Source of the DNA: Onchidella celtica | Taxonomy: Eukaryota; Mollusca; Gastropoda; Systellommatophora; Onchidiidae | Assembly: GCA_963931925.1 (NCBI GenBank) | Contig: OZ007570.1 | Location: forward strand, 41,623,687 to 41,687,686 | Length of the DNA stretch: 64,000 nucleotides | Direction of reading: 5' to 3' | Part shown: positions 1-64,000 of the stretch, piece by piece | Layout: the number at the start of each line of letters is the position of its first letter | Numbering within the stretch: position 1 is the stretch's first letter | Notes under the pieces: model-generated | Seen by the model: only the letters and a program-made list of their open reading frames with translations | The model's database searches: none | What the model was told of the DNA's origin: nothing | Made by a program: the position numbers and the translations under genes

Positions 1-523
1 AGATGCAAAAACCAATAAATGCCAAACTGGCATTATTTGCTGTCATGTCCTGTCCATTTACAAAATCAATTTTAAACAAAATCCAACATATCCAACTTAA
101 ATTTAGTCCTAAATATCATGTTTTCTTTAAAAAATGATAAATCCAGTACAGACTTTAATCCAGAACTCAGCATTTCTCCGAATTGAAAAACAGAATCAAT
201 CAGGAGCTGGCTGTAGACATATATTATATGATCTCTGTTCCATATGGCAGACAGCAGTGTTGATGTAATGAACAGTTCCACCATAATATTGTCTAGTTAA
301 TCTACGATCTTGAAAATAAACTCAAATGTGAATTTGCCGTCGTTAAAATTTCATTACATGAGCAAGTTGTTTTTTTTAAAATATATTATGTATTCAGTCA
401 TTCTTGCATCGGACAGTATATATACAGGTATACACCATCATATGACAAACGCTATGGTACAGCTTGGCTCATCCCATGTAATTAGGGCCTAAAGGAGTCA
501 TATGCCCCTCTAATGTATATTCC
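1..523. other. Intron, nothing recognised
   Basis: This is AT-rich sequence before the first MITE. No exon with usable splice sites and UTP20-like coding was seen on the + strand. Short open frames on both strands look random. Confidence 0.5.
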
Positions 524-527
524 TTAA

Positions 528-1291
528 TGCTCACCCTGTGCGCTACCGGTAAAGCCAGCTGCACGGTCAGTGACCTTACTCGCGGAGAATCTTATCTGAG
601 GTCACTGACCCGTGCCGCTATACGATGACCACATACGCTGTCCACGTGGTTCGGTTTTTATTGATCGGTATGAAAACATTCGCTGCTATGCCTTATCACG
701 CTTGATAATGAATTAACCAGCAAAACCTTGGTCTGTCAGTCTCTAACCAATGATCTGACTTATGATTCCAAACTGACAGCTGTAGTTTTCGTGAGAACGA
801 AGCATGATAACTAGCCACGCCCTCCCAAGCCCTACACAAATGGTTTCATCCTGATTGACACATACTAATAAACCAATGTGGGCATTTGGGGCAAAGATTA
901 TTTCAGAGCTTGTTTCTGATTGGTTCTTAGATACAGACAACTCCAGATGGTGGTCAGCTTGTGAGAAAATGAGATAATATTGCAAATTTGTTGAGCAGCA
1001 GTTCGCATGTCGATGTTACATCGTTTGAAAGTGTGGGGAGAGCCTTTGAAAGCTTAGTCTTTGTGATTCAGACCAGTGGTTCACTGGTTAACATGTCCAT
1101 GTCACAATGCGTTTGATTTGGAAGAGATACAGTGAACAATAACACGGTGGTTACGTCTCAAAAAGGTCAGTGACCCGATGCCTGAAAATAGGGCTGGCGC
1201 GGTCAGCTTGACCTGGGCGACTTATGCCGCCCGTGCGGCGTGAGCGCTTGCAAGTCAATACCGACTATTGCCGCCCTGCGCAGGGTGAGGG
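528..1291 (-). mobile_element. TTAA-flanked MITE, family 1 copy A
   Basis: This 764-bp element lies between TTAA at 524-527 and TTAA at 1292-1295. Its ends are inverted: CTCACCCTGTGCGC near the left and GCGCAGGGTGAGGG at the right. The whole body is the reverse complement of the element at 6590-7339, with a shared core around the words GTTAACCAGTGAACCACTGG and CCCAAATGCCCACATTGG. TTAA duplication with CCCT-type ends is the signature of piggyBac-type non-autonomous elements. No transposase is encoded. Confidence 0.85.
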
Positions 1292-1676
1292 TTAAATTAG
1301 GGGTCAGATTAATCACAACACTTATGCTGGTATACAGATAAAGAAATCGATGTCAAAGGAACACAGGGTATCATGTATACATAAAACCAAACCAAAAAGG
1401 GGTTCTTTTAAAGATGTTTGGATATAAACACTAGCCTTAATGCCAAGTTTAGTATTTGATTACAAGATGTATGAGAGAAATTGTGAGTGGTAGGAAGTAC
1501 TGTAAAAATTAGATGATTTTAAATTAACTTAAAAAGATTATACCGGTATCCAAGTACTTTCTGATACAGATCTTTTATGCAGCAATATCAAAGCTTTCCA
1601 TTTGATTTATTTGTTTCCTTGTTGTTTTATTCTTCATCTGTGGATGCTTCTCAGTGCATGATGATTTATTTTCCAG

Positions 1677-1829
1677 CTGAATGCATGGGATAAAAGGAAG
1701 ACTGAAGAACCAGACTACCTTGCTAGGTTGGAAGCTTTCACTCAAACCAATACCATGATGTCAGAGATGGAGCCCAGTGTGAACACATTACTGCCGATCA
1801 TATACAATTGTTGCCACTTTATCCATACA
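1677..1829 (+). CDS. UTP20: UTP20 exon 1 of window
   Basis: This exon has 51 codons, phase 0 at both ends. The acceptor is a T-rich tract ending TTTTCCAG and the donor is GTGAGT. It reads LNAWDKRKTEEPDYLARL then a helical stretch ending NCCHFIHT. It is charged and helical like other HEAT-repeat segments. It is the least distinctive of the exons, and rests on its splice sites and its phase fit to the next exon. A run of 20 G lies 44 bp past the donor. Confidence 0.75.
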
Positions 1830-1873
1830 GTGAGTTTTATCTGAAAGATAGAAGAGAGGAATAACTGATAACT

Positions 1874-1893
1874 GGGGGGGGGGGGGGGGGGGG
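1874..1893 (+). repeat. Run of 20 G
   Basis: This is an uninterrupted G homopolymer 44 bp downstream of the exon 1 donor. Its length is likely polymorphic and error-prone in assembly. Confidence 0.95.
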
Positions 1894-2185
1894 ATATACA
1901 GGGCAGGATGTAATTTTTGAATACTATTGTGCTTAGATTTTCTTTTTGTAAGCAATTATAAATATAAAGATGTATGAAATGGGGTATAAGCAGATCTCCC
2001 AAGTCTCCCCGTTTTCATGATAAAACCCCGCCCTCCACGTGTTCCTTTGAAATCTTCTCGTTTCCAAGAAAAAGAGAAGAAAAAAAATTGTCAAGTTCTG
2101 CCGATCACACAAAAATTACTGATTAAGCTTTTTCATAGTGCCGCTTCGCTGATAAGTGTGTGTATTGTTTTTTGAGGAGCATTAG

Positions 2186-5100
2186 ACGTGCCCACTCGGT
2201 TGGGGATAGGGAGGGTTGGGTAGGAACTAATGTGGAGAGGACCCGCGTGGCCTCAATGCCCAATCAGTTATTTTCCCGGAGAACAGTTTCGAGGCTGGTC
2301 GGTGCCGGCTTGTCTAGGGAACACACTACTCACTTTGACGTCCACCGGACGTGTTACGTGAAGTGTGGCACCCCTGGAATTCCAGGGGCCCCTGGAAAAC
2401 CCCTGTAATTTAAACATTTTAGTAAAAGTCCTGGAAATTGAGGATTAGCCCTGGAAAATCCCTGGAATTCTGTTGGGGTTTAAATAGCCTTGCAAATTCC
2501 TTTAAAGTTGAGTTTCAGTGAAAAAATTTGAGACGCAAAACTTCCGATTGCGCAGTCGATAATTGGTACTTTGATTCACAATGGCCGGTATCGCTTATTG
2601 TGTGATAGTAGCCAAGCCCAGCGAAGTAGTAATGGGGAATACCTGCAGAACTACGGGTACGGCCATTCGTATGTGACTTGTCTTGAAACAAAGACTGGTG
2701 CGTTTGCCACCCAACGTCTTTCCACATGTGGATCTTGAGGGCATCCTTAAATTTATTGAGATAGTTGAATGCCTACCTGACGACTACCGCAAATATTCGT
2801 GTGTAATGCGATAAATTTTATAAGGCACCAAAATAATGAAGCCAGTTTGCTTTTGGGAGTTGGGTGGGGCATTATAGCACCAGTGTAAGATTTCACAAAT
2901 TTTAATCTGCTGGCATTGCCGATCTCTGCAGCTCAGGCGCGGTCATTGCCACATGTTATTCATCCCACGGGCCGATCAAGTGAAAATAGATTTGGTGTGA
3001 TGTTAGGGTGAACAATGGGTTTTTGTTTTTTTTAATTATTATTTTATTTGTGATTCCTTAACCAATTGGCCAACTTGTACCACTGATTCTCCTTGGGTCG
3101 GGCATTGTGTGTGAGTGTATTGTGTGTGTGCGCGCGACCTGTAGGGAGAAACGGTGAATGGGTTAAACGCATGGACGAATACACTTTTTTTTTAAAACAA
3201 CGCAATACGCATTGAATTGTTTTTGCGGAAAGGGGAGTGGCGGCGGTGGGCACCGGCATGTTTACAAATAATTATGACAAACTGCTCACTCGGTCAGTGA
3301 ACGTCGATTAAAAATGTTGTGCCAAAATGTTATGCTAAGCTGGGCTTGGCTGATAAGATTGTCGTTAATTGCTAGTACTGTAGTAGGAGAGGGAGGAAGG
3401 GACGAACTCAGGTGACTATGGGAAGCGCTAGCGCCGGTGTGAAAAACTTTTTGTTTATAATATTATTGGCTTGCCGTTGCAACTGTCGGCCAATATCTAG
3501 CATTAATCAATCAGGATCAACCTATTTCTGGATCTAGATCTAGTTGTTTTCGAGGATAGTTGTGAAACAAAGGCTGGTGCCTTGGTCATTTTGGCTCAGT
3601 GTTCTTCCACATGGTTTTTTTTGTTTGTTGTTGTTGTTCTATTGATAGGAAAGGTCGAATGCTTTGTATCTTTTGAGTAGATCTAGACGTTTCTTGCTGT
3701 GGATCTGACAGTTTTGAAAGCAGTAGGATTAAATATTAATTTTAACTAACTTGATACAAAGAACATTTGAAATAGTACCTGTCAGAACTGAATTGCATAA
3801 ACAAATATTGTAATAGTAATATTATATTGATTAATTAGCATTTGTGCAAGGAACTTTAAAGAAACATCTGGCTTTATAATGTTAATTGGTGCAAGGAACT
3901 GCCAGGAGGATTGAAATGCATTTATAATGTTAATAGACTTGACTAAGACACCTTTACTAGAGCATCTGTTAGGGAACTGGACTTGAGATAATTGAACTTT
4001 TCAATGTGGATTTACTATGCTTGAACTCAGATATAGAAACAGTTTCTTTGAGTGCTGCATATCTATTGCCTTCCATGTTTGTTGGTCACAGGTCCTTAAT
4101 TTTTGTTGTTGTTGTGAGTCTTTAAAATAATGAATTTGTGTGAACCCTGTCAAAAACATTGGTAAAGCATCATGAAGTGGACAAAAATCTGAACAAAAGT
4201 AAAGACATTTAAGTAAATTTTCTCAAATTTTTGTGCATCTGAGTACCCCTGGAATTTCACATTTTAGCCCTGGGAAACCCCTGGAAAAAATTTCTTAAAG
4301 AGGGGCAGGAACCCTGAGTGAAGATGGGATGGAGATGGTCTGCTTAGGTGGGTCAGACTTCTATTGTGGTATTGGAGATGCCAGTGCATTTTTTGATTTT
4401 TTTTTTTTTTTTAAATATGGAAAGAAAGAGGCAAATGATGGCCAGTTAGGACTATTGTTGCAGTCTCATGAGCATTATTATGTTTACAATAGTAGTGTCA
4501 TTGGGGGGAAAAAGACTGGGCTGAGGAGAATCGGCTTGGGACTACACAGCGTAGGCTTATTTTACATAGATTCATAGACCTATGGAGGCTTGAAAAATCA
4601 AGTGTTGGTATTATACATTAGGGTAACATTTTTCCCTCATTTTCAGCACTTACTTATATAATACTAAAGCCATAAAATGAATCAGCAATCGAAAAATGGG
4701 ATAAAAGGTAGTGAATCATCTTAAGGCAATTTGTCAATAAAAAGTACCAGGAGGCTGGTACATTGAATTTTGAAAAAGAAAAATGTAGTGTTTTAGATTA
4801 TTTGGATGTCACAGTAACACATTGAAATTCTAATATCCATTAGTCATAAACCTGCAGGTTTATATAATTTTCTATTTACTGGGAGGGACACTGCTGAGAT
4901 GTTAAAAAGTTTTATCTGATGAAAAAAACCAACACTTTCAAAGAAAAGAAAATAGCTTTTTCCTACAGATTCTCAATTTATGTGATTGTAATGAATCTGC
5001 CATTAAATGGACAGACGGACTATTTTCTTTTTGTTTTAGCAACTCTAGTGCCCAAAAGATTAAGCAAACTTTCTGATTGTGGTACTGGATTACTTGGTTG

Positions 5101-5450
5101 GACTGACCAGACTGCTTAGATTCAGCATGAAAATTGTCCCTAGGCTTTCTTCAGCCATGTCGAAAATGTTTTTTGTCTTGCAATCTTAGGGGTGGCAATT
5201 TTGAGAGTAGCAGTTTTATCCTCAGTTTTCAGTACTGAGGGTGTGTGTGTGCGTGCAACACGTTTTTTTTTTTAATTTTATGCGGTGGTTGTATTTATTT
5301 AATTTTTCTTTTTGTATGTGTCCAGTTTCTAAGAGGTTGTGGTAACCTCCCCAGTTTTTGTGAAATCTCCCCATTTTATTAGCCAAATCTCCCCACAACC
5401 TGCTTGTACTAGTTGGGAGGTCTGTATAAGTTTTTCCCAATCTCCAAGTT
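2186..5450 (+). repeat. Dispersed repeat R1, copy 1 (with a 1.9-kb insertion)
   Basis: Sections 2186-2370 and 4314-5440 match, in the same order and strand, 36050-36230, 36235-36555 and 40717-41340. Markers are the strings CCACTCGGTTGGGG, CATGAGCATTATTATGT and TAGATTCATAGACCTATGGA. The part from about 2371 to 4313 is absent from copy 2 and is listed separately. I see no protein and cannot assign a class. Confidence 0.75.
2371..4313. mobile_element. Unclassified insertion with CCTGGAA-rich ends
   Basis: This 1.9-kb segment interrupts repeat R1 where copy 2 (about 36230) is continuous. Both ends carry clustered CCCCTGGAA/CCCTGGAAA words (2371-2470 and 4240-4300) in direct and inverted orientation. 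No transposase was recognised. A weak internal duplication (around 2680-2730 and 3560-3610) suggests an old composite. Confidence 0.5.
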
Positions 5451-5804
5451 GCCTTTATTATGCAAAGCTGCTTTAGACTGTTGGTTACTTTATAAATGGT
5501 TTACCTGAAACTTCAAAGTAAAGCAAAAGTTATTTGGTGAGAGAAGAAGAACAAACGATGACTATCATTCCTAGTTTTCTTGCCAACACACTACAGTTAC
5601 ATACAAGGAACTCTTTCTCTGTCAGGAAAAGATAAATTGCAGTTATTTTGAGTGGTCAAGAGATGCAGAGTCTGGCTTGTAAGTAAATTTGAAGAACAAA
5701 ATTTGACATGTTCATTTTATATAAGAAATAAAAACAGGGAAAAATAATTATTACAAAAGGGGAACATGATTGTTACAAATTTATTGAAAACCTCTGTTTT
5801 ATAG

Positions 5805-5966
5805 GTGGATGACTTATCCATCAGAGACAACTCTACCCACTGTCTTGTGAGTATAGTGACCAAACTGACATCCAGCTCTTCTGCAAATGACATCAAGGTA
5901 TTTAACATTGTGATGGAAAAGGCCTTACTACCCCAGGTCAAACAAGGGATAAAACATAGGTCAGAG
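5805..5966 (+). CDS. UTP20: UTP20 exon 2 of window
   Basis: This exon has 54 codons, phase 0/0, between an acceptor ending TTTTATAG and the donor GTAAGC. It begins VDDLSIRDNSTHCLVSIV and ends KQGIKHRSE. Amphipathic helical pairs fit a HEAT array. It is separated from exon 1 by a 4-kb intron filled with a dispersed repeat. Confidence 0.88.
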
Positions 5967-6216
5967 GTAAGCTTCTTTTTGCCTTGTCACCTTAGGCTGC
6001 CTTAGCGTAGAAAATCCGTAAAAGAGTAGAGTATTATTTAACTTTTATATATTACGTATATGAACCATCAGAAAGTTAATTAAGTTTGTTTTTAGCTTGA
6101 TAATCATTAATTTGCAATTCCTGCTTTAGGTGAAAGGTAAAGGGGAGGGAAAGTAAAAAATAAGCTGAGGGTATTAACAAGTAATGGCCCTTTTTTTGTT
6201 TTAATTATTATTTCAG

Positions 6217-6354
6217 GTTGTGCGTCATGAATTTTTAACAGTCCTACAGAGCTTGGTCATTAAATGTCCAACTTCTCAGACATTCAGTGGGCTGTCAGAT
6301 TTATGTGATAAAGACCCAGAGGCAGATTTCTTTGAGAATATCAGGCACATACAG
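6217..6354 (+). CDS. UTP20: UTP20 exon 3 of window
   Basis: This exon has 46 codons, phase 0/0, acceptor TTTCAG, donor GTAACT. It reads VVRHEFLTVLQSLVIKCP and ends DKDPEADFFENIRHIQ. The DPE.DFFEN...HIQ block is one of the most recognisable UTP20 signatures and continues directly into IHKRSRAL of the next exon. Only 250 bp separate it from exon 2. Confidence 0.93.
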
Positions 6355-6589
6355 GTAACTTACACTTAAATGTCCTAAATTTTGAGTAATACCACAAAAT
6401 ATTTTCATTTTATATTCATTGATATGTGATTGTGAGACAGTAGTTCCATAAAATCTGATCTTTGTTTTTAACATCATGCATGTGTACACACACAAATAAT
6501 AATATTTATAAAGATGGTCTGAAAGATAAAGGAGAGAGGGAGAGAGAAATAGATAGCTTCTGCAGTAAGAAATTAAATTGTTTTCTTAA

Positions 6590-7339
6590 CCCTCACCCTG
6601 CGAAGTGCATCGAAATATGGCATCGACTTTCTATGCATTCACGCTCAACGGGCATACCAATACGGCTAGGTCAAGCTGACTGCGCAGCGTGCAAGCCGTA
6701 TTTTCACGCGTCCTCTTTGAGACGTAAGTACCGTCTTACTGCTCACTGTATCTCTTCTAAATCAAAGGCATTGTGAAAAGGACATGTTAACCAGTGAACC
6801 ACTGGTGGGAATCACTAAGACTAAGCTTTCAATGGCTCCCCTCAGACTATCAAAAGGTGTAACATCGACATGCGAAAGTGTTGCTCAACAAATTTGCAAT
6901 ATTATCTCATTTTCTCAATGGCTGACCATCATCTACAGTTGTCTGTATCTAAGAACCAATCAGAAACAAGCTCTGGAATGGCCTTTGCCCCAAATGCCCA
7001 CATTGGTTCATTAGTATGTGTCAAACAGGATGAAGCCATTTATTTAGGGCTTGGGGGGCGTGGCTTCATTCTCACGAAATTACAGCTGTCAGTTTGGTAT
7101 CATAAGTCAGATCATTAGTGAGACTTAAAGACAAAGGTTTTGCTGGTTAACTCATTATCAAGCATGATAAGGCACAGCAGTGAATGTTTTCATATGGATC
7201 AAATACAAACCAAACCACGTGGACAGCAGTAATGTGGTCATCGCACATCGGTAAGGGTCAGTGCGACCCAGATAAGATTCCACGTGAGTAAGGTCACTGA
7301 CCGGACAGCGGGCTTTAGGTGTAGCACACAAGGTGTGGG
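6590..7339 (+). mobile_element. TTAA-flanked MITE, family 1 copy B
   Basis: This 750-bp element is bounded by TTAA at 6586-6589 and 7340-7343. It starts CCCTCACCCTGCGAAG and ends CACACAAGGTGTGGG. It is an inverted relative of 528-1291 at roughly 80-85% identity by eye. It sits in the intron between exons 3 and 4 and holds no coding sequence. Confidence 0.85.
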
Positions 7340-7697
7340 TTAACCCGGTTAACACTGGCAGAGAAAGCCTTTCTCATCAGTGATTTGAACACTTTGCATG
7401 CAAGTGTTATCCATCCGTTGGCATTCAAATGTGGCACCGGCTTGTGTGAAAATTATTCAAACATGATGGAAATAGTATACACAGTACTTCTGTTGTTACA
7501 AATTTCCGGCTTATGCCTCAAAAATTGAACTTCCATAGGATCGAAGATGAAGAATGCACTGTATTTGGTAGTGGAGACTGACTGGCAGTAGAAAAGGGTA
7601 AACTGTACATTTGACAAATGAAAGAAATCAAATTGTTGCCACAAAGAGCGATCAAAGCAGTGCATTTCTAATAAACTTCAGTGTTTTTGTCTTTCAG

Positions 7698-7969
7698 ATT
7701 CACAAAAGATCAAGAGCACTCCGACGTTTATACAGGCATCTCAAGGACCATCACTTCCGTTCAGAGATTCACCTCTCCTACTTCGTTCCTCTAGTCAATA
7801 CTTTTGTCTTAGATCACACATATTCAAAATATGCTAACATTCAAGATGCAGCCATTGATCTTCTAGGTGCCATATGCAAACAGCTTCCATGGCAACATTA
7901 TTTACACCTGGTGAAGTTTTACCTGAAGTTGTTGCCCAAAAAGGTGGAAATGCAGCGCCAGATTGTCAG
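7698..7969 (+). CDS. UTP20: UTP20 exon 4 of window
   Basis: This 272-nt exon starts in phase 0 and leaves two bases (AG) at its donor GTTTGA. It reads IHKRSRALRRLYRHLKDH, then a long HEAT segment with AAIDLLGAICKQLPWQHY and ending KKVEMQRQIV. The basic start and the GAIC..L.W.....Y block match the UTP20 family. The donor is weak in its +4 to +6 positions. Confidence 0.95.
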
Positions 7970-9649
7970 GTTTGAAAATTTCATCTTTATGCTTGGTCAG
8001 TGAGTTATAAAGTAAATTTATATGGGTCTTCAAGCTGAGCTGCAAACTTTCAGGGGAGTACAACAGTGGGCTTACTTATAAAGGGAATAGTTAAGAGGAG
8101 ACATTTCAAAATCCAGTTGCTGTCATGTAGTGGCATGCCCTTGCGCTAATCGGAGAATGCCTGAGCATCCACAAAGTGACTGCAATATGGTTTTTACGTC
8201 CTGCTGTCTGTAAAGGGGTGCTAGAAGAGGCTTGTGTTGCACTGTGCTGTTATGACCTAGAGTCAATAGTAGGAGTCTGCTGTGGACCTTATGTCCAAAA
8301 ATAGATGGTGAAAATGCACAGATCAGCAAACAGAGGGGGAAAAACCTGCAGCTGTGAAGTGGTTAATGCAGCTGAAATACCATTATTTTTCCACCATAAC
8401 ATCTTTATGTGTCAATGAAATATGCATTTTTAATCAGAAGATCAGTAACTGTCTCATTCCATAAACAGCAAAAGACAAAGGGCACCACTCAGACTAATGG
8501 GAATGCATACAAAAAGTTAGGCTAGTATCAGTGAAGTCAGTAGAGTTATAAATATGTAGAATTTGGTGGAGGTGCCAACATGCCTAAGGCCATGCACGTC
8601 ATACAGCTAGTCTTAGATGGACAAACAGATTTTTATGAATTTCCTAATTTAAAGTATAGTACCACTTTTCATTTTGCTGCCAAGGTAAAATTTCCAGTCA
8701 AATAGGAGTGTTTACCTTTAGACCACTTAAAAATAGATCACTTAAATCTTTAATATGGCAATTGCAAAGTGAAGACTCTATTTGTAGAAATATATACCAT
8801 CTGAGTGATTAGGGAGTATGAGGGTATTATGTAGGGGGTGAAAGATGGTATTGTCACAGTATATAGCATGTGATTTTGTGCACCAAGGATTTTGCTCAGT
8901 GAACCTGCAGATGGTGTTCAGTTTTTTGGGGGTTTTTTTTTTGTTTTTTTTTTGCTAGTGTTTGTATAGATGTCATTTCACATTTAGCATAGAGAATTTT
9001 CAAAACATGGGGAGAAAGAGAGAGAAAGAAGAAAGAATGAATGAAGGACAGCAAATGTATTTTGGTTTTTACAATAAGCGGGATCTCAGACTGAAAGGAA
9101 TCTACATTAAAAGTTTGGTTGTGTAGATGTAGAAATGGCTGGATGAAATCACTGAGGAAAGCAAACAAGTTTTTTGTTTTTTTAATATAAATAAATATAG
9201 TATCCATCCTGCCTTGTTGAGTATAACGGTGCAAATAGCGTCAAACCAATCCTCTTTTCACCGCCTCTTTGAGAACAGTAATAAGAACTTTTTTTCTCCC
9301 ACGCCTACTGCTGGTATGTGCCTATGTTATTTTCGTGCAGTCAAGTTCCAATCTCCTTAGTACACCAAGCTATCAGATATGCTGTCACTGAACCCTCCAC
9401 TCATTCATTTAGTACCATGATTCAGACAACAATAATTATGTCTCTTTGAATCACAAAGGTGGGGGATATTGTGGATATGAAAAGAAATCTCTCTATAATC
9501 TAAAAAGTGGACTAAGTCATCCTTTGACATCATTCTTAATTTAACTGCATTTTTATCCCATGCTTTTAGAAACTTTTGAATGTTGAGACCTTAATTTTCT
9601 CCTTTTCATTTAAGTCTGGATAACATTATCATAAACTTTGTGTTGCCAG
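7970..9649. other. Intron 4, nothing recognised
   Basis: This is 1.7 kb of AT-rich intron with poly-T/poly-A tracts around 8925-8955. Short open frames on both strands show no family resemblance or splice-site support. Confidence 0.5.
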
Positions 9650-9759
9650 AATAATTGTGACACTTCTGGATGCATTTCATTTTGACCTGAGGAATTCGTC
9701 ATATAACATTAAATTGGCCCCAGATGTTGTAGAAGACAGTTACAAGGAACCAGGAGAAG
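9650..9759 (+). CDS. UTP20: UTP20 exon 5 of window
   Basis: This 110-nt exon takes one base to finish an Arg codon from exon 4 and leaves one G at its donor GTAAAT. It reads IIVTLLDAFHFDLRNSSY and runs into an acidic linker (VVEDSYKEPGE). L.AFHFD is a UTP20 family block; the acidic, low-complexity region that follows it is known as a variable linker in the family. Confidence 0.93.
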
Positions 9760-10226
9760 GTAAATTGCCCATTATGTTTGTAGGTGGAGAACATCGCTTT
9801 TCAGAATATACAGAGTATTGTTTTAGCTACATTTAGTCTTTAATTGTTTTGGTCATTGGTGTTATGCAAAAAGAAACATTTCATGTTTAATTTACTTGTG
9901 AAGTGATAGACTTTTGATAAGTATTAGATTTGTTCTAATCCTGATGAATTTTTTTCCCTGTTTTTACTAAATAGAATGAATTTTGAGAGTTGACCAGGTG
10001 GGTGAGAATTCACTCAAGGAAGTAGTAGAATTGTGTCACAGGGTAGAGAAACATTATGCACTTGAAAAGCCTTTTGATTTAGAAGTTGGCTTTTAATCTG
10101 AATGCTCTCTTCCATCTAGCTTATGGATTTGCATTAAAAATTTGTTTGGTTTCTTTCTTTTCCACACACTTGCACACCTTGTCCTGTGTCCATTTAACAT
10201 TTGGAATGTATTGCCAATGTATGCAT

Positions 10227-10301
10227 AATGCGTTCAGATTTTCCTTTTTGTTTCTAAAGCAAAAGTGCCTTAAAGCATGTCAGTTAGTTAATTGTTTCCT
10301 G
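10227..10301 (+). repeat. 75-bp direct repeat, copy 1
   Basis: This stretch recurs at 14616-14690 with a single A/G difference seen by eye. Neither copy has inverted ends. Confidence 0.9.
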
Positions 10302-10514
10302 ATGTTTCTTGATAGTCATAGCTAGTAAGCTTCTCTTTCATTTTCAGCATTTTTGTTGCTTATTGAGGCGGGCAAAGTAAAGTCAAGTAGACTTGCAGAC
10401 TTTCCTGATACTGAACACAGTATGACAGTGGTGTGTTTCCTCAGGACACCTTAGTCCATAATTTTATTTGTATGTAATTGAATTCTGTATTATTTTTGTT
10501 GTTGTTTTTTGAAG

Positions 10515-10774
10515 GTACCCCAGCAGAGAATGAGATTTCTGGCAACTTTAGTGGCATCACTAAGCCAACAGAAGGCTCAGAAGTGACAGAGGACATTAGT
10601 CCCATGGAGATTGATATGGAACTTGCAGAGGACAGTGACAAGACAGATCTTACTGCAAAACAGACATTAGCAACTGATGGGAAAATCATTTGTTCAGGAT
10701 CTGCAGCTACCAGGATACACAGAACAATTGTGGTTGCACTTTTACCTCAGCTTCACAGGATCATAACACAGCGT
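10515..10774 (+). CDS. UTP20: UTP20 exon 6 of window, acidic linker
   Basis: This 260-nt exon completes a Gly codon (G+GT) and ends in phase 0 at donor GTATGT. The first 65 residues are acidic and Ser/Thr-rich (for example EVTEDISPMEIDMELAEDSD), a probable disordered loop. The last part, RIHRTIVVALLPQLHRIITQ, returns to helical HEAT sequence. A nearer donor two bases upstream would break the frame with exon 7, so GTATGT was chosen. Confidence 0.92.
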
Positions 10775-11014
10775 GTATGTAATATGACATTATCAGGGAT
10801 GTAAATCTTCCGTCTTTTTTGTCCAAAGCTCGGTTCCCAACTCCGCCCTTTCCGCCCGAGGCGTGATCACCGACCGTCCACGCCATCCACCAGTAGCACG
10901 AACACCTGCCGTTGTCCTCAAATCGGTCGGCAGTTCTTTAGAAATCTGGCAAACCGATTAAGGTCTAATCGTGATCTCTCCGCATAGAAGATTTCTTTTG
11001 TTGTTGCCTTTCAC

Positions 11015-11100
11015 TTCCGTTGGCCTAGTGGTGTAGCCTCACTGCCTGTAGCGATGTTTCACATGCGGGTTCCGACACAGAATTTGGTGGTGGTGTTGAT
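11015..11100 (+). repeat. tRNA-like SINE head
   Basis: TGGCCTAGTGG at 11021-11031 fits an RNA polymerase III box A. GGGTTCCGACA at 11067-11077 approximates box B at the usual spacing of about 35 bp. Together they suggest the 5' part of a tRNA-derived SINE. No cloverleaf good enough for a functional tRNA was seen, and the 3' end is not defined. Confidence 0.5.
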
Positions 11101-11234
11101 GCTAAAAGCTTTGCCAGCTCTAGATTGAGATTTAAATATTTTCTCAGTATGAATAAATTTAAGATCTATCACCAAGTGCTATTGGCAGATGGCGTGACTC
11201 TGATTTCTGAAGAAGTTCAGGTGGCAGTCGGCAA

Positions 11235-11300
11235 AGACTAGATCTAGATCTCCAAGTTTAGATCCTATCTAGATCTAGATCTAGTCTAGATCTAAAGAGA
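11235..11300. repeat. AGATCT/TAGATC-rich patch
   Basis: Overlapping AGATCT and CTAGATCT words repeat irregularly over about 65 bp. The same word appears at 3530, 21650 and 33615-33690. It looks like simple-sequence expansion. Confidence 0.6.
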
Positions 11301-12651
11301 ATTGACACATAGGGTACGGGGATTTGGTATCAGCTTCTTTTTTAAGAAACTCAGCCAAGACAGTTATGCATTGTGCTTGTTTTGTTCTGGTTAACTAGCC
11401 CACTCATCATCAGTCCCTCTATAGACCATTTAAGTGTGATGGATCTGAAGTACAGCCCTTCTAAAACTGTGTAAGTGTGTCAGATTCTTTCTCCTTATTG
11501 TCTTTCCCTTTATATAAAATAGATCTAATATATAATTTTAATTCAATTACGAATATCAGGCATTGTTCTTTTAAAACGGTCGAGATTAATTACACTACAT
11601 ACTAATCATTTTTCTCTGTGGCTTCTGGGCATGCCGCACAATTTCCTTCCATACTGTCGCCGGCTGTTTACATCCCTGATATATATATATGCTGTATTAG
11701 AATCTTTTGTGCCATCACTTATTATTCATATTTATTCCTACCCAGGATTGTAACATTGATTGTTCTGAGTGCTCATCACAGGGCATGTGTTATATTAGTA
11801 ATTGAGGGAGGAAAATATTTGTATCCTTATAAATTGCATTTATGTTACCTGTAGTTTGTATTTTATATTATCTGCATCTATTTATACATAATTCATTAAA
11901 GTTATGTTGTAATGCCATGAAATTTCACAACAGGACAATATATAACAGGGCAATTTCTTCTAGTGTGAAGAAAATTTATTTGACAGTAGGCGGAAATGTC
12001 ATCATGTTGTTTTTATGCAGTAGACCAAAAGCTTTTGGCATTCAGAAATCAGCTATGAGCAACTGCAAAATCTGACATTTGAAATTTTCTTCACTATCAC
12101 TGTCATTATCATCATGGTCATTGAAGATCACAGATGATCTCATTTGGTATGCTGACGTGACATGATACATGAAACTTTGCTGGTGTCCAGTCATCATGGA
12201 AATTTCAGACGCAGTTTAAATCACTCAACAAATTTCTAGCCTCTGCCTTTGTTGCAGATCAGTGACTTATATTTACAGACATACAGACTGCAGTGAAGTA
12301 TAATCATATCTGTGGATATGAACAGTAATTCAACTAATTGTGGCCAGAGTTTTTCTAAAGTCACACAGATTTACACGGTTTATCCTGAGAAATTATAAGG
12401 CAGGGCAGTGAAAGAATTTACTCGAAGGTCTTCATGGATTTCATTTGAAATTACAATGAGATCAACAACTTAATACTAAGGAAATACTGATATTTTGTTA
12501 CAACTAGTATTTTCATCAGTTTGCTAATTAACATCTTTCACTACTTTCAGTCTCACACCATCCTTTCCTCTGGTTTTGAATTTGCTGAATTTAGCAGTTG
12601 TTGGACTTGTCATGTTTGAAAAAAAGAACAAACAAAACTTATTCATTACAG

Positions 12652-12791
12652 GCAAAGAGTGATAGTGAACACAAATTGGTCAAGTCAAAGTACCCTGAAG
12701 ATGAGGAAATACTTAGAGTTCCTATTGCGCTGGCAATGATCAAACTTTTGCAAAACTTACCCAAAGAGACACTGGAAAACAGATTACCAGG
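12652..12791 (+). CDS. UTP20: UTP20 exon 7 of window
   Basis: This 140-nt exon starts in phase 0 after TTACAG and leaves GG at donor GTAAGC. It contains SEHKLVKSKYPEDEEILRVP and AMIKLLQNLPKETLENRLP. The HKLVKSK block followed by an E-rich turn and RVP is highly typical of UTP20. Confidence 0.96.
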
Positions 12792-14034
12792 GTAAGCTCA
12801 GAGAAGAATTAAAATGTGAGGAATTTGGTTCCCACAGTGGATGCTGCACCGTAAATTAAGATGCATTGTATTCTGATATGTTATGGCCGATTCCATGCAT
12901 TTATTTCGTGGATTTATCCCAGTGTGATGAATTTTGTCTCCTGAACACAGTAAAATTGTCTCTCTCCAAACTATTGCTTTTGAGATACTATCATAAATAT
13001 GTGAGGCAGCCTAGGAAAATCAGTCTTGAAGCAAAAATTTCACAATTGGAGCTATTTGTACCATCATGTAGCACAGGATTTGCAGAGCATTTTGCTTTTT
13101 AAATTTTTAAGATGTCTTAACTAGAACCAAAGTTATCACATTTTAAAGGTACAAAACACATGGATGCTACAAAATGAGAAAATCGTGTCTCAAGTTAACA
13201 CATTTATTTTCATACATTTTGAGGCGTTTTTCTCACCAGGAAAGCTAAATAATGTCATTGTGAATTATTTGAGTTTATAACCATCACAGAATTCAAATAT
13301 TGAGTGGAGATCAACATTTCAAGCAATTTGGGACTTTTCTTGCATAAAGTCAAGTCAAAACAGATGTTTTGCTAGATATATATATCTATCTTTCAGTCTG
13401 CCATCTTATTGATCGCAACTGCATTTTTTTGCAGATACTAAACTAAAGTAAAATTCTTCTGCACTTACAATATTATCAAAAGAAAGTTTTTCTGCACAAA
13501 GCAGAATTGCAATTAAAATCAATTGGAAAGGGGATGCTGTGAGGTTGGCCTTTTCTAGCTGATGATACTCTTTTGATTACGAAGATGCACAACTCTTACA
13601 AAATGCTACAGGGCCAATGTATTCATGCATAAATGAAAAGCTGTGGATTTGCCCTTTCCATTGGTGAATATTGTGATAGAGTGGGCAAATATGAGTGCGC
13701 GACCAAAAGACGTCAGAGTTGTTGACCATGATAACGGTAAAAATTATGTATTGTCAACAGATTTGGTCCATCACATTTGAAATGCAAAATTAAAGAATTT
13801 AGAAACTTTATATCATGCCAAAAATTTACACACAATATATAGGAAGAGATGTAGAATGAGGGTCTGACCTTGGCTAAATTTGGACCTGGGTCACCCAGAT
13901 GACCTTTGGAAGCTGATTACTCTATTATAAGATTTTTGCAACCTGATGATTTTTCTCAGGCTGCCTCACATATGTCGCCATTTGAGGTCTGATATTTTAT
14001 TTGTCAAAATACAAAACTCAAGCAAGGGAAATTA
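12792..14034. other. Intron 7 proximal part, nothing recognised
   Basis: This is 1.2 kb of AT-rich sequence between exon 7 and a Helitron-like element. No coding, inverted ends or repeat partners were noticed. Confidence 0.45.
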
Positions 14035-14503
14035 TCTATACTATATATATTTGTGGACTTGAGATTTTTCGTTGCAAAAGGCTTCTGAACCACTCAACAC
14101 TTAGACTTCAAATTTTATATGGTGCATCAGAATGGATGTAAGAATGCACAGTTTTTAATAGAAGTCTCAAATCTGTGTAGTTTTTTGAATTGGAAATTTA
14201 TTGTTTCGCCATCATTTAGATCTATTTCGAGTCATGGTTCGCCATTTTAAGGTTTCGTTATCACTTCCTGCGATGTGTTCACTATCAAACACACTAACCC
14301 GTGCGCAAATCATGCTGTTGTACATGATGCGCAGGGTGTCAACTCACAAAGGCAGTGCAGTAAGACTTATTTAAACACAAACAAACCAAAATAAAATAAA
14401 CAAATAGGAACAGGCCAGATGAAGCAGGTCCATAATAACCACCCAGAACTGAAACTAATATTCAAACCGATTTATTCCGGGCAGGGCCAGGGACCTCAGC
14501 TAG
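14035..14503 (+). mobile_element. Helitron-like element 1, non-autonomous
   Basis: This 469-bp element starts TCTATACTATATATATTTG and ends CTCAGCTAG. It is flanked by A on the left and T on the right, the A/T insertion preference and TC...CTRR ends of Helitrons. A GC-rich stem-capable stretch (CCGGGCAGGGCCAGG) lies just before the end. Its first 100 bp match element 2 at 48029, but its 3' part matches 47605-47751 instead. Confidence 0.75.
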
Positions 14504-14615
14504 TAATAAATAATTGAGTTATATCTCATCAACAGTGGCTAGACAATTTTGAGGGTTTCATTGGATGATGACATGAACACACTGATCTACTTCTGCCTAA
14601 CATTCCTGAGCTCAA

Positions 14616-14690
14616 AATGCGTTCAGATTTTCCTTTTTGTTTCTAAAGCAAAAGTGCCTTAAAGCGTGTCAGTTAGTTAATTGTTTCCTG
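14616..14690 (+). repeat. 75-bp direct repeat, copy 2
   Basis: This is the partner of 10227-10301, 4.4 kb downstream in a different UTP20 intron and in the same orientation. Confidence 0.9.
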
Positions 14691-14917
14691 CCCACTGATG
14701 GCTGGGGTCAGCAAGAGATTCAGCTGTCCCTGTGCCAGGGTAGGACTAGGAATACATGTTGTTCATTTGATAAATGAAATGGTGGCGCTGTAGATATTAG
14801 GTTACTAAATGGTATAGTATGAATTTGCCAATGTGTGGGTTGTGGAGAGAAAGTATCAACCAGGGGGTATCTGTACAGTGATAGGAGTTGGAGTCATTGT
14901 TTATTGTGTTGTATGTA

Positions 14918-16127
14918 CTGACCCAAAAAAGAAACGCACACACAAAATAATGATTTTATAATGCCTGGATTATTGAAAACTAGACCATAGTATCAAAAGC
15001 CTTCTTGTAGTCATTGAATATTAAGATGAATAACAATAATTTAAATTTTGACTCATTACTTTCGGTTTATGACAGCGTATGTAGAAACTACTCTTTAGAG
15101 ATTTTTGGCAGATGGGTTCAGCATATCCATTACCTCTATTGGCCTAAGTTTGTGACTCACTACGTGCGTTCCTCACTCTCTGTTTTTACTCTCATAACAT
15201 GGTTCGATTTTTATGTGATCAACGGAATTGGCAATCTGCAGGCGGGGTAGTCAGTTAACCGTGTGGCAAGGGGTTTGGGGGTCAGAAGACTTTCAAGAGC
15301 GGTTTCATGCCACTGGAACTGGTGCCAATTGCCCATGGACAGGTTGACCAATGAGGACAATTGCAACTTATTGTTTTGAACGGCATCTCAGCCTGCTTCC
15401 AACTTACCCGCTGGCAATAGAGTCTGTCCTCAAACAGTGTGAAATCGTCTGAGGGATGCTGGACTACGGTGTCGTGGGCCTGTGGTTGGTGCAGTTCTAA
15501 ATCCCCAGCACTGTGCTGCTTGACGTGGCTCGAATCCATTGTATCTGGCCAAGACAAAGATGGTTGGAAAGTCACATTTTTGATGCAATGCAGCGATGGC
15601 CATCAGCGAGTTTTACCGAAGAGTGAAAAGAGTCCTTGAAAACGATAATGGGAAGTCTCACACTGCCAGAGTTAACACTGACTTCCTGAGCACTAAGGGC
15701 ATCCAGACATGGCACTGGCTGTCATGATCTCCTGACCTCAACCCCATTGAACACGCTTGGGATGTCTTAGACCGCAGGCTTAGTTCTCACCAAAGGCGAC
15801 CAGAAAATGAGGTAGAACTCTTCCAAGCTCTCCAGGAGGAATGGCAGGCCATCCCTCAACGAGTTTTTTTCTGATCTTGTGACTTCAGTGGATTGGAGGC
15901 GCCAGGTTGTCATTGATTCTGTGATGGGGCACACACTCTATTGACCCCAATCTAACCATTCGGAATTTTGTCCCTGGAATGCACAAAGGTTCTTATGTAT
16001 CAAATTACAAAGAATAGCATCATATGCACAAATAAAGTGCCAATCAGTGTGCCAAATTTCTAAGAAATACATCCATAACAAATAAAGTTACAATACTTAA
16101 TTTGAGGAGTGCACATTTTTGGGTCAG
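14918..16127 (+). mobile_element. Tc1/mariner element, defective
   Basis: This 1,210-bp element is flanked by TA dinucleotides (14916-14917 and 16128-16129), with short inverted ends CTGACCCAAAAA and TTTTTGGGTCAG. It contains a decayed Tc1-type transposase on the + strand. Confidence 0.9.
15250..15945 (+). pseudogene. Tc1-like transposase pseudogene
   Basis: The + strand shows an HTH-type stretch (NRLRDAGLRCRGPVVGAVLN around 15442-15505). Further on are the C-terminal DDE pieces: GKSHTARVNTDFLSTKGIQ near 15650, then [20 protein letters not shown] near 15730. These are hallmark Tc1 motifs. Several frames are needed to read them, and in-frame stops occur, including one directly before SPDLNPIEH, so it cannot encode an active transposase. 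Confidence 0.9.
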
Positions 16128-16429
16128 TATATTATTAATTAGATGTTGAGTCAGTAGGCACATCACCATGTGGCTTACAGCCTCCAGGATAGCCTTTGAT
16201 TGGCAGTTATCTTGTAATAATGCTAAAGAAATCTCTGTTTGTTAAGTCTTTGTTGCATGCCAGCCTGCAGAAATTTTCCAAAACGCCATCGACTTTATCG
16301 TCATTTAAGCTACAAAAAGGATCCACATTATATCTTGACTTTCAAATAGAAGTGCTTTGACAATGTTCTTATTTTCAAAGAGACTGTCTCAGACATTTGG
16401 GGCCAATAAATCTACTCTGGATTTTCCAG

Positions 16430-16586
16430 GATACTGTTGAAAATCTGTTATTTTCTGCGGTCGAGGTCAAGAGAAATCAGAACCATTGCGAGGGAAACCT
16501 TGGAGAAAGCTGTGCTATCACTAGGGCCTCGCTTTTTTCCTTTCATACTGAAAGAGATGAAAGTGACACTCACCAGAGGATATCAA
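16430..16586 (+). CDS. UTP20: UTP20 exon 8 of window
   Basis: This 157-nt exon supplies one G to complete a Gly codon, then reads ILLKICYFLRSRSREIRTIA and ends LKEMKVTLTRGYQ at donor GTAAGT. The ...R.REIR.IAR.TL motif and RGYQ ending are conserved in the family. A DNA element with long inverted repeats begins about 60 bp beyond the donor. Confidence 0.96.
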
Positions 16587-17165
16587 GTAAGTATGAAAGT
16601 GCAAAAGTGCAGAAGGAAATTTTGTTAGCAGTTTCAAATATTATAATTATAACCAGAGATATCTTACACCAACTAGATCGCGCACTCAATGCACCGCTCG
16701 TGTGATCAGTGTGTAAAACCGGCCGCCATGTTCTCAAGCCCTGTCGCTGGCTGAGCAAGAGGCAGGCAGGCCCACACCTGTTCGTATTTTGTTATATCAC
16801 GCTATGTTGGCTGGCGCTACAAATTACGATAGTTACAGTCCGGCAAAATAAACTGCAAACTGTAGCTAAAAAAAAAAACTTGCAAGTGGTCACATGTAGA
16901 TCATAGCAGGCATAATGAAACACATTGGTCAAAGAAAAAAAGGGATAACCATGGAACAGATTTCACCCTTCATGTTCACCGACCCAAAGCGTTCTAGCGG
17001 ATAGTTGTGGCAATCATTCCAAACAAAAAATCACTACGCTTGATTAAAATTATGAAGGCTGCAGCAGTTTATTGCCCTCCCTATGAATATATAGTAGTAT
17101 AATTTCATTGCCATTCTACAAGGTGTATTCCACTCTGCCACATTTACCATACACAACAGGTAGCA

Positions 17166-17280
17166 ATAATAATAATATATAGCATTTATATAGTGCTTCA
17201 TCCCGTTAACAAGCAGGCTCTAAGTCTAAGCGCTTTACAGCATTTGTATCATGTAAATCACACACACAATTCACAGGCCT
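17166..17280 (+). repeat. AAT-microsatellite with TAGCATTTATATAG motif
   Basis: An (AAT)n run leads into TAGCATTTATATAGTGCTTC and then AAGCGCTTTACAG. The same arrangement occurs at 50715-50785. It looks like the conserved 3' part of a dispersed marine-invertebrate repeat. Confidence 0.5.
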
Positions 17281-17380
17281 CCTCACAGAAAAAAAAAAAA
17301 AAACTACATATAGATGGACATTCAGAGTTGTAAAAAAAGAAAGGTGACTCGTCAGCTGATGTTTTTTAAGTCATAAATTT

Positions 17381-17641
17381 TCAGCCAATCTCAAAGAGAG
17401 GCAGAGAATTCAAAATCTGAGGCCCTTGAAAAGAAAAAAATTGTTCACCCATGGTCTTACGGGACATCTTAGGAATTTTAAACTTTTTATTGCCTGCAGA
17501 TGATCTAAGATATCGTGATGGTACATAAAGGGCCAAAAGATCAGTTAGATAAGTCCGTGCGTTTTTGTACATGACAGTGTATACATGCCACAAGGTAACT
17601 GGCTTATAAATTGTTCGTTTTTCTACCGGTAGCCAGTGCAA
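17381..17641 (-). pseudogene. CR1-like non-LTR retrotransposon RT C-terminal fragment
   Basis: The minus-strand frame reads LHWLPVEKRTIYK (first codon uncertain), then YLTDLLALYVPSRYLRSS and FQGPQILNSLP. HWLPV..R..YK followed by YL..L...Y.P.R.LRSS and W/LNSLP is the conserved tail of CR1-type reverse transcriptases. Only this tail is present, so it is a 5'-truncated relic nested in the element at 16647-18360. Confidence 0.8.
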
Positions 17642-18360
17642 GCATTATTTTGTACTATTTGCAGTTTTCTAATTTCTTTCCTGCTGTAGTCCAGCAAGTA
17701 GTCTAATTTTGACAAGACAAACGACCCTGACTGGAAAACCAACACCTCAGAAACAGTTCACTGCTGCTCACTGTTCGTACAATAAGAATTTAACAAAACC
17801 GACCAATAATTGATATTCACTTCAATCCATGGCCGATAATTAGCCAGCACAAAGTGTCCCACTAGACTAATTAATTGTCTTGGCGGCCAATCGGGGTGCA
17901 TCCCACAGATAAGATGCAGAGCTGAACATAAAATTAGTTTTTTTCACTCAACACTTGGCCATACTTTCTTTCATTCACCTGTTACTCCCATCACGAATCC
18001 AACCCATTGCACTTCCACCCTTGACCTTCATTCCTTATTCTTCACCCATTATAACATCATCACAATTGTTTTTTTCTTTCTTTTATAATTCATTGTCCTT
18101 GTTCTGTTCAGATGTTTGTAAACTACTTGTGTCTCCTTTCTTTTCCTTCTTTCTGATTAGGTCCCAGAGGCCGAAAACTTGCGTGTTTTGAAGATTCGCC
18201 GCATATGTTTTCATTTATGTACCATAAGACCCGAGCGTGGCAGAGGTCACTTCCACCTGGCTTGTAAAAATGGCCGCCGTTTTCCTTAGGGGTCACGGAT
18301 TTGGGGAGGCCCGCCAGTGGAGGCACGCGATCTAGTTAGTGTAAGATATCTCTGATTATA

Positions 18361-18866
18361 ACAAAGTGAAGCAAAATATTCTGTTTTTTCACTTGTGAAC
18401 ATACTGTGGATGTATTTTAATTGTCTACAAAAATTTGATGTGTTTGAAGGTGTCAGATTCTGACCATTGGTGTTGTTTCTTGCTGATCTGTCTTTAATTC
18501 CTGAGAGTGAGTGGATGGGTGAATAATGAATAAGACGGCTGTTTTGTGCTAACTTCACAGGTTTCATCAGAAGTGAAGAAGTTGCACCAGTACATCAGAA
18601 TGAATGAATGATGTAGTACGAGTCAGTAATTGCATCCATCTAAATCTTTTATTCTTTATTATTGTTTCAGTTTAGAAAGTACTTTCACACAGAAAGAAAA
18701 ATCAAATATCTCAGATTCATATAGATGAGAAAATAATAACATACTGCTCTCTTGTTGTGGGTCTTCATTTTGCCTCTAGGTTATTTTATGCATTACGTGT
18801 TGTTGTTAATTGTTGTTTTCCTTTTAGTTTTAAGAATAGTTTATTAATTTCGTTCTCTTTTTTAAG
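18361..18866. other. Intron 8 distal part, nothing recognised
   Basis: This is 0.5 kb of AT-rich sequence leading into the exon 9 acceptor, with no features seen. Confidence 0.45.
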
Positions 18867-19133
18867 TTACATGTCCTCAGCTTCACTACACATCATCTGC
18901 TAAAAGGCCTATTGAAGATTGTGAGTCCAGGTGACCTTGATCCTGCCTTACCAAGCATTCAAGACATTTTCTATGCAGAGCTCTTTGGTCATGTGGCAGA
19001 GGAAAAGGAGGTTGAAGCAATCAAGGCCAAATATTTTGAAGCAAAGTTTATCAAGGGATATGATGCATATGAACTCCTAAGTAGATGTGTGTCTCCAGGT
19101 TGCTTGAACCAACTGCTACAGCCCATAAAAGCT
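18867..19133 (+). CDS. UTP20: UTP20 exon 9 of window
   Basis: This exon has 89 codons, phase 0/0, after an acceptor ending TTTTTTAAG and before GTGAGT. It reads LHVLSFTTHHLLKGLLKIV, then DIFYAELFGHVAEEKEVEAI and GYDAYELLSRCVSPGCLNQ. The ELFG.VAEEKEV and YD.YE.L blocks are strong UTP20 matches and continue RGYQ of exon 8 with no gap. Confidence 0.97.
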
Positions 19134-19538
19134 GTGAGTTTTTTTGTGTAGTATGTATTTCTTAACATGGCAGCTGCGTGAGTTTTGTTTTTCACCGCTT
19201 TTCGGGGGAAAGCTGGTTCATTTCTGTAAATCATATCACACATACAAGTCGGTGAACTTGCAAATTTGTTCATCAGTCCTGTACAGTATTAACATTACTT
19301 TGTGTTAGTCATTTTCATCTTTCACAATCTCTCCAAGGTATGAGTATCCCGATTCATTGCACTGTTACTGCTATACTTGTTTCATTTGTAACGACAGTGT
19401 TTTTGATGCTTCAGAGAAATTTGAAATTCATTTCCTAATTTGGGCATTTGCATTTTTCCTAAGCACCTTGTAACAGTTGAGGTAAATTGCATTATGTTAT
19501 AATAGAGGCAGAGAGGTTATATGAACTGCTCCCTTTAA

Positions 19539-20236
19539 CCCTTTCATGTTTCTATTCTGGTTACTTGTGAAGCGCTCTAATGGCCGACTTCCTGGCTATG
19601 CGGCCGACCTGATTTGTTTACATTTTTCAGCCCTATGGCCGCCACTGCTGCGTTCCTGCACTAAATTGGAAATTGTAGCCCCCATGTCGCGTCTATGATA
19701 ATGAATTTTGACATACTTATTGAGAAATGAATGAACTACAAGAAGAACCTGTTTACATTGGAATGCCGAAATCTGCTTGTTGGTTTTGTGAATGTGAAAT
19801 GCTGAAATGGGATCTGTGACACTACCACTGAGACAGACAGACAATACACGTATTACACACTACCGCATCCCATCCCGTTTGTTATCCAAGCATACAACAC
19901 TACCCACACAAAGGCACCAAGCTAGTAACATGCTAGAGGGAGGAACAGGCCTGTTGGATGACCATGTATAATACAATACATTACTTGTAGGCCTAACCCA
20001 TGCTTTACGGTTCAAATTGGGTCAGTGGGCATCTGAAGATTACCTGGTGATATCATTTACTATTTATAGCTATTCATGCACAGTTCTCCCTCTCAAAATT
20101 GTATACGAAACTGGGGGACATTGGCCGGCCGGGTTGAACACATGGCGGCGTCATAGACAAAGCTGGATTCGGCCGGATTGAACAAATCGCGGGCCTTATT
20201 TAGTGTCCGGGTTTGGCCGGGTTAAACACGAAAGAG
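19539..20236 (+). mobile_element. TTAA-flanked MITE, family 2 copy A
   Basis: This 698-bp element lies between TTAA at 19535-19538 and 20237-20240. It starts CCCTTTCATGTTTC and ends AAACACGAAAGAG, so the ends are inverted. The body matches 48670-49389 throughout. It is piggyBac-type by its TTAA target and CCCT start, and has no coding sequence. Confidence 0.88.
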
Positions 20237-20240
20237 TTAA

Positions 20241-22453
20241 ATGAATGGGAATTCTACAAGGTATGGTATGTCCATAAAGAACACTGATGGGTGTGCTTAC
20301 AAACAAGTGCTCTGATACAACTTTCATTTCACATGTACATTCTTTTATTTATCTAAATATTTATTTTTTATGTTTTTAAGTTTGCCACATAAATCCAGTA
20401 TATATAGTGTATAGTGTAGCTTTCTTATCTTTTAGTACATGATTAAATTCCATTACATGAGTCTACAGTAGCTTCTTTACACAAGTGATATATGCACATA
20501 CAGTGATTTTATTTCTTCTGGATTCTGTTTTTCATGCATCGTTCTTTATTATTTTTCACCATACCAAACTAACTGAGGAGAGTACTTGTGGCATGCCAAT
20601 CTGGTGTGCATGAAATTGCAGTTGTTCACGATGCAGATCTATAGTCTTAAGGCCTGTCCACTAATAGGATATCAGATGCCTTTTTTCAGCATAAAGCTTT
20701 TGAGGAAGTCCATATTGTTCACACAATTTGTAGGTAAAAAATCAGAATGAAGAGGCCTGTTGTCTGCTTCTTGTTCTGATTTTCCAGCTGATTGAGAGAA
20801 AAGAAATGTTTCCATTTCTTCTCTGATAACAAAATGCTTGACACAGCTTCAGATGGCGGTGTATCTCATGACTGAATCCAGAACTGAATCCATTCATTTC
20901 ACTTTGTTTTCCTCTTGATTTTCTGTGGTTGGTTACATTTCAGGGCATGCAGCATCTCAAATAGGTGGTTATCATCACCACTAGAGCTTTAATAAGGCAC
21001 CATTTTTGGGAGGGCATGGTAAATAACGTGAAGCACAGTGTCAGATCATTTGGGAGTCTGAACAGGAATCAGGAAGTTTATTATGCATTTGACTTTCTGA
21101 TTTCTTCTTGTGCAGAATTCTAACATCAAAATTATAGATACGGGCCTTTAAGATTAGTTCTAGTGGAAGGAACTTACCCTTTCACAGTTGTCATGTTCCT
21201 CGGGAATGTCAGACCTGTGCCTATAACACAACATAGTCACTACTGTCTTCCAAATCACCTCCTATAGTGATAAGCTTTATAGTCAACTGAGCAATTTGCC
21301 AATGCTCTTTCAAATTAAATAGAGCAATGTCTTCCTTTTGAAACTTGAATGTTGTTTACACTTTTCCATACAGATTTGGGTTATTGGATTTTTTAGCATT
21401 AAACTGAAACCCTTGAAGTTGAAGGACAGTTAATGTACAACAAAAAGCCATAACAGAGTGAGCAGAGACTAATTTAAAATATTTAGGTAGTTCTACTAGT
21501 TACTGTATATGTCATTACGTGGAACAAATTCAGAAGCATCAACACGAGACACTCTTTTAGGATACACTTTTATAGTAAACTGGTCGACCCTCGCAAGATA
21601 CATCTTGCAAATTTTCCATGTACTAAGCGCAACTGTATATCTAGATCTAGGCTACATTAAAATGGCATTTGGATTCCATGCTATGACTAATAGAACTTAC
21701 TGTTACACCACAATTTCACACAGAATTATTTTATTTAATTACCCGTTGTACGAACGGTTTCATTTCTTGGTGCGGAACCAAACTTCTGTATTCAGTCGGC
21801 GCGTCAAAATAGTATAATTCTTCCGGTTCACTTAAAATGGTGAATTAAAATAGAATGACCAAAAAAATCTATTTTGATAAATTCGGGGACAGGAGTTTTC
21901 GAATGTTTTATGTGACGAAAACTTGGGTATGTAGATACTGTGGACGTCCGTAAAATTTGAAGCGTGTGGGCTAAGTATTAACGAAGGAGTAGGCTAATAT
22001 AGCCTCCAAAGTTCACTTTTATAATAATACTAATAGATGTAGTCACGGATGAATAGTCTCACATCCCAGAGCAAAGTGGAGAATATATTGATAACAGATT
22101 CATTGTCAGGGGCTGAATATAAATCATTTGAGCACCAAGTTTGCAATTTTTTTTTTAGATAAATCATTAAATGCTGTAAATGAACACTTTAACTTGCAGG
22201 CATAATTTGAAGATTGACTGCCTGGTGACTACAGGTGTAACGTAAACTGCAAGGTCCAGTAATCAGTCAAAACAATACAGTATATATATCCACACCCACA
22301 TATATATTTCAACAAGACTTGGACTGAAAAATTGTTTACATTCAAAACAACACAAATTAAAAATTTACTGTAACTATGTGTTGTTGTGTTGTCCCCTGAA
22401 CAAGTTTTTGACTCATTCTTGATGATTATTTTTTCCTTTCTGATTCTGAAAAG
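20241..22453. other. Intron 9 distal part, nothing recognised
   Basis: This is 2.2 kb with no coding match, inverted ends or repeat partner noticed. An open frame at 21509-21817 shows no family resemblance. Confidence 0.45.
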
Positions 22454-22620
22454 ATTTTGGAGAGCACCCACAGTCAGAACACAGCAAATAAGGCTGAGAC
22501 TGTCTTGAGAAAAGTGGCTGATGGTTTAATGGCCAACAGAAACATCCCTATTGAGACTATGATGGTGTTTGTCCACAGTTTGACCTCTAGGCTGATGTCA
22601 GAACTAATGGGAAAAGAAAG
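22454..22620 (+). CDS. UTP20: UTP20 exon 10 of window
   Basis: This 167-nt exon starts in phase 0 after GAAAAG and leaves AG at donor GTACAG. It reads ILESTHSQNTANKAETVLRK and ANRNIPIETMMVFVHSLTSR. It has the family pattern of a helix ending G...N, then a helix before the variable loop shared with exon 11. Confidence 0.93.
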
Positions 22621-22925
22621 GTACAGATTTAATCTTAGAAAGGAAATAATCAAATAGTAATAGTAATACCATTCTGAATCAAAGTAAACAATTTGAACAA
22701 TTTTTTGAGGCCCCATAGCATCATTCTTAAGGAAAGCCTCCCCTGAATTTTCTGGTACTGATATTTTTTTGTCGTTAAATGACTAATTTAAAAAAAAAGA
22801 AAAATTACAGAGAGCACAAACACTTGAAATACAGAATTTTACAGGGATCACCAGAGCTATTGTTGAACTTTAAAAAGCAACAAATGGCAGAGGAATCAAT
22901 ATTAGAAGTAGAATGCAGGAAATGC

Positions 22926-23745
22926 TAACCCTCGTCCTGCGTTGAGTGAACTCATCCACATAACGGCCAGTGTTGGGATAGCTGCTGGCTTGCTAACTTT
23001 GACGGTTGGGTCAGTTGGGTCATTTAGAGCAGTATATCATGTTTACTTAGTACGCAATAAATCATAAATGACCCCTGTAATATTTGGATAAAGTATTTGT
23101 GATGAGATGCAATAACTCTTATGGTTAAATAGAAAGCTCATAGTCATAAGAAAGAACTTTCGCATTTACATGCCATTTAAAATACTTTTTAACCTTTTTC
23201 TAAAAGGCATGCACTTTTTTGTCTCTAACTTGGGCCATACATGATATAAGTGAATAAATTATTTACTAAGCCAGACACTTAACTTATTTTAACTGCTTGT
23301 ATTATGATATACCCTGCTCCCCCTTCCACTGTTTTAAGGCTCAGCCTCCATTGTTTCTATTTTTTTAGCACAACCTTCTTAATGGTTTTTGCCAGAGATT
23401 TGATTTCCAGTTTGTAGAGTACATACATGTAGTTAAAGCGGTTTAACCAAAACTACAGAATATCTCTATAACTACCTTATCAAATACAGACACCTACGAA
23501 GAATAAAGTCTTCCCTGATGAAAAACTATTGACAGACACTCTTATGCAGTGTTTCCTCTGGTATTACATCAGAAGTGATCATTAGGCATAGTACTGCTTA
23601 TCAAATAAGCAGATCTGCCTCTTCTTATCATTCCATATGTAAATGACAACCAGCTTCAAAGTCAAAAGTTTCCGATTTTCTCGAGATCAAACTTCGGACT
23701 GTCAGAACTATTACAGGAACATGGCAAATAGTTACTACAATCTTA
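22926..23745 (+). repeat. Dispersed repeat R1, left-end segment
   Basis: This starts TAACCCTCGTCCTGCG and matches 35187-36030 along its length, for example AAATCATAAATGACCCCT and the CAAATA..GACA.C stretch near 23480. The start resembles piggyBac-type ends but no matching right end was found. Confidence 0.65.
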
Positions 23746-24070
23746 ATAAACATGATCGGATGTGAAAGAGATAATAGGGGCTACAGGATACATAAACAAC
23801 CGAAAAGGGTGCAAGAAAACAATCAGTGGTAGCAACAAAGTAAACAAATAGCAGATACTGTTACTATGCCAATGATTTGGGCTGTGCATTGAATGTGAAT
23901 GTGTTTGGTAAACCTTTTTTTTCATTCACAAAGAAACAACATAGTTAATATATCTCTAGAAGCAGAGAACCACAAGGTTTATCTTGCATTTTTGTGGCAA
24001 AGCCCGTACAAAAAGAAGTTTGATCTGAAAAAGCGAAGATACAGTAAAATTTCTCCTTCTTTGTGCTTAG

Positions 24071-24221
24071 TATTACTTCAGAAAAAATCGATCAACAATC
24101 AAGGAAGCCTACATTGCCAGAAAGCTGTCTCCTTCTTCCTCAAGCTGCACCACGTGGAGGTGTGAAACCTAAAGCTAGTAAAAGGACAAATGTTCATGTG
24201 CTGGTTGAGTTTGGCTTGCAG
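24071..24221 (+). CDS. UTP20: UTP20 exon 11 of window, loop exon
   Basis: This 151-nt exon follows a strong pyrimidine tract ending CTTTGTGCTTAG; its first T completes a Ser codon. It reads SEKIDQQSRKPTLPESCLLL, then PQAAPRGGVKPKASKRTNVH and VLVEFGLQ at donor GTAATT. The PESCLLLP....RGG block is a clear UTP20 signature. A different open frame over the same stretch was discarded because it does not match the family or the phase. Confidence 0.95.
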
Positions 24222-26030
24222 GTAATTTAGCTAATATGCTGTACAGGTGCATACACGGTGCAATCACAAGTATAACATAAAACAACTTCAGTGCAGTATA
24301 AATATAAGTTCTTCTATTGTGTATAATGTGACCCTCGATGTCGCAAGATGTGCATGGGTCTATGTGTAAGAAATTCATAGTAAAATTACGAGGATTGCAT
24401 AAATTTGAGATGTTGGAACCAGATTAAGCATACTGCATTATACAGATGTTACAAGAAGGAGACAAAAAGGATGAAAACAAAGTCAAACAATAACATCCCA
24501 GAATAGGATACCAAGACAAACCATTTTTCCTGTAAGTATATGTCTGCACACTGGGGCTCGCATATACGTTGCTGAGACACACTGAGCACTAATTATTTTT
24601 CAATCTTTAATGAAGGCATGAGGTGGGCATTTGTCGCATTGTTGAGGTCGTTGATAAGCGCACAGTGCAATGGGCGGAATTTGGCAAGTTAATTCGTCTG
24701 GGTATCTTGTGTTTGAGATAAATAAAATGTGCTATTTATTGATTTTAGCATTTTATTAGATATTTTAGCTGGCATGAAGGGGGGGGGGGGGCTGTGGGAA
24801 TGAGCATGACTCAATCTTGGAGGATATCATTGCTGACAGATAAATTTATTAAAGTAAAAAATGTGTAAGCATTTTTGCATCATGCATGGCTATATGTGGT
24901 ACATAAAGAAGTGTACTCAAATTTCCCATGGTGAATGAGAACCATTGCATTTAGCTTTTCTTTGGGCGTGAGAGAATTGTTGTTGCTAATGGATACATGA
25001 ACCTGGTACTGCTATAAAATTTGCCAGAGGAAATTGCAGAGAGAGAGTATTTTTTGCTGTTTGATCATTTCATTTTATTTATAAATTTCAATAGAATTCT
25101 AAATCCTGATTTAAATTAAATGTTGACTGAAAAGGAAATTTTGAACGAGATTTGCTATCTTATCACACTGAGTAAATTTGAAGTAAAATGTATAAAACAA
25201 ACCCTTCCCCAAGAATTTTGAAGAAGGCCGGCTGTCTTAATCTAAATTATAATTATTGAGCAGATACAGTAATTTTAAATTTAGAATAAATGACAGAATC
25301 TGTTTAAACTCCCTGACTCCTGTCATTGCACGAATGCGATAATCAGCATTTGACATTGTTCTACCGTCATCGCAGATCCATGACAGTGACCTTGGAGGTT
25401 TCATAACTGGACCTCAGCAGCAGATTTGTGATTGGAGTACTTTGGGGGTGTTAGTGAAGCCATGTTGCTTCCATACGATAACAGAAAGAACTCTCTAGTG
25501 TGAGAGACTGATTTATATATGTTTTTTTTTTTACTGCAGACCTGCAGATCCCTCATTTATGTATTCTGCTATTAAATGCACCGCAACCGTGAATGCCTGG
25601 CTCAAATCTTTGCGATGTTTTTGACATTCTAAAATTAATTCACTGTATTTGTTTATCCATACAATTCAAAATTCTGTGAAATAAAGCATGCTGTATGTTA
25701 TCTTCTATCACTCTCAAAAATTGTTTATACCCTTTTTTTATGTCTGCATGGACACACAACAATGAGACATGTATATTTTTTAATGCAAAAAAATTAAATC
25801 CACATTCAGTTTTGAACATATCCCCTAAATATGAAACAATTAAACACATTTTTTAAGACAACTGCGACCATTCCTTCAGAATATGTATTTACCGAAGTTG
25901 GTAGGTATGCATGATGTAAATCATCATTTGCAAAGGTTGTACTAGATAAATGTGTCTATTCAATTTCTGCTTCAGCTAATTAAGTTCAGATGGAACTTCC
26001 AGGTATGTTTGTCTTATTTCTTTTCATTAG
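24222..26030. other. Intron 11, nothing recognised
   Basis: This is 1.8 kb of AT-rich intron with a G run at about 24780-24791. No genes or element ends were seen. Confidence 0.45.
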
Positions 26031-26147
26031 TTGCTGAGTATGTGCCTGAAACATTCATTACTGGAACCTACGGAACAGTCCCATTTGCAGATGCTAGACC
26101 CACTGGTGCCTGCAATAAGAGATTGCCTTAGTAATTCCCATGTGAAG
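26031..26147 (+). CDS. UTP20: UTP20 exon 12 of window
   Basis: This exon has 39 codons, phase 0/0, acceptor TTCATTAG, donor GTAAAA. It reads LLSMCLKHSLLEPTEQSHLQ, then MLDPLVPAIRDCLSNSHVK. It continues the helix of exon 11 and carries the MLDP.V....DCL...HVK block of the family. Confidence 0.95.
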
Positions 26148-26266
26148 GTAAAATGTTCACTGACATCTTAGATTCACATATTATCAGAAAGCATTCTCTA
26201 TCTATAGTAGGCTCTTTTGCTTGAGATCAGCTGTTTCATAGGGATAACCCGTGCTATGCATTTTAA

Positions 26267-26400
26267 CCCTCGTGCTGCACGAGGCGTCGAAATACGGCAT
26301 CGACTTTCCAGATATCAAAGTCAAAATTGGGCAAAAAGAAAAGGTCGTATGTTGCAAAACCCCGCGTGAGAAATAAAGCCCAAACAATACAAAGCAAACT
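26267..26400 (+). mobile_element. MITE family 1 left-end fragment
   Basis: TTAA at 26263-26266 is followed by CCCTCGTGCTGCACGAGG, then GTCGAAATACGGCATCGACT. This closely resembles the first 60 bp of the element at 6590. The right end is missing, so it is a truncated copy. Confidence 0.55.
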
Positions 26401-26430
26401 AAAGAGAAGACAGAAAATACACATATCACG

Positions 26431-26598
26431 TGCAATTTAGTTCAGTCAATTTCATGTTGGCCTTCAACATGGTCATTTTGAACTGTTTGACAGCAAATAT
26501 ATTGTTGTGTATACATAAAACATGCGCAGACATATAGCATGCAATTTAGTTCAGTCAATTTCATGTTGGCCTTCAAACATGGTCATTTTGAACTGTTT
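26431..26598 (+). repeat. 58-bp direct duplication
   Basis: The sequence from TGCAATTTAGTTCAGTC to GAACTGTTT at 26431-26488 recurs at 26540-26598 with a one-base insertion, 51 bp apart. It is a local duplication in intron 12. Confidence 0.9.
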
Positions 26599-26647
26599 CC
26601 TTGTCCGCATGATGCAGATTATAATTGTATGTCCTGTTTTCCATTAA

Positions 26648-26903
26648 TTTTCGGCGAAATCTCTGTCTGTCTGAGAGTTCCTGATAAATGTCCAAAAAAA
26701 AATAAATTTAAAGCATTTTTCACTTTTATGACATTATCGATTACCTGAGATTAAAAAAAAACAAGAAAAAAAAATCATGTACTTATCTACATTATTTCTT
26801 AAACTCTGTGTTTGTTTCAATGTTTGTGTGTGTGTGTAGGAGCACGTTTGTATTATTATTAAATACATTATTATTAAATACATCATGTCTGTGTTTGAGT
26901 GTC
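26648..26903 (-). repeat. 256-bp inverted repeat, left arm
   Basis: This is the reverse complement of 29339-29594, apparently identical across the arm by eye, including the TG microsatellite and the duplicated ATTATTAAATACAT. Its inner part copies the 5' end of the MADF exon of the Harbinger element. Confidence 0.9.
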
Positions 26904-26988
26904 ACAGATTAATTTTGATTTTTGTAAAAGATTAGATATTATATATGGCATGGCGTAAAATCAGTTTTTACTGTTACTATCATTCTAG

Positions 26989-27159
26989 ACTAGTTCAAAT
27001 GCAATGCGATGTTTATCATGGCTGTTGAGGTTTCCGCTGCCGTCACTAAAAGAGAACATTGATAAGGTTGCTCAAGGGATGTTTGTTGTTCTCCAAAACT
27101 ATACTGGTGCAGGAACAGCAAAAGGCGGCAACCAGGAGTTAATAAGCATGTGCTTTAAG
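26989..27159 (+). CDS. UTP20: UTP20 exon 13 of window
   Basis: This exon has 57 codons, phase 0/0, acceptor CATTCTAG, donor GTATGT. It contains MRCLSWLLRFPLPSLKENID and GNQELISMCFK. W.LRFPLPS is among the best conserved UTP20 strings. A 256-bp inverted repeat arm ends 85 bp upstream. Confidence 0.97.
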
Positions 27160-27856
27160 GTATGTATAATTGTCATTGTTGATGGAGTTACTGATTAATT
27201 CACTTAGCTTTAATTCACAAGTACATAGTAAACATAGTTATCAGTGTTGATGGACTTACTAATTCATTCACTTGGCTTTATTCACAAGCTCATGGTAATC
27301 ACAGTTGATGAAATTGTTAATTAATTCAATGTGTTCACCTTCATTTACTGACCTTACTACATTCAAATAAAGCAGGACATGATTTTTGGTGAAATTTATT
27401 CACGGGGACTGAAATATATATTAGATTCCTTACAGGAGAGTTGTTTTTAGGTTCAACTCTGCATCTGTAATAGTGCACGCGGGTGCTTAAAACATGCATT
27501 AATTTGTTTTGTGTTTGAGTCTTCTTCTTCTTCTTCTTTCGTTCACCAATCTAAATCTGCAGATTTGTTCTTTTAAGAAAATCTACGGTTTTCTGCAGCT
27601 CTGGCAGAGCACCATAGAGTTTGATATTCAGGTCGGTGGGTTGGGGCCAATACGTTTCTCGCAGTGCTGAGAAGAGTGTGTTTGAGTCTGATTGTTACAC
27701 AGGTGTTACCTAGGACAAAGATGTGCAGAGTATTGCACTTTTTTTGTGTGTGTGTAGCATGTATGGATGTAATTAAGTAACATGGAAATAATGATGCAGG
27801 AATAGCATCTGAATGTTGTCAGTGATTTCACTTGTTATTTTCGTTATATACCTAAG
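27160..27856. other. Intron 13, CTT microsatellite only
   Basis: This is intronic sequence with a short (CTT)n run near 27521-27538. A near-repeated 45-bp phrase lies at 27180-27300 (GATGGACTTACTAATTCATT and relatives). Nothing else was seen. Confidence 0.45.
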
Positions 27857-27988
27857 GCTGTAACAGTTTTGGTGCGAGATGTGACCTACTATCAAGTCAC
27901 TAGTGATCAGCTACAAGTACTACTGACATACTGTGAAGAGGACCTTTACAACTACTCAAGACAGAGCTCAGCATTTAACCTCATCCGA
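27857..27988 (+). CDS. UTP20: UTP20 exon 14 of window
   Basis: This exon has 44 codons, phase 0/0, acceptor TACCTAAG, donor GTAAGA. It reads AVTVLVRDVTYYQVTSDQLQ and VLLTYCEEDLYNYSRQSSAF. Q.QVLL.Y.EED.Y..SRQ..AF is a strong family match. Confidence 0.97.
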
Positions 27989-28450
27989 GTAAGATTTAAA
28001 GTTTGTATCATCACGAAGCAGTGCTCGTGTGAAGAAGATTACCATTCATGGAAAGATTTTGATATTACATGCATATTTTATCACAAAATTTTCATCGATT
28101 GTTTGGTGCAAAAGAAACTAATTTGTGATGAAAGTGAATTAATTTACCCATGGAGTTACGAAGGCTAAACCTGGATTTTGCAACGTTCTTTTAAACGCAT
28201 ATGTACGGCCAAGTTAGAGTTGCAAAATCAGATGCTCTGAAGTAAGTGCAATTGTAAGCAAAGTCTTCAATAACACCCAAATTTTTTTAACACAGTATGA
28301 TAGATGGCATGGAATAATGCTATAATAATGGGTCAGATGGTTGATACAAAGCTGGTTTACCTCGGGATTCAGGAAAAAAACGTAAAATTCCACCTGGTGT
28401 ACTTGCAGCAATAATATATGGCACAGTATACTTTGTTTTTCTTTTCACAG

Positions 28451-28561
28451 GCAATTTTGTCGCGAAAGTTGGACATTCCCCAGTTACACCAAGCTATAGA
28501 CAAGGTGTTTGAGATGTCAGTAACAGACAGTTCCCCAAATGTCAGGCTTCAGAGCAGACAG
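28451..28561 (+). CDS. UTP20: UTP20 exon 15 of window
   Basis: This exon has 37 codons, phase 0/0, acceptor TTTTCACAG, donor GTGTGT. It reads AILSRKLDIPQLHQAIDKVF and ends SPNVRLQSRQ. The AILSRKL start continues exon 14. The 16.2-kb intron that follows is the largest in the window. Confidence 0.96.
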
Positions 28562-29338
28562 GTGTGTGAAAAACACATCAGTACATAGTAGTCAACTTTC
28601 ACAGAAAATTCTGTTTTCCATGTGTCCTTCTTGTGCTGTAAAACTAACAGTTAGGCCCTGGCCACAGTGCATCTGTGTCTGTGTCTAACTCTCGCACTGC
28701 GGCTGCATCCCGCTATAGGCCACACCCATTTCATTGCCGCGCGCTGCAGTGGGTCTGGCTCTGACCGAGATGCCAGCGGGCGTGTCAGCTGGCATTTTTG
28801 TTTTTACCCGCCTGCGGTATATTGCGTCTTGCAAGCTTGCAACGTGTGTCCTCGCCTGCGGCATTTCCCAGCTCTTTTCTGACTCTACAGCGATGGCAAG
28901 GTATGTTTAATACTTTCAGTAAATGTTTTTCAATGAATTCGTTATATGTACTGAAGTTTATATGTATTAGACTTGCCAGAGTGATGTTATTCTCATTTTT
29001 CAATCGTGAAGCGATGGTGACCTACTTTTCGTCTTTTGGGACCATCCGGCTACGCTGTGTAGCGCTCCTGTGTGCACCCAACACCTCGCCAAAACTATTT
29101 TGTATTGCGTTTCACATGCCTTTGCTGTGACTGTGTGATCTTGTTTCAGTTAAACGAAGGGTCTGAAGCAATGTAGTTAATAATTTTAATGTAAAATCAT
29201 ATTTGGAACACACCCATTATGTTGATGTCTTGATGGCATAGAAACCCTACCAAGGAAAGTAAAATCATAAATTAAATTCTTCCAAAGAATGTGAAAATAC
29301 TGTATTATATCTGATTTTGTTAATTGTTAATGTGCACA

Positions 29339-29594
29339 GACACTCAAACACAGACATGATGTATTTAATAATAATGTATTTAATAATAATACAAACGTGC
29401 TCCTACACACACACACAAACATTGAAACAAACACAGAGTTTAAGAAATAATGTAGATAAGTACATGATTTTTTTTTCTTGTTTTTTTTTAATCTCAGGTA
29501 ATCGATAATGTCATAAAAGTGAAAAATGCTTTAAATTTATTTTTTTTTGGACATTTATCAGGAACTCTCAGACAGACAGAGATTTCGCCGAAAA
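29339..29594 (+). repeat. 256-bp inverted repeat, right arm
   Basis: This is the partner of 26648-26903. It runs from ACTCAAACACAGACATGATG into the MADF coding exon and stops at GATTTCGCCGAAAA. The enclosed 2.4 kb holds UTP20 exons 13-15. Confidence 0.9.
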
Positions 29595-29713
29595 GCTGGT
29601 CTCGGAGGTACAGAGACGGCCCATCCTGTACGACCCCAGCCAACCAGACTACAAGGACAGAGGGAAGGTGGAGCTTGAGTGGGCGATTGTCGCAGCTGCA
29701 TTGGATGTTTCAG
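29562..29713 (+). CDS. MADF-domain protein of Harbinger element, exon a
   Basis: This reads DFAEKLVSEVQRRPILYDPS then QPDYKDRGKVELEWAIVAAA and LDVS, ending with one base at donor GTAGGT. The L...V..RP.LYDPS...YKD pattern is the first half of a MADF (Myb/SANT-like) DNA-binding domain. In PIF/Harbinger elements the second protein binds DNA and helps import the transposase. The frame has a stop upstream (29506) and no ATG, so the true start must lie in an earlier exon or be lost; the start at 29562 after ATTTATCAG is inferred. Confidence 0.75.
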
Positions 29714-30649
29714 GTAGGTGATCCACATGTGCTGCAGCATTCTGCCATGGGACTAACAGTGTGTTTACAAAGAGCTGAGCAAATTTGTCCCTTGTTTCTA
29801 TTGCCTCCTGAGAAGGCCTACCATTTAAGTTTTGACTGTCAGTGTCAGTATTATTCCACTGGCTACTGGTGGTTGATAGCTGAGATGGTGCTTGCCCTCC
29901 AGTGATGTCAGTAGATTCCCGGTGTCGTACATAGTTGTGAAGGACACAACACGACAATACCACTTTCACAGCATTGCTGGGATTGACGGTTAGGGTACCT
30001 TTAAGGACAGCCCATTTTGCTGCCATCATGCCGAAGGCACATTCTACAGACCTCCTAGCACGGGAGTGCCTGTAGTTGTATATACGCCTTGTGTTGTCTA
30101 GTCCTCGTAGTGGATATGGACGTAATAAATTCTTCAGCAATGGGTAAGCAGCATCACCAATGAAGGCATAGGGTAGGGGCTCATTTAAATCATTGTTTTT
30201 AATGACTGTGTCTGCCCTGGGAATTGGGAGCTGATTTGCATACAGGGCTCTCCCAAAAGCAGACTGCTTCAGGACACCCCCATCCGAATGCTTCCCAAAG
30301 TCTCCTACATCAACCACAATAAAATTTCCATCTGCATCTGCCACACCTTGCAGCACGATAGAAAATGTATGTTTATAATTGAAAAATGTACTGCCAGAGT
30401 TAGCAGGGCACTGAAGCTGAATATGCTTTCCATCAATGGCTCCCAAACAATGTGGGAAATTCCATTTTTCCCAAAATCCATTTGCAATGTCTTGGAGGGC
30501 CCTTTCAGTCAGCCTGGGCACTTCTGTTTCCTTTAGGGATTCCCAGATGGCATCACACACCTCATAAACAATTTGACGTACAGTGCTCGCACCCATTCTA
30601 AACTGGTAATGCAGTGACTTTGAAGTTTCTCCAGTGGCAAGGAATCTGA
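29649..30649 (-). CDS. PIF/Harbinger (HARBI1-like) transposase, catalytic exon
   Basis: On the minus strand, after acceptor GTTTCAG, it reads FLATGETSKSLHYQFRMGAS, the family's LR(F)LATG...S....F...S block. The DDE domain follows: FPHCLGAIDGKHIQL, then VDVGDFGKHSDGG, then IGDAAYPL and RRSVECAFGMMAAKW. Counting from the internal Met (30596), the key acids are D55 (AIDG), D148 (GDAAYP) and E185 (VECAFG), all present. LSCCVLHN near 215 is also typical. The exon is open to TAG/TAA at its end and overlaps MADF exon a antisense by 65 bp. Catalytic residues look intact, although the first exon is damaged. Confidence 0.92.
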
Positions 30650-30741
30650 AACAGAGAACGAAGAGAGATTTTAAAAAAGAATGAATTACACTCTACAGTA
30701 CCATAATCACATAAAAAAATACAGACATCTTTTCAGAAATT

Positions 30742-31211
30742 CATCATCATCATTGCCTTTCTCACCCTGGATCAGGGTATAGGCCACCAACAAACACCTT
30801 CCATCCCTCTCTATCATGGGCCAGCCTCTTTACATTATTCCAAGTCTTTCCGCTTCGTTGCACATCATTTTCTCTGGCTCTTCTCCACGTTCCGCGCGGC
30901 CTTCCTCTTGATCTCTTGCCCTGGGGATTCCAGTCCAATACCTTCTTCGTGATGCTGTTTCCTGGCCTCCTGAGAGTGTGGCCGATCCATCTCCATCGCC
31001 TCCTACCAATTTCCTCTCTGACTGGGTTCTGTCTTGTTCTTTTCCATACAATTTCATTGCTGACCTTGTCTGTCCATCTGATCTTAAGTAGCTTCCTCAA
31101 ACATCTGTTGATGAAAACTTGGATTCTCTTTATGCAGGCCTGGGACGCATTCCAGGTCTCACATCCATACAACAGGACTGACTTCACGTTCGAGTTGAAT
31201 ATCCTCAGCTT
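30742..31211 (-). mobile_element. Truncated non-LTR retrotransposon, copy A
   Basis: The minus-strand frame (31187-30762) reads MKSVLLYGCETWNASQACIK, then RRRWRWIGHTLRR and GKRSRGRPRGTW, the C-terminal tail of an RTE-like reverse transcriptase. It ends in a (ATG)n-type 3' tail at 30742-30752. Imperfect 12-bp flanks TTTTCAGAAATT and TTTTCAAAAATT (30730 and 31212) may be the target duplication. It sits inside the Harbinger element and is nearly identical to copy B at 51272. Confidence 0.85.
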
Positions 31212-31366
31212 TTTTCAAAAATTACATAATATAATAATAAATACATCACATATAACATATATAACAAAAATTAATAAAAAAATTAATGCTGGATCTGAGT
31301 TACTCATAATTTTCACATCTTGACTGATCATTTATTTTAAGATTTGTTTCATTTTCTCTTCCCCAG

Positions 31367-31941
31367 CTGACTTAGCCCGCAAGAAGTGGCAAAACTTGCG
31401 GGGTTCCTACAGCAGGAGCCTCGCATCAAGGAAATTACCGAGTGGGTCCGGAGCCAAAAGACCCATCCGGTTTTATTTAGAGGAACAGATGGGGTTCCTG
31501 AAGGGGTATATGACCCATGACACCTTGGTAGGGAACTATGGAGCAGTTCCTGGTGGCAGTGAGGAAGAGGCTGCCACTGCCAGTACGAGTACTGACCAGG
31601 AACGTGCTCTAAGTGCCATCAGCAGTCTGGCACCAATGTCAGAAACCTCAGAGCCTGACACTGACAGCACCGGCAGCAGGCCTGCAACCCCAACTCCACC
31701 ACCCATGAAAAAGAAAAGGGTAGAGCATCCAGTTGAGGATGCATTTATGAAATTTTTGGCGTCAAAGGCCACACCATCGACACCAGCAGACCCTGATCTA
31801 AATTATTTTAAGGGGATCCTTCCCCAAGTGAAGGAGCTCAATCATAGGAACAAAAGAATATTTTTTAACAATGTGTCAAACATGTTGTTTGGCATGTTGG
31901 AAAGCCAGGACGGTGCACAGGAAACGGTCACCTATATTTAA
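31367..31941 (+). CDS. MADF-BESS protein of Harbinger element, exon b
   Basis: After acceptor CTTCCCCAG, two bases complete an Ala codon. The frame reads ADLARKKWQNLRGSYSRSLA, the second half of the MADF domain (KKW.NLR..Y.R). A Ser/Thr/Pro-rich linker with a basic KKKR patch follows. The last third (YFKGILPQVKELNHRNKRIF and FFNNVSNMLFGML) looks like a BESS motif, a protein-interaction module often paired with MADF. The stop is TAA at 31939-31941. This exon lies inside the transposase intron of the opposite strand. The phase fits exon a. Confidence 0.82.
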
Positions 31942-32491
31942 TTTAAAAAATATTGTGCACAAAAAATACAATCATGACTTGTACTCATTTAATTTTCTTT
32001 TTATGTATTGTTGTGTGCCCTTTCTTCCAGATTTATTCACATCTAGTTCACTTTCTCTTTACTCCTGCTCAAAACGCTTGACAATTATGCCAATGTTTGC
32101 TATTGTTGTTGTTGATGATGATGATGACATTTGTCCTTTCTGTCTTTAGCCCTCCAAAACCTAATTCTTTTTCACTCATATAGCAAGTCTCTCTCAGTTT
32201 CTCTTTTTTCCACCCAATGATGATGATGATATGATGATAGTGTGATGTAACAAAAAGTGTGTTTGTGTAGGTCATGTGGGTAAATGGGTAGGTGTCTTAC
32301 TTGGATCATACAGTGCATGAGACTTTGTCTTGTGCCAGACTCCCCACTCGAGAAAGAAACTAGAGCATTAAATAAACGAGGCAAGTTTGATTGGATTAAA
32401 GACTGAACAGCAAGGTAAAATGAGAAAAAAACAACTCTCATTGTTACTGTTACGGAATTGGAAGAAAATTAAACTCTAGCAAAATTCTTAC

Positions 32492-32798
32492 CGAAGTGTC
32501 AAAAGCAGTCGTTCTCTAGGTGGAATAGCCCTCCTGAAGTTGGTGTCTGGTTTATAGATGTGTTCAACCACTAATGATAGGAGCTCTTCAAAAGTGTTCT
32601 TTGACATCCGAGCAAAATTGTAGAACTTCTCATCTATTCATCATCAACTAACTGTGGGTACAGCTTCATCATCACGCCACTGGTATCTCTTCTCTTGTTA
32701 ATTGGGTGGACCCATATCTTCCGTCTCTTTCTATTCAGCATCTTGTATGCAAGGTAAGCAACAATAACATCTTCCTCTTCTTCCGAATCCGAGCTCAT
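32492..32798 (-). pseudogene. PIF/Harbinger transposase first exon, frameshifted
   Basis: From a minus-strand ATG at 32798 it reads MSSDSEEEEDVIVAYLAYKM, then KIWVHPINKRRDTSGVMMKL, the usual acidic start and W.HP.N..R...G......L motif. It then meets TAG near 32635 after LYPQLVDDE. The expected continuation (EKFYNFARMSKNTFEELLSL, then RAIPPRERLLLTL) is present in another frame and ends at donor GTAAG with two bases that join the catalytic exon. A small indel therefore breaks the protein unless translation starts at the later MSKNTF. Confidence 0.82.
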
Positions 32799-33262
32799 GT
32801 TCAGATACATGTAGTTCTAAAAACTTCTACGGCACCACACACCTCCTGCCTCATCACGCGACGCAAAAGCCCATTGTGCAGTACACTCACAGTACTCACA
32901 CTGGTATGCCATGCTAGCGCGAGATACAGAAAGGGGAGCACACTGCTCTTTTCGATTTCCAACTGCCAAGGTATCTTTAACGTGGGCAATATGCACACGG
33001 GCCCTCTAAATTTTTTCGTCCTTATCTGAGAAGACTAGGTACTCGATCCTTCCACCAATTGGTTTTCTCCGGTAAAGCCCTGGGATTTGTGTGCGAGATG
33101 GTTCATGACCAGGGAAAAATGCGAGGTGAAATAATTTTGCCGATCAGACAAAAAATACCCATAGCGCCACTGGTCTTGACAATACAATGTGATTATGACA
33201 GGCAGAGGCGTAGAGGTTTCCCATTCAGGTTGCGGCGGGAAAGTTGGATAGCAATATGTTTA

Positions 33263-34305
33263 CAGAGATGCCACTCATTCCGATTTGATCGGAATCATTC
33301 CGTTTTTCTTCAAAAACGGGCGTGATTCCGATTTTTGGATTAGTTAGGCAGGTAATCTGATTTTAAATACTTCCCACAGTCGGCATTTTTTTTTTTTTTT
33401 CGTCTTCCGAATTCTAGTTTTAAGTGTAACTTTTGCAAAACGCACTGACTCGGAATATCGCGATGATTTCAGGAATAAACTGGAAGTTAGTCCGACTTCC
33501 TTATGACTTCTTTTGCACCGTTTAGCGATTTGTTCACTTGTCACGAGCATTGTTTACATTCTTTACCTTCTTTGTATGGTTTCACACAGCGGCGATTCTA
33601 AACCTAGCTGGATCTATTCACTTGAGTTTAAGTGATATATTCGGCGGCGAGTGTGCCAAGATGAAACAGTTTTAAATCTAGCTAGATCTATATATATCTG
33701 TTCAGTCAATTCTAAACTTAGTTTGATATTGTCCAAGTGTAAACGTAATTTATTTGCCAGCAGCTGTGATGGAAGGGGGAACCAACCGAATGATATAAAC
33801 TTGAAGTATCGGCGGTGATTTTGATAGAAGGAGAATCAGTTTTAAACTTATTTAGACCAAGATTTCCTAAGTCTAAGCCATGGAGAAGGTTGATGTTTGC
33901 ATGGGCAGAAGTTGTCAAATTAAAACATGAGAGTGGCAAGACACTAAAACAGCACATAATGAGCAAATATTATGCAGGACATTTGTGCATCTTCACAATC
34001 AAATATCCAGCATGTCAAGGCAGCTCCTATCAGACATTCCTGGCAACAGCTCCAGAACGAAGATCAATTTTGTTAAATGTTCCTTCTGTGGGCAGGGCTC
34101 TTTTTTAGTTTCGGTCAAGGCCAATAATAAGATAATGGTTGAATTGAACTGAAAATGGTGTGACTGTGAGTGTTTAAACTTTTTTTCAGCCCATTCCTGT
34201 GTAAATTTAGTACTGGCATAATTTTAATTTTCGTCGCCGTTCGCACTGATTCGGATATTTTCTTGGTTTGATTCAGAATTTTGTCTTTATAATGTGGCAT
34301 CCCTG
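33263..34305. mobile_element. MITE family R2, copy 1
   Basis: The ends are CAGAGATGCCACTCATTC on the left and GTGGCATCCCTG on the right, inverted. TGTTTA lies directly outside both ends (33257-33262 and 34306-34311), a probable target duplication. The first 240 bp and last 370 bp match 46321-47456. No transposase was seen. Confidence 0.75.
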
Positions 34306-34852
34306 TGTTTACCCACGTAGGGAATGTGTGAGGCGGCAATACCTATTCAGTTTTCTGGCAAACAGTGTAGAAACTGGTCGGCAATTGCATGTCTGTGGGA
34401 GTGTCAAACTACTCACTTTGATGCCCATTCGAGATGTTACATGAAGTTTGGTGCAATTAAAGAATGTAGAAGTAACAAGATGTTTTACTTGTCCGCTGAA
34501 TGCGACATTGGATATCACCGGGAGCGGTCCGAGCTAGCGCGGCAGGACGGTAGCCAAGTAAGAGGATGCCATAGTGTTTTCATCACAATTTGTGTACAGT
34601 GTGCTTACTGCAACCATTTAACCTGAAAAATCTAGAAATTCACAATGTCATTGGTGTTCACGTGTGAACTGCAACAGTAATAGAAACAGTAGATCCAATC
34701 TGTCTTTCTACCACCTCCCTAAGACAGACCTGTACGTTTTTTCTCTCTTATTTATAGTACCACTTAATGATAAGATTTGACTATACAACAAAGCCAAAAC
34801 AAGTGTGCTGTGTACTCCCTTTGGTGCACTGAATCTATAATTCAGTTATTCA

Positions 34853-35187
34853 GAGAGAATATACTTTACCAATCTGTTACTTAGTTACTGAAGTTCTTCA
34901 CCATTCTATAACTTAGCTATTGGATGAGAATGTACATTACGAATCTATTACTTAATTTATGAATGAGAATGTACTTTACCGATCTATATCTTACTTAATG
35001 AATTGAGAATCTACTTGATCAATCTATAACACAAGTGTTGAATGAGAGTGTGCTTTACCAATCTATAACTTAGTTAATTAATGAGAATGCACTTTACCAA
35101 TTATAACTCGGTTGTTGAATAAGAATGTACTTTGACAATCTATATCTTAGCCAATGAATGAGAATGTACTTTACCAATCTATAACTT
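34853..35187 (+). repeat. 39-bp minisatellite, about 8.5 units
   Basis: Units of about 39 bp repeat in tandem, built from GAGAATGTACTTTACCAATC and TATAACTTAGTTAATGAAT with 5-20% divergence. The array stops exactly where the TTAACCCTCGTCC start of the next R1 copy begins. Confidence 0.92.
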
Positions 35188-37642
35188 AACCCTCGTCCCA
35201 CGCTGAGTGAACTCGTCCAAGTAACGCCCCATGCAGGGATAGCCAGCGGCCAGTCAGCTGATCGTTCATGTGTTGCCGATAACCTCAGCAGTCAAGTCGT
35301 GAACACGTGTATCAACACATGTATTTAGGACGCAATATAACAATAGTGGTGGATAAATCATAAGTGACCCCTATATTTGGATGAAGTACTTGTGATAATA
35401 TGCAGTAAGTTTTATTGTCAGATGGGAGGCCCAAAATCAAGAATTTTCTGCATTTACATGCCGTTTAACACACGTTTTATCATTTTCCCAAGACGTGCAC
35501 TTTTTCTGTCCCTAAGTCAGGCCATTCAGGTGAACAAATTATTTTTTAAGCCAGGCGCTTAATTTACTAAGCGCATGATCGTAGCATTGCCTTCTCCCTC
35601 CTCTACCATGTAAAGCTTCCACCTACTATGTTGTTAGTTTTAGCGAGAGATGTGATTTCCAGGTCGTAGAGCACATGACATACATGTAGGCCTACTGAAA
35701 AGTGGTTTAATCAAAGGAACACAATATCTCTCTAATTACCACATCAAATAAAGACAACGACCAACAACAAAGTCGGTCATTTTCTCCTAGTTTTCCCTGA
35801 TTTTTTCCCCTACAGACAGATGCCCTTATACAGCATGCCCTAATATTACATCGGAATTTATAATTACAGACATAGAACAGCGTCTCAAATACGAACATGG
35901 CCCCTTTCTTCTCATTTCACATGTAGACAACAACCAGCATCAAAGTAAAAGTTTCCCCAAGATTTTCCCCAGTTTGAACTTCAGACCGGCAGTACTATTA
36001 CACGAGTATAACGAATAGTTACGAATAGTTGCATCATAATAAACGTAATCGTGCCTACTCGGTTGGGGGTAGGGAGGGTTGGGTAGAAACTAACTAGAGG
36101 GGACCCACCCGGCCACAATGCACATGTATTCAGTTTTCTCCGAGACTGGTCATCGCCGGCATGTCTGGAAAGTGTCGATCTACTGTTTTTGATGTCCACC
36201 GGAGATGTTACCTGAAGTGTGGCCTAACCTAGGGGGAGTGAAGGTAGCATGGAGACCATTTGCTTAACTGGGTCATACTCTATTGCCCTATTGGAGAGGG
36301 CGGCGCATCTTTTTTTTTTTTCAGAATATTGAAAGAAAGATTATAGACGGCATTTGCGGAGGCAAGTTACGGCCAGACAGGACTAGTGTTGCGTCCTCAT
36401 GAGCATTATTATGTATGCAGTACTCCAGTAGCAGTATCATCAGGGGAAAAAAAAAACTGGGCTGAAGAAAATCAGCCTGAGAGTCCCCAGCGTGAGCTTA
36501 TCTTACATAGATTCATAGACCTATGGAGGTTTTGAAAAAATTTTTTTATTAAGCATTGGTATTAACTACAGTAAAACCTCGCTATACCGCCATTCCCGCA
36601 TACCGCCAGCTTTTCGCCGTGGAACGGATCTGACACCTATACAAAGCCACAAAATCTCGTTATACCGCCATCCGCCAACAGTTTGACTGCTACATTCATA
36701 ACTTGAGCATAGTAAATATTGCTCGTTATAGCCCAACGTAAATTTAACCTCCACTCCCCATATCTACCTAAATCCACCTAACAGACGGAACATCACATGA
36801 CGCCACAGTCTGTGCTTGTTACTCAAACACCAATCCTACTACACAGTCTTCGCTTTTGAAGTCCTGATAGGCCTACTGATGGGGCATGCAGTGGGAAAGA
36901 CGGGTCACAGTTCAATAGAGAGTTTGCTAACGAACGTATGCGCGCGCGAGGTGATGCTTCAACTGGTTCATACCGGTCGCGGGGTACGATGCAAACAACA
37001 CACGTTTGTTGCTGAATTGTAATGTAGCATTATTTGTCGTGTTGCAATACATATACAGCAGTCTCCGTCTAAGAACTCGCCGCCTTAGAACCTGCTGTTG
37101 CCGCGAAACCGAATTTTTTCACTATAATTTACATGCGTAAGAACCCGCTCTGAAACGAAAACTCCGCCTAAGAACCCGGCATTGGGCCGAGAGACGAGCA
37201 CACTTTTACGTAAAATGTCCATATTATTAGGCCTACGCAAAATTCTCTTTCAAGTAGACGGGATAGAACAAAGAAAGGCACACAGTACAGTGAAAAAGAG
37301 CGGGTAGGGGGAGACGAATCGTACAAAGGATGGAGCCCAGTTACGTCTTTCGTGTGCAAGCAGGCCACTCCTAGGCTAAATTAGCATAGTCATTACCTAA
37401 CATCTATTATTGTCTAACTCGAGGGGCAGAATTTTATACGTAATTGACCACGTGCTTGGTTTGCACGGCATGTACTTGTGGCTGATTCTGGTTATTACAC
37501 AGGGTATCACTGGGCCTCGTGTTGTCTAAAATCGGCACCTGTGATTCACAACTTGATTGTTCAGTCTGAATCGTTCTATTCGTTACACTATCGTCACTGT
37601 AAGAAAAGAGCATTCTGCTAGCCATAAGTCGTGACCATTCGC

Positions 37643-40225
37643 AAAAAAAATATATATCGTCGGCGGAATGATAGGATCGGCTAACTGCATTTCAGGAAAC
37701 TTTACAGGAGAGAGACATGGCAGGAAGTTTTGGTTGAACCACACATATATTTTATAGTCTGAAGATAGAAAAATGACTGTTGTAAGGTGTCATCATATAT
37801 TTTTATTTAAAGAGCCATGTGACGGTTATCCGACTGTGAGTGGGCAGTTCGGGAATGATAGAATCGGCCAACTGCCGTGCTGTGGGTTAGCCGAGCCTAT
37901 CATTCTCGCCGCCGCGGGAAGCGAATGAATGTGGGAATGATAGATTCAGCTAAGGGTTGCCGGGCGTTAGATGTTATGTTAATTGTTAGTTATTGTACCG
38001 ACAACAGTGACGAAAACGACTCCAGTGAGATTATTAATGCAGTACGGAAGTTTAATGAGAACGTCTTTGTTATACAGTTTAGCAAAAGTACTAAGATGGG
38101 TTATCCTACTGACAGAGAATTTATTTCAAGTCACCTTAACTACAGATAGAAATGAACATGACCTAAGAAGGACACTTTACCAGCCTGGCAGAAAAAAAAA
38201 CAAACACACTCTGGAATCGATATCTTTAAATATAAGAAGATAAAAAGAACAAGGCATTGAAACACAGGCATGGCGACACAATTGCAATTATGTATAATCA
38301 CTTACTCTTTCAACAAGAGCAAGCAATTCACGATCTCATTTTTCATATAAACGCATAAGCAGAGAAGCTTAGAAAAGTTTAACGTAAAAAAACATGTGAA
38401 CTGATGTCTTAAACCTCAAACGTTTTTGGATTTTTTCGGGTAATTTGCTGAAATGTTCATATCGGTTCGTTTGATGAAATATATTTTGCTCCATGATTAA
38501 GTTAGACACATATTATATGTCAGTCTTTTCAGCATTGAATGTGCTATCATTATAATGTGGTCTAAGGTTTGTCTTGTATCATTATGTGTAATTTTAGGCC
38601 CTATTTTACTACAAACGGAAAAATATTACGGTCACACAGGACCACAACAAAAGTAGTAAGAAGGGAAAATACACATACCAGAAGTAAAGTTCACCAATTT
38701 ATAATATTCATAAAGCACAACCATTTTTTTTGCCACAAATATTCAAATTTCATGAAATTCTATTGGCATTTTACTGAAATAGAGCGTTTTAATAATCCAC
38801 GCAAAACGCCAAAATCGCCACATAAACGTGAAAATATGAAAGAAGAAACATAATAATCAGAAAATAATATTCAGAGCAGGATCTCATAGTCATAGCTCCT
38901 AAAAGTCAATACTGATCAATACTTCATCAATACTGATTACATTCCAATGCATGATAATAAAACCATGGCGGAAATGGACACACATGAATTAAATATTTGT
39001 ATTGTACTTTATGGTAGTCAACAAGACAATTCTTGTCATCTTGAAAACACAGAAGGACATTACACACAGAGCAATAGGGCCTTGATTTTCTTTCAAGATT
39101 GTACTCACTGTAACATGTTTTACAGTTTCCTCTCTGGCTGGATTGGACAATGCCAGGAATAATAGCCTGAGTTGTATTATTCTTTGGTTTAGCTGCTACT
39201 GGTACATCATATAATGGGTTGATTCCTCCTGTCTGATCAATTCCTGTGTATACGCAAGTTGATTGTATTTTGAACCTCTTTTCAGCTCTTCCAGGTGTTT
39301 GTTCTGTTCCCTCCAGACATTAAAAAGAATAATAAAGTTCTATTAACTCAGGCAATATCCAAAAAATGAAGAAAACAAAAAAAGAGCCTTCCAGTACTTA
39401 TTTGTTTTCCGCAGCATGTTATCCTTGGTCAACAGTTGATCACTTTTATTAACCCCTCCCATGTTTATATTGTAATCCCTAACAAGATCTGGCTGCCAAA
39501 CTTCCAAACTTTCAAATACACCATTTACTTTAGATCTCCTTCCAGCTGCATTGTATCATTTGCAATAAGAATAGTAGAAATGAAAGAGACAGTTTTACTG
39601 TCCTTCCAGTCCACTGAAAAGTATCAAAATCGCTCATTGCCTACTCCTTCTCATAGCTCCCCTATCTTTGCTCTTCTCCACTGCTTCACATTCTTCAATT
39701 CTGCAGGAACTCCCTTTCTGTTGAACAAAATTATGCCACATGCTGCAATTCCCTTTCAATAGATCAAAAAACAATTGAACACAGGTGTAAAAATTATCAA
39801 CAAAAAGACGTTAACCTTGGCCGCAGAGGATCTGAACCAAATTCATTGCAAAGTCATAGGCTAAACCATATTTTGAATTTTCCCTCCCATTCTTCCCCAA
39901 ATAAACATCAACATTAAATGTGTAACTAGTTCTAGAATCAGCCAAAACCCAAAGCTTCATGCCCTGAGAATAATACAACGCTTACAACACATGTCCCACC
40001 GCTCAAGTTGCAGTTAGCCGATCCTATCATTCCCGGATATTCGAAGTGCGTAGTTAGCCGATCATAAAATTATCAAAATAAATGTTTTTCCACTGCCCTG
40101 TGTTTTATAAGATTTTTACAGGATGTAGAGGGTTGCATGATGATTCAAATTAACCCAAAAAAAATTTTTTGAAAATTTTGCAGTTAGCCGATCCTATCAT
40201 TCCGCCGACGATATATATATTTTTT
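37643..40225 (-). mobile_element. piggyBac-like transposon C, core of nest
   Basis: A terminal inverted repeat of about 45 bp begins in A/T sequence and includes CGTCGGCGGAATGATAGGAT at the left; the right copy is at 40180-40225. The motif GGAATGATAG.ATCGGCTAAC recurs inside both ends (37851, 37886, 37933, 40011, 40051). It encodes a decayed piggyBac-type transposase on the minus strand. A clear TTAA target duplication is not visible. Confidence 0.8.
39000..39966 (-). pseudogene. piggyBac-type transposase pseudogene
   Basis: Minus-strand pieces in order are: GMKLWVLADSRTSYTFNVDV, FVDNFYTCVQLF (the DNFYT block with a catalytic Asp), and DWKDSKTVSFIST. These are followed by DYNINMGG with a (V)DKSDQL-like region, then LFFHFLDIA-like sequence, and a Cys-rich tail CKTCYSEYNL...CSVCNVLLC. 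These match the DDE_Tnp_1_7 family and its C-terminal RING-like finger. Several frames and stops are needed, and the N-terminal third is absent. Confidence 0.82.
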
Positions 40226-43200
40226 AAAAATGTTCAACGCTTTATTTTCATTACAAGGTCACGACCCAGGTCCGAGCAATCAAGGGGGATAAGCCATGGA
40301 CACGGGAAGTCAAAATGATGAGTGGTATCCTTTGGTATCCGCCTAAGTGCCCGGTCCGCCTAAGAACCCGCTTTTTCTATCTCCCATTGACCGGGTTCTT
40401 AGACGGAGACCACTGTAATACTTTTACTCTTAAGGTGCGATTTCCTGAATAAACTCCCAACACAAAAAACAACAACAACAAAAAAATACAAATGCAAGCA
40501 ATGTAAACTTCAAAATGACAATGGCGGTTTATGGCCAGTGGAGAGATAAGGGAAATAACTGCAATATTTTCGACATGTTACTTTGTTAGCCAGTCCAATG
40601 TTGGTAAATTACTTATTTCCCTTGTTCTACATGGTATTTTCATTATACCGCCATTCTCGTTATACCGCCAATTTTCTGTTTGCCCCTTACTTGGCGGTAT
40701 AACGAGGTTTTACATATTTACCCTCATTTTCAGCACTTACCAAAGCCATTTAAAAAGTCTATCTGATGAAAAAAAACAAAAAACTTTCAACAAAGAAAAA
40801 AGAAAAGGCTTTTTTTGTGATATCAAGACCGTGCCATAAATTCTCAATTTATCTGATTGCAATCAATCTGTCATTAAAGCGACTGACAAACTATCTACTT
40901 CTTGGTATGGCAACTCTAGTGCCCGAAAGATCAAGCTGACTTTCTGATTATGGCATTAAATTACTTGTTTGGACTGACCAGACTGCTTAGATTCAGCATG
41001 AAAAATTTCCATAGGTTTTCTTCAGCCATGTCGAAAATGTTGAACATGATCTACTAAAGTCTTGCAAACTTGGGGGTGGCAAATTTGAGAGTATCAGTTT
41101 TATCCTCATTTTCGGCACTGTGTGTGGGGGTTGTATGCAGCACGTATTTTTAAAAAATTTGTATACGGTCAGTGTATTAATTTTTCTTTATGTGTCGAGT
41201 TTCTAAGAGGTTGCGGTAATCTCCCCGGTTTTTGTGAAACTCCCCACTTTTTTAAGCAAATCTCCCCACATTCTGCTTATACTAGTCGGGAGGTCTGGCT
41301 TTATTTAAGGGAAACGCATTATGTAAAGAACACTTTGAGACATCTTCTCTAATTAAAACCAAAACAAAACAAATATTTAGATCAGATGTTTGTTATCCAT
41401 ATAAAAATAATTTTACAATTGAGCACGTAGCAGTTTTGATTATTGTTGGTCAGTCATGAATTGATCCATCAATGTCCTAGATTCTGCAGCGACTCTTCGG
41501 CTATTTTCTATTAAATTTTGCTTTACCGCCGACTGCCCATGTATTGTTTACCGTGCTTCCTAGCAAGCAAGGCAGTTTGCACCGAAGTCGCTTGATGTTA
41601 GTGCTAAAGTAATGGGAAGTGCCCGAAGTGAAGTGTCTTGTTGCTTCTACATTCTTTGGTGTCACCTAATAGAAGAGGAGGCACGAAGGAGGGATGGAGA
41701 CTGTCTGCCGCCTACCTGGGTCAGACGTCTGTTGGAAAGGCCACATATGGTTTGAAAAAAGAAAAAATCCAGTTTTACGAGCAACTTTACGGAGGGATTG
41801 CAGATATGCTGACTGATTGGCACATATCAACATAATTAATAGCCCCCCAGGCAGGAATAATATAGCTTTTTCATTGTGGGTGTAGTATTATTTTGAAACA
41901 AATCGAGGTGATGAGAGATTAGCAATAACCTTGCACTTATCAGTGTGAAGTTTTCTCCAGAGGGAACGCCCATGGCCATGTTATTTTTGTACATTACGCA
42001 GTGGGAATTCAATAGGGGTTTTCACGGGACGGGGTAAAGACAGTTGGCACCGGCAAATCTTCGAAGGTGTCAAACTACTCCCCCGGTCATCATCAACAGG
42101 CAATGTTACATAAGGCTAAGGGCTACCTGATGCAAGTGTAGGAAGGTGAAGAAGGGACGGAGGCTTGTCTACATACCTGGGTCAGGTGTCCTTTGGACGT
42201 CAAGCGCCGTGTTTAAAATGCTGCATTTGTTTAATGTGAGCGAGAGTTTTGACGTTGCAGCAGATGAGTTTATGTGTATACTAACTTCCTGGTTATGGCA
42301 TTGAAATGCGAGATTGGGCTGACCGACTTCTTAAGAATCAGGTGAAAATAATTATTATTGTCTCTAGATTTTCTTCAGCTCTATGGAAAATGTTTCACAA
42401 ACTCCTATCGAGATCTTGAAAAGTTGGGGGTGGTATTATACCAGAGAGTAGCATTTTTACTCTCAAATTCAGCAGTGGAGGTGGTGGCTGTATTATAGAT
42501 GTACAAACTTTTTTCGCACATTTTGTGTTTGTGCTGTTTTTATGTGTGTATATGGATGCATCTATTGAGTCTGAAAACCCCAGGTAACCTTCATTTTTCT
42601 GTGAAATCTCTAGGGTTTTTGTTTTTGTTTTTGTTGTTGTTTTTTTTAATAAAATCCTCCCATATTTTGTTTATACTACTTGGGAGGTTTATAAGAGATG
42701 CTATTAAGATGTTAAGAAGTCTTATCTGAGGAAAAATGAAACATTTTCAGGTAAAATAGAAAATTAAAAAAATGAACAGTTTTATGACATCAGTACCACC
42801 TGGAAGATTCTCAGTTTATCTGATTTTATTAATTTAATAAATCTGGCATTGAAACAACGGACAGACTGGCTTCCTTTTCTTGTTTTTAGTAACTCCAATA
42901 CCTACCTAAAGAAACATGAGTTTCAGTTAGAAATTCTGAAATTCAGATTGGCATCCCTTATAAAAATACGTGTATGTACATGTGAAGAATATTAGAAGAA
43001 AACTTTCAGAAAACAACTCATAATTAATGTATATTAGGTACCTTTAGGTAACTTTTGCATTGTTTTAAGTGAATGAAGGTCATTTTCGGATGTTTTCACT
43101 ATTGCATAATCCCCTTGGAAAATGAAAATGTGAGTCTGTCTGTCCCCCTCCCCCCTCTCTCAGATAAGATTCTATAAAGCCAGATCTGTCCATATTTTCC

Positions 43201-43229
43201 TTAGACAATCTGTGATGCACCTTATTCTA

Positions 43230-44400
43230 TACACTATCATCATCATCAGTTGCCCTGTCTGGAACAGACATTGGCAATCATGGCTCGCCACTCGGATCTG
43301 TCATCAGCCAACCTCAAGGAGCTGTTGTCATAACGTTTATTTGCTGTCCATGAATTAAGACTCTCACTGAAGGTTTTTCTCTGTTTACCTCTGCATTTCC
43401 TGCCTTCGATCTTCCCTGTGACTGCTAGGTGTCCAAGGCTCCTGAGGTGACAGATGTGTTCTAGAAATTTCAGTTGCCTCTGTCTTATTGTGTTAATTAA
43501 TGATCTTTTCAGATTAGAGTCTCTCAATACTGACTTATTTGATTTTTTCTCCATTCATGATATTCTCAATATTCTTCTAATAAACCACATCTCTGCTGCT
43601 TCTAGTTTCCCCTCTATTTCTTTGTTCATTGTCCAACATTCACATCTGTATAAAAGCACTGACTACACATATATTTTCAAGACTCTGATTTTAGTGGTCA
43701 TTGATATATTTCTGTTCATTAACATCGGTTTCATTTTTTGGAATGAATCTTTGGCCATTCTTATTCTTTTCCTTATTTCACTCATGCTCCCCATCTGATG
43801 TTATCAAATAGGCTAGATATTTGAATTTTGTAACTTGTTTGATTTGCTCTCCTTTGCTGACCAGATTACATTTTGGGCTGATTGTTTTTTGGAAACTACC
43901 ATGCATTCTGTCTTTTTCATGTTGAGAGACAGTCCTATTTTTTCACTTTCTGTAATAACTGTGTCCAAAAGTCTCTGTAGTTGTTGTTCCGACATTAAAA
44001 CTGTCATCTGCATATCTAAGGTTGTTAAGATTTTCTCCATTTACTTTAAGGCCATCGATGTCTTCTAAGTTCCTGAGGATCATCTCGCTGTATAGATTAA
44101 AAAGATCAGGTGATATCGCGCATCCCTCTCTCCTCTTTTAATTTTTTTTAATTCACTACGTTCTCCTTCGATTCTTACGGCTGCACTGTGCTCTCAGTAA
44201 AGATTTCAGATAACCTTCAGGTCTTTGCCATCGATGTCTAGTTTTTCCAAAATGTTAAATAGTTCTTCATGCTTTACTTTGTCGAAAGCCTTGGAGTAGT
44301 CAATGAAGCAGAGATGGAGGTCTTTTTGTACTTCTATGCATCTTATATCTTCAATGCATTCTATACATGTCGTTCCTTTAAGGGGAAAATGCGTCTCTTG
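43230..44400 (-). pseudogene. Non-LTR retrotransposon RT, decayed 3' half
   Basis: Minus-strand pieces are CFIDYSKAFDKVKHEELFNI near 44300, VLMSEQQLQRLLDTVITESE near 43990, then NMKKTECMVVSKK, and a tail RQRQLKFLEHICHL near 43480. The order is that of an RTE-like reverse transcriptase. It ends in an (ATG)n tail at 43235-43247. Multiple frames are broken. Confidence 0.85.
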
Positions 44401-44745
44401 AGAAGCAGTCAAACAAATGCAATGAAAGCTGGGAGTGGACAACCTGCGAGGATGAAATGAATAAAAAAAATACTGTGTAACAATTGTGAAGCTTATACTG
44501 TCTGTGATTGGGTCGGTTACTGGTGACAAGCATTAGCAAGTCCTGAAATATAAACAGTATTGATAGAGTTTTGAAAAAATACTTATTGCTTTTAGATGCA
44601 ACTTTCACAGTTGTTAAAATACCAAAATTCTTTGTATTAATTTTGCACAGGTGAAATTAAATGCTCTGTTTTTATGTTCGGCATGTTTAAGTTTTTCTTT
44701 GTTTCTTTCTTTCTTTGTAAATTATCACTATTTTCTTTTGTGCAG

Positions 44746-44895
44746 GTCATTTTCCACTATTTAATGAACTATCCCTTGGGCAAAAACCTGCGGAAGCATC
44801 TGTATTTTTATATTGACCATTTGGAAAGTGAGGCGGAGGAAGGCAGAATGTCAGTTCTGGAGATGATGACATCCATGTTTTCGACATTTCCCCAG
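44746..44895 (+). CDS. UTP20: UTP20 exon 16 of window
   Basis: This exon has 50 codons, phase 0/0, acceptor TTTTGTGCAG, donor GTATGA. It reads VIFHYLMNYPLGKNLRKHLY and ends MSVLEMMTSMFSTFPQ. The Y...YPLG..LR and LEM....F.TFPQ blocks match UTP20 and resume exactly where exon 15 stopped, so the 16-kb intron lost no coding sequence. Confidence 0.97.
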
Positions 44896-45177
44896 GTATG
44901 ATTTACATGGTTGTTGTTGGAAATCAGTTGATTTAAATTTTGGAGGACTTACCTTCTGAAATATACTCTTAGCTCCACTATACTCCACTAAGAATGAACA
45001 AGTGTCAGTCAGTTCCATATGTGGCATACAAGTGCAAACGATCAATAAATATTTTGTCTATAATATGTGTAGACTTCATGCATATCCAAAGAAGGCAGTA
45101 TGCCTGCGGATCCATGAAGAACTATAATTTTCTTACGTGGACCCACAACTCATCCTGTCCTTTCTGAATTTAAATTT

Positions 45178-45657
45178 TGAGTTTGAGTTTGGAGTTTAAT
45201 GGCACATCAGCGCGATAATGGCCTCTTTGCGCCTCTCACGGTTTTTTCGTTCTCTCACTTTGGGCTAGCTTTCAGCCATCAGATGCCTATAGGTTATCTC
45301 AGATAGAAGTGAAGTTAAAGATATAACGGGAAAAGGCTCATATTAAAAATCTAACGGGAAATGCCCATACTGTAATGTATATCAATGAATTTTGTAAATT
45401 GTCCTTTCCGAAAGCGGCTAAGATCTACAACTTAATTTAAAGACTTTTATACTCGGTTACAAAACATTTTTCAGATCCATAAACAGCAACTTTTGAGAAC
45501 TTGACCAATGTGATAAAATTATGTGAATGTATTTAATCCTATTGTTAAACTGAAAAGCTCTGAATACGAAACTTAAATAAAGAAAACACATCTAAATGGA
45601 CTGTAAAGGGCGCAAAGTGGCTATTATCATATGGAAGCGCCATAAAACTCAAACTCA
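45178..45657. mobile_element. MITE with about 50-bp inverted repeats
   Basis: The left end runs TGAGTTTGAGTTT... through GATAATGGCCTCTTTGCGCC. The right end, inverted, has GGGCGCAAAGTGGCTATTAT through AAACTCAAACTCA. The interior of 370 bp has no coding sequence. It lies between UTP20 exons 16 and 17. Confidence 0.75.
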
Positions 45658-45857
45658 GAGTCAGTTCCACAATCTGAAATATTTTAATGTGCCACCCTTA
45701 TAAACTGAAATTGTCAGATATTCTTACCACCTTAATCATTCAATAAAGCAGTACACAAATATTGTGGTGAAATTCATTTTCTGGCAAAACACTTGGCATC
45801 AACTTTTCCTGTACTTGATTTGTATGTCACTAACACTTATGGTATTTTTGCTTGCAG

Positions 45858-45977
45858 AAAATCTTGAACAATCATGCTGCCAAGTTTTTTGTTGCCCTTG
45901 CCATGGCGTCTTTCAATGAGAATTCAGTCAAATGCCGCAAACAGGTTTATGTTGCTCTGAAAACTCTAATCGGAAAG
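45858..45977 (+). CDS. UTP20: UTP20 exon 17 of window
   Basis: This exon has 40 codons, phase 0/0, acceptor TTGCTTGCAG, donor GTAAGT. It reads KILNNHAAKFFVALAMASFN and ends VYVALKTLIGK. It is a HEAT-type helix pair; the C.K......LK.L.GK ending fits the family. Confidence 0.93.
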
Positions 45978-46320
45978 GTAAGTGTAAAAAATACCTTAGC
46001 TGAAGTCTTCAAGGGAGATGAGAAACAGAAATAACACTGAATTATAGGTGTCACGATTTTCACGCATAGTTAATACTAAATTTGAATAGATGAACAGTTT
46101 CAGCGATTTCATTGCTTCACAAATAAAATCACCTCGAACTGCGGACATCTATATTATAAAAAGACTTGTAGGATTTTTAACAAGACCTACAGCTGCTCAT
46201 ACAGCTCGAATTTGCTTGAAATTTTACAAGGGCGTTCTTTTTGATCTGTAAGGTTATTTAGATTTGGAGACTTGAAGTGGAAGTGAAGCGTTCTTTTGAG
46301 TCACTAATTTCACCCTCTGA

Positions 46321-47456
46321 CAGAGATGCCACCCATTCAGATTTGATCGGGATCATTCTGATTTTTCTTCAGAAACAGATGCGATTCCAATTTTTCAATT
46401 AGTTAGGCTGGTGTTCCGGTTTTCATTTCTTCCCACAGTCAGCATTTGTTTTTTTCTTTTTCGTCTTCCGACTCGGAATATCGCGATCATTTCAGGAATA
46501 AATCGGAAGTTATTCCTACTTAAGAAAAAAACCTACCTTACTGAGAATCAAGCCACTGTCCCCCGATTGACCCGGATTTATTCCCTTTTATTGTTCTTGG
46601 ATTTAAAAGAATTCATTCCTAATAAAACAGACTTTTATAAAAACGAACCACGCCCATGGCTGAGTCTTGGGGATGATCCTACGCATCTCAGCTTTTGTTC
46701 CTATTCCTTTCGGTCTGAAGTGGTGTCCTTGGTTGTTGCATCTCTCTTATAAGCTATCTATGCAGCATTAATGAGTGCATTTCTTAGTTCACAGGCGTCT
46801 TAAGTTTTACCACCACCACCACCCCCCCCCCACAAAAAAAAAACAACCTACACAAGTCTGTTCATCAAACAGGTACTCAGCTAGTTTTCAATATGTGCGC
46901 AATACCAACATAGATTGAGATGAACAGAACAAGGGATGAAGACAGAGAAAGGTTCGAATCAGGCGAAATCACTCGCAAATATGTTGGCGGATAAAAAAAA
47001 ATCCCAGGGGAAATTGTATCCGACATTCTCGGCAGATAAACAATTCGTTGGCAAAACACTAACACAGCACACAATGGGCAAACATTATGCAGGACATTTG
47101 CGCATCCTCACAATGAAATATCCATCATATCAAGGCAGCATCTATCAGACATTCATGGCAACAGTTCCAGCGCAAAGATCAGTGTTTGCTAAATGTTCGT
47201 CCTCTGTGCAGGGCTCTTTTTCAGTTTTGGACAAGACCAATACAAAGAGCTGATAATAAGATATGGTTGTATTGAACTGAAAATGGTGTGTGTTTAAAGG
47301 TTTTTTCTCAACCTATTCCTGTGTGATCAAAAAGAAAATGTAAATTTAGTAGGCCTACTATATATATAAGCATAATTTTAATTTTCGTTGTCGTCCGCGC
47401 TGATTGAGATTTTTTCGCCAGATTCAGATTTTTGTTTTTATAGGATGGCATCTCTG
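46321..47456. mobile_element. MITE family R2, copy 2, with internal insertion
   Basis: The ends are CAGAGATGCCACCCATTC and GGATGGCATCTCTG, flanked by CTCTGA and CTCTAA. It matches copy 1 at both ends. A foreign piece ending GGTACTCAGCTAG (to 46884) replaces part of the interior and matches the 3' half of Helitron-like element 2. Confidence 0.75.
46525..46884 (+). mobile_element. Helitron-like 3' part nested in R2
   Basis: This sequence matches 48290-48500 almost completely, through TTCTTAGTTCACAGGCGTCT and ending CTCAGCTAG before T. The 5' boundary is uncertain; no TCTATACT start was found. Confidence 0.6.
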
Positions 47457-47599
47457 CTCTAATCCTTTTTTTAACCACAAACACATGAGCCCATGACATT
47501 GTCACTTTCTGCAATCTGTTCACCAGTAAAGATTATTGCCATCTCATGACAGCTTTTATCTCGAATACTGACGGGTTGGTAGGGCATTAATGAGCAATG

Positions 47600-47751
47600 G
47601 GAGTGCAGTAAGACTTATGTGAGAACAAACCAACAAACAAGAACAAAGTAAACCAGAAGGATCAGGCCAGGTGAAGCAGATCCAGTCTAATCACACAGAA
47701 GTGAAACTAGTGAACAGATTTATCCTGGGCAAATCCTGGTACCTCACCTAG
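47600..47751 (+). mobile_element. Helitron-like 3' fragment
   Basis: This matches 14355-14503 (GCAGTAAGACTTAT... to ACCTCACCTAG before T). Only the 3' end could be delimited. Confidence 0.6.
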
Positions 47752-47946
47752 TTATTTAATAAATACACTGTATACTGCTCTGATAAATTCAAAATTTTAT
47801 GATTTATTATTTTGTATATTGCCTATTCATCGGTTTGAAACTTGCATTAAAAAACCCTATATTGTATCATGTCAGAAGTAGAAATGTATAATGATTCTTG
47901 TTCCCTTCTTGTTCTAGTCACAAAATAATTTTTTTTACAAACACAG

Positions 47947-48009
47947 ATTGATGTGAAAAGGAGAAGAACATTATTTGCTGATGTTGTGAAGTGGATGAAA
48001 TCAGAAGAT
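47947..48009 (+). CDS. UTP20: UTP20 exon 18 of window, microexon-like
   Basis: This is the shortest exon, 21 codons, phase 0/0, acceptor ACACAG, donor GTAAGT: IDVKRRRTLFADVVKWMKSE then D. It corresponds to the helix carrying L...V..W in UTP20. A Helitron-like element starts 19 bp past its donor. Confidence 0.9.
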
Positions 48010-48028
48010 GTAAGTATTTGTCCTTTAA

Positions 48029-48500
48029 TCTATACTATATATATTTGTGGTCTTGAGATTTTTCGTTGCAAAAGGCTTCTGAACCACTCAACACTTAGAC
48101 TTCAAATTTTATATGGTGCATCAGAATGGGTGCACAGTTTTTAATAGAAGTCTCAAATCGGTGTAGTTTTTTTTATTGGAAATTTATTGTTTCCCCTATT
48201 TTCACTAGGCTCATTGACATGCTGTAGGTTTTTATGACATCATCAATTCCTGAAAATTTTCGGTGCGCACCACTGCAGACTGTGTACTGTCCTATGGCTG
48301 AGTTTTGGGGATGACCCTACGCATCTCGGCTTTTGTTCTTATTCCTTTCGGTCTGAAGTGGTGTCCTTTGTTGTTGCTTCTCTCTGATAAGCTATCTATG
48401 CAGCATTAAGGCCTTTCTTAGTTCACAGGCGTCTTAAGTTTTACCAAAAAAAAAAAAAACAACCTACACAAGCCTGTTCATCAAACGGGTACTCAGCTAG
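48029..48500 (+). mobile_element. Helitron-like element 2, 19 bp after exon 18 donor
   Basis: This 472-bp element starts TCTATACTATATATATTTG after A, and ends GGTACTCAGCTAG before T. Its first 100 bp match element 1 (14035), and its last 210 bp match 46660-46884. Confidence 0.78.
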
Positions 48501-48669
48501 TTGATATTATTGCCTTTTCAGTTTCAGCAAATCAATGTCATCTGATAAATCACCAATACCGTGAAATTTCGGGCTCAAATGTAAATCCCATTGCTATTCG
48601 TTAACATTTCTTGTGTGGAGACTAAAGGTGTCAGTTTCTTGGGCATTAATTGCTTAGAAATCATCTTAA

Positions 48670-49389
48670 CCCTTTCGTGTTTCTATTCTGGCTACGCGGC
48701 CACCCTGATTTGTTTACATTTTTCAGCCCCATGGCTGCCGCTGCTGCGTGCCTTTACTAATTTGGAAATTGTAGCCCCCATGTCGCATCTATGATAATGA
48801 ATTTTGGCATACTTATTGAGAAATGAATGAACTAAAAGATGAGCCTATTTACATTGGAATGCTGAAATCTGCTTGTTGGTTTTGTGAATATGAAATGTTG
48901 AAGGGGGATGTATGACACTACCTCTGAGACAGACGGACAATACATGTATTACACACTATCGCATCCCATCCCGTTTGTTATCCAAGCATACAACACCACC
49001 TACATTAAGGCACCACGCTAGTACATGCATGTGCTATGTACTACAAGCGTGTGCCGATCAATACATGATGTATGCTTAGAGGGAGGAACAGGCCTGTTGG
49101 ATGACCATGTGTAATACAATACATTACTCGTAGGCCTAACCCACGCTTTACGGCTCAAACTGGGTCAGTGGGCATCTGAAGATTACCTGGTGATATCATT
49201 TACTATTTACAGCTATTCATGCACTGTTCTTCCTCTCAAAATTGTATACAAAACGGGGGTACACTGGTCGGCCAGATGTGGCGGGGTTGAACACATGGCG
49301 GCGTTATAGACAAAGCCGGATTTGGCCGGGTTGAACAAATCGCAGGCCATATTTAACAGCCAGGTTCGGCCAGGTTAAACATGAAAGGG
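48670..49389 (+). mobile_element. TTAA-flanked MITE, family 2 copy B
   Basis: This 720-bp element lies between TTAA at 48666-48669 and 49390-49393. It starts CCCTTTCGTGTTTC and ends AAACATGAAAGGG. It matches 19539-20236 along its length apart from a small insertion near 49020-49075. Confidence 0.88.
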
Positions 49390-49393
49390 TTAA

Positions 49394-49912
49394 GAAATGA
49401 AAAGGCTTCTCATCCTCCAAAGACCAGGGGTGGAAGAGAATTATCTATGTATTCACATTATTTCATATCATCAATTTCTTCTCACAGAGTGCTGTCTTGA
49501 AGACAGTCGTCAATAAGAAGAGTATAAAATTCAAAGGTCATACCACTGTTATTAACCAAGGAGTAGGGCAAGGCATGCAGCAATTTTGTAATCTTTCTAT
49601 GTCATAAACATATGCTAAAAAATGCAGATTTTTTTTTTCAAAGACTTTCTCATCGAGAAGCCATTCTGGCTTGTTGGTTGATGTGGTCAGACAAGAATGT
49701 GTACCTTAGTGGCAAGTTTTTATTGTAAGAATTCAAATTTAATAATTATTTCTCAGTGCGCACAAAAATGGGGAAATTTGGTGGATGTTTAGTTAAGTGC
49801 ATTTATGGTGAATGTGGTTTATTCTTCTTACATACTGAATCCTGCAATTTCTATAAATAGTAAGTGTCACTTGAAAAGAAAGATTTGTTTTACGCTTTTC
49901 TCTGAATTTCAG
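49394..49912. other. Intron 18 distal part, nothing recognised
   Basis: This is the sequence between the family 2 MITE and the exon 19 acceptor. An exon-like phrase at 49489 (SAVLKTVVNKKSIKFKGH) follows CTCACAG, but it does not match UTP20 and is not needed for frame continuity. Confidence 0.4.
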
Positions 49913-50044
49913 TTGCGTGTTTGTGCAATGAGTTGTCACATTTGTGGTATATTTGTGGAAGTAGAAGGTGCCAAGTTTGAACTGCATTTGAAAGAGATTT
50001 TGCCAATTATGCAAGAGAGGATGCATCCTGATTGTTACACAAAT
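49913..50044 (+). CDS. UTP20: UTP20 exon 19 of window
   Basis: This exon has 44 codons, phase 0/0, acceptor TGAATTTCAG, donor GTAAGT. It reads LRVCAMSCHICGIFVEVEGA, then FELHLKEILPIMQERMHPDC. The ICG.FVE.EG..FE..L...LP.....I.P block matches UTP20. An 11.5-kb intron loaded with transposons follows. Confidence 0.95.
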
Positions 50045-50714
50045 GTAAGTATTTAATCTTTTAAATACCTACCTCAAACCTGTTGCGTAATTTATATTGC
50101 TGTCCAGAGTGTCTCACTTTTCAGTGGACCTGGCAAAATTTGTGGATGAAGCTATTTCCACTAAAGTTTTTGATAGATTGGCCAAAGGACAGGAAGCCAC
50201 ATGAGAAAGGACAGATTACATATCCATGAATTTCCCAATGTCTGCATGTTGCAGAAGAAATATTGAAGGGATCAGTTCATGGTTATATTTCTTCCATCAC
50301 AACAGATCCATGAATCAGTTTTAATTGCTTTAAACATTTAGTAAATGTTTCAATTTGTGCCATTTACAACTTCTTGTTCTGACTTAGTGGCAGCTATAAT
50401 CATTTTGTGTAATATGACTAAACTTATATTGGATGGATGTCAAATTGTCAAAGCGTCCGCATGGTGGTACCAATTATTCCCTGTATGGCATGGAAAATGA
50501 GGGTATTTTGAAAATTCTAATTTCTTTGTGTATTGAATTGTTTCATGTTTGCAGATATGTTCAAAATTGTATTTTTTGCATCAGAGAATGCTTGTCCCCA
50601 TTGTGTGCCTATGAGGGTATGAATGAAGCCAGAAAATCGGTAAAGAAAATCATTTTTGAGGGTTATGAAAGGTGACATACATCTCTGTTTCAAGGAGTCT
50701 TTAACAGTATAATA

Positions 50715-50990
50715 AAATAATAATAATAATGTATAGCATTTATATAGCGCATATCCATTTGAAATGCTCTATGCGCTTTACAGAAACAACATGTCAACCA
50801 CAGAGCAGAATAGAGCTGCCTGCGAAGCGCTCAACACACTGCACTGCTTCTTTCTCTCTCCCTGTCTCGCTCACTCTCTCTCTCTATCTCAGAGCAAATT
50901 GTAACGCAGCCTGTTAGGCGCAGTTCACAACTCACAACAGTCCACAACTCACAGCAGTTCACAACTCACATCAGTTCACAACACACAGCT
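50715..50990 (+). repeat. AAT microsatellite, TAGCATTTATATAGCGC repeat and 17-bp tandem
   Basis: An (AAT)n run precedes TAGCATTTATATAGCGC and CTATGCGCTTTACAG, as at 17166. A CT-rich tract follows. From 50921 to 50990 a 17-bp unit (CAGTTCACAACTCACA plus one base) repeats about four times. Confidence 0.7.
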
Positions 50991-51271
50991 CAAATAATGT
51001 TTGAATATTTATTAATAACAGTATATATTTAATAATGAATAATAATAAATTTTGTTGTTGCTGGTGGGGGAGGGGGGATGATATGGATAAATTTTAATCT
51101 ATTAATTTCAATTTTCAATTTTGCCCGGGCAGCGGCCAGTATGGAATAACAAACAGTCTGAAATAACTTAAGAATATCAAAACAATCAAAGATATTTTGC
51201 CAGGCGCTCATGGTTGCATGGCACTGTTTATTTAGCTAGAAGACATGCAAATGAAATGTCTACCAAGTGTT

Positions 51272-51724
51272 CATCATCATCATCATTGCCTTTCTCACCC
51301 TGGATCAGGGTATAGGCCACCAACAAACACCTTCCATCCCTCTCTATCATGGGCCAGCCTCTTTACATTATTCCAAGTCTTTCCGCTTCGTTGCACATCA
51401 TTTTCTCTGGCTCTTCTCCACGTTCCGCGCGGCCTTCCTCTTGATCTCTTGCCCTGGGGATTCCAATCCAATACCTTCTTCGTGATGCTGTTTCCTGGCC
51501 TCCTGAGAGTGTGGCCGATCCATCTCCATCGCCTCCTACCAATTTCCTCTCTGACTGGGTTCTCTCTTGTTCTTTTCCATACAATTTCATTGCTGACCTT
51601 GTCTGTCCATCTGATCTTAAGTAGCTTCCTCAAACATCTGTTGATGAAAACTTGGATTCTCTTTATGCAGGCCTGGGACGCATTCCAAGTCTCACATCCA
51701 TACAACAGGACTGACTTCACGGCA
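51272..51724 (-). mobile_element. Truncated non-LTR retrotransposon, copy B, perfect TSD
   Basis: It is flanked by the identical 12-mer CTACCAAGTGTT at 51260-51271 and 51725-51736. The minus-strand frame (51720-51295) encodes the same RT tail as copy A with only a few base differences. The 3' end is an (ATG)n tail. It is 5'-truncated to about 450 bp. Confidence 0.95.
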
Positions 51725-52246
51725 CTACCAAGTGTTAGCAGGAAAAAATTCTTATAAAATCAGTTTCTCGTGATAGGGTTCTTTTTGCAGTATCATTCAA
51801 AAGCAGGGTGGCAGGGTTAACATCCAAGAAGTACTGTAATTCCATTTCTGCCTGCCACTGGGACTGAATTGTGAAGCCCTCAATATTATGATCTCACATA
51901 TTCGATGGCAGTAGTATTTTGTCATGTGCTGATCATGGCACACTTGTGATGAGAGTAGTCAATGACTCGTGTGGCTCCAATGGGGCCTGATTATTTAGGT
52001 ACATGTAATAAAGTTCACAGTTCATCATACATAGTTTTTCCAGATTAAAAACAGGGACATAAATTACTAAATAAAGATTTCCTCAACATGACACATGTAT
52101 GTTTTTAACACTGTATGAAACTTCAGACAGCATGAATTCACACCAAATAACACCACTAATCTTAATCCATGATTGATTTAATTTTGAGAAAAAAATCACT
52201 TCCAGCAAAAGTACTCATACATCTATTCTATATTCATCTAATCAAA

Positions 52247-52818
52247 AAAATCACCACCAGGGAAGTTGTTGAAGTACAAAAATGTCAGACATCGAAGGGT
52301 GTTTTTAGCTAAATTCCTCCTCCTCTCGGAGAAGATCAGATTATAGAGGGAGAAGCTCCTTTCTGCATCTGTCAAGTGATGGTAGCAAACATGTGTCTCC
52401 CAGCACATCTTGCTAGAGCTGGAACAGTGTCCTGACAGGAATTCCAAAACTGGTCAATGTCAAGTGCCGATGTTGGAGAATTTCTCAGCGCACTAGGTCA
52501 ATTTCTTGGTACTTGGTGTACTGCAGGATGTTGCAGTTCTGCAAGACCTGTCAGATCTCTGGCTGGTGGCAGCAGCATGATCTTTGAATGGTGAAAAAAC
52601 TGGACATGTTCTAAGAATTTGATTCCTGGCTGGCCACCTGTGGTCAAGTATTTATCCAATTTGGCAGCAACCAAGGCATTATATACCTGATTGAATCCAT
52701 CAAGTAGGACTGTCTTGCTGCTTCTGTCCATATCACCTGTGCAATACCTTTCAGTCTGGCTGAGGAAGATGCTATCCTCATCAAATGCACACTGCAGGCT
52801 CTGCAACTTGGGCCACAC
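52247..52818 (-). pseudogene. hAT-type transposase C-terminal remnant
   Basis: After a minus-strand TTCTCAG it reads VWPKLQSLQCAFDEDSIFLS and continues through LDGFNQVYNALVAAKLDKYL. Other frames then give DIDQFWNSCQDTVPALARCA and DAERSFSLYNLIFSERRRNL. The FW.......PALAR.A ... ERSFS.......RRN.L pattern is the hAT dimerisation domain. At least two frame breaks make it a pseudogene. Its 52716-52805 stretch is duplicated inside a retrotransposon at 57156. Confidence 0.75.
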
Positions 52819-52936
52819 CTGAGAACAAAGAACAAAACATATCTTCTAACATATTTTATGCTATGCCTTGCATTTTTTCCACTTCAAATAAGTTTTCTCC
52901 AAAACAATATTATGTATTCTTGAAGTTTCTTCTTAT

Positions 52937-55900
52937 CGTTGGCGATGTGATTCAACCACCCAAGCGACAAAATTCTTGAAATTTACTTTTTAACCTTTCT
53001 GCATAGTACAAACCTCACAACACATTATGTTAAAACCTTGAGTTCGAAGGAATATTGGAAAGAGTATTAATTTTTAAGTAAATCATTCACCCATATCCAG
53101 GACTTCCGAATGTCGTCGTGATTCAACCGCTCGGGCGCCAGGTAAGCTGCCCATGATGCGTGGGCAATTCAATCACGTCAAATCGGCGATACAAGAGCAG
53201 TCTACCTGGTGCGTGGGGGGAGTCAACTGCTTGACCGTTGCCTGTATGGGATATTGTCTACAATATCATCAAAAGAAGACTACTGATGACCGGAGTATTT
53301 TGTCCAGACATTTTGCGTAATTTATCGTCACCTGGATGTGGCTGAGAAAAAGAGCCAGACGAAGAGGTCAAAGAAGATGTTAATGCCGCCGTGACCAAAT
53401 CGATGATTTGCTGCAAAATGCGACTGACTAACTAAACAAAGAAAAGTCTGCTTGCACGATTGAAGGCTAAGGCTGGCTCCGTTTCATTTCCGAAATACCC
53501 ATTGGTCAATGAGTTTTTCAGTTTGGAATACTGGTCGAGAATGTTCTTTCTTAGTTAAGTATAAATAATGCTCTTCTTGGTGTATATTATCATTCTTTAA
53601 GATTAGTTCTAAAGCTCCTTCTGCTGAACTGCTGATTGAAATTAAAGAGGCCACTGCTAATTCTGAACTGCAAGAACCTGCACCCACTGTCTTTCATGGA
53701 AACATAACAGCGGATGAAGGAGCAATCCACAAAACAACAAAGCACCAAATACTGGGCCTAAAAGAGTGGAAGCAAAACAAAAGAAAAGAACACCGTCAGA
53801 AGGGTCAACCCTACATTTTGCAACGAGGAAAGGAGATATCAGCTCGTGAAATGAAAGCGCCTTGCTCATGTAAATCCCAGGCAATGAAATGTCAGGAATT
53901 CACCCATGAGGACAGATCGAGTAGCAATTTTTGACTATATAATATGGACCCTAACAGATAATGCTAAAAGGACTTTCGTCAACGGACTTATTCATCAAAT
54001 TCCAGTGAAATGCAAGAGAGTGTCTACGGATTCCCCAAGTAGGCTTTGGACTCTTAACTTGAAACAATATTTGGTGACGTTTTCCCTGTGTGCAAAGCAA
54101 TGTTTTTTAATACTACTGCACTGCAATTACACAATGGTTCATTCGAAGCTGTTTTAAAGAAATTTCTCAGGATTTGGAGACCGAAGCTCCACGATCATCA
54201 TACTACATGTATAAAAGAGCAGATGGTGACAAACTCTTTCTTCACAATGAAACTTTCTTCACAGAGAAACTGAACAAGATGCCTTCACACTATTGTGGGC
54301 AGAACACAGGTAAACCATATCTAGAATCCCACTTTCAAAGTCTAGCAGAGCTTTATAGGGAGTACAGAACTAAATGTGAAGAGAAAAATCGGAATGCACT
54401 CTCTCTAATAACGTTCAAGGAAATTTTTCGTAAGAGTAATATGTCATTGTATGTGCCTCGCAAAGATCAATGTGATCTGTGTGTGTCACACAATGAAGGA
54501 AATTTGTGTGATGAAGTTTGGGAAAAGCATATCAAATCGAAAGATCTGGCAAGACAAGAGAAGGAATCAGATAAGAAGCTTGCGCAAAATTGTATTGATG
54601 GGACAAGAGTATGTGCAATAAGCATGGACTTACAAGCAGTTCTGCTGGCCCCGGCTCTGAAAGCATCAGCATTGTATTACAAGACCAAATTGGCTGTGCA
54701 TAACTTGACCATTTACAATTTGGTCACCAAACATGTTAAGTGCTACGTTTGGCACGAAGGAGAAGGAGCAGTGGCTGCCACTGAATTTACATCTTGTGTT
54801 GTAAACTTCTTGAAGGAAAACGCTGACAATATGATAAGTTTATTATATATAGCGATGGCTGTACTTACCAGGAGCGCAACGCTACCCTCTCTAATGTAAT
54901 CAGTAACTTTTGTACTAGAAAAAACAAAATCGTCGAACATAAATACCTTGAAAAAGGACACACCCAAATGGAGGTGGACAGCACACACAGTTTGATCGAA
55001 AGGTGTCTGAAAAACACCCCTCTCTATGTGCCCATTGCCTATGTGAACATTTTCAAACAGACGAGGCAAAACCCATCCCCATTCGATGTCCGCCATCTGG
55101 ACCATTCCTTTTTCATGGATTTTTCCAAGACTGGGCTGTATAAAACTATTAAAAGTATCAGACCTGGCCGTGGCAAAGGAGACCCTGTTATTACCAACAT
55201 TCATTGCCTTCGTTATACCCCGGACAGGGCCATCCAATACAAACTGAAGTTTGACGATGAATGGGCTCCATTACCCTTTCCACGAGGACGAAACAGTGCT
55301 GCCCCGAAGCACCAACACCACTCTATTCAGATCGCCTAAAAATCCAGCAGTCAAAATTTAAACACCTACAGGAACTTGGTGTTATTCCTAAAGACCATCA
55401 TCCTTTCTATGATAATCTTAGACACTAGAAGTAGAAGAAATCAATTATCCAAGATAATACATTGTAATATTGACTTTTAAAGAAGTGGAGAGTTGGCAAT
55501 AATGTATAATTATTTTCATGTTCCGGTTCTAATTTTCTTTTCATACAATAAACCTTCAAAGTTTAGAAAAATGGAGTAAATCGTTAATCTCTTTCTTGCT
55601 CATAATAATCGCATGTCTTTCGAATGAATGGGTAAGTGAGTAAATGATGCAAAAGAGAATGGAACGATTGTTTTATTACCCTTAAATGGTACTATCACAT
55701 TCCTTAGTCAATAACTCCAACGCCCAAGCAGCAACTGGTGTATGCTGAGTAGCTTTGATCGACGTGATTTAAACGCCCAAGCACCACACTGTCGCCTGGG
55801 CGGTTGAATCACATCGATTAAAGTAGATCTCAAAGGCCCATATGCAGTACTATATGTAACACAGCAAAATTTTATTAAATTTTGATTTAATACTATATTC

Positions 55901-56030
55901 CCATATCTTTTCATGTTATATATCTGAGCTTTGAACTCACAGGTACTGGCACATAGAAATGAAACAGTTTTTTGCTTCTCCTGTAAAATTTGACTCCCCA
56001 CACTTGGGTGGTTGAATCACGTCGCTAACG
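52937..56030 (+). mobile_element. DNA transposon with DUF7869-like gene, 28-bp TIRs
   Basis: The left end is CGTTGGCGATGTGATTCAAC followed by CACCCAAG. The right end (56003-56030) is its inverted copy with two or three differences. The same TGATTCAACCGC..GGGCG word recurs inside both ends (about 53119, 53170, 55770, 55797), a subterminal repeat pattern. The element is 3.09 kb and encodes the protein listed next. The target duplication could not be fixed (left TTAT, right TAAT). Confidence 0.82.
53761..55339 (+). pseudogene. DUF7869-like transposon protein, frameshifted
   Basis: Pieces in order are: EWKQNKRKEHRQKGQPYILQ with a Cys-rich CSCKSQAMKC segment (53761-53931); TDNAKRTFVNGLIHQIPVK (frame 2); and CKAMFFNTTALQLHNGSFEA. 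Then a long open part (54174-54830) has VPRKDQCDLC, ISMDLQAVLLAPALKASALY and HNLTIYNL. Finally come IIYSDGCTYQERNATLSNVI and KYLEKGHTQMEVDSTHSLIE. This looks like the DUF7869 family, thought to be RNase H-like and transposon-linked. At least four frame breaks (near 53932, 54085, 54172 and 54829) disable it. Family naming is from memory. Confidence 0.75.
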
Positions 56031-56135
56031 TAATGTATCACTTTTAGAGAGTAATATAGACAGTGTAAGTACATGTAACTTATATATGGCCTTTAGCGTC
56101 TTTACAGACGGTCTTAGCAGCTAGAATATTCACTT

Positions 56136-57155
56136 TCACTTTGACTGACAGCTTCTCTCGTGGCTTATTCTACCAATGTTTGACCCGAGAGTGCGATGGC
56201 AGTGATTGCAGGTCAGTCTTTTGGGTTCACTTTGGCGAATGTTTTCATTCCGCCTCTGTCGTTTTGTCAGGTATGTTTCTTTTGCCTTGAAGTCTATTGC
56301 GAGCGTGCCACTGCGCAATTTTTGTCTCCATCTGCTTCGATCATTTGCAAGGTTCTCCCATTCATTGGGGTCGATGTTGAATGCTTTCATCGTGACCTTG
56401 CAAGTGTCTTTGAATCGCAGATGTGGCCTACCTCTGGGTCGGTTGCCAGTAGCAAGTTCCCCGTAGAGAATTTGTCTGGGGATGCGATCATTTTCCATAC
56501 GGTGGAGATGTCCAAGCCACCGCAGTCTTTTTTTGCCTAGGAGAGCCTGAGTTGATGGAATGTTGGCTCGGCTCAGAACTTCGATATTTGAGATCCTGTC
56601 TTGCCACTTGATCTTGAGAATTTTGCGTAGGCAGCGCAGGTGGAAGGAGTTGAGGGATCTTTCATGTTTGGAGTAGGTGGTCCATGTCTCTGAGCCATAC
56701 AGCAGGGTGCTTAGGACACAAGTTTGGTACACGAGTACCTTTGTTTTGATGGTCAGCTTGCTATTGTTCCACACCCTTTTTGAGAGTTTGCCAAAAGCTG
56801 TGGCCGCCTTTCCTATTCTGGCATTTATTTCAGTTGTTATGTCTGTGCTACCACTGATGGTTGAGCCTAGGTAGCAGAATTTTCCCACTTGCTCCAGAGG
56901 AGAGCCATTCAGCATGATTGGGTTGGGGTTTCTCAAGCCTTGTGTCAAAACTACAGTTTTTGAGACACTGATCCTTAGCATGAATTTGTCACAGGCTTTG
57001 GCAAGGCTATTGATGAGAGCCTGGAGCGTGGTTTCATCGTGGGCCACGATTGCAGCATCATCTGCGAAGAGGAGCTCTTGTAACATAATATGCTCTGTAC
57101 GAGATTTTGCTTTTAGTCTGGCAACATTAAAAATGGAGCCGTCCACTCTGGTGTA
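56136..57155 (-). pseudogene. Retrotransposon RT C-terminal half, separated by insert
   Basis: After the insert, in another frame, the protein resumes at YTRVDGSIFNVARLKAK. It has LLFADDAAIVAH (the FADD active-site box), then GKFCYLGSTIS, LLYGSETW, KRLRWLGHLHRM and RPRGRPHLRF. It ends with a C2HC-type finger, CNHCHRTLGSNIGRISHERSC-like, near 56150. Without the 90-bp insert and its flanking bases this would be one ORF with 57221-59353. Confidence 0.9.
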
Positions 57156-57245
57156 TGCTGCTTCTGTCCATATCACCTGTGCAATACCTTTCAGTCTGGC
57201 TGAGGAAGATGCTATCCTCATCAAATGCACACTGCAGGCTCTGCA
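57156..57245 (-). repeat. 90-bp insert identical to hAT remnant 52716-52805
   Basis: The 90 bases are identical to 52716-52805 in the same orientation. In the hAT remnant they read LQSLQCAFDEDSIFLSQTER in a continuous protein; here they interrupt the RT. GTA occurs at both junctions (57153 and 57247). Confidence 0.95.
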
Positions 57246-59353
57246 GGTACTCCACCTGAACATTGACCAAAGGCATTCTTGAGTAGGGCTGCAAAATATA
57301 TACCAAATAAGGTAGGAGCAAGAACACATCCCTGCTTCACACCGCTGTTTACAGCAAATGAATTGGATGTGCAGCCCTCAAAGTTGACACATGCCCTCAT
57401 GTCAGTGTGGAAGGATGCAATAAGTTTTAGCAATGTTGGTGGACAGCCTATGGATTTAAGGACTGCATACAGGCCAGATCGGCTTACGGTGTCGAAAGCC
57501 TTTGTTAGGTCCACAAAGCATGTTATAAGTGGCCTGTTTTGTTCTTTACATTTTTCTTGGATTTGCCGAAGTGCAAATATCATGTCAATAGTTGATCGTT
57601 TGCTTCGAAAGCCACATTGTGTTTCTGGTAAGACTTTTTCCGCCAGTTGTTGAAGGCGGCAGAGGATGACGCGAGCAAAAGCCTTTCCAGTAATGCTGAG
57701 GAGGGATATGCCTCGATAGTTGTTGCAGTCGCCTTTGTCTCCTTTGTTCTTGTAAAGTGTGACAATTTTGGCGTCTCTCATATCATGTGGTATCACGCCT
57801 TCTTTCCAACACTGCAGTAACAGATTATACAGGTGTGGTAATAGTGGGCCTTTTAGGTCTTTTAATACCTCTGCAGGAATGTTGTCACTTCCTGTGGCTT
57901 TTCCAGCAGACAGGTGGTCGATTGCATTGGAAAGCTCGACTAAGGAAGGTTCAGCGTCAAGTTCGCCCATTATTGGCAGTTTTTGGAGGTGTTCCTCAAA
58001 ATCTGGTGGAATATTTTTCTCAGTTGAATACAACAGAGAGTAATGCTCTACCCACCTATTCAGTTGTTCATTTTTATCTGTGATGGGTTCACCATTTACA
58101 GACTTAAGTGGGGCGCTTTTGGTGATGATTGGCCCAAGAGCTACTTTCATCTGACTAAAGGCGGTTTTCATATCTCCCTTTTCATTTGCCTCTTGTATGC
58201 TGTTACACAAGTCTGTCCAGTATTTGTTGGCGCAACGTCTTACCTCCAGCTGAAGTTTAGCTTTTGCATTTTTCAAACAAGTTTTTGTACTCTGATTGCA
58301 ATTTTTGTTATACTCATTGAAAGCAGATTTCTTTTGCTCAATGAGAGGTAGGAGAATTTCGCTGTTCTGGGCTACCCAGTCATTGTTTGAAACTTTATGC
58401 TGTCCAAAAGACTTGATGGCACAGTCATGAATTTTTGAACTGAGAGTGTTCCATGTTTCATCTACCGAGTCACATTGGGTGACATTATCCATGCTTTCAG
58501 CAAATAACTTTTCAAATGACTTTCTATTTGATTCATCTCTGATTGCTGTTACATTGATCTTAGGGATTGAAGGGGCTTTTGATCTGTATATTTTCTTGGC
58601 CGAAATTTTGATTTTGCTGACTACCAGTGCATGGTCGGTGTCACAGTCAGCACTGTGGAGGGAACGAGTTATTTTTATACAGCCCAAACTCTTCCTCCTT
58701 GAGAGAATAAGATCTAATTGATGCCAATGGCCAGACCTGGGATGGCGCCATGATGTTCTTTGGCATCTCTTAAGGTCAAAGTACGTGTTTGTAACACATA
58801 ATGAGTTTACGGAGCATAGCTCCAGAAGGCGCTGCCCGTTTTCGTTGATGTTGCCAATGCCGAAGTGCCCAATGCACTTTGGCCATGCGGAGTGATCTGC
58901 TCCCACTCGAGCGTTAAAGTCACCCAGAATTAGCAGGCCTTCGGTGAAAGGGATGTTGTGGAGAGTCCTCTGCAATGCCTCGTAGAAAATGTCTTTGGTT
59001 TCGTCAGAGGAGGTAAGTGTTGGGGCATAGACACAGATAATGTTGGTAAAACCAGACCGGGTGTTCAGTCTGAGTGTCATGATGCGTTCTGACACTCCAA
59101 TTGGAGTTGCGATCGAATTGATAAGGGAGTTTTTTACGGCGAAGCCCACGCCGTGGATTCTCGGCTGTTCGCTGCTAAGGCCCTGCCAGAAGAAGGTGTA
59201 GTTTTCTTCTTTGACTGACCCGGAGTCGGGAAGTCGAGTTTCTTGAAGGGCAGCGATGTCGATGTTTAGTAGCTGAAGTTCTCGATCAATAATTTGGGAT
59301 TTCCTGATGGAGTCAATATCAGTGAGATCTTGCTGTTGCAAGCCTGGGCGCAT
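57221..59353 (-). CDS. Retrotransposon endonuclease plus RT N-terminal half
   Basis: This is a 710-codon open frame. The apurinic endonuclease (residues 20-250) shows LQETRLPDSG, ILGDFNARVG, LDLILSRR and SADCDTDHALV, the expected catalytic Glu, Asp/Asn and DH residues. The RT begins about residue 470 with KATGSDNIPAEVLKDL, then CFVDLTKAFDTV (catalytic Asp) and GVKQGCVLAPTLF. It then enters the 90-bp insert and stops within 15 residues of it. With no other stop in over 2 kb, the copy must be fairly young. Confidence 0.92.
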   Translation of the reverse strand: MRPGLQQQDLTDIDSIRKSQIIDRELQLLNIDIAALQETRLPDSGSVKEENYTFFWQGLSSEQPRIHGVGFAVKNSLINSIATPIGVSERIMTLRLNTRSGFTNIICVYAPTLTSSDETKDIFYEALQRTLHNIPFTEGLLILGDFNARVGADHSAWPKCIGHFGIGNINENGQRLLELCSVNSLCVTNTYFDLKRCQRTSWRHPRSGHWHQLDLILSRRKSLGCIKITRSLHSADCDTDHALVVSKIKISAKKIYRSKAPSIPKINVTAIRDESNRKSFEKLFAESMDNVTQCDSVDETWNTLSSKIHDCAIKSFGQHKVSNNDWVAQNSEILLPLIEQKKSAFNEYNKNCNQSTKTCLKNAKAKLQLEVRRCANKYWTDLCNSIQEANEKGDMKTAFSQMKVALGPIITKSAPLKSVNGEPITDKNEQLNRWVEHYSLLYSTEKNIPPDFEEHLQKLPIMGELDAEPSLVELSNAIDHLSAGKATGSDNIPAEVLKDLKGPLLPHLYNLLLQCWKEGVIPHDMRDAKIVTLYKNKGDKGDCNNYRGISLLSITGKAFARVILCRLQQLAEKVLPETQCGFRSKRSTIDMIFALRQIQEKCKEQNRPLITCFVDLTKAFDTVSRSGLYAVLKSIGCPPTLLKLIASFHTDMRACVNFEGCTSNSFAVNSGVKQGCVLAPTLFGIYFAALLKNAFGQCSGGVPAEPAVCI

Positions 59354-60127
59354 TGTTCTGACGTTCCAGGTACCAAGTTTTAGTATTTTTCTGTTTTTGC
59401 CAGGTGCACACTTTACGTCAGCTTTTTGACTTTTGGTCTAGCTCCAACCACCTTATGAAGCAGGCTGACGTGGCGGAACAACACCCAACTGCCTGGGGGC
59501 TGCCCAGGTTACGGCGGGCGGTAGTTGATCAATGCAGCTGAAAAGCCGCTCCCACCGACAGAGGGGACCCCTGGCGCTCATCCGTACGCCAAATGGATTG
59601 AGCTTATCACCGGTAACTGCCACCTCCCGTGTTGTGCCCATCCGTAACGGATGGCTGGAGTGTCCTCTCCAAATCGGAAATGGGTGGGCTTATAGAGGAG
59701 AGACAGACGCTTGCCAAGCCCGAGCAAACGCCTCCTCGTTTTGCTGCCTTGCCTGGGCTATTTTTAAGAGATGGTGCTTTGCCCAGAGGCACCACCCCTC
59801 TCTCTGCCATTCTAGTTAAACCCAAGGGAGAGACCAGGTCAATACATTTGGAACTAGTCCGGCTGCAGGAGATGCTGGAAGCCAGTTTGATGCAGTTCTC
59901 CCTGACAACCACCTTCGGGTCTCCACTCCTGATTTTCTGTCTGGGTTTACTCCCATAGCCTTTGCTATCATAGCAACACACAAGGCAGTGTGGTATTTGT
60001 ATTCAGGGTTACCTTCCCCTAGTCTTCCTCTCTCCCGAGATGACCCACAAGACAGTGGGGGTGACAGTAGCAGGCTGTATTGTGTACTGTCATACAATAG
60101 CAGAAAACTCTGGCCTGACATACGCAG

Positions 60128-60213
60128 TGTTTCATCCTCGTGGAAAGGGTAATGGAGCCCATTCATCGTCAAACTTCAGTTTGTATTGGATGGCCCTGTC
60201 CGGGGTATAACTT
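60128..60213 (-). repeat. Fragment of the DUF7869-like gene, inverted
   Basis: The reverse complement matches 55209-55295, including CCATCCAATACAAACTGAAG and CGATGAATGGGCTCC, with very few differences. It is the 3' part of the coding region of the transposon at 52937-56030, placed on the other side of the retrotransposon. Confidence 0.88.
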
Positions 60214-61537
60214 AACGCCCCATGATGTACCGTACTCCCAAGGTAGCCAATATCAAATGTCTGGAAGAGTTAATAGAATGACAAAAAAAACATAACAATG
60301 TCAGTGTAACAGCTGAGGTTGTTCTAGCACGTTATAGTAGGGGGGAGTTAATTGATCTAACTACAACCCTTTAGAAAACGAAACTATTACAGCTGTAAAA
60401 TAAATAAACACGAGATCCGACGATAGATTAAATAATACTAAAGTTTAATAACTGTATAGTGAACAATAAATTACTAGGAAGACACCAGCGAAACTAAATA
60501 TCTACGCCACACAAAAGGAAACTCACTTACTCACCGACCAACCACTCACACAGGTCTATATACAGAAAGTTCCCGAAATAAACGTTACCTTTGCCCTCGC
60601 ACAAACTAACCAATCACGCATCAATACGTCATCAGGTTACATCACTCAAGGCCAAATCTGGCGTAAACATTCGTATCCACAACGTTATCGAATATTCGGG
60701 AACATACTAATATTTACTGAACGAGTCAAAACACCTGACAACAAGCGAGCGAGGAAAAAAACTACTCACTAGAAAAGAAGGTCAGGTCACGGAGTACAGT
60801 ACACTCTGGCGGTTGTCAACAATAAGATGAAAAAAGTAGTGGACACATGCTCAGCCACCAGCACAACAACAAAACCGGGGGAGGGCAAGGGGTAGCCCGC
60901 AGATGCTACAGTCAGCTGAAACAAAGAAATGTAGTTATTAAGCAGGTATTCATTAGGAAACCTGGTGTTCTGGCACTGTAATACCAGTACAGCAGTGATC
61001 AAGCTGTTCTCTGTAAGAAAAAAAGAGTAAGTACAGGCTGGAGTGTCTGTGCTTGAGACATGGTGACCAACATTATGTTAAAGTTATATAGTTCAAACAA
61101 ATCAGATTGGTAATCCCACCCAGAAGTCACCGTTTCATAAAAAATTTTCATACCCACAGACCTAGCCATGGGTGACTGGCTTTGGAAGAGGTCTGTTGCT
61201 CATACAGATTCCTCACTTTCGTCTTTGATGAAGTGCATCTGTTGAATTAAATTGAGCTTTATTTACAGTTTACGATGCCATTTAACAAAAAAACTGCACT
61301 GAACAATAACAAATTATGGTAAAAAAGTTTCATGTAGCATACCATGTGTTAAATTGTTTTGGCACCTCATTAGCCAAACATTTCTAGCAATATTGAATGG
61401 AGATTACTGAAAATAACTGTGTCATGGAGCTGATTAGCACTTCTCTGAAAATATAAACACTCTAGTTAATGTAGCAGTTGTATCAAAAATGCGTACATTA
61501 AATTACTTGGTTATCTGTTAAAATTATATCTTTTCAG
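60214..61537. other. Intron 19 distal part, nothing recognised
   Basis: This is 1.3 kb before the exon 20 acceptor. No coding similarity or inverted ends were found. The stretch 60360-60800 is less AT-rich with a purine bias and could be an old element. Confidence 0.4.
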
Positions 61538-61673
61538 GATTGTGAAGACCAAAACAAAAATGAGCAGCAAGACACTTACCTATTGGCCCTGATGAATACC
61601 ACTCAAAAAATTATGCGGGAACTTAATTTAGCAAGGCAGGACAAGTTTACTGAGACCTTTAATCAAATTTGGG
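61538..61673 (+). CDS. UTP20: UTP20 exon 20 of window
   Basis: This 136-nt exon starts in phase 0 after TCTTTTCAG and leaves one G at donor GTACGT. It reads DCEDQNKNEQQDTYLLALMN and ends FTETFNQIW. The polar start and the ...L......I.....E....IW end fit the family loop before the last HEAT block. Confidence 0.92.
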
Positions 61674-61949
61674 GTACGTTCGGTTTATTTTCTTTTTCAT
61701 TTTTGTTATTTGTTCAGACAGGTTCAGTGAATTGCTGCAATGGCAGAAAGTATATGATCAATATTGAAGTGTAACACATATCTTGTGAAGTGTTGAAGGA
61801 TGGACTATAGGTGGAATGATTTTCTTTCTCCAGACTCTAGTAGCAATGTAATCAGTATCACATACTTATTTATCTCTTGGAAATAAATATACATGATCGT
61901 TTAGTGTTTATGATATGGAAAGACTGGCTGTATTTAATAGTTCATAACT

Positions 61950-62234
61950 TTGTCCAGAATTGACCAATTTGAAAAATTTAAAAAGCACAGTAAACAGAAA
62001 TTATTGCTGCAGGCAGCTGTACCATTTTTGCAAAATGTGAAAATTTCACCATGTGGTAGGTTTTCTCAGGCCACCACACGTATCATGATAGGTAAAGAAT
62101 TTATCAGTAGCTATCCTCATATTATGAGACATTATTTAACTGTGATTTTAGATATGGTATTGATGGTTAATGCAAAGGAGGCTTTAGCAAGTTTAGAATG
62201 CCCAGGTTCATTGAATTTCCTAACCCAACATTGA
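61950..62234 (+). other. Unexplained 94-codon open frame in intron 20
   Basis: The frame reads FEKFKKHSKQKLLLQAAVPF, later GRFSQATTRIMIGKEFISSY. I do not recognise it, and it has no splice sites that would fit UTP20 phase 1. Its AAAAGCACAGTAAACAGAAA word (61981) recurs at 62876 in the next intron. Confidence 0.2.
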
Positions 62235-62528
62235 CCCTGGGTACAATCATGCACATTTTTGAAGAACAAGATAACCTTGAATTCAGGAAAGCTTCAGTGT
62301 AAATATGTGCATGATTATCAGCAAAAAATTTTCAGATGTCTTTTTGCAGAGAATATTTTCCTATAAAACCAGGAGACATTTTTATCCATATTTTGTATAC
62401 TTATGTATCTGGCGCAATGCTGATTTGTCTTTTATTAAAGAAATTATCACATAATGTGGTGGAATATTCCGTAAAAATTTTATAGCAGTGCAGTAAATGT
62501 AACTCACTGATGAAATTTACTTTTTCAG

Positions 62529-62716
62529 GTCACATCCTTTCACACCTTTCATATCCTCATGTTCAAATACGACTTGCAAGCAGTCAGCTTCTGGGCCTTT
62601 TGTTCAGCATGTGGGAACCTGCCGAAATTGCAGCATTACAAAAGAAAGACATGGCTGCTTACAGTGATGAAGTAGATCAGAATTACCCATTTATTCTGAC
62701 AAATACCTTGGAGAAG
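62529..62716 (+). CDS. UTP20: UTP20 exon 21 of window
   Basis: This 188-nt exon completes a Gly codon (G+GT) and ends in phase 0 at donor GTGTGA. It reads HILSHLSYPHVQIRLASSQL and LGLLFSMWEPAEI. The H..SHL.HPH...RL...Q..GLLF block is a strong UTP20 match. Confidence 0.96.
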
Positions 62717-63461
62717 GTGTGAACAAGTCTTCAGCCATATTTCTTTTAATCAACATGATGTGCAATTGTGATGACTTGCATTTTCAAGCCAGTGTAAAAA
62801 CTTAAATGGCTCCAGCTTTTAGACTTACATTAATTTGATTATAAAAGCCTTTGTGTTATTGCTGTTATAGGATTGAAAAGCACAGTAAACAGAAATTATT
62901 TTATGCTCCTTTATATAACTTTATATTGTTATTGTTTATATAAAATCTTTTAAGGCAACTTTACTTTGTTTTTGTTTTGAGAATTAAGGACAAATATTTC
63001 TGTTTGTTGAAGAAAAAAACTTTCTTGAGACAATACTTTGTGCTTGACCAGCGTTGTTTCTGTCCTTATCTGTCACAAAGTATCCATTTCCCCAAATCAG
63101 TTCTTTTAATTGTCCTTTCATACAATGCATGAGTGAACAGTATGAGTGTTTGCTAAACAAATGGCCCCATGTGCACTCTCATACTTTGATTTTCACTTAC
63201 TGGGCACTGCCCTCCATGCCCCCCATCCCTTTTCTTCATGTTCAAAACATCAGTGAGGTGGCAACTGGGATCTTGCATGCTTGGGAATGGGCAAGTTCAG
63301 GTAGATTCTTATCATTAGCATACAAATGAAACCATTGTCTAGGAGCAAGGCCGGATATCTCAGCAAGTTTTAGTACATGAAAAGAATATTATGAATATTT
63401 TTTTCACATCTCTTAAAATCTGCCATTTTAAGTTAAAAGTCATTGTTTTGTTTTTGTTAAG
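62717..63461. other. Intron 21, nothing recognised
   Basis: Apart from a 25-bp word shared with 61981-62005 (at 62876-62900), this 0.75-kb intron shows no feature. Confidence 0.45.
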
Positions 63462-63574
63462 ATTCGGAAGTTTGCTGTGGCACTCTGTCATCAATTGAAA
63501 GGTTCTACTTTAGATCTGTGGCACTCTGTCATCAATTGAAAGGTTCTACTTTAGATGAATGTCTTGCAGGACAG
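63462..63574 (+). CDS. UTP20: UTP20 exon 22 of window, frame broken by 41-bp duplication
   Basis: Between an acceptor ending TTTTGTTAAG and donor GTAAGT the exon is 113 nt. It reads IRKFAVALCHQLKGSTLD and then runs into a second, identical copy of bases 63475-63515 at 63516-63556. The second copy is read in a shifted frame and meets TGA at 63537-63539. With a single copy the exon would be 72 nt (24 codons), would end ECLAGQ, and would keep phase 0 at both ends, as the family alignment (L..CHQL....LD..L..Q) expects. The duplication is therefore either a misassembly or a disabling allele. Internal TTTAG sites do not restore a usable frame. Confidence 0.9.
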
Positions 63575-63919
63575 GTAAGTTAGTCAGTTTTCAGTAGCAT
63601 CATTTTGTTAAAGAAGTTTTTTTAATGTGCTGGTTAAGATACATATTTGTCATTGTCAGACTTTTGAATTTTAACTCTTGTAGATGTGGTATGGTGATAT
63701 TAAAATGTTACAATGCTTGTCACCACTTTACTAGCTATGTCATATGCCTATCACAAACAGCACTCGTTTCATCCATGACTCACCAAAATGAGACTTGTCT
63801 GTTATTTACTTAATTGTGCTGTGTTTTGTTTTTTTCTCCCTGGAAGACCTGCGAAAAATTCATATTATTTTAATGAATGTTTGCGATGTGAAGTAAAATG
63901 GTGAGTGTCATATTTTTAG

Positions 63920-63996
63920 GATTCCTGCGCAGCCAAAAGTTCACAAAACCAAAAAGTAAAGCATATGCTATTGCTCAGGATTCATTTCTGATGATG
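63920..63996 (+). CDS. Possible next UTP20 exon at window edge
   Basis: A candidate acceptor (ATATTTTTAG) precedes a stretch whose phase-0 reading includes QNQKVKHMLLL, loosely like the family segment that follows exon 22. That frame meets TGA at about 63986, and a GT follows at 63997, so it is either a damaged exon or not an exon. The window ends too soon to decide. Confidence 0.2.
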
Positions 63997-64000
63997 GTAT

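Follow-up and report, generated by a model that had tools for sequence, protein, structure and literature searches.

An exact 41-bp tandem duplication in a UTP20 coding exon of the Onchidella celtica assembly, probably a heterozygous null allele

A coding exon of UTP20 (small-subunit processome component 20) in the assembled genome of the slug Onchidella celtica contains an exact tandem duplication of 41 bp, which shifts the reading frame and brings in a TGA. UTP20 is essential for ribosome assembly. The duplication is probably a real and recent event, and the duplicated form a heterozygous null allele retained in the primary assembly. Such an allele is most likely ordinary and harmful, and would be found on one of the two chromosome copies of the slug. 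The window analyzed, the whole stretch of 64,000 nucleotides, corresponds to C4:41623687-41687686 (contig OZ007570.1), and the genome searched comprised 1.14 Gb in 43 contigs. The features that bear on the duplication are listed in Table 1.

Table 1. Features of UTP20 at and around the duplicated unit (window numbering; positions above 64000 lie past the window end)
Feature	Position	Strand	Basis or remark
UTP20 exon, intact, upstream of the break	61538..61673	+	Reading frame; Pfam
UTP20 exon, intact, upstream of the break	62529..62716	+	Alignment to human UTP20 starts at residue 2467; Pfam
UTP20 exon as assembled, 113 nt, frame broken	63462..63574	+	Splice boundaries and translation; one-copy form compared with human UTP20 and Pfam
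41-bp unit, copy 1	63475..63515	+	Exact match to 63516-63556
41-bp unit, copy 2	63516..63556	+	Exact match to 63475-63515
Hypothetical 41-nt GT...AG intron	63502..63542	+	AGGT in each copy; enumeration; weak splice scores
Premature TGA	63537..63539	+	Last exon-exon junction lies 437 nt farther downstream
Downstream UTP20 exon	66190..66324		Frame
Downstream UTP20 exon	67843..67963		Frame
Downstream UTP20 exon	69729..69874		Frame
Downstream UTP20 exon	76161..76316		Frame

The duplicated unit and the conserved form of the exon

The nucleotide sequences of the two copies were compared directly and every letter was the same. TRF described the repeat as 2.0 copies with 100% matches. The matching does not extend beyond the ends of the unit on either side (0 bp), so the microhomology at the junction is zero. 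This is the sole perfect tandem copy with a period above 15 bp in the window, and an exact tandem copy of 41 bp is not attributable to chance. The exon in which both copies lie is preceded by TTAAG and followed by GTAAGT. As assembled, it reads IRKFAVALCHQLKGSTLDLWHSVIN and then reaches the TGA in frame. With a single copy of the unit, the exon is 72 nt long, has phase 0/0, contains no stop, and encodes the peptide IRKFAVALCHQLKGSTLDECLAGQ.

The amino acid sequence encoded by the preceding exon and the one-copy exon aligned with residues 2467-2550 of human UTP20 (PDB 7mq8, E 2.9e-6). The 3′ part of the protein was compared with the Pfam UTP20_C profile in three forms. The form that includes the one-copy exon scored 158.9 bits, the form lacking the exon 141.9 bits, and the assembled form 19.5 bits, the curated cut-off of the profile being 27 bits. 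The two exons that precede the break reached by themselves 19.2 bits, also under the cut-off. The alignment with the human protein and the three-way comparison of scores indicated that one copy is the form found in the UTP20 family. The initial annotation had described two identical 41-bp copies inside a UTP20 coding exon (exon 22 in its numbering), as was borne out by the letter comparison, TRF and the bounds of the exon. Its statements that the exon matches the family at 72 nt and phase 0/0 with one copy, and measures 113 nt with a TGA at 63537 with two, agreed with these comparisons and with the translation, respectively.

Integrity of the gene and quality of the assembly

UTP20 occupies at least 110 kb of the contig (C4:41589264 to about 41700002). 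Its exon order and sequence match human UTP20 and Pfam UTP20_C, from which the slug gene differs in having one exon whose frame is broken in this assembly. From 61538 on, the 3′ part of the gene is intact except for this one change, and farther upstream only some of the exons were read. The four exons downstream of the break join in frame to the stop (558 nt, 186 codons with the stop counted) and match UTP20_C (E 2.9e-34, profile positions 147-307 of 308). Therefore, the gene is not decaying in this region. The duplication thus interrupts the frame of a real and otherwise intact gene, with the exons upstream of 61538 checked in part. Stops were flagged within three of the five matches to the UTP20_N profile; two of these matches (window 1662-1829 and 5769-5963) contain an open exon frame, and the stops there look like intron sequence read within the match.

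The broken exon with its flanks was compared with the DNA of the whole genome and, among the best candidates, had one match, which was itself (161/161 bases). The protein sequence of the preceding exon also had one match among the best candidates, and the five UTP20_N matches, again among the best candidates, were all located along the same stretch of C4. Within the best candidates of these DNA, protein and profile searches, neither a second functional UTP20 nor a retrocopy was found in the assembly. A pseudogene was ruled out by the intact downstream exons. Since only one locus was found and the later exons are intact to the stop, the lesion appears recent and isolated.

A different way of accounting for an open frame broken so near its end is that UTP20 without its last part suffices in the slug. 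The stop is indeed late, the exon corresponding approximately to residues 2529-2550 of the 2785 in human UTP20. However, the part that would be lost is the one that spans the UTP20_C profile at the positions given above, and it is conserved with human UTP20 (E 2.5e-13; the match covers residues 50-136 of a query that lacked one exon and had a wrong junction at its residues 46-47, outside the match). The intact state of the downstream exons also argues against a long-standing truncation, and we regard this explanation as extremely improbable.

The report of the assembly, xgOncCelt3.1, describes PacBio HiFi sequencing at ~71x, assembly by hifiasm with the --primary option, a primary QV of 56.8, a heterozygosity of 0.47%, and the separate deposit of the alternate haplotype (PMC12744200), which has the accession GCA_963931835.1. 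The same report gives 1,037 contigs and 923 gaps (PMC12744200). These numbers imply that local errors exist in the assembly, and one copy restores a conserved exon in a gene thought to be essential. Both chromosomes could then have one copy, the second having been created by read chimerism or by an artefact of the graph. We consider such an error unlikely. The exon and its flanks had a single genomic match among the best candidates, and the window contains no N, which indicates that no scaffold gap falls in it. At this HiFi coverage and k-mer QV, a duplicate without read support would be expected to add unsupported k-mers. Furthermore, a perfect two-copy duplication is not peculiar to the UTP20 exon, as another one, of 30 bp, is present in the 203.5 kb that surround the gene.

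That region has three loci with perfect tandem copies of period 20-200 bp (30 bp x2, 41 bp x2, and 27 bp x3-4), a count that leaves out two 15-bp and two 16-bp rows. Four distant stretches of 8 kb were also inspected. Satellite arrays were present in one of them and absent from the other three, and none of the four had a two-copy perfect duplication of this size class. Outside the census count, 21 contig-end and mitochondrial stretches were scanned as well, and L020, L021, L022 and L025 were telomeric. The repeats listed for stretches L023, L032, L035 and L040 were mostly arrays of 15-19 bp, two of which also had longer periods within them. Perfect two-copy duplications of this size are thus uncommon but present, and no special cause is needed for the 41-bp change.

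Possible splicing of the duplicated exon

The duplicated unit includes AGGT, at 63500 in the first copy. Therefore, the GT of copy 1 and the AG of copy 2 bracket exactly 41 nt, the removal of which leaves exactly the one-copy peptide. The frame would likewise be kept as far as the stop of the gene if the whole exon were omitted, with the loss of 24 residues. By either route, a duplication that is homozygous or common could be tolerated. A gain of introns by duplication of a segment containing AGGT, known as the Rogers model, has been documented, and cases have been described in ATP2A1, fission yeast and potato (PMC4974935). The slug exon shares with these introns the duplication inside a coding exon, the AGGT in the unit, and the exact restoration of the peptide upon excision. 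The candidate intron differs from them in that the donor and acceptor are weak, the YTNAY branch motif is missing, and the length is 41 nt.

Splicing has been shown for human introns of 43, 49 and 56 nt, within a survey that listed candidates from 37 nt, and inefficient splice or branch sites were reported in 9 of its 15 supported introns of 37-65 nt (PMC4463651). The slug candidate is very short, slightly below the 43-nt human intron known to splice, and the six neighboring UTP20 introns near the break and the 3′ end measure 745-6286 nt. Its splice sites were scored with generic weight matrices. The donor, AAG/GTTCTA, scored -4.7 and fell below all 15 control donors (-0.4 to 8.8), a set that excludes one ambiguous donor, belonging to the exon that starts at 7698. 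The acceptor scored -2.8, also below all 17 control acceptors (-2.3 to 8.4) but only narrowly under the weakest, the set including two weak acceptors at -1.7 and -2.3. About half of the control exons were defined by alignment with human UTP20 or Pfam and the rest by an open frame read by eye. Within the window, 48% of 3728 GT and 34% of 3833 AG scored at least as high as the candidate sites. The donor thus scores about as would a GT picked at random from the window, while the acceptor is better than about two thirds of the AG there. There is no YTNAY branch motif in the 41 nt, and of the 20 bases that precede the AG, 55% are pyrimidines; this content was higher in 13 of 14 controls and lower in one.

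The presence of AGGT carries little weight, since it was found in 247 of the 1567 41-bp windows (16%) of 14 UTP20 exons. Skipping of the exon would remove 24 residues that contribute to the score against the family model, as seen in the lower UTP20_C score of the exon-less form given above. Taken against what characterizes Rogers-type introns, the tandem duplication with AGGT in a coding exon and the peptide-neutral excision are present, but competent splice sites, a branch site and a pyrimidine tract are not; by the generic matrices the donor is clearly weak and the acceptor just below the weakest control. We judge a rescue by splicing of a homozygous or common duplication very unlikely, and it is highly improbable that the slug survives with two copies on both chromosomes because the 41 nt are removed as a spliceosomal intron at birth (or dealt with by in-frame exon skipping). 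Were the segment removed by splicing, the slug would offer an uncommon instance of an intron gained in an essential gene and observed before its copies had diverged.

Other ways to read through the exon were enumerated. Acceptors at 63380-63569 combined with donors up to 63700 yielded eight exons open in frame, none of which had the whole conserved peptide, with donors of -3.9 to -10.2. Inside the exon, nine GT...AG stretches of at least 25 nt keep the frame; eight of the nine alter the peptide, and their five donors scored -4.1 to -8.1. The stretch 63462-63539 was also searched for a slip site of -1 ribosomal frameshifting, and it contains no X XXY YYZ in frame.

Origin and consequences of the probable null allele

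The initial annotation had left three alternatives: a misassembly, a heterozygous null allele or an unusual splicing case. The second one stood as the best fit, given the one locus, the intact later exons, the lack of N and the HiFi QV of 56.8, and the duplication is then real and most likely heterozygous. Misassembly came second. The form of splicing had not been named, and the sites found for it are poor.

According to the heterozygous null reading, the slug that was sequenced would have a single copy of the unit on its other chromosome, and the primary assembly, which represents a single haplotype, would have kept the mutant one. Nonsense-mediated decay usually acts on stops located more than 50-55 nt upstream of the last junction, and by this rule the premature TGA is far enough upstream. 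The mRNA would be degraded by this pathway or, otherwise, the protein would lack most of the UTP20 C-terminal domain, and in both cases the allele would be null. According to a review, deleterious recessives number 15-38 per genome in the European oyster and 8-14 in the Pacific oyster (PMC6058216); these numbers concern oysters and not this slug.

In both flies and primates, the majority of short insertions consist of tandem duplications (PMC2374710). Tandem duplications arise when breaks that have protruding ends are repaired by classical end-joining, and those made by polymerase theta have microhomology in almost all cases (PMC5730883). The zero microhomology at the 41-bp junction fits the classical pathway rather than polymerase theta, and suggests that the duplication probably originated from two offset nicks, fill-in, and end-joining of the staggered break. 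In the slug exon, as in short frameshift alleles of this kind, tens of bases are copied exactly head to tail, the junction is free of microhomology, and the frame is lost. A transposon target-site duplication was also considered and rejected because of the 41-bp length, as target-site duplications are not known to be so long. If the allele is heterozygous and null, it is one further case of genetic load frozen into a single-haplotype reference, an ordinary finding. It would also warn annotators against repairing the frame with a pseudo-intron or declaring the gene lost in the species.

Several other features were observed between or near the UTP20 exons. A long open frame at 31324-31938 (+) encodes part of a MADF domain (PF10545, positions 42-84 of 84, E 6.1e-5). 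The long open frames 54111-54896 and 54827-55336 (+), which overlap in different reading frames, appear by eye to be one broken gene of transposon type. The conceptual translations of 30715-31320 and 51236-51754 (+) are nearly identical and represent a dispersed repeat. A tandem array with a period of 39/77 bp (7.5 or 3.7 copies) is located at 34896-35189. In the intron directly downstream of the broken exon, past the window end, a segment of more than 200 bases at 64584-64826 has translations that recur 362 bases farther on, at 64946-65191, with few differences.
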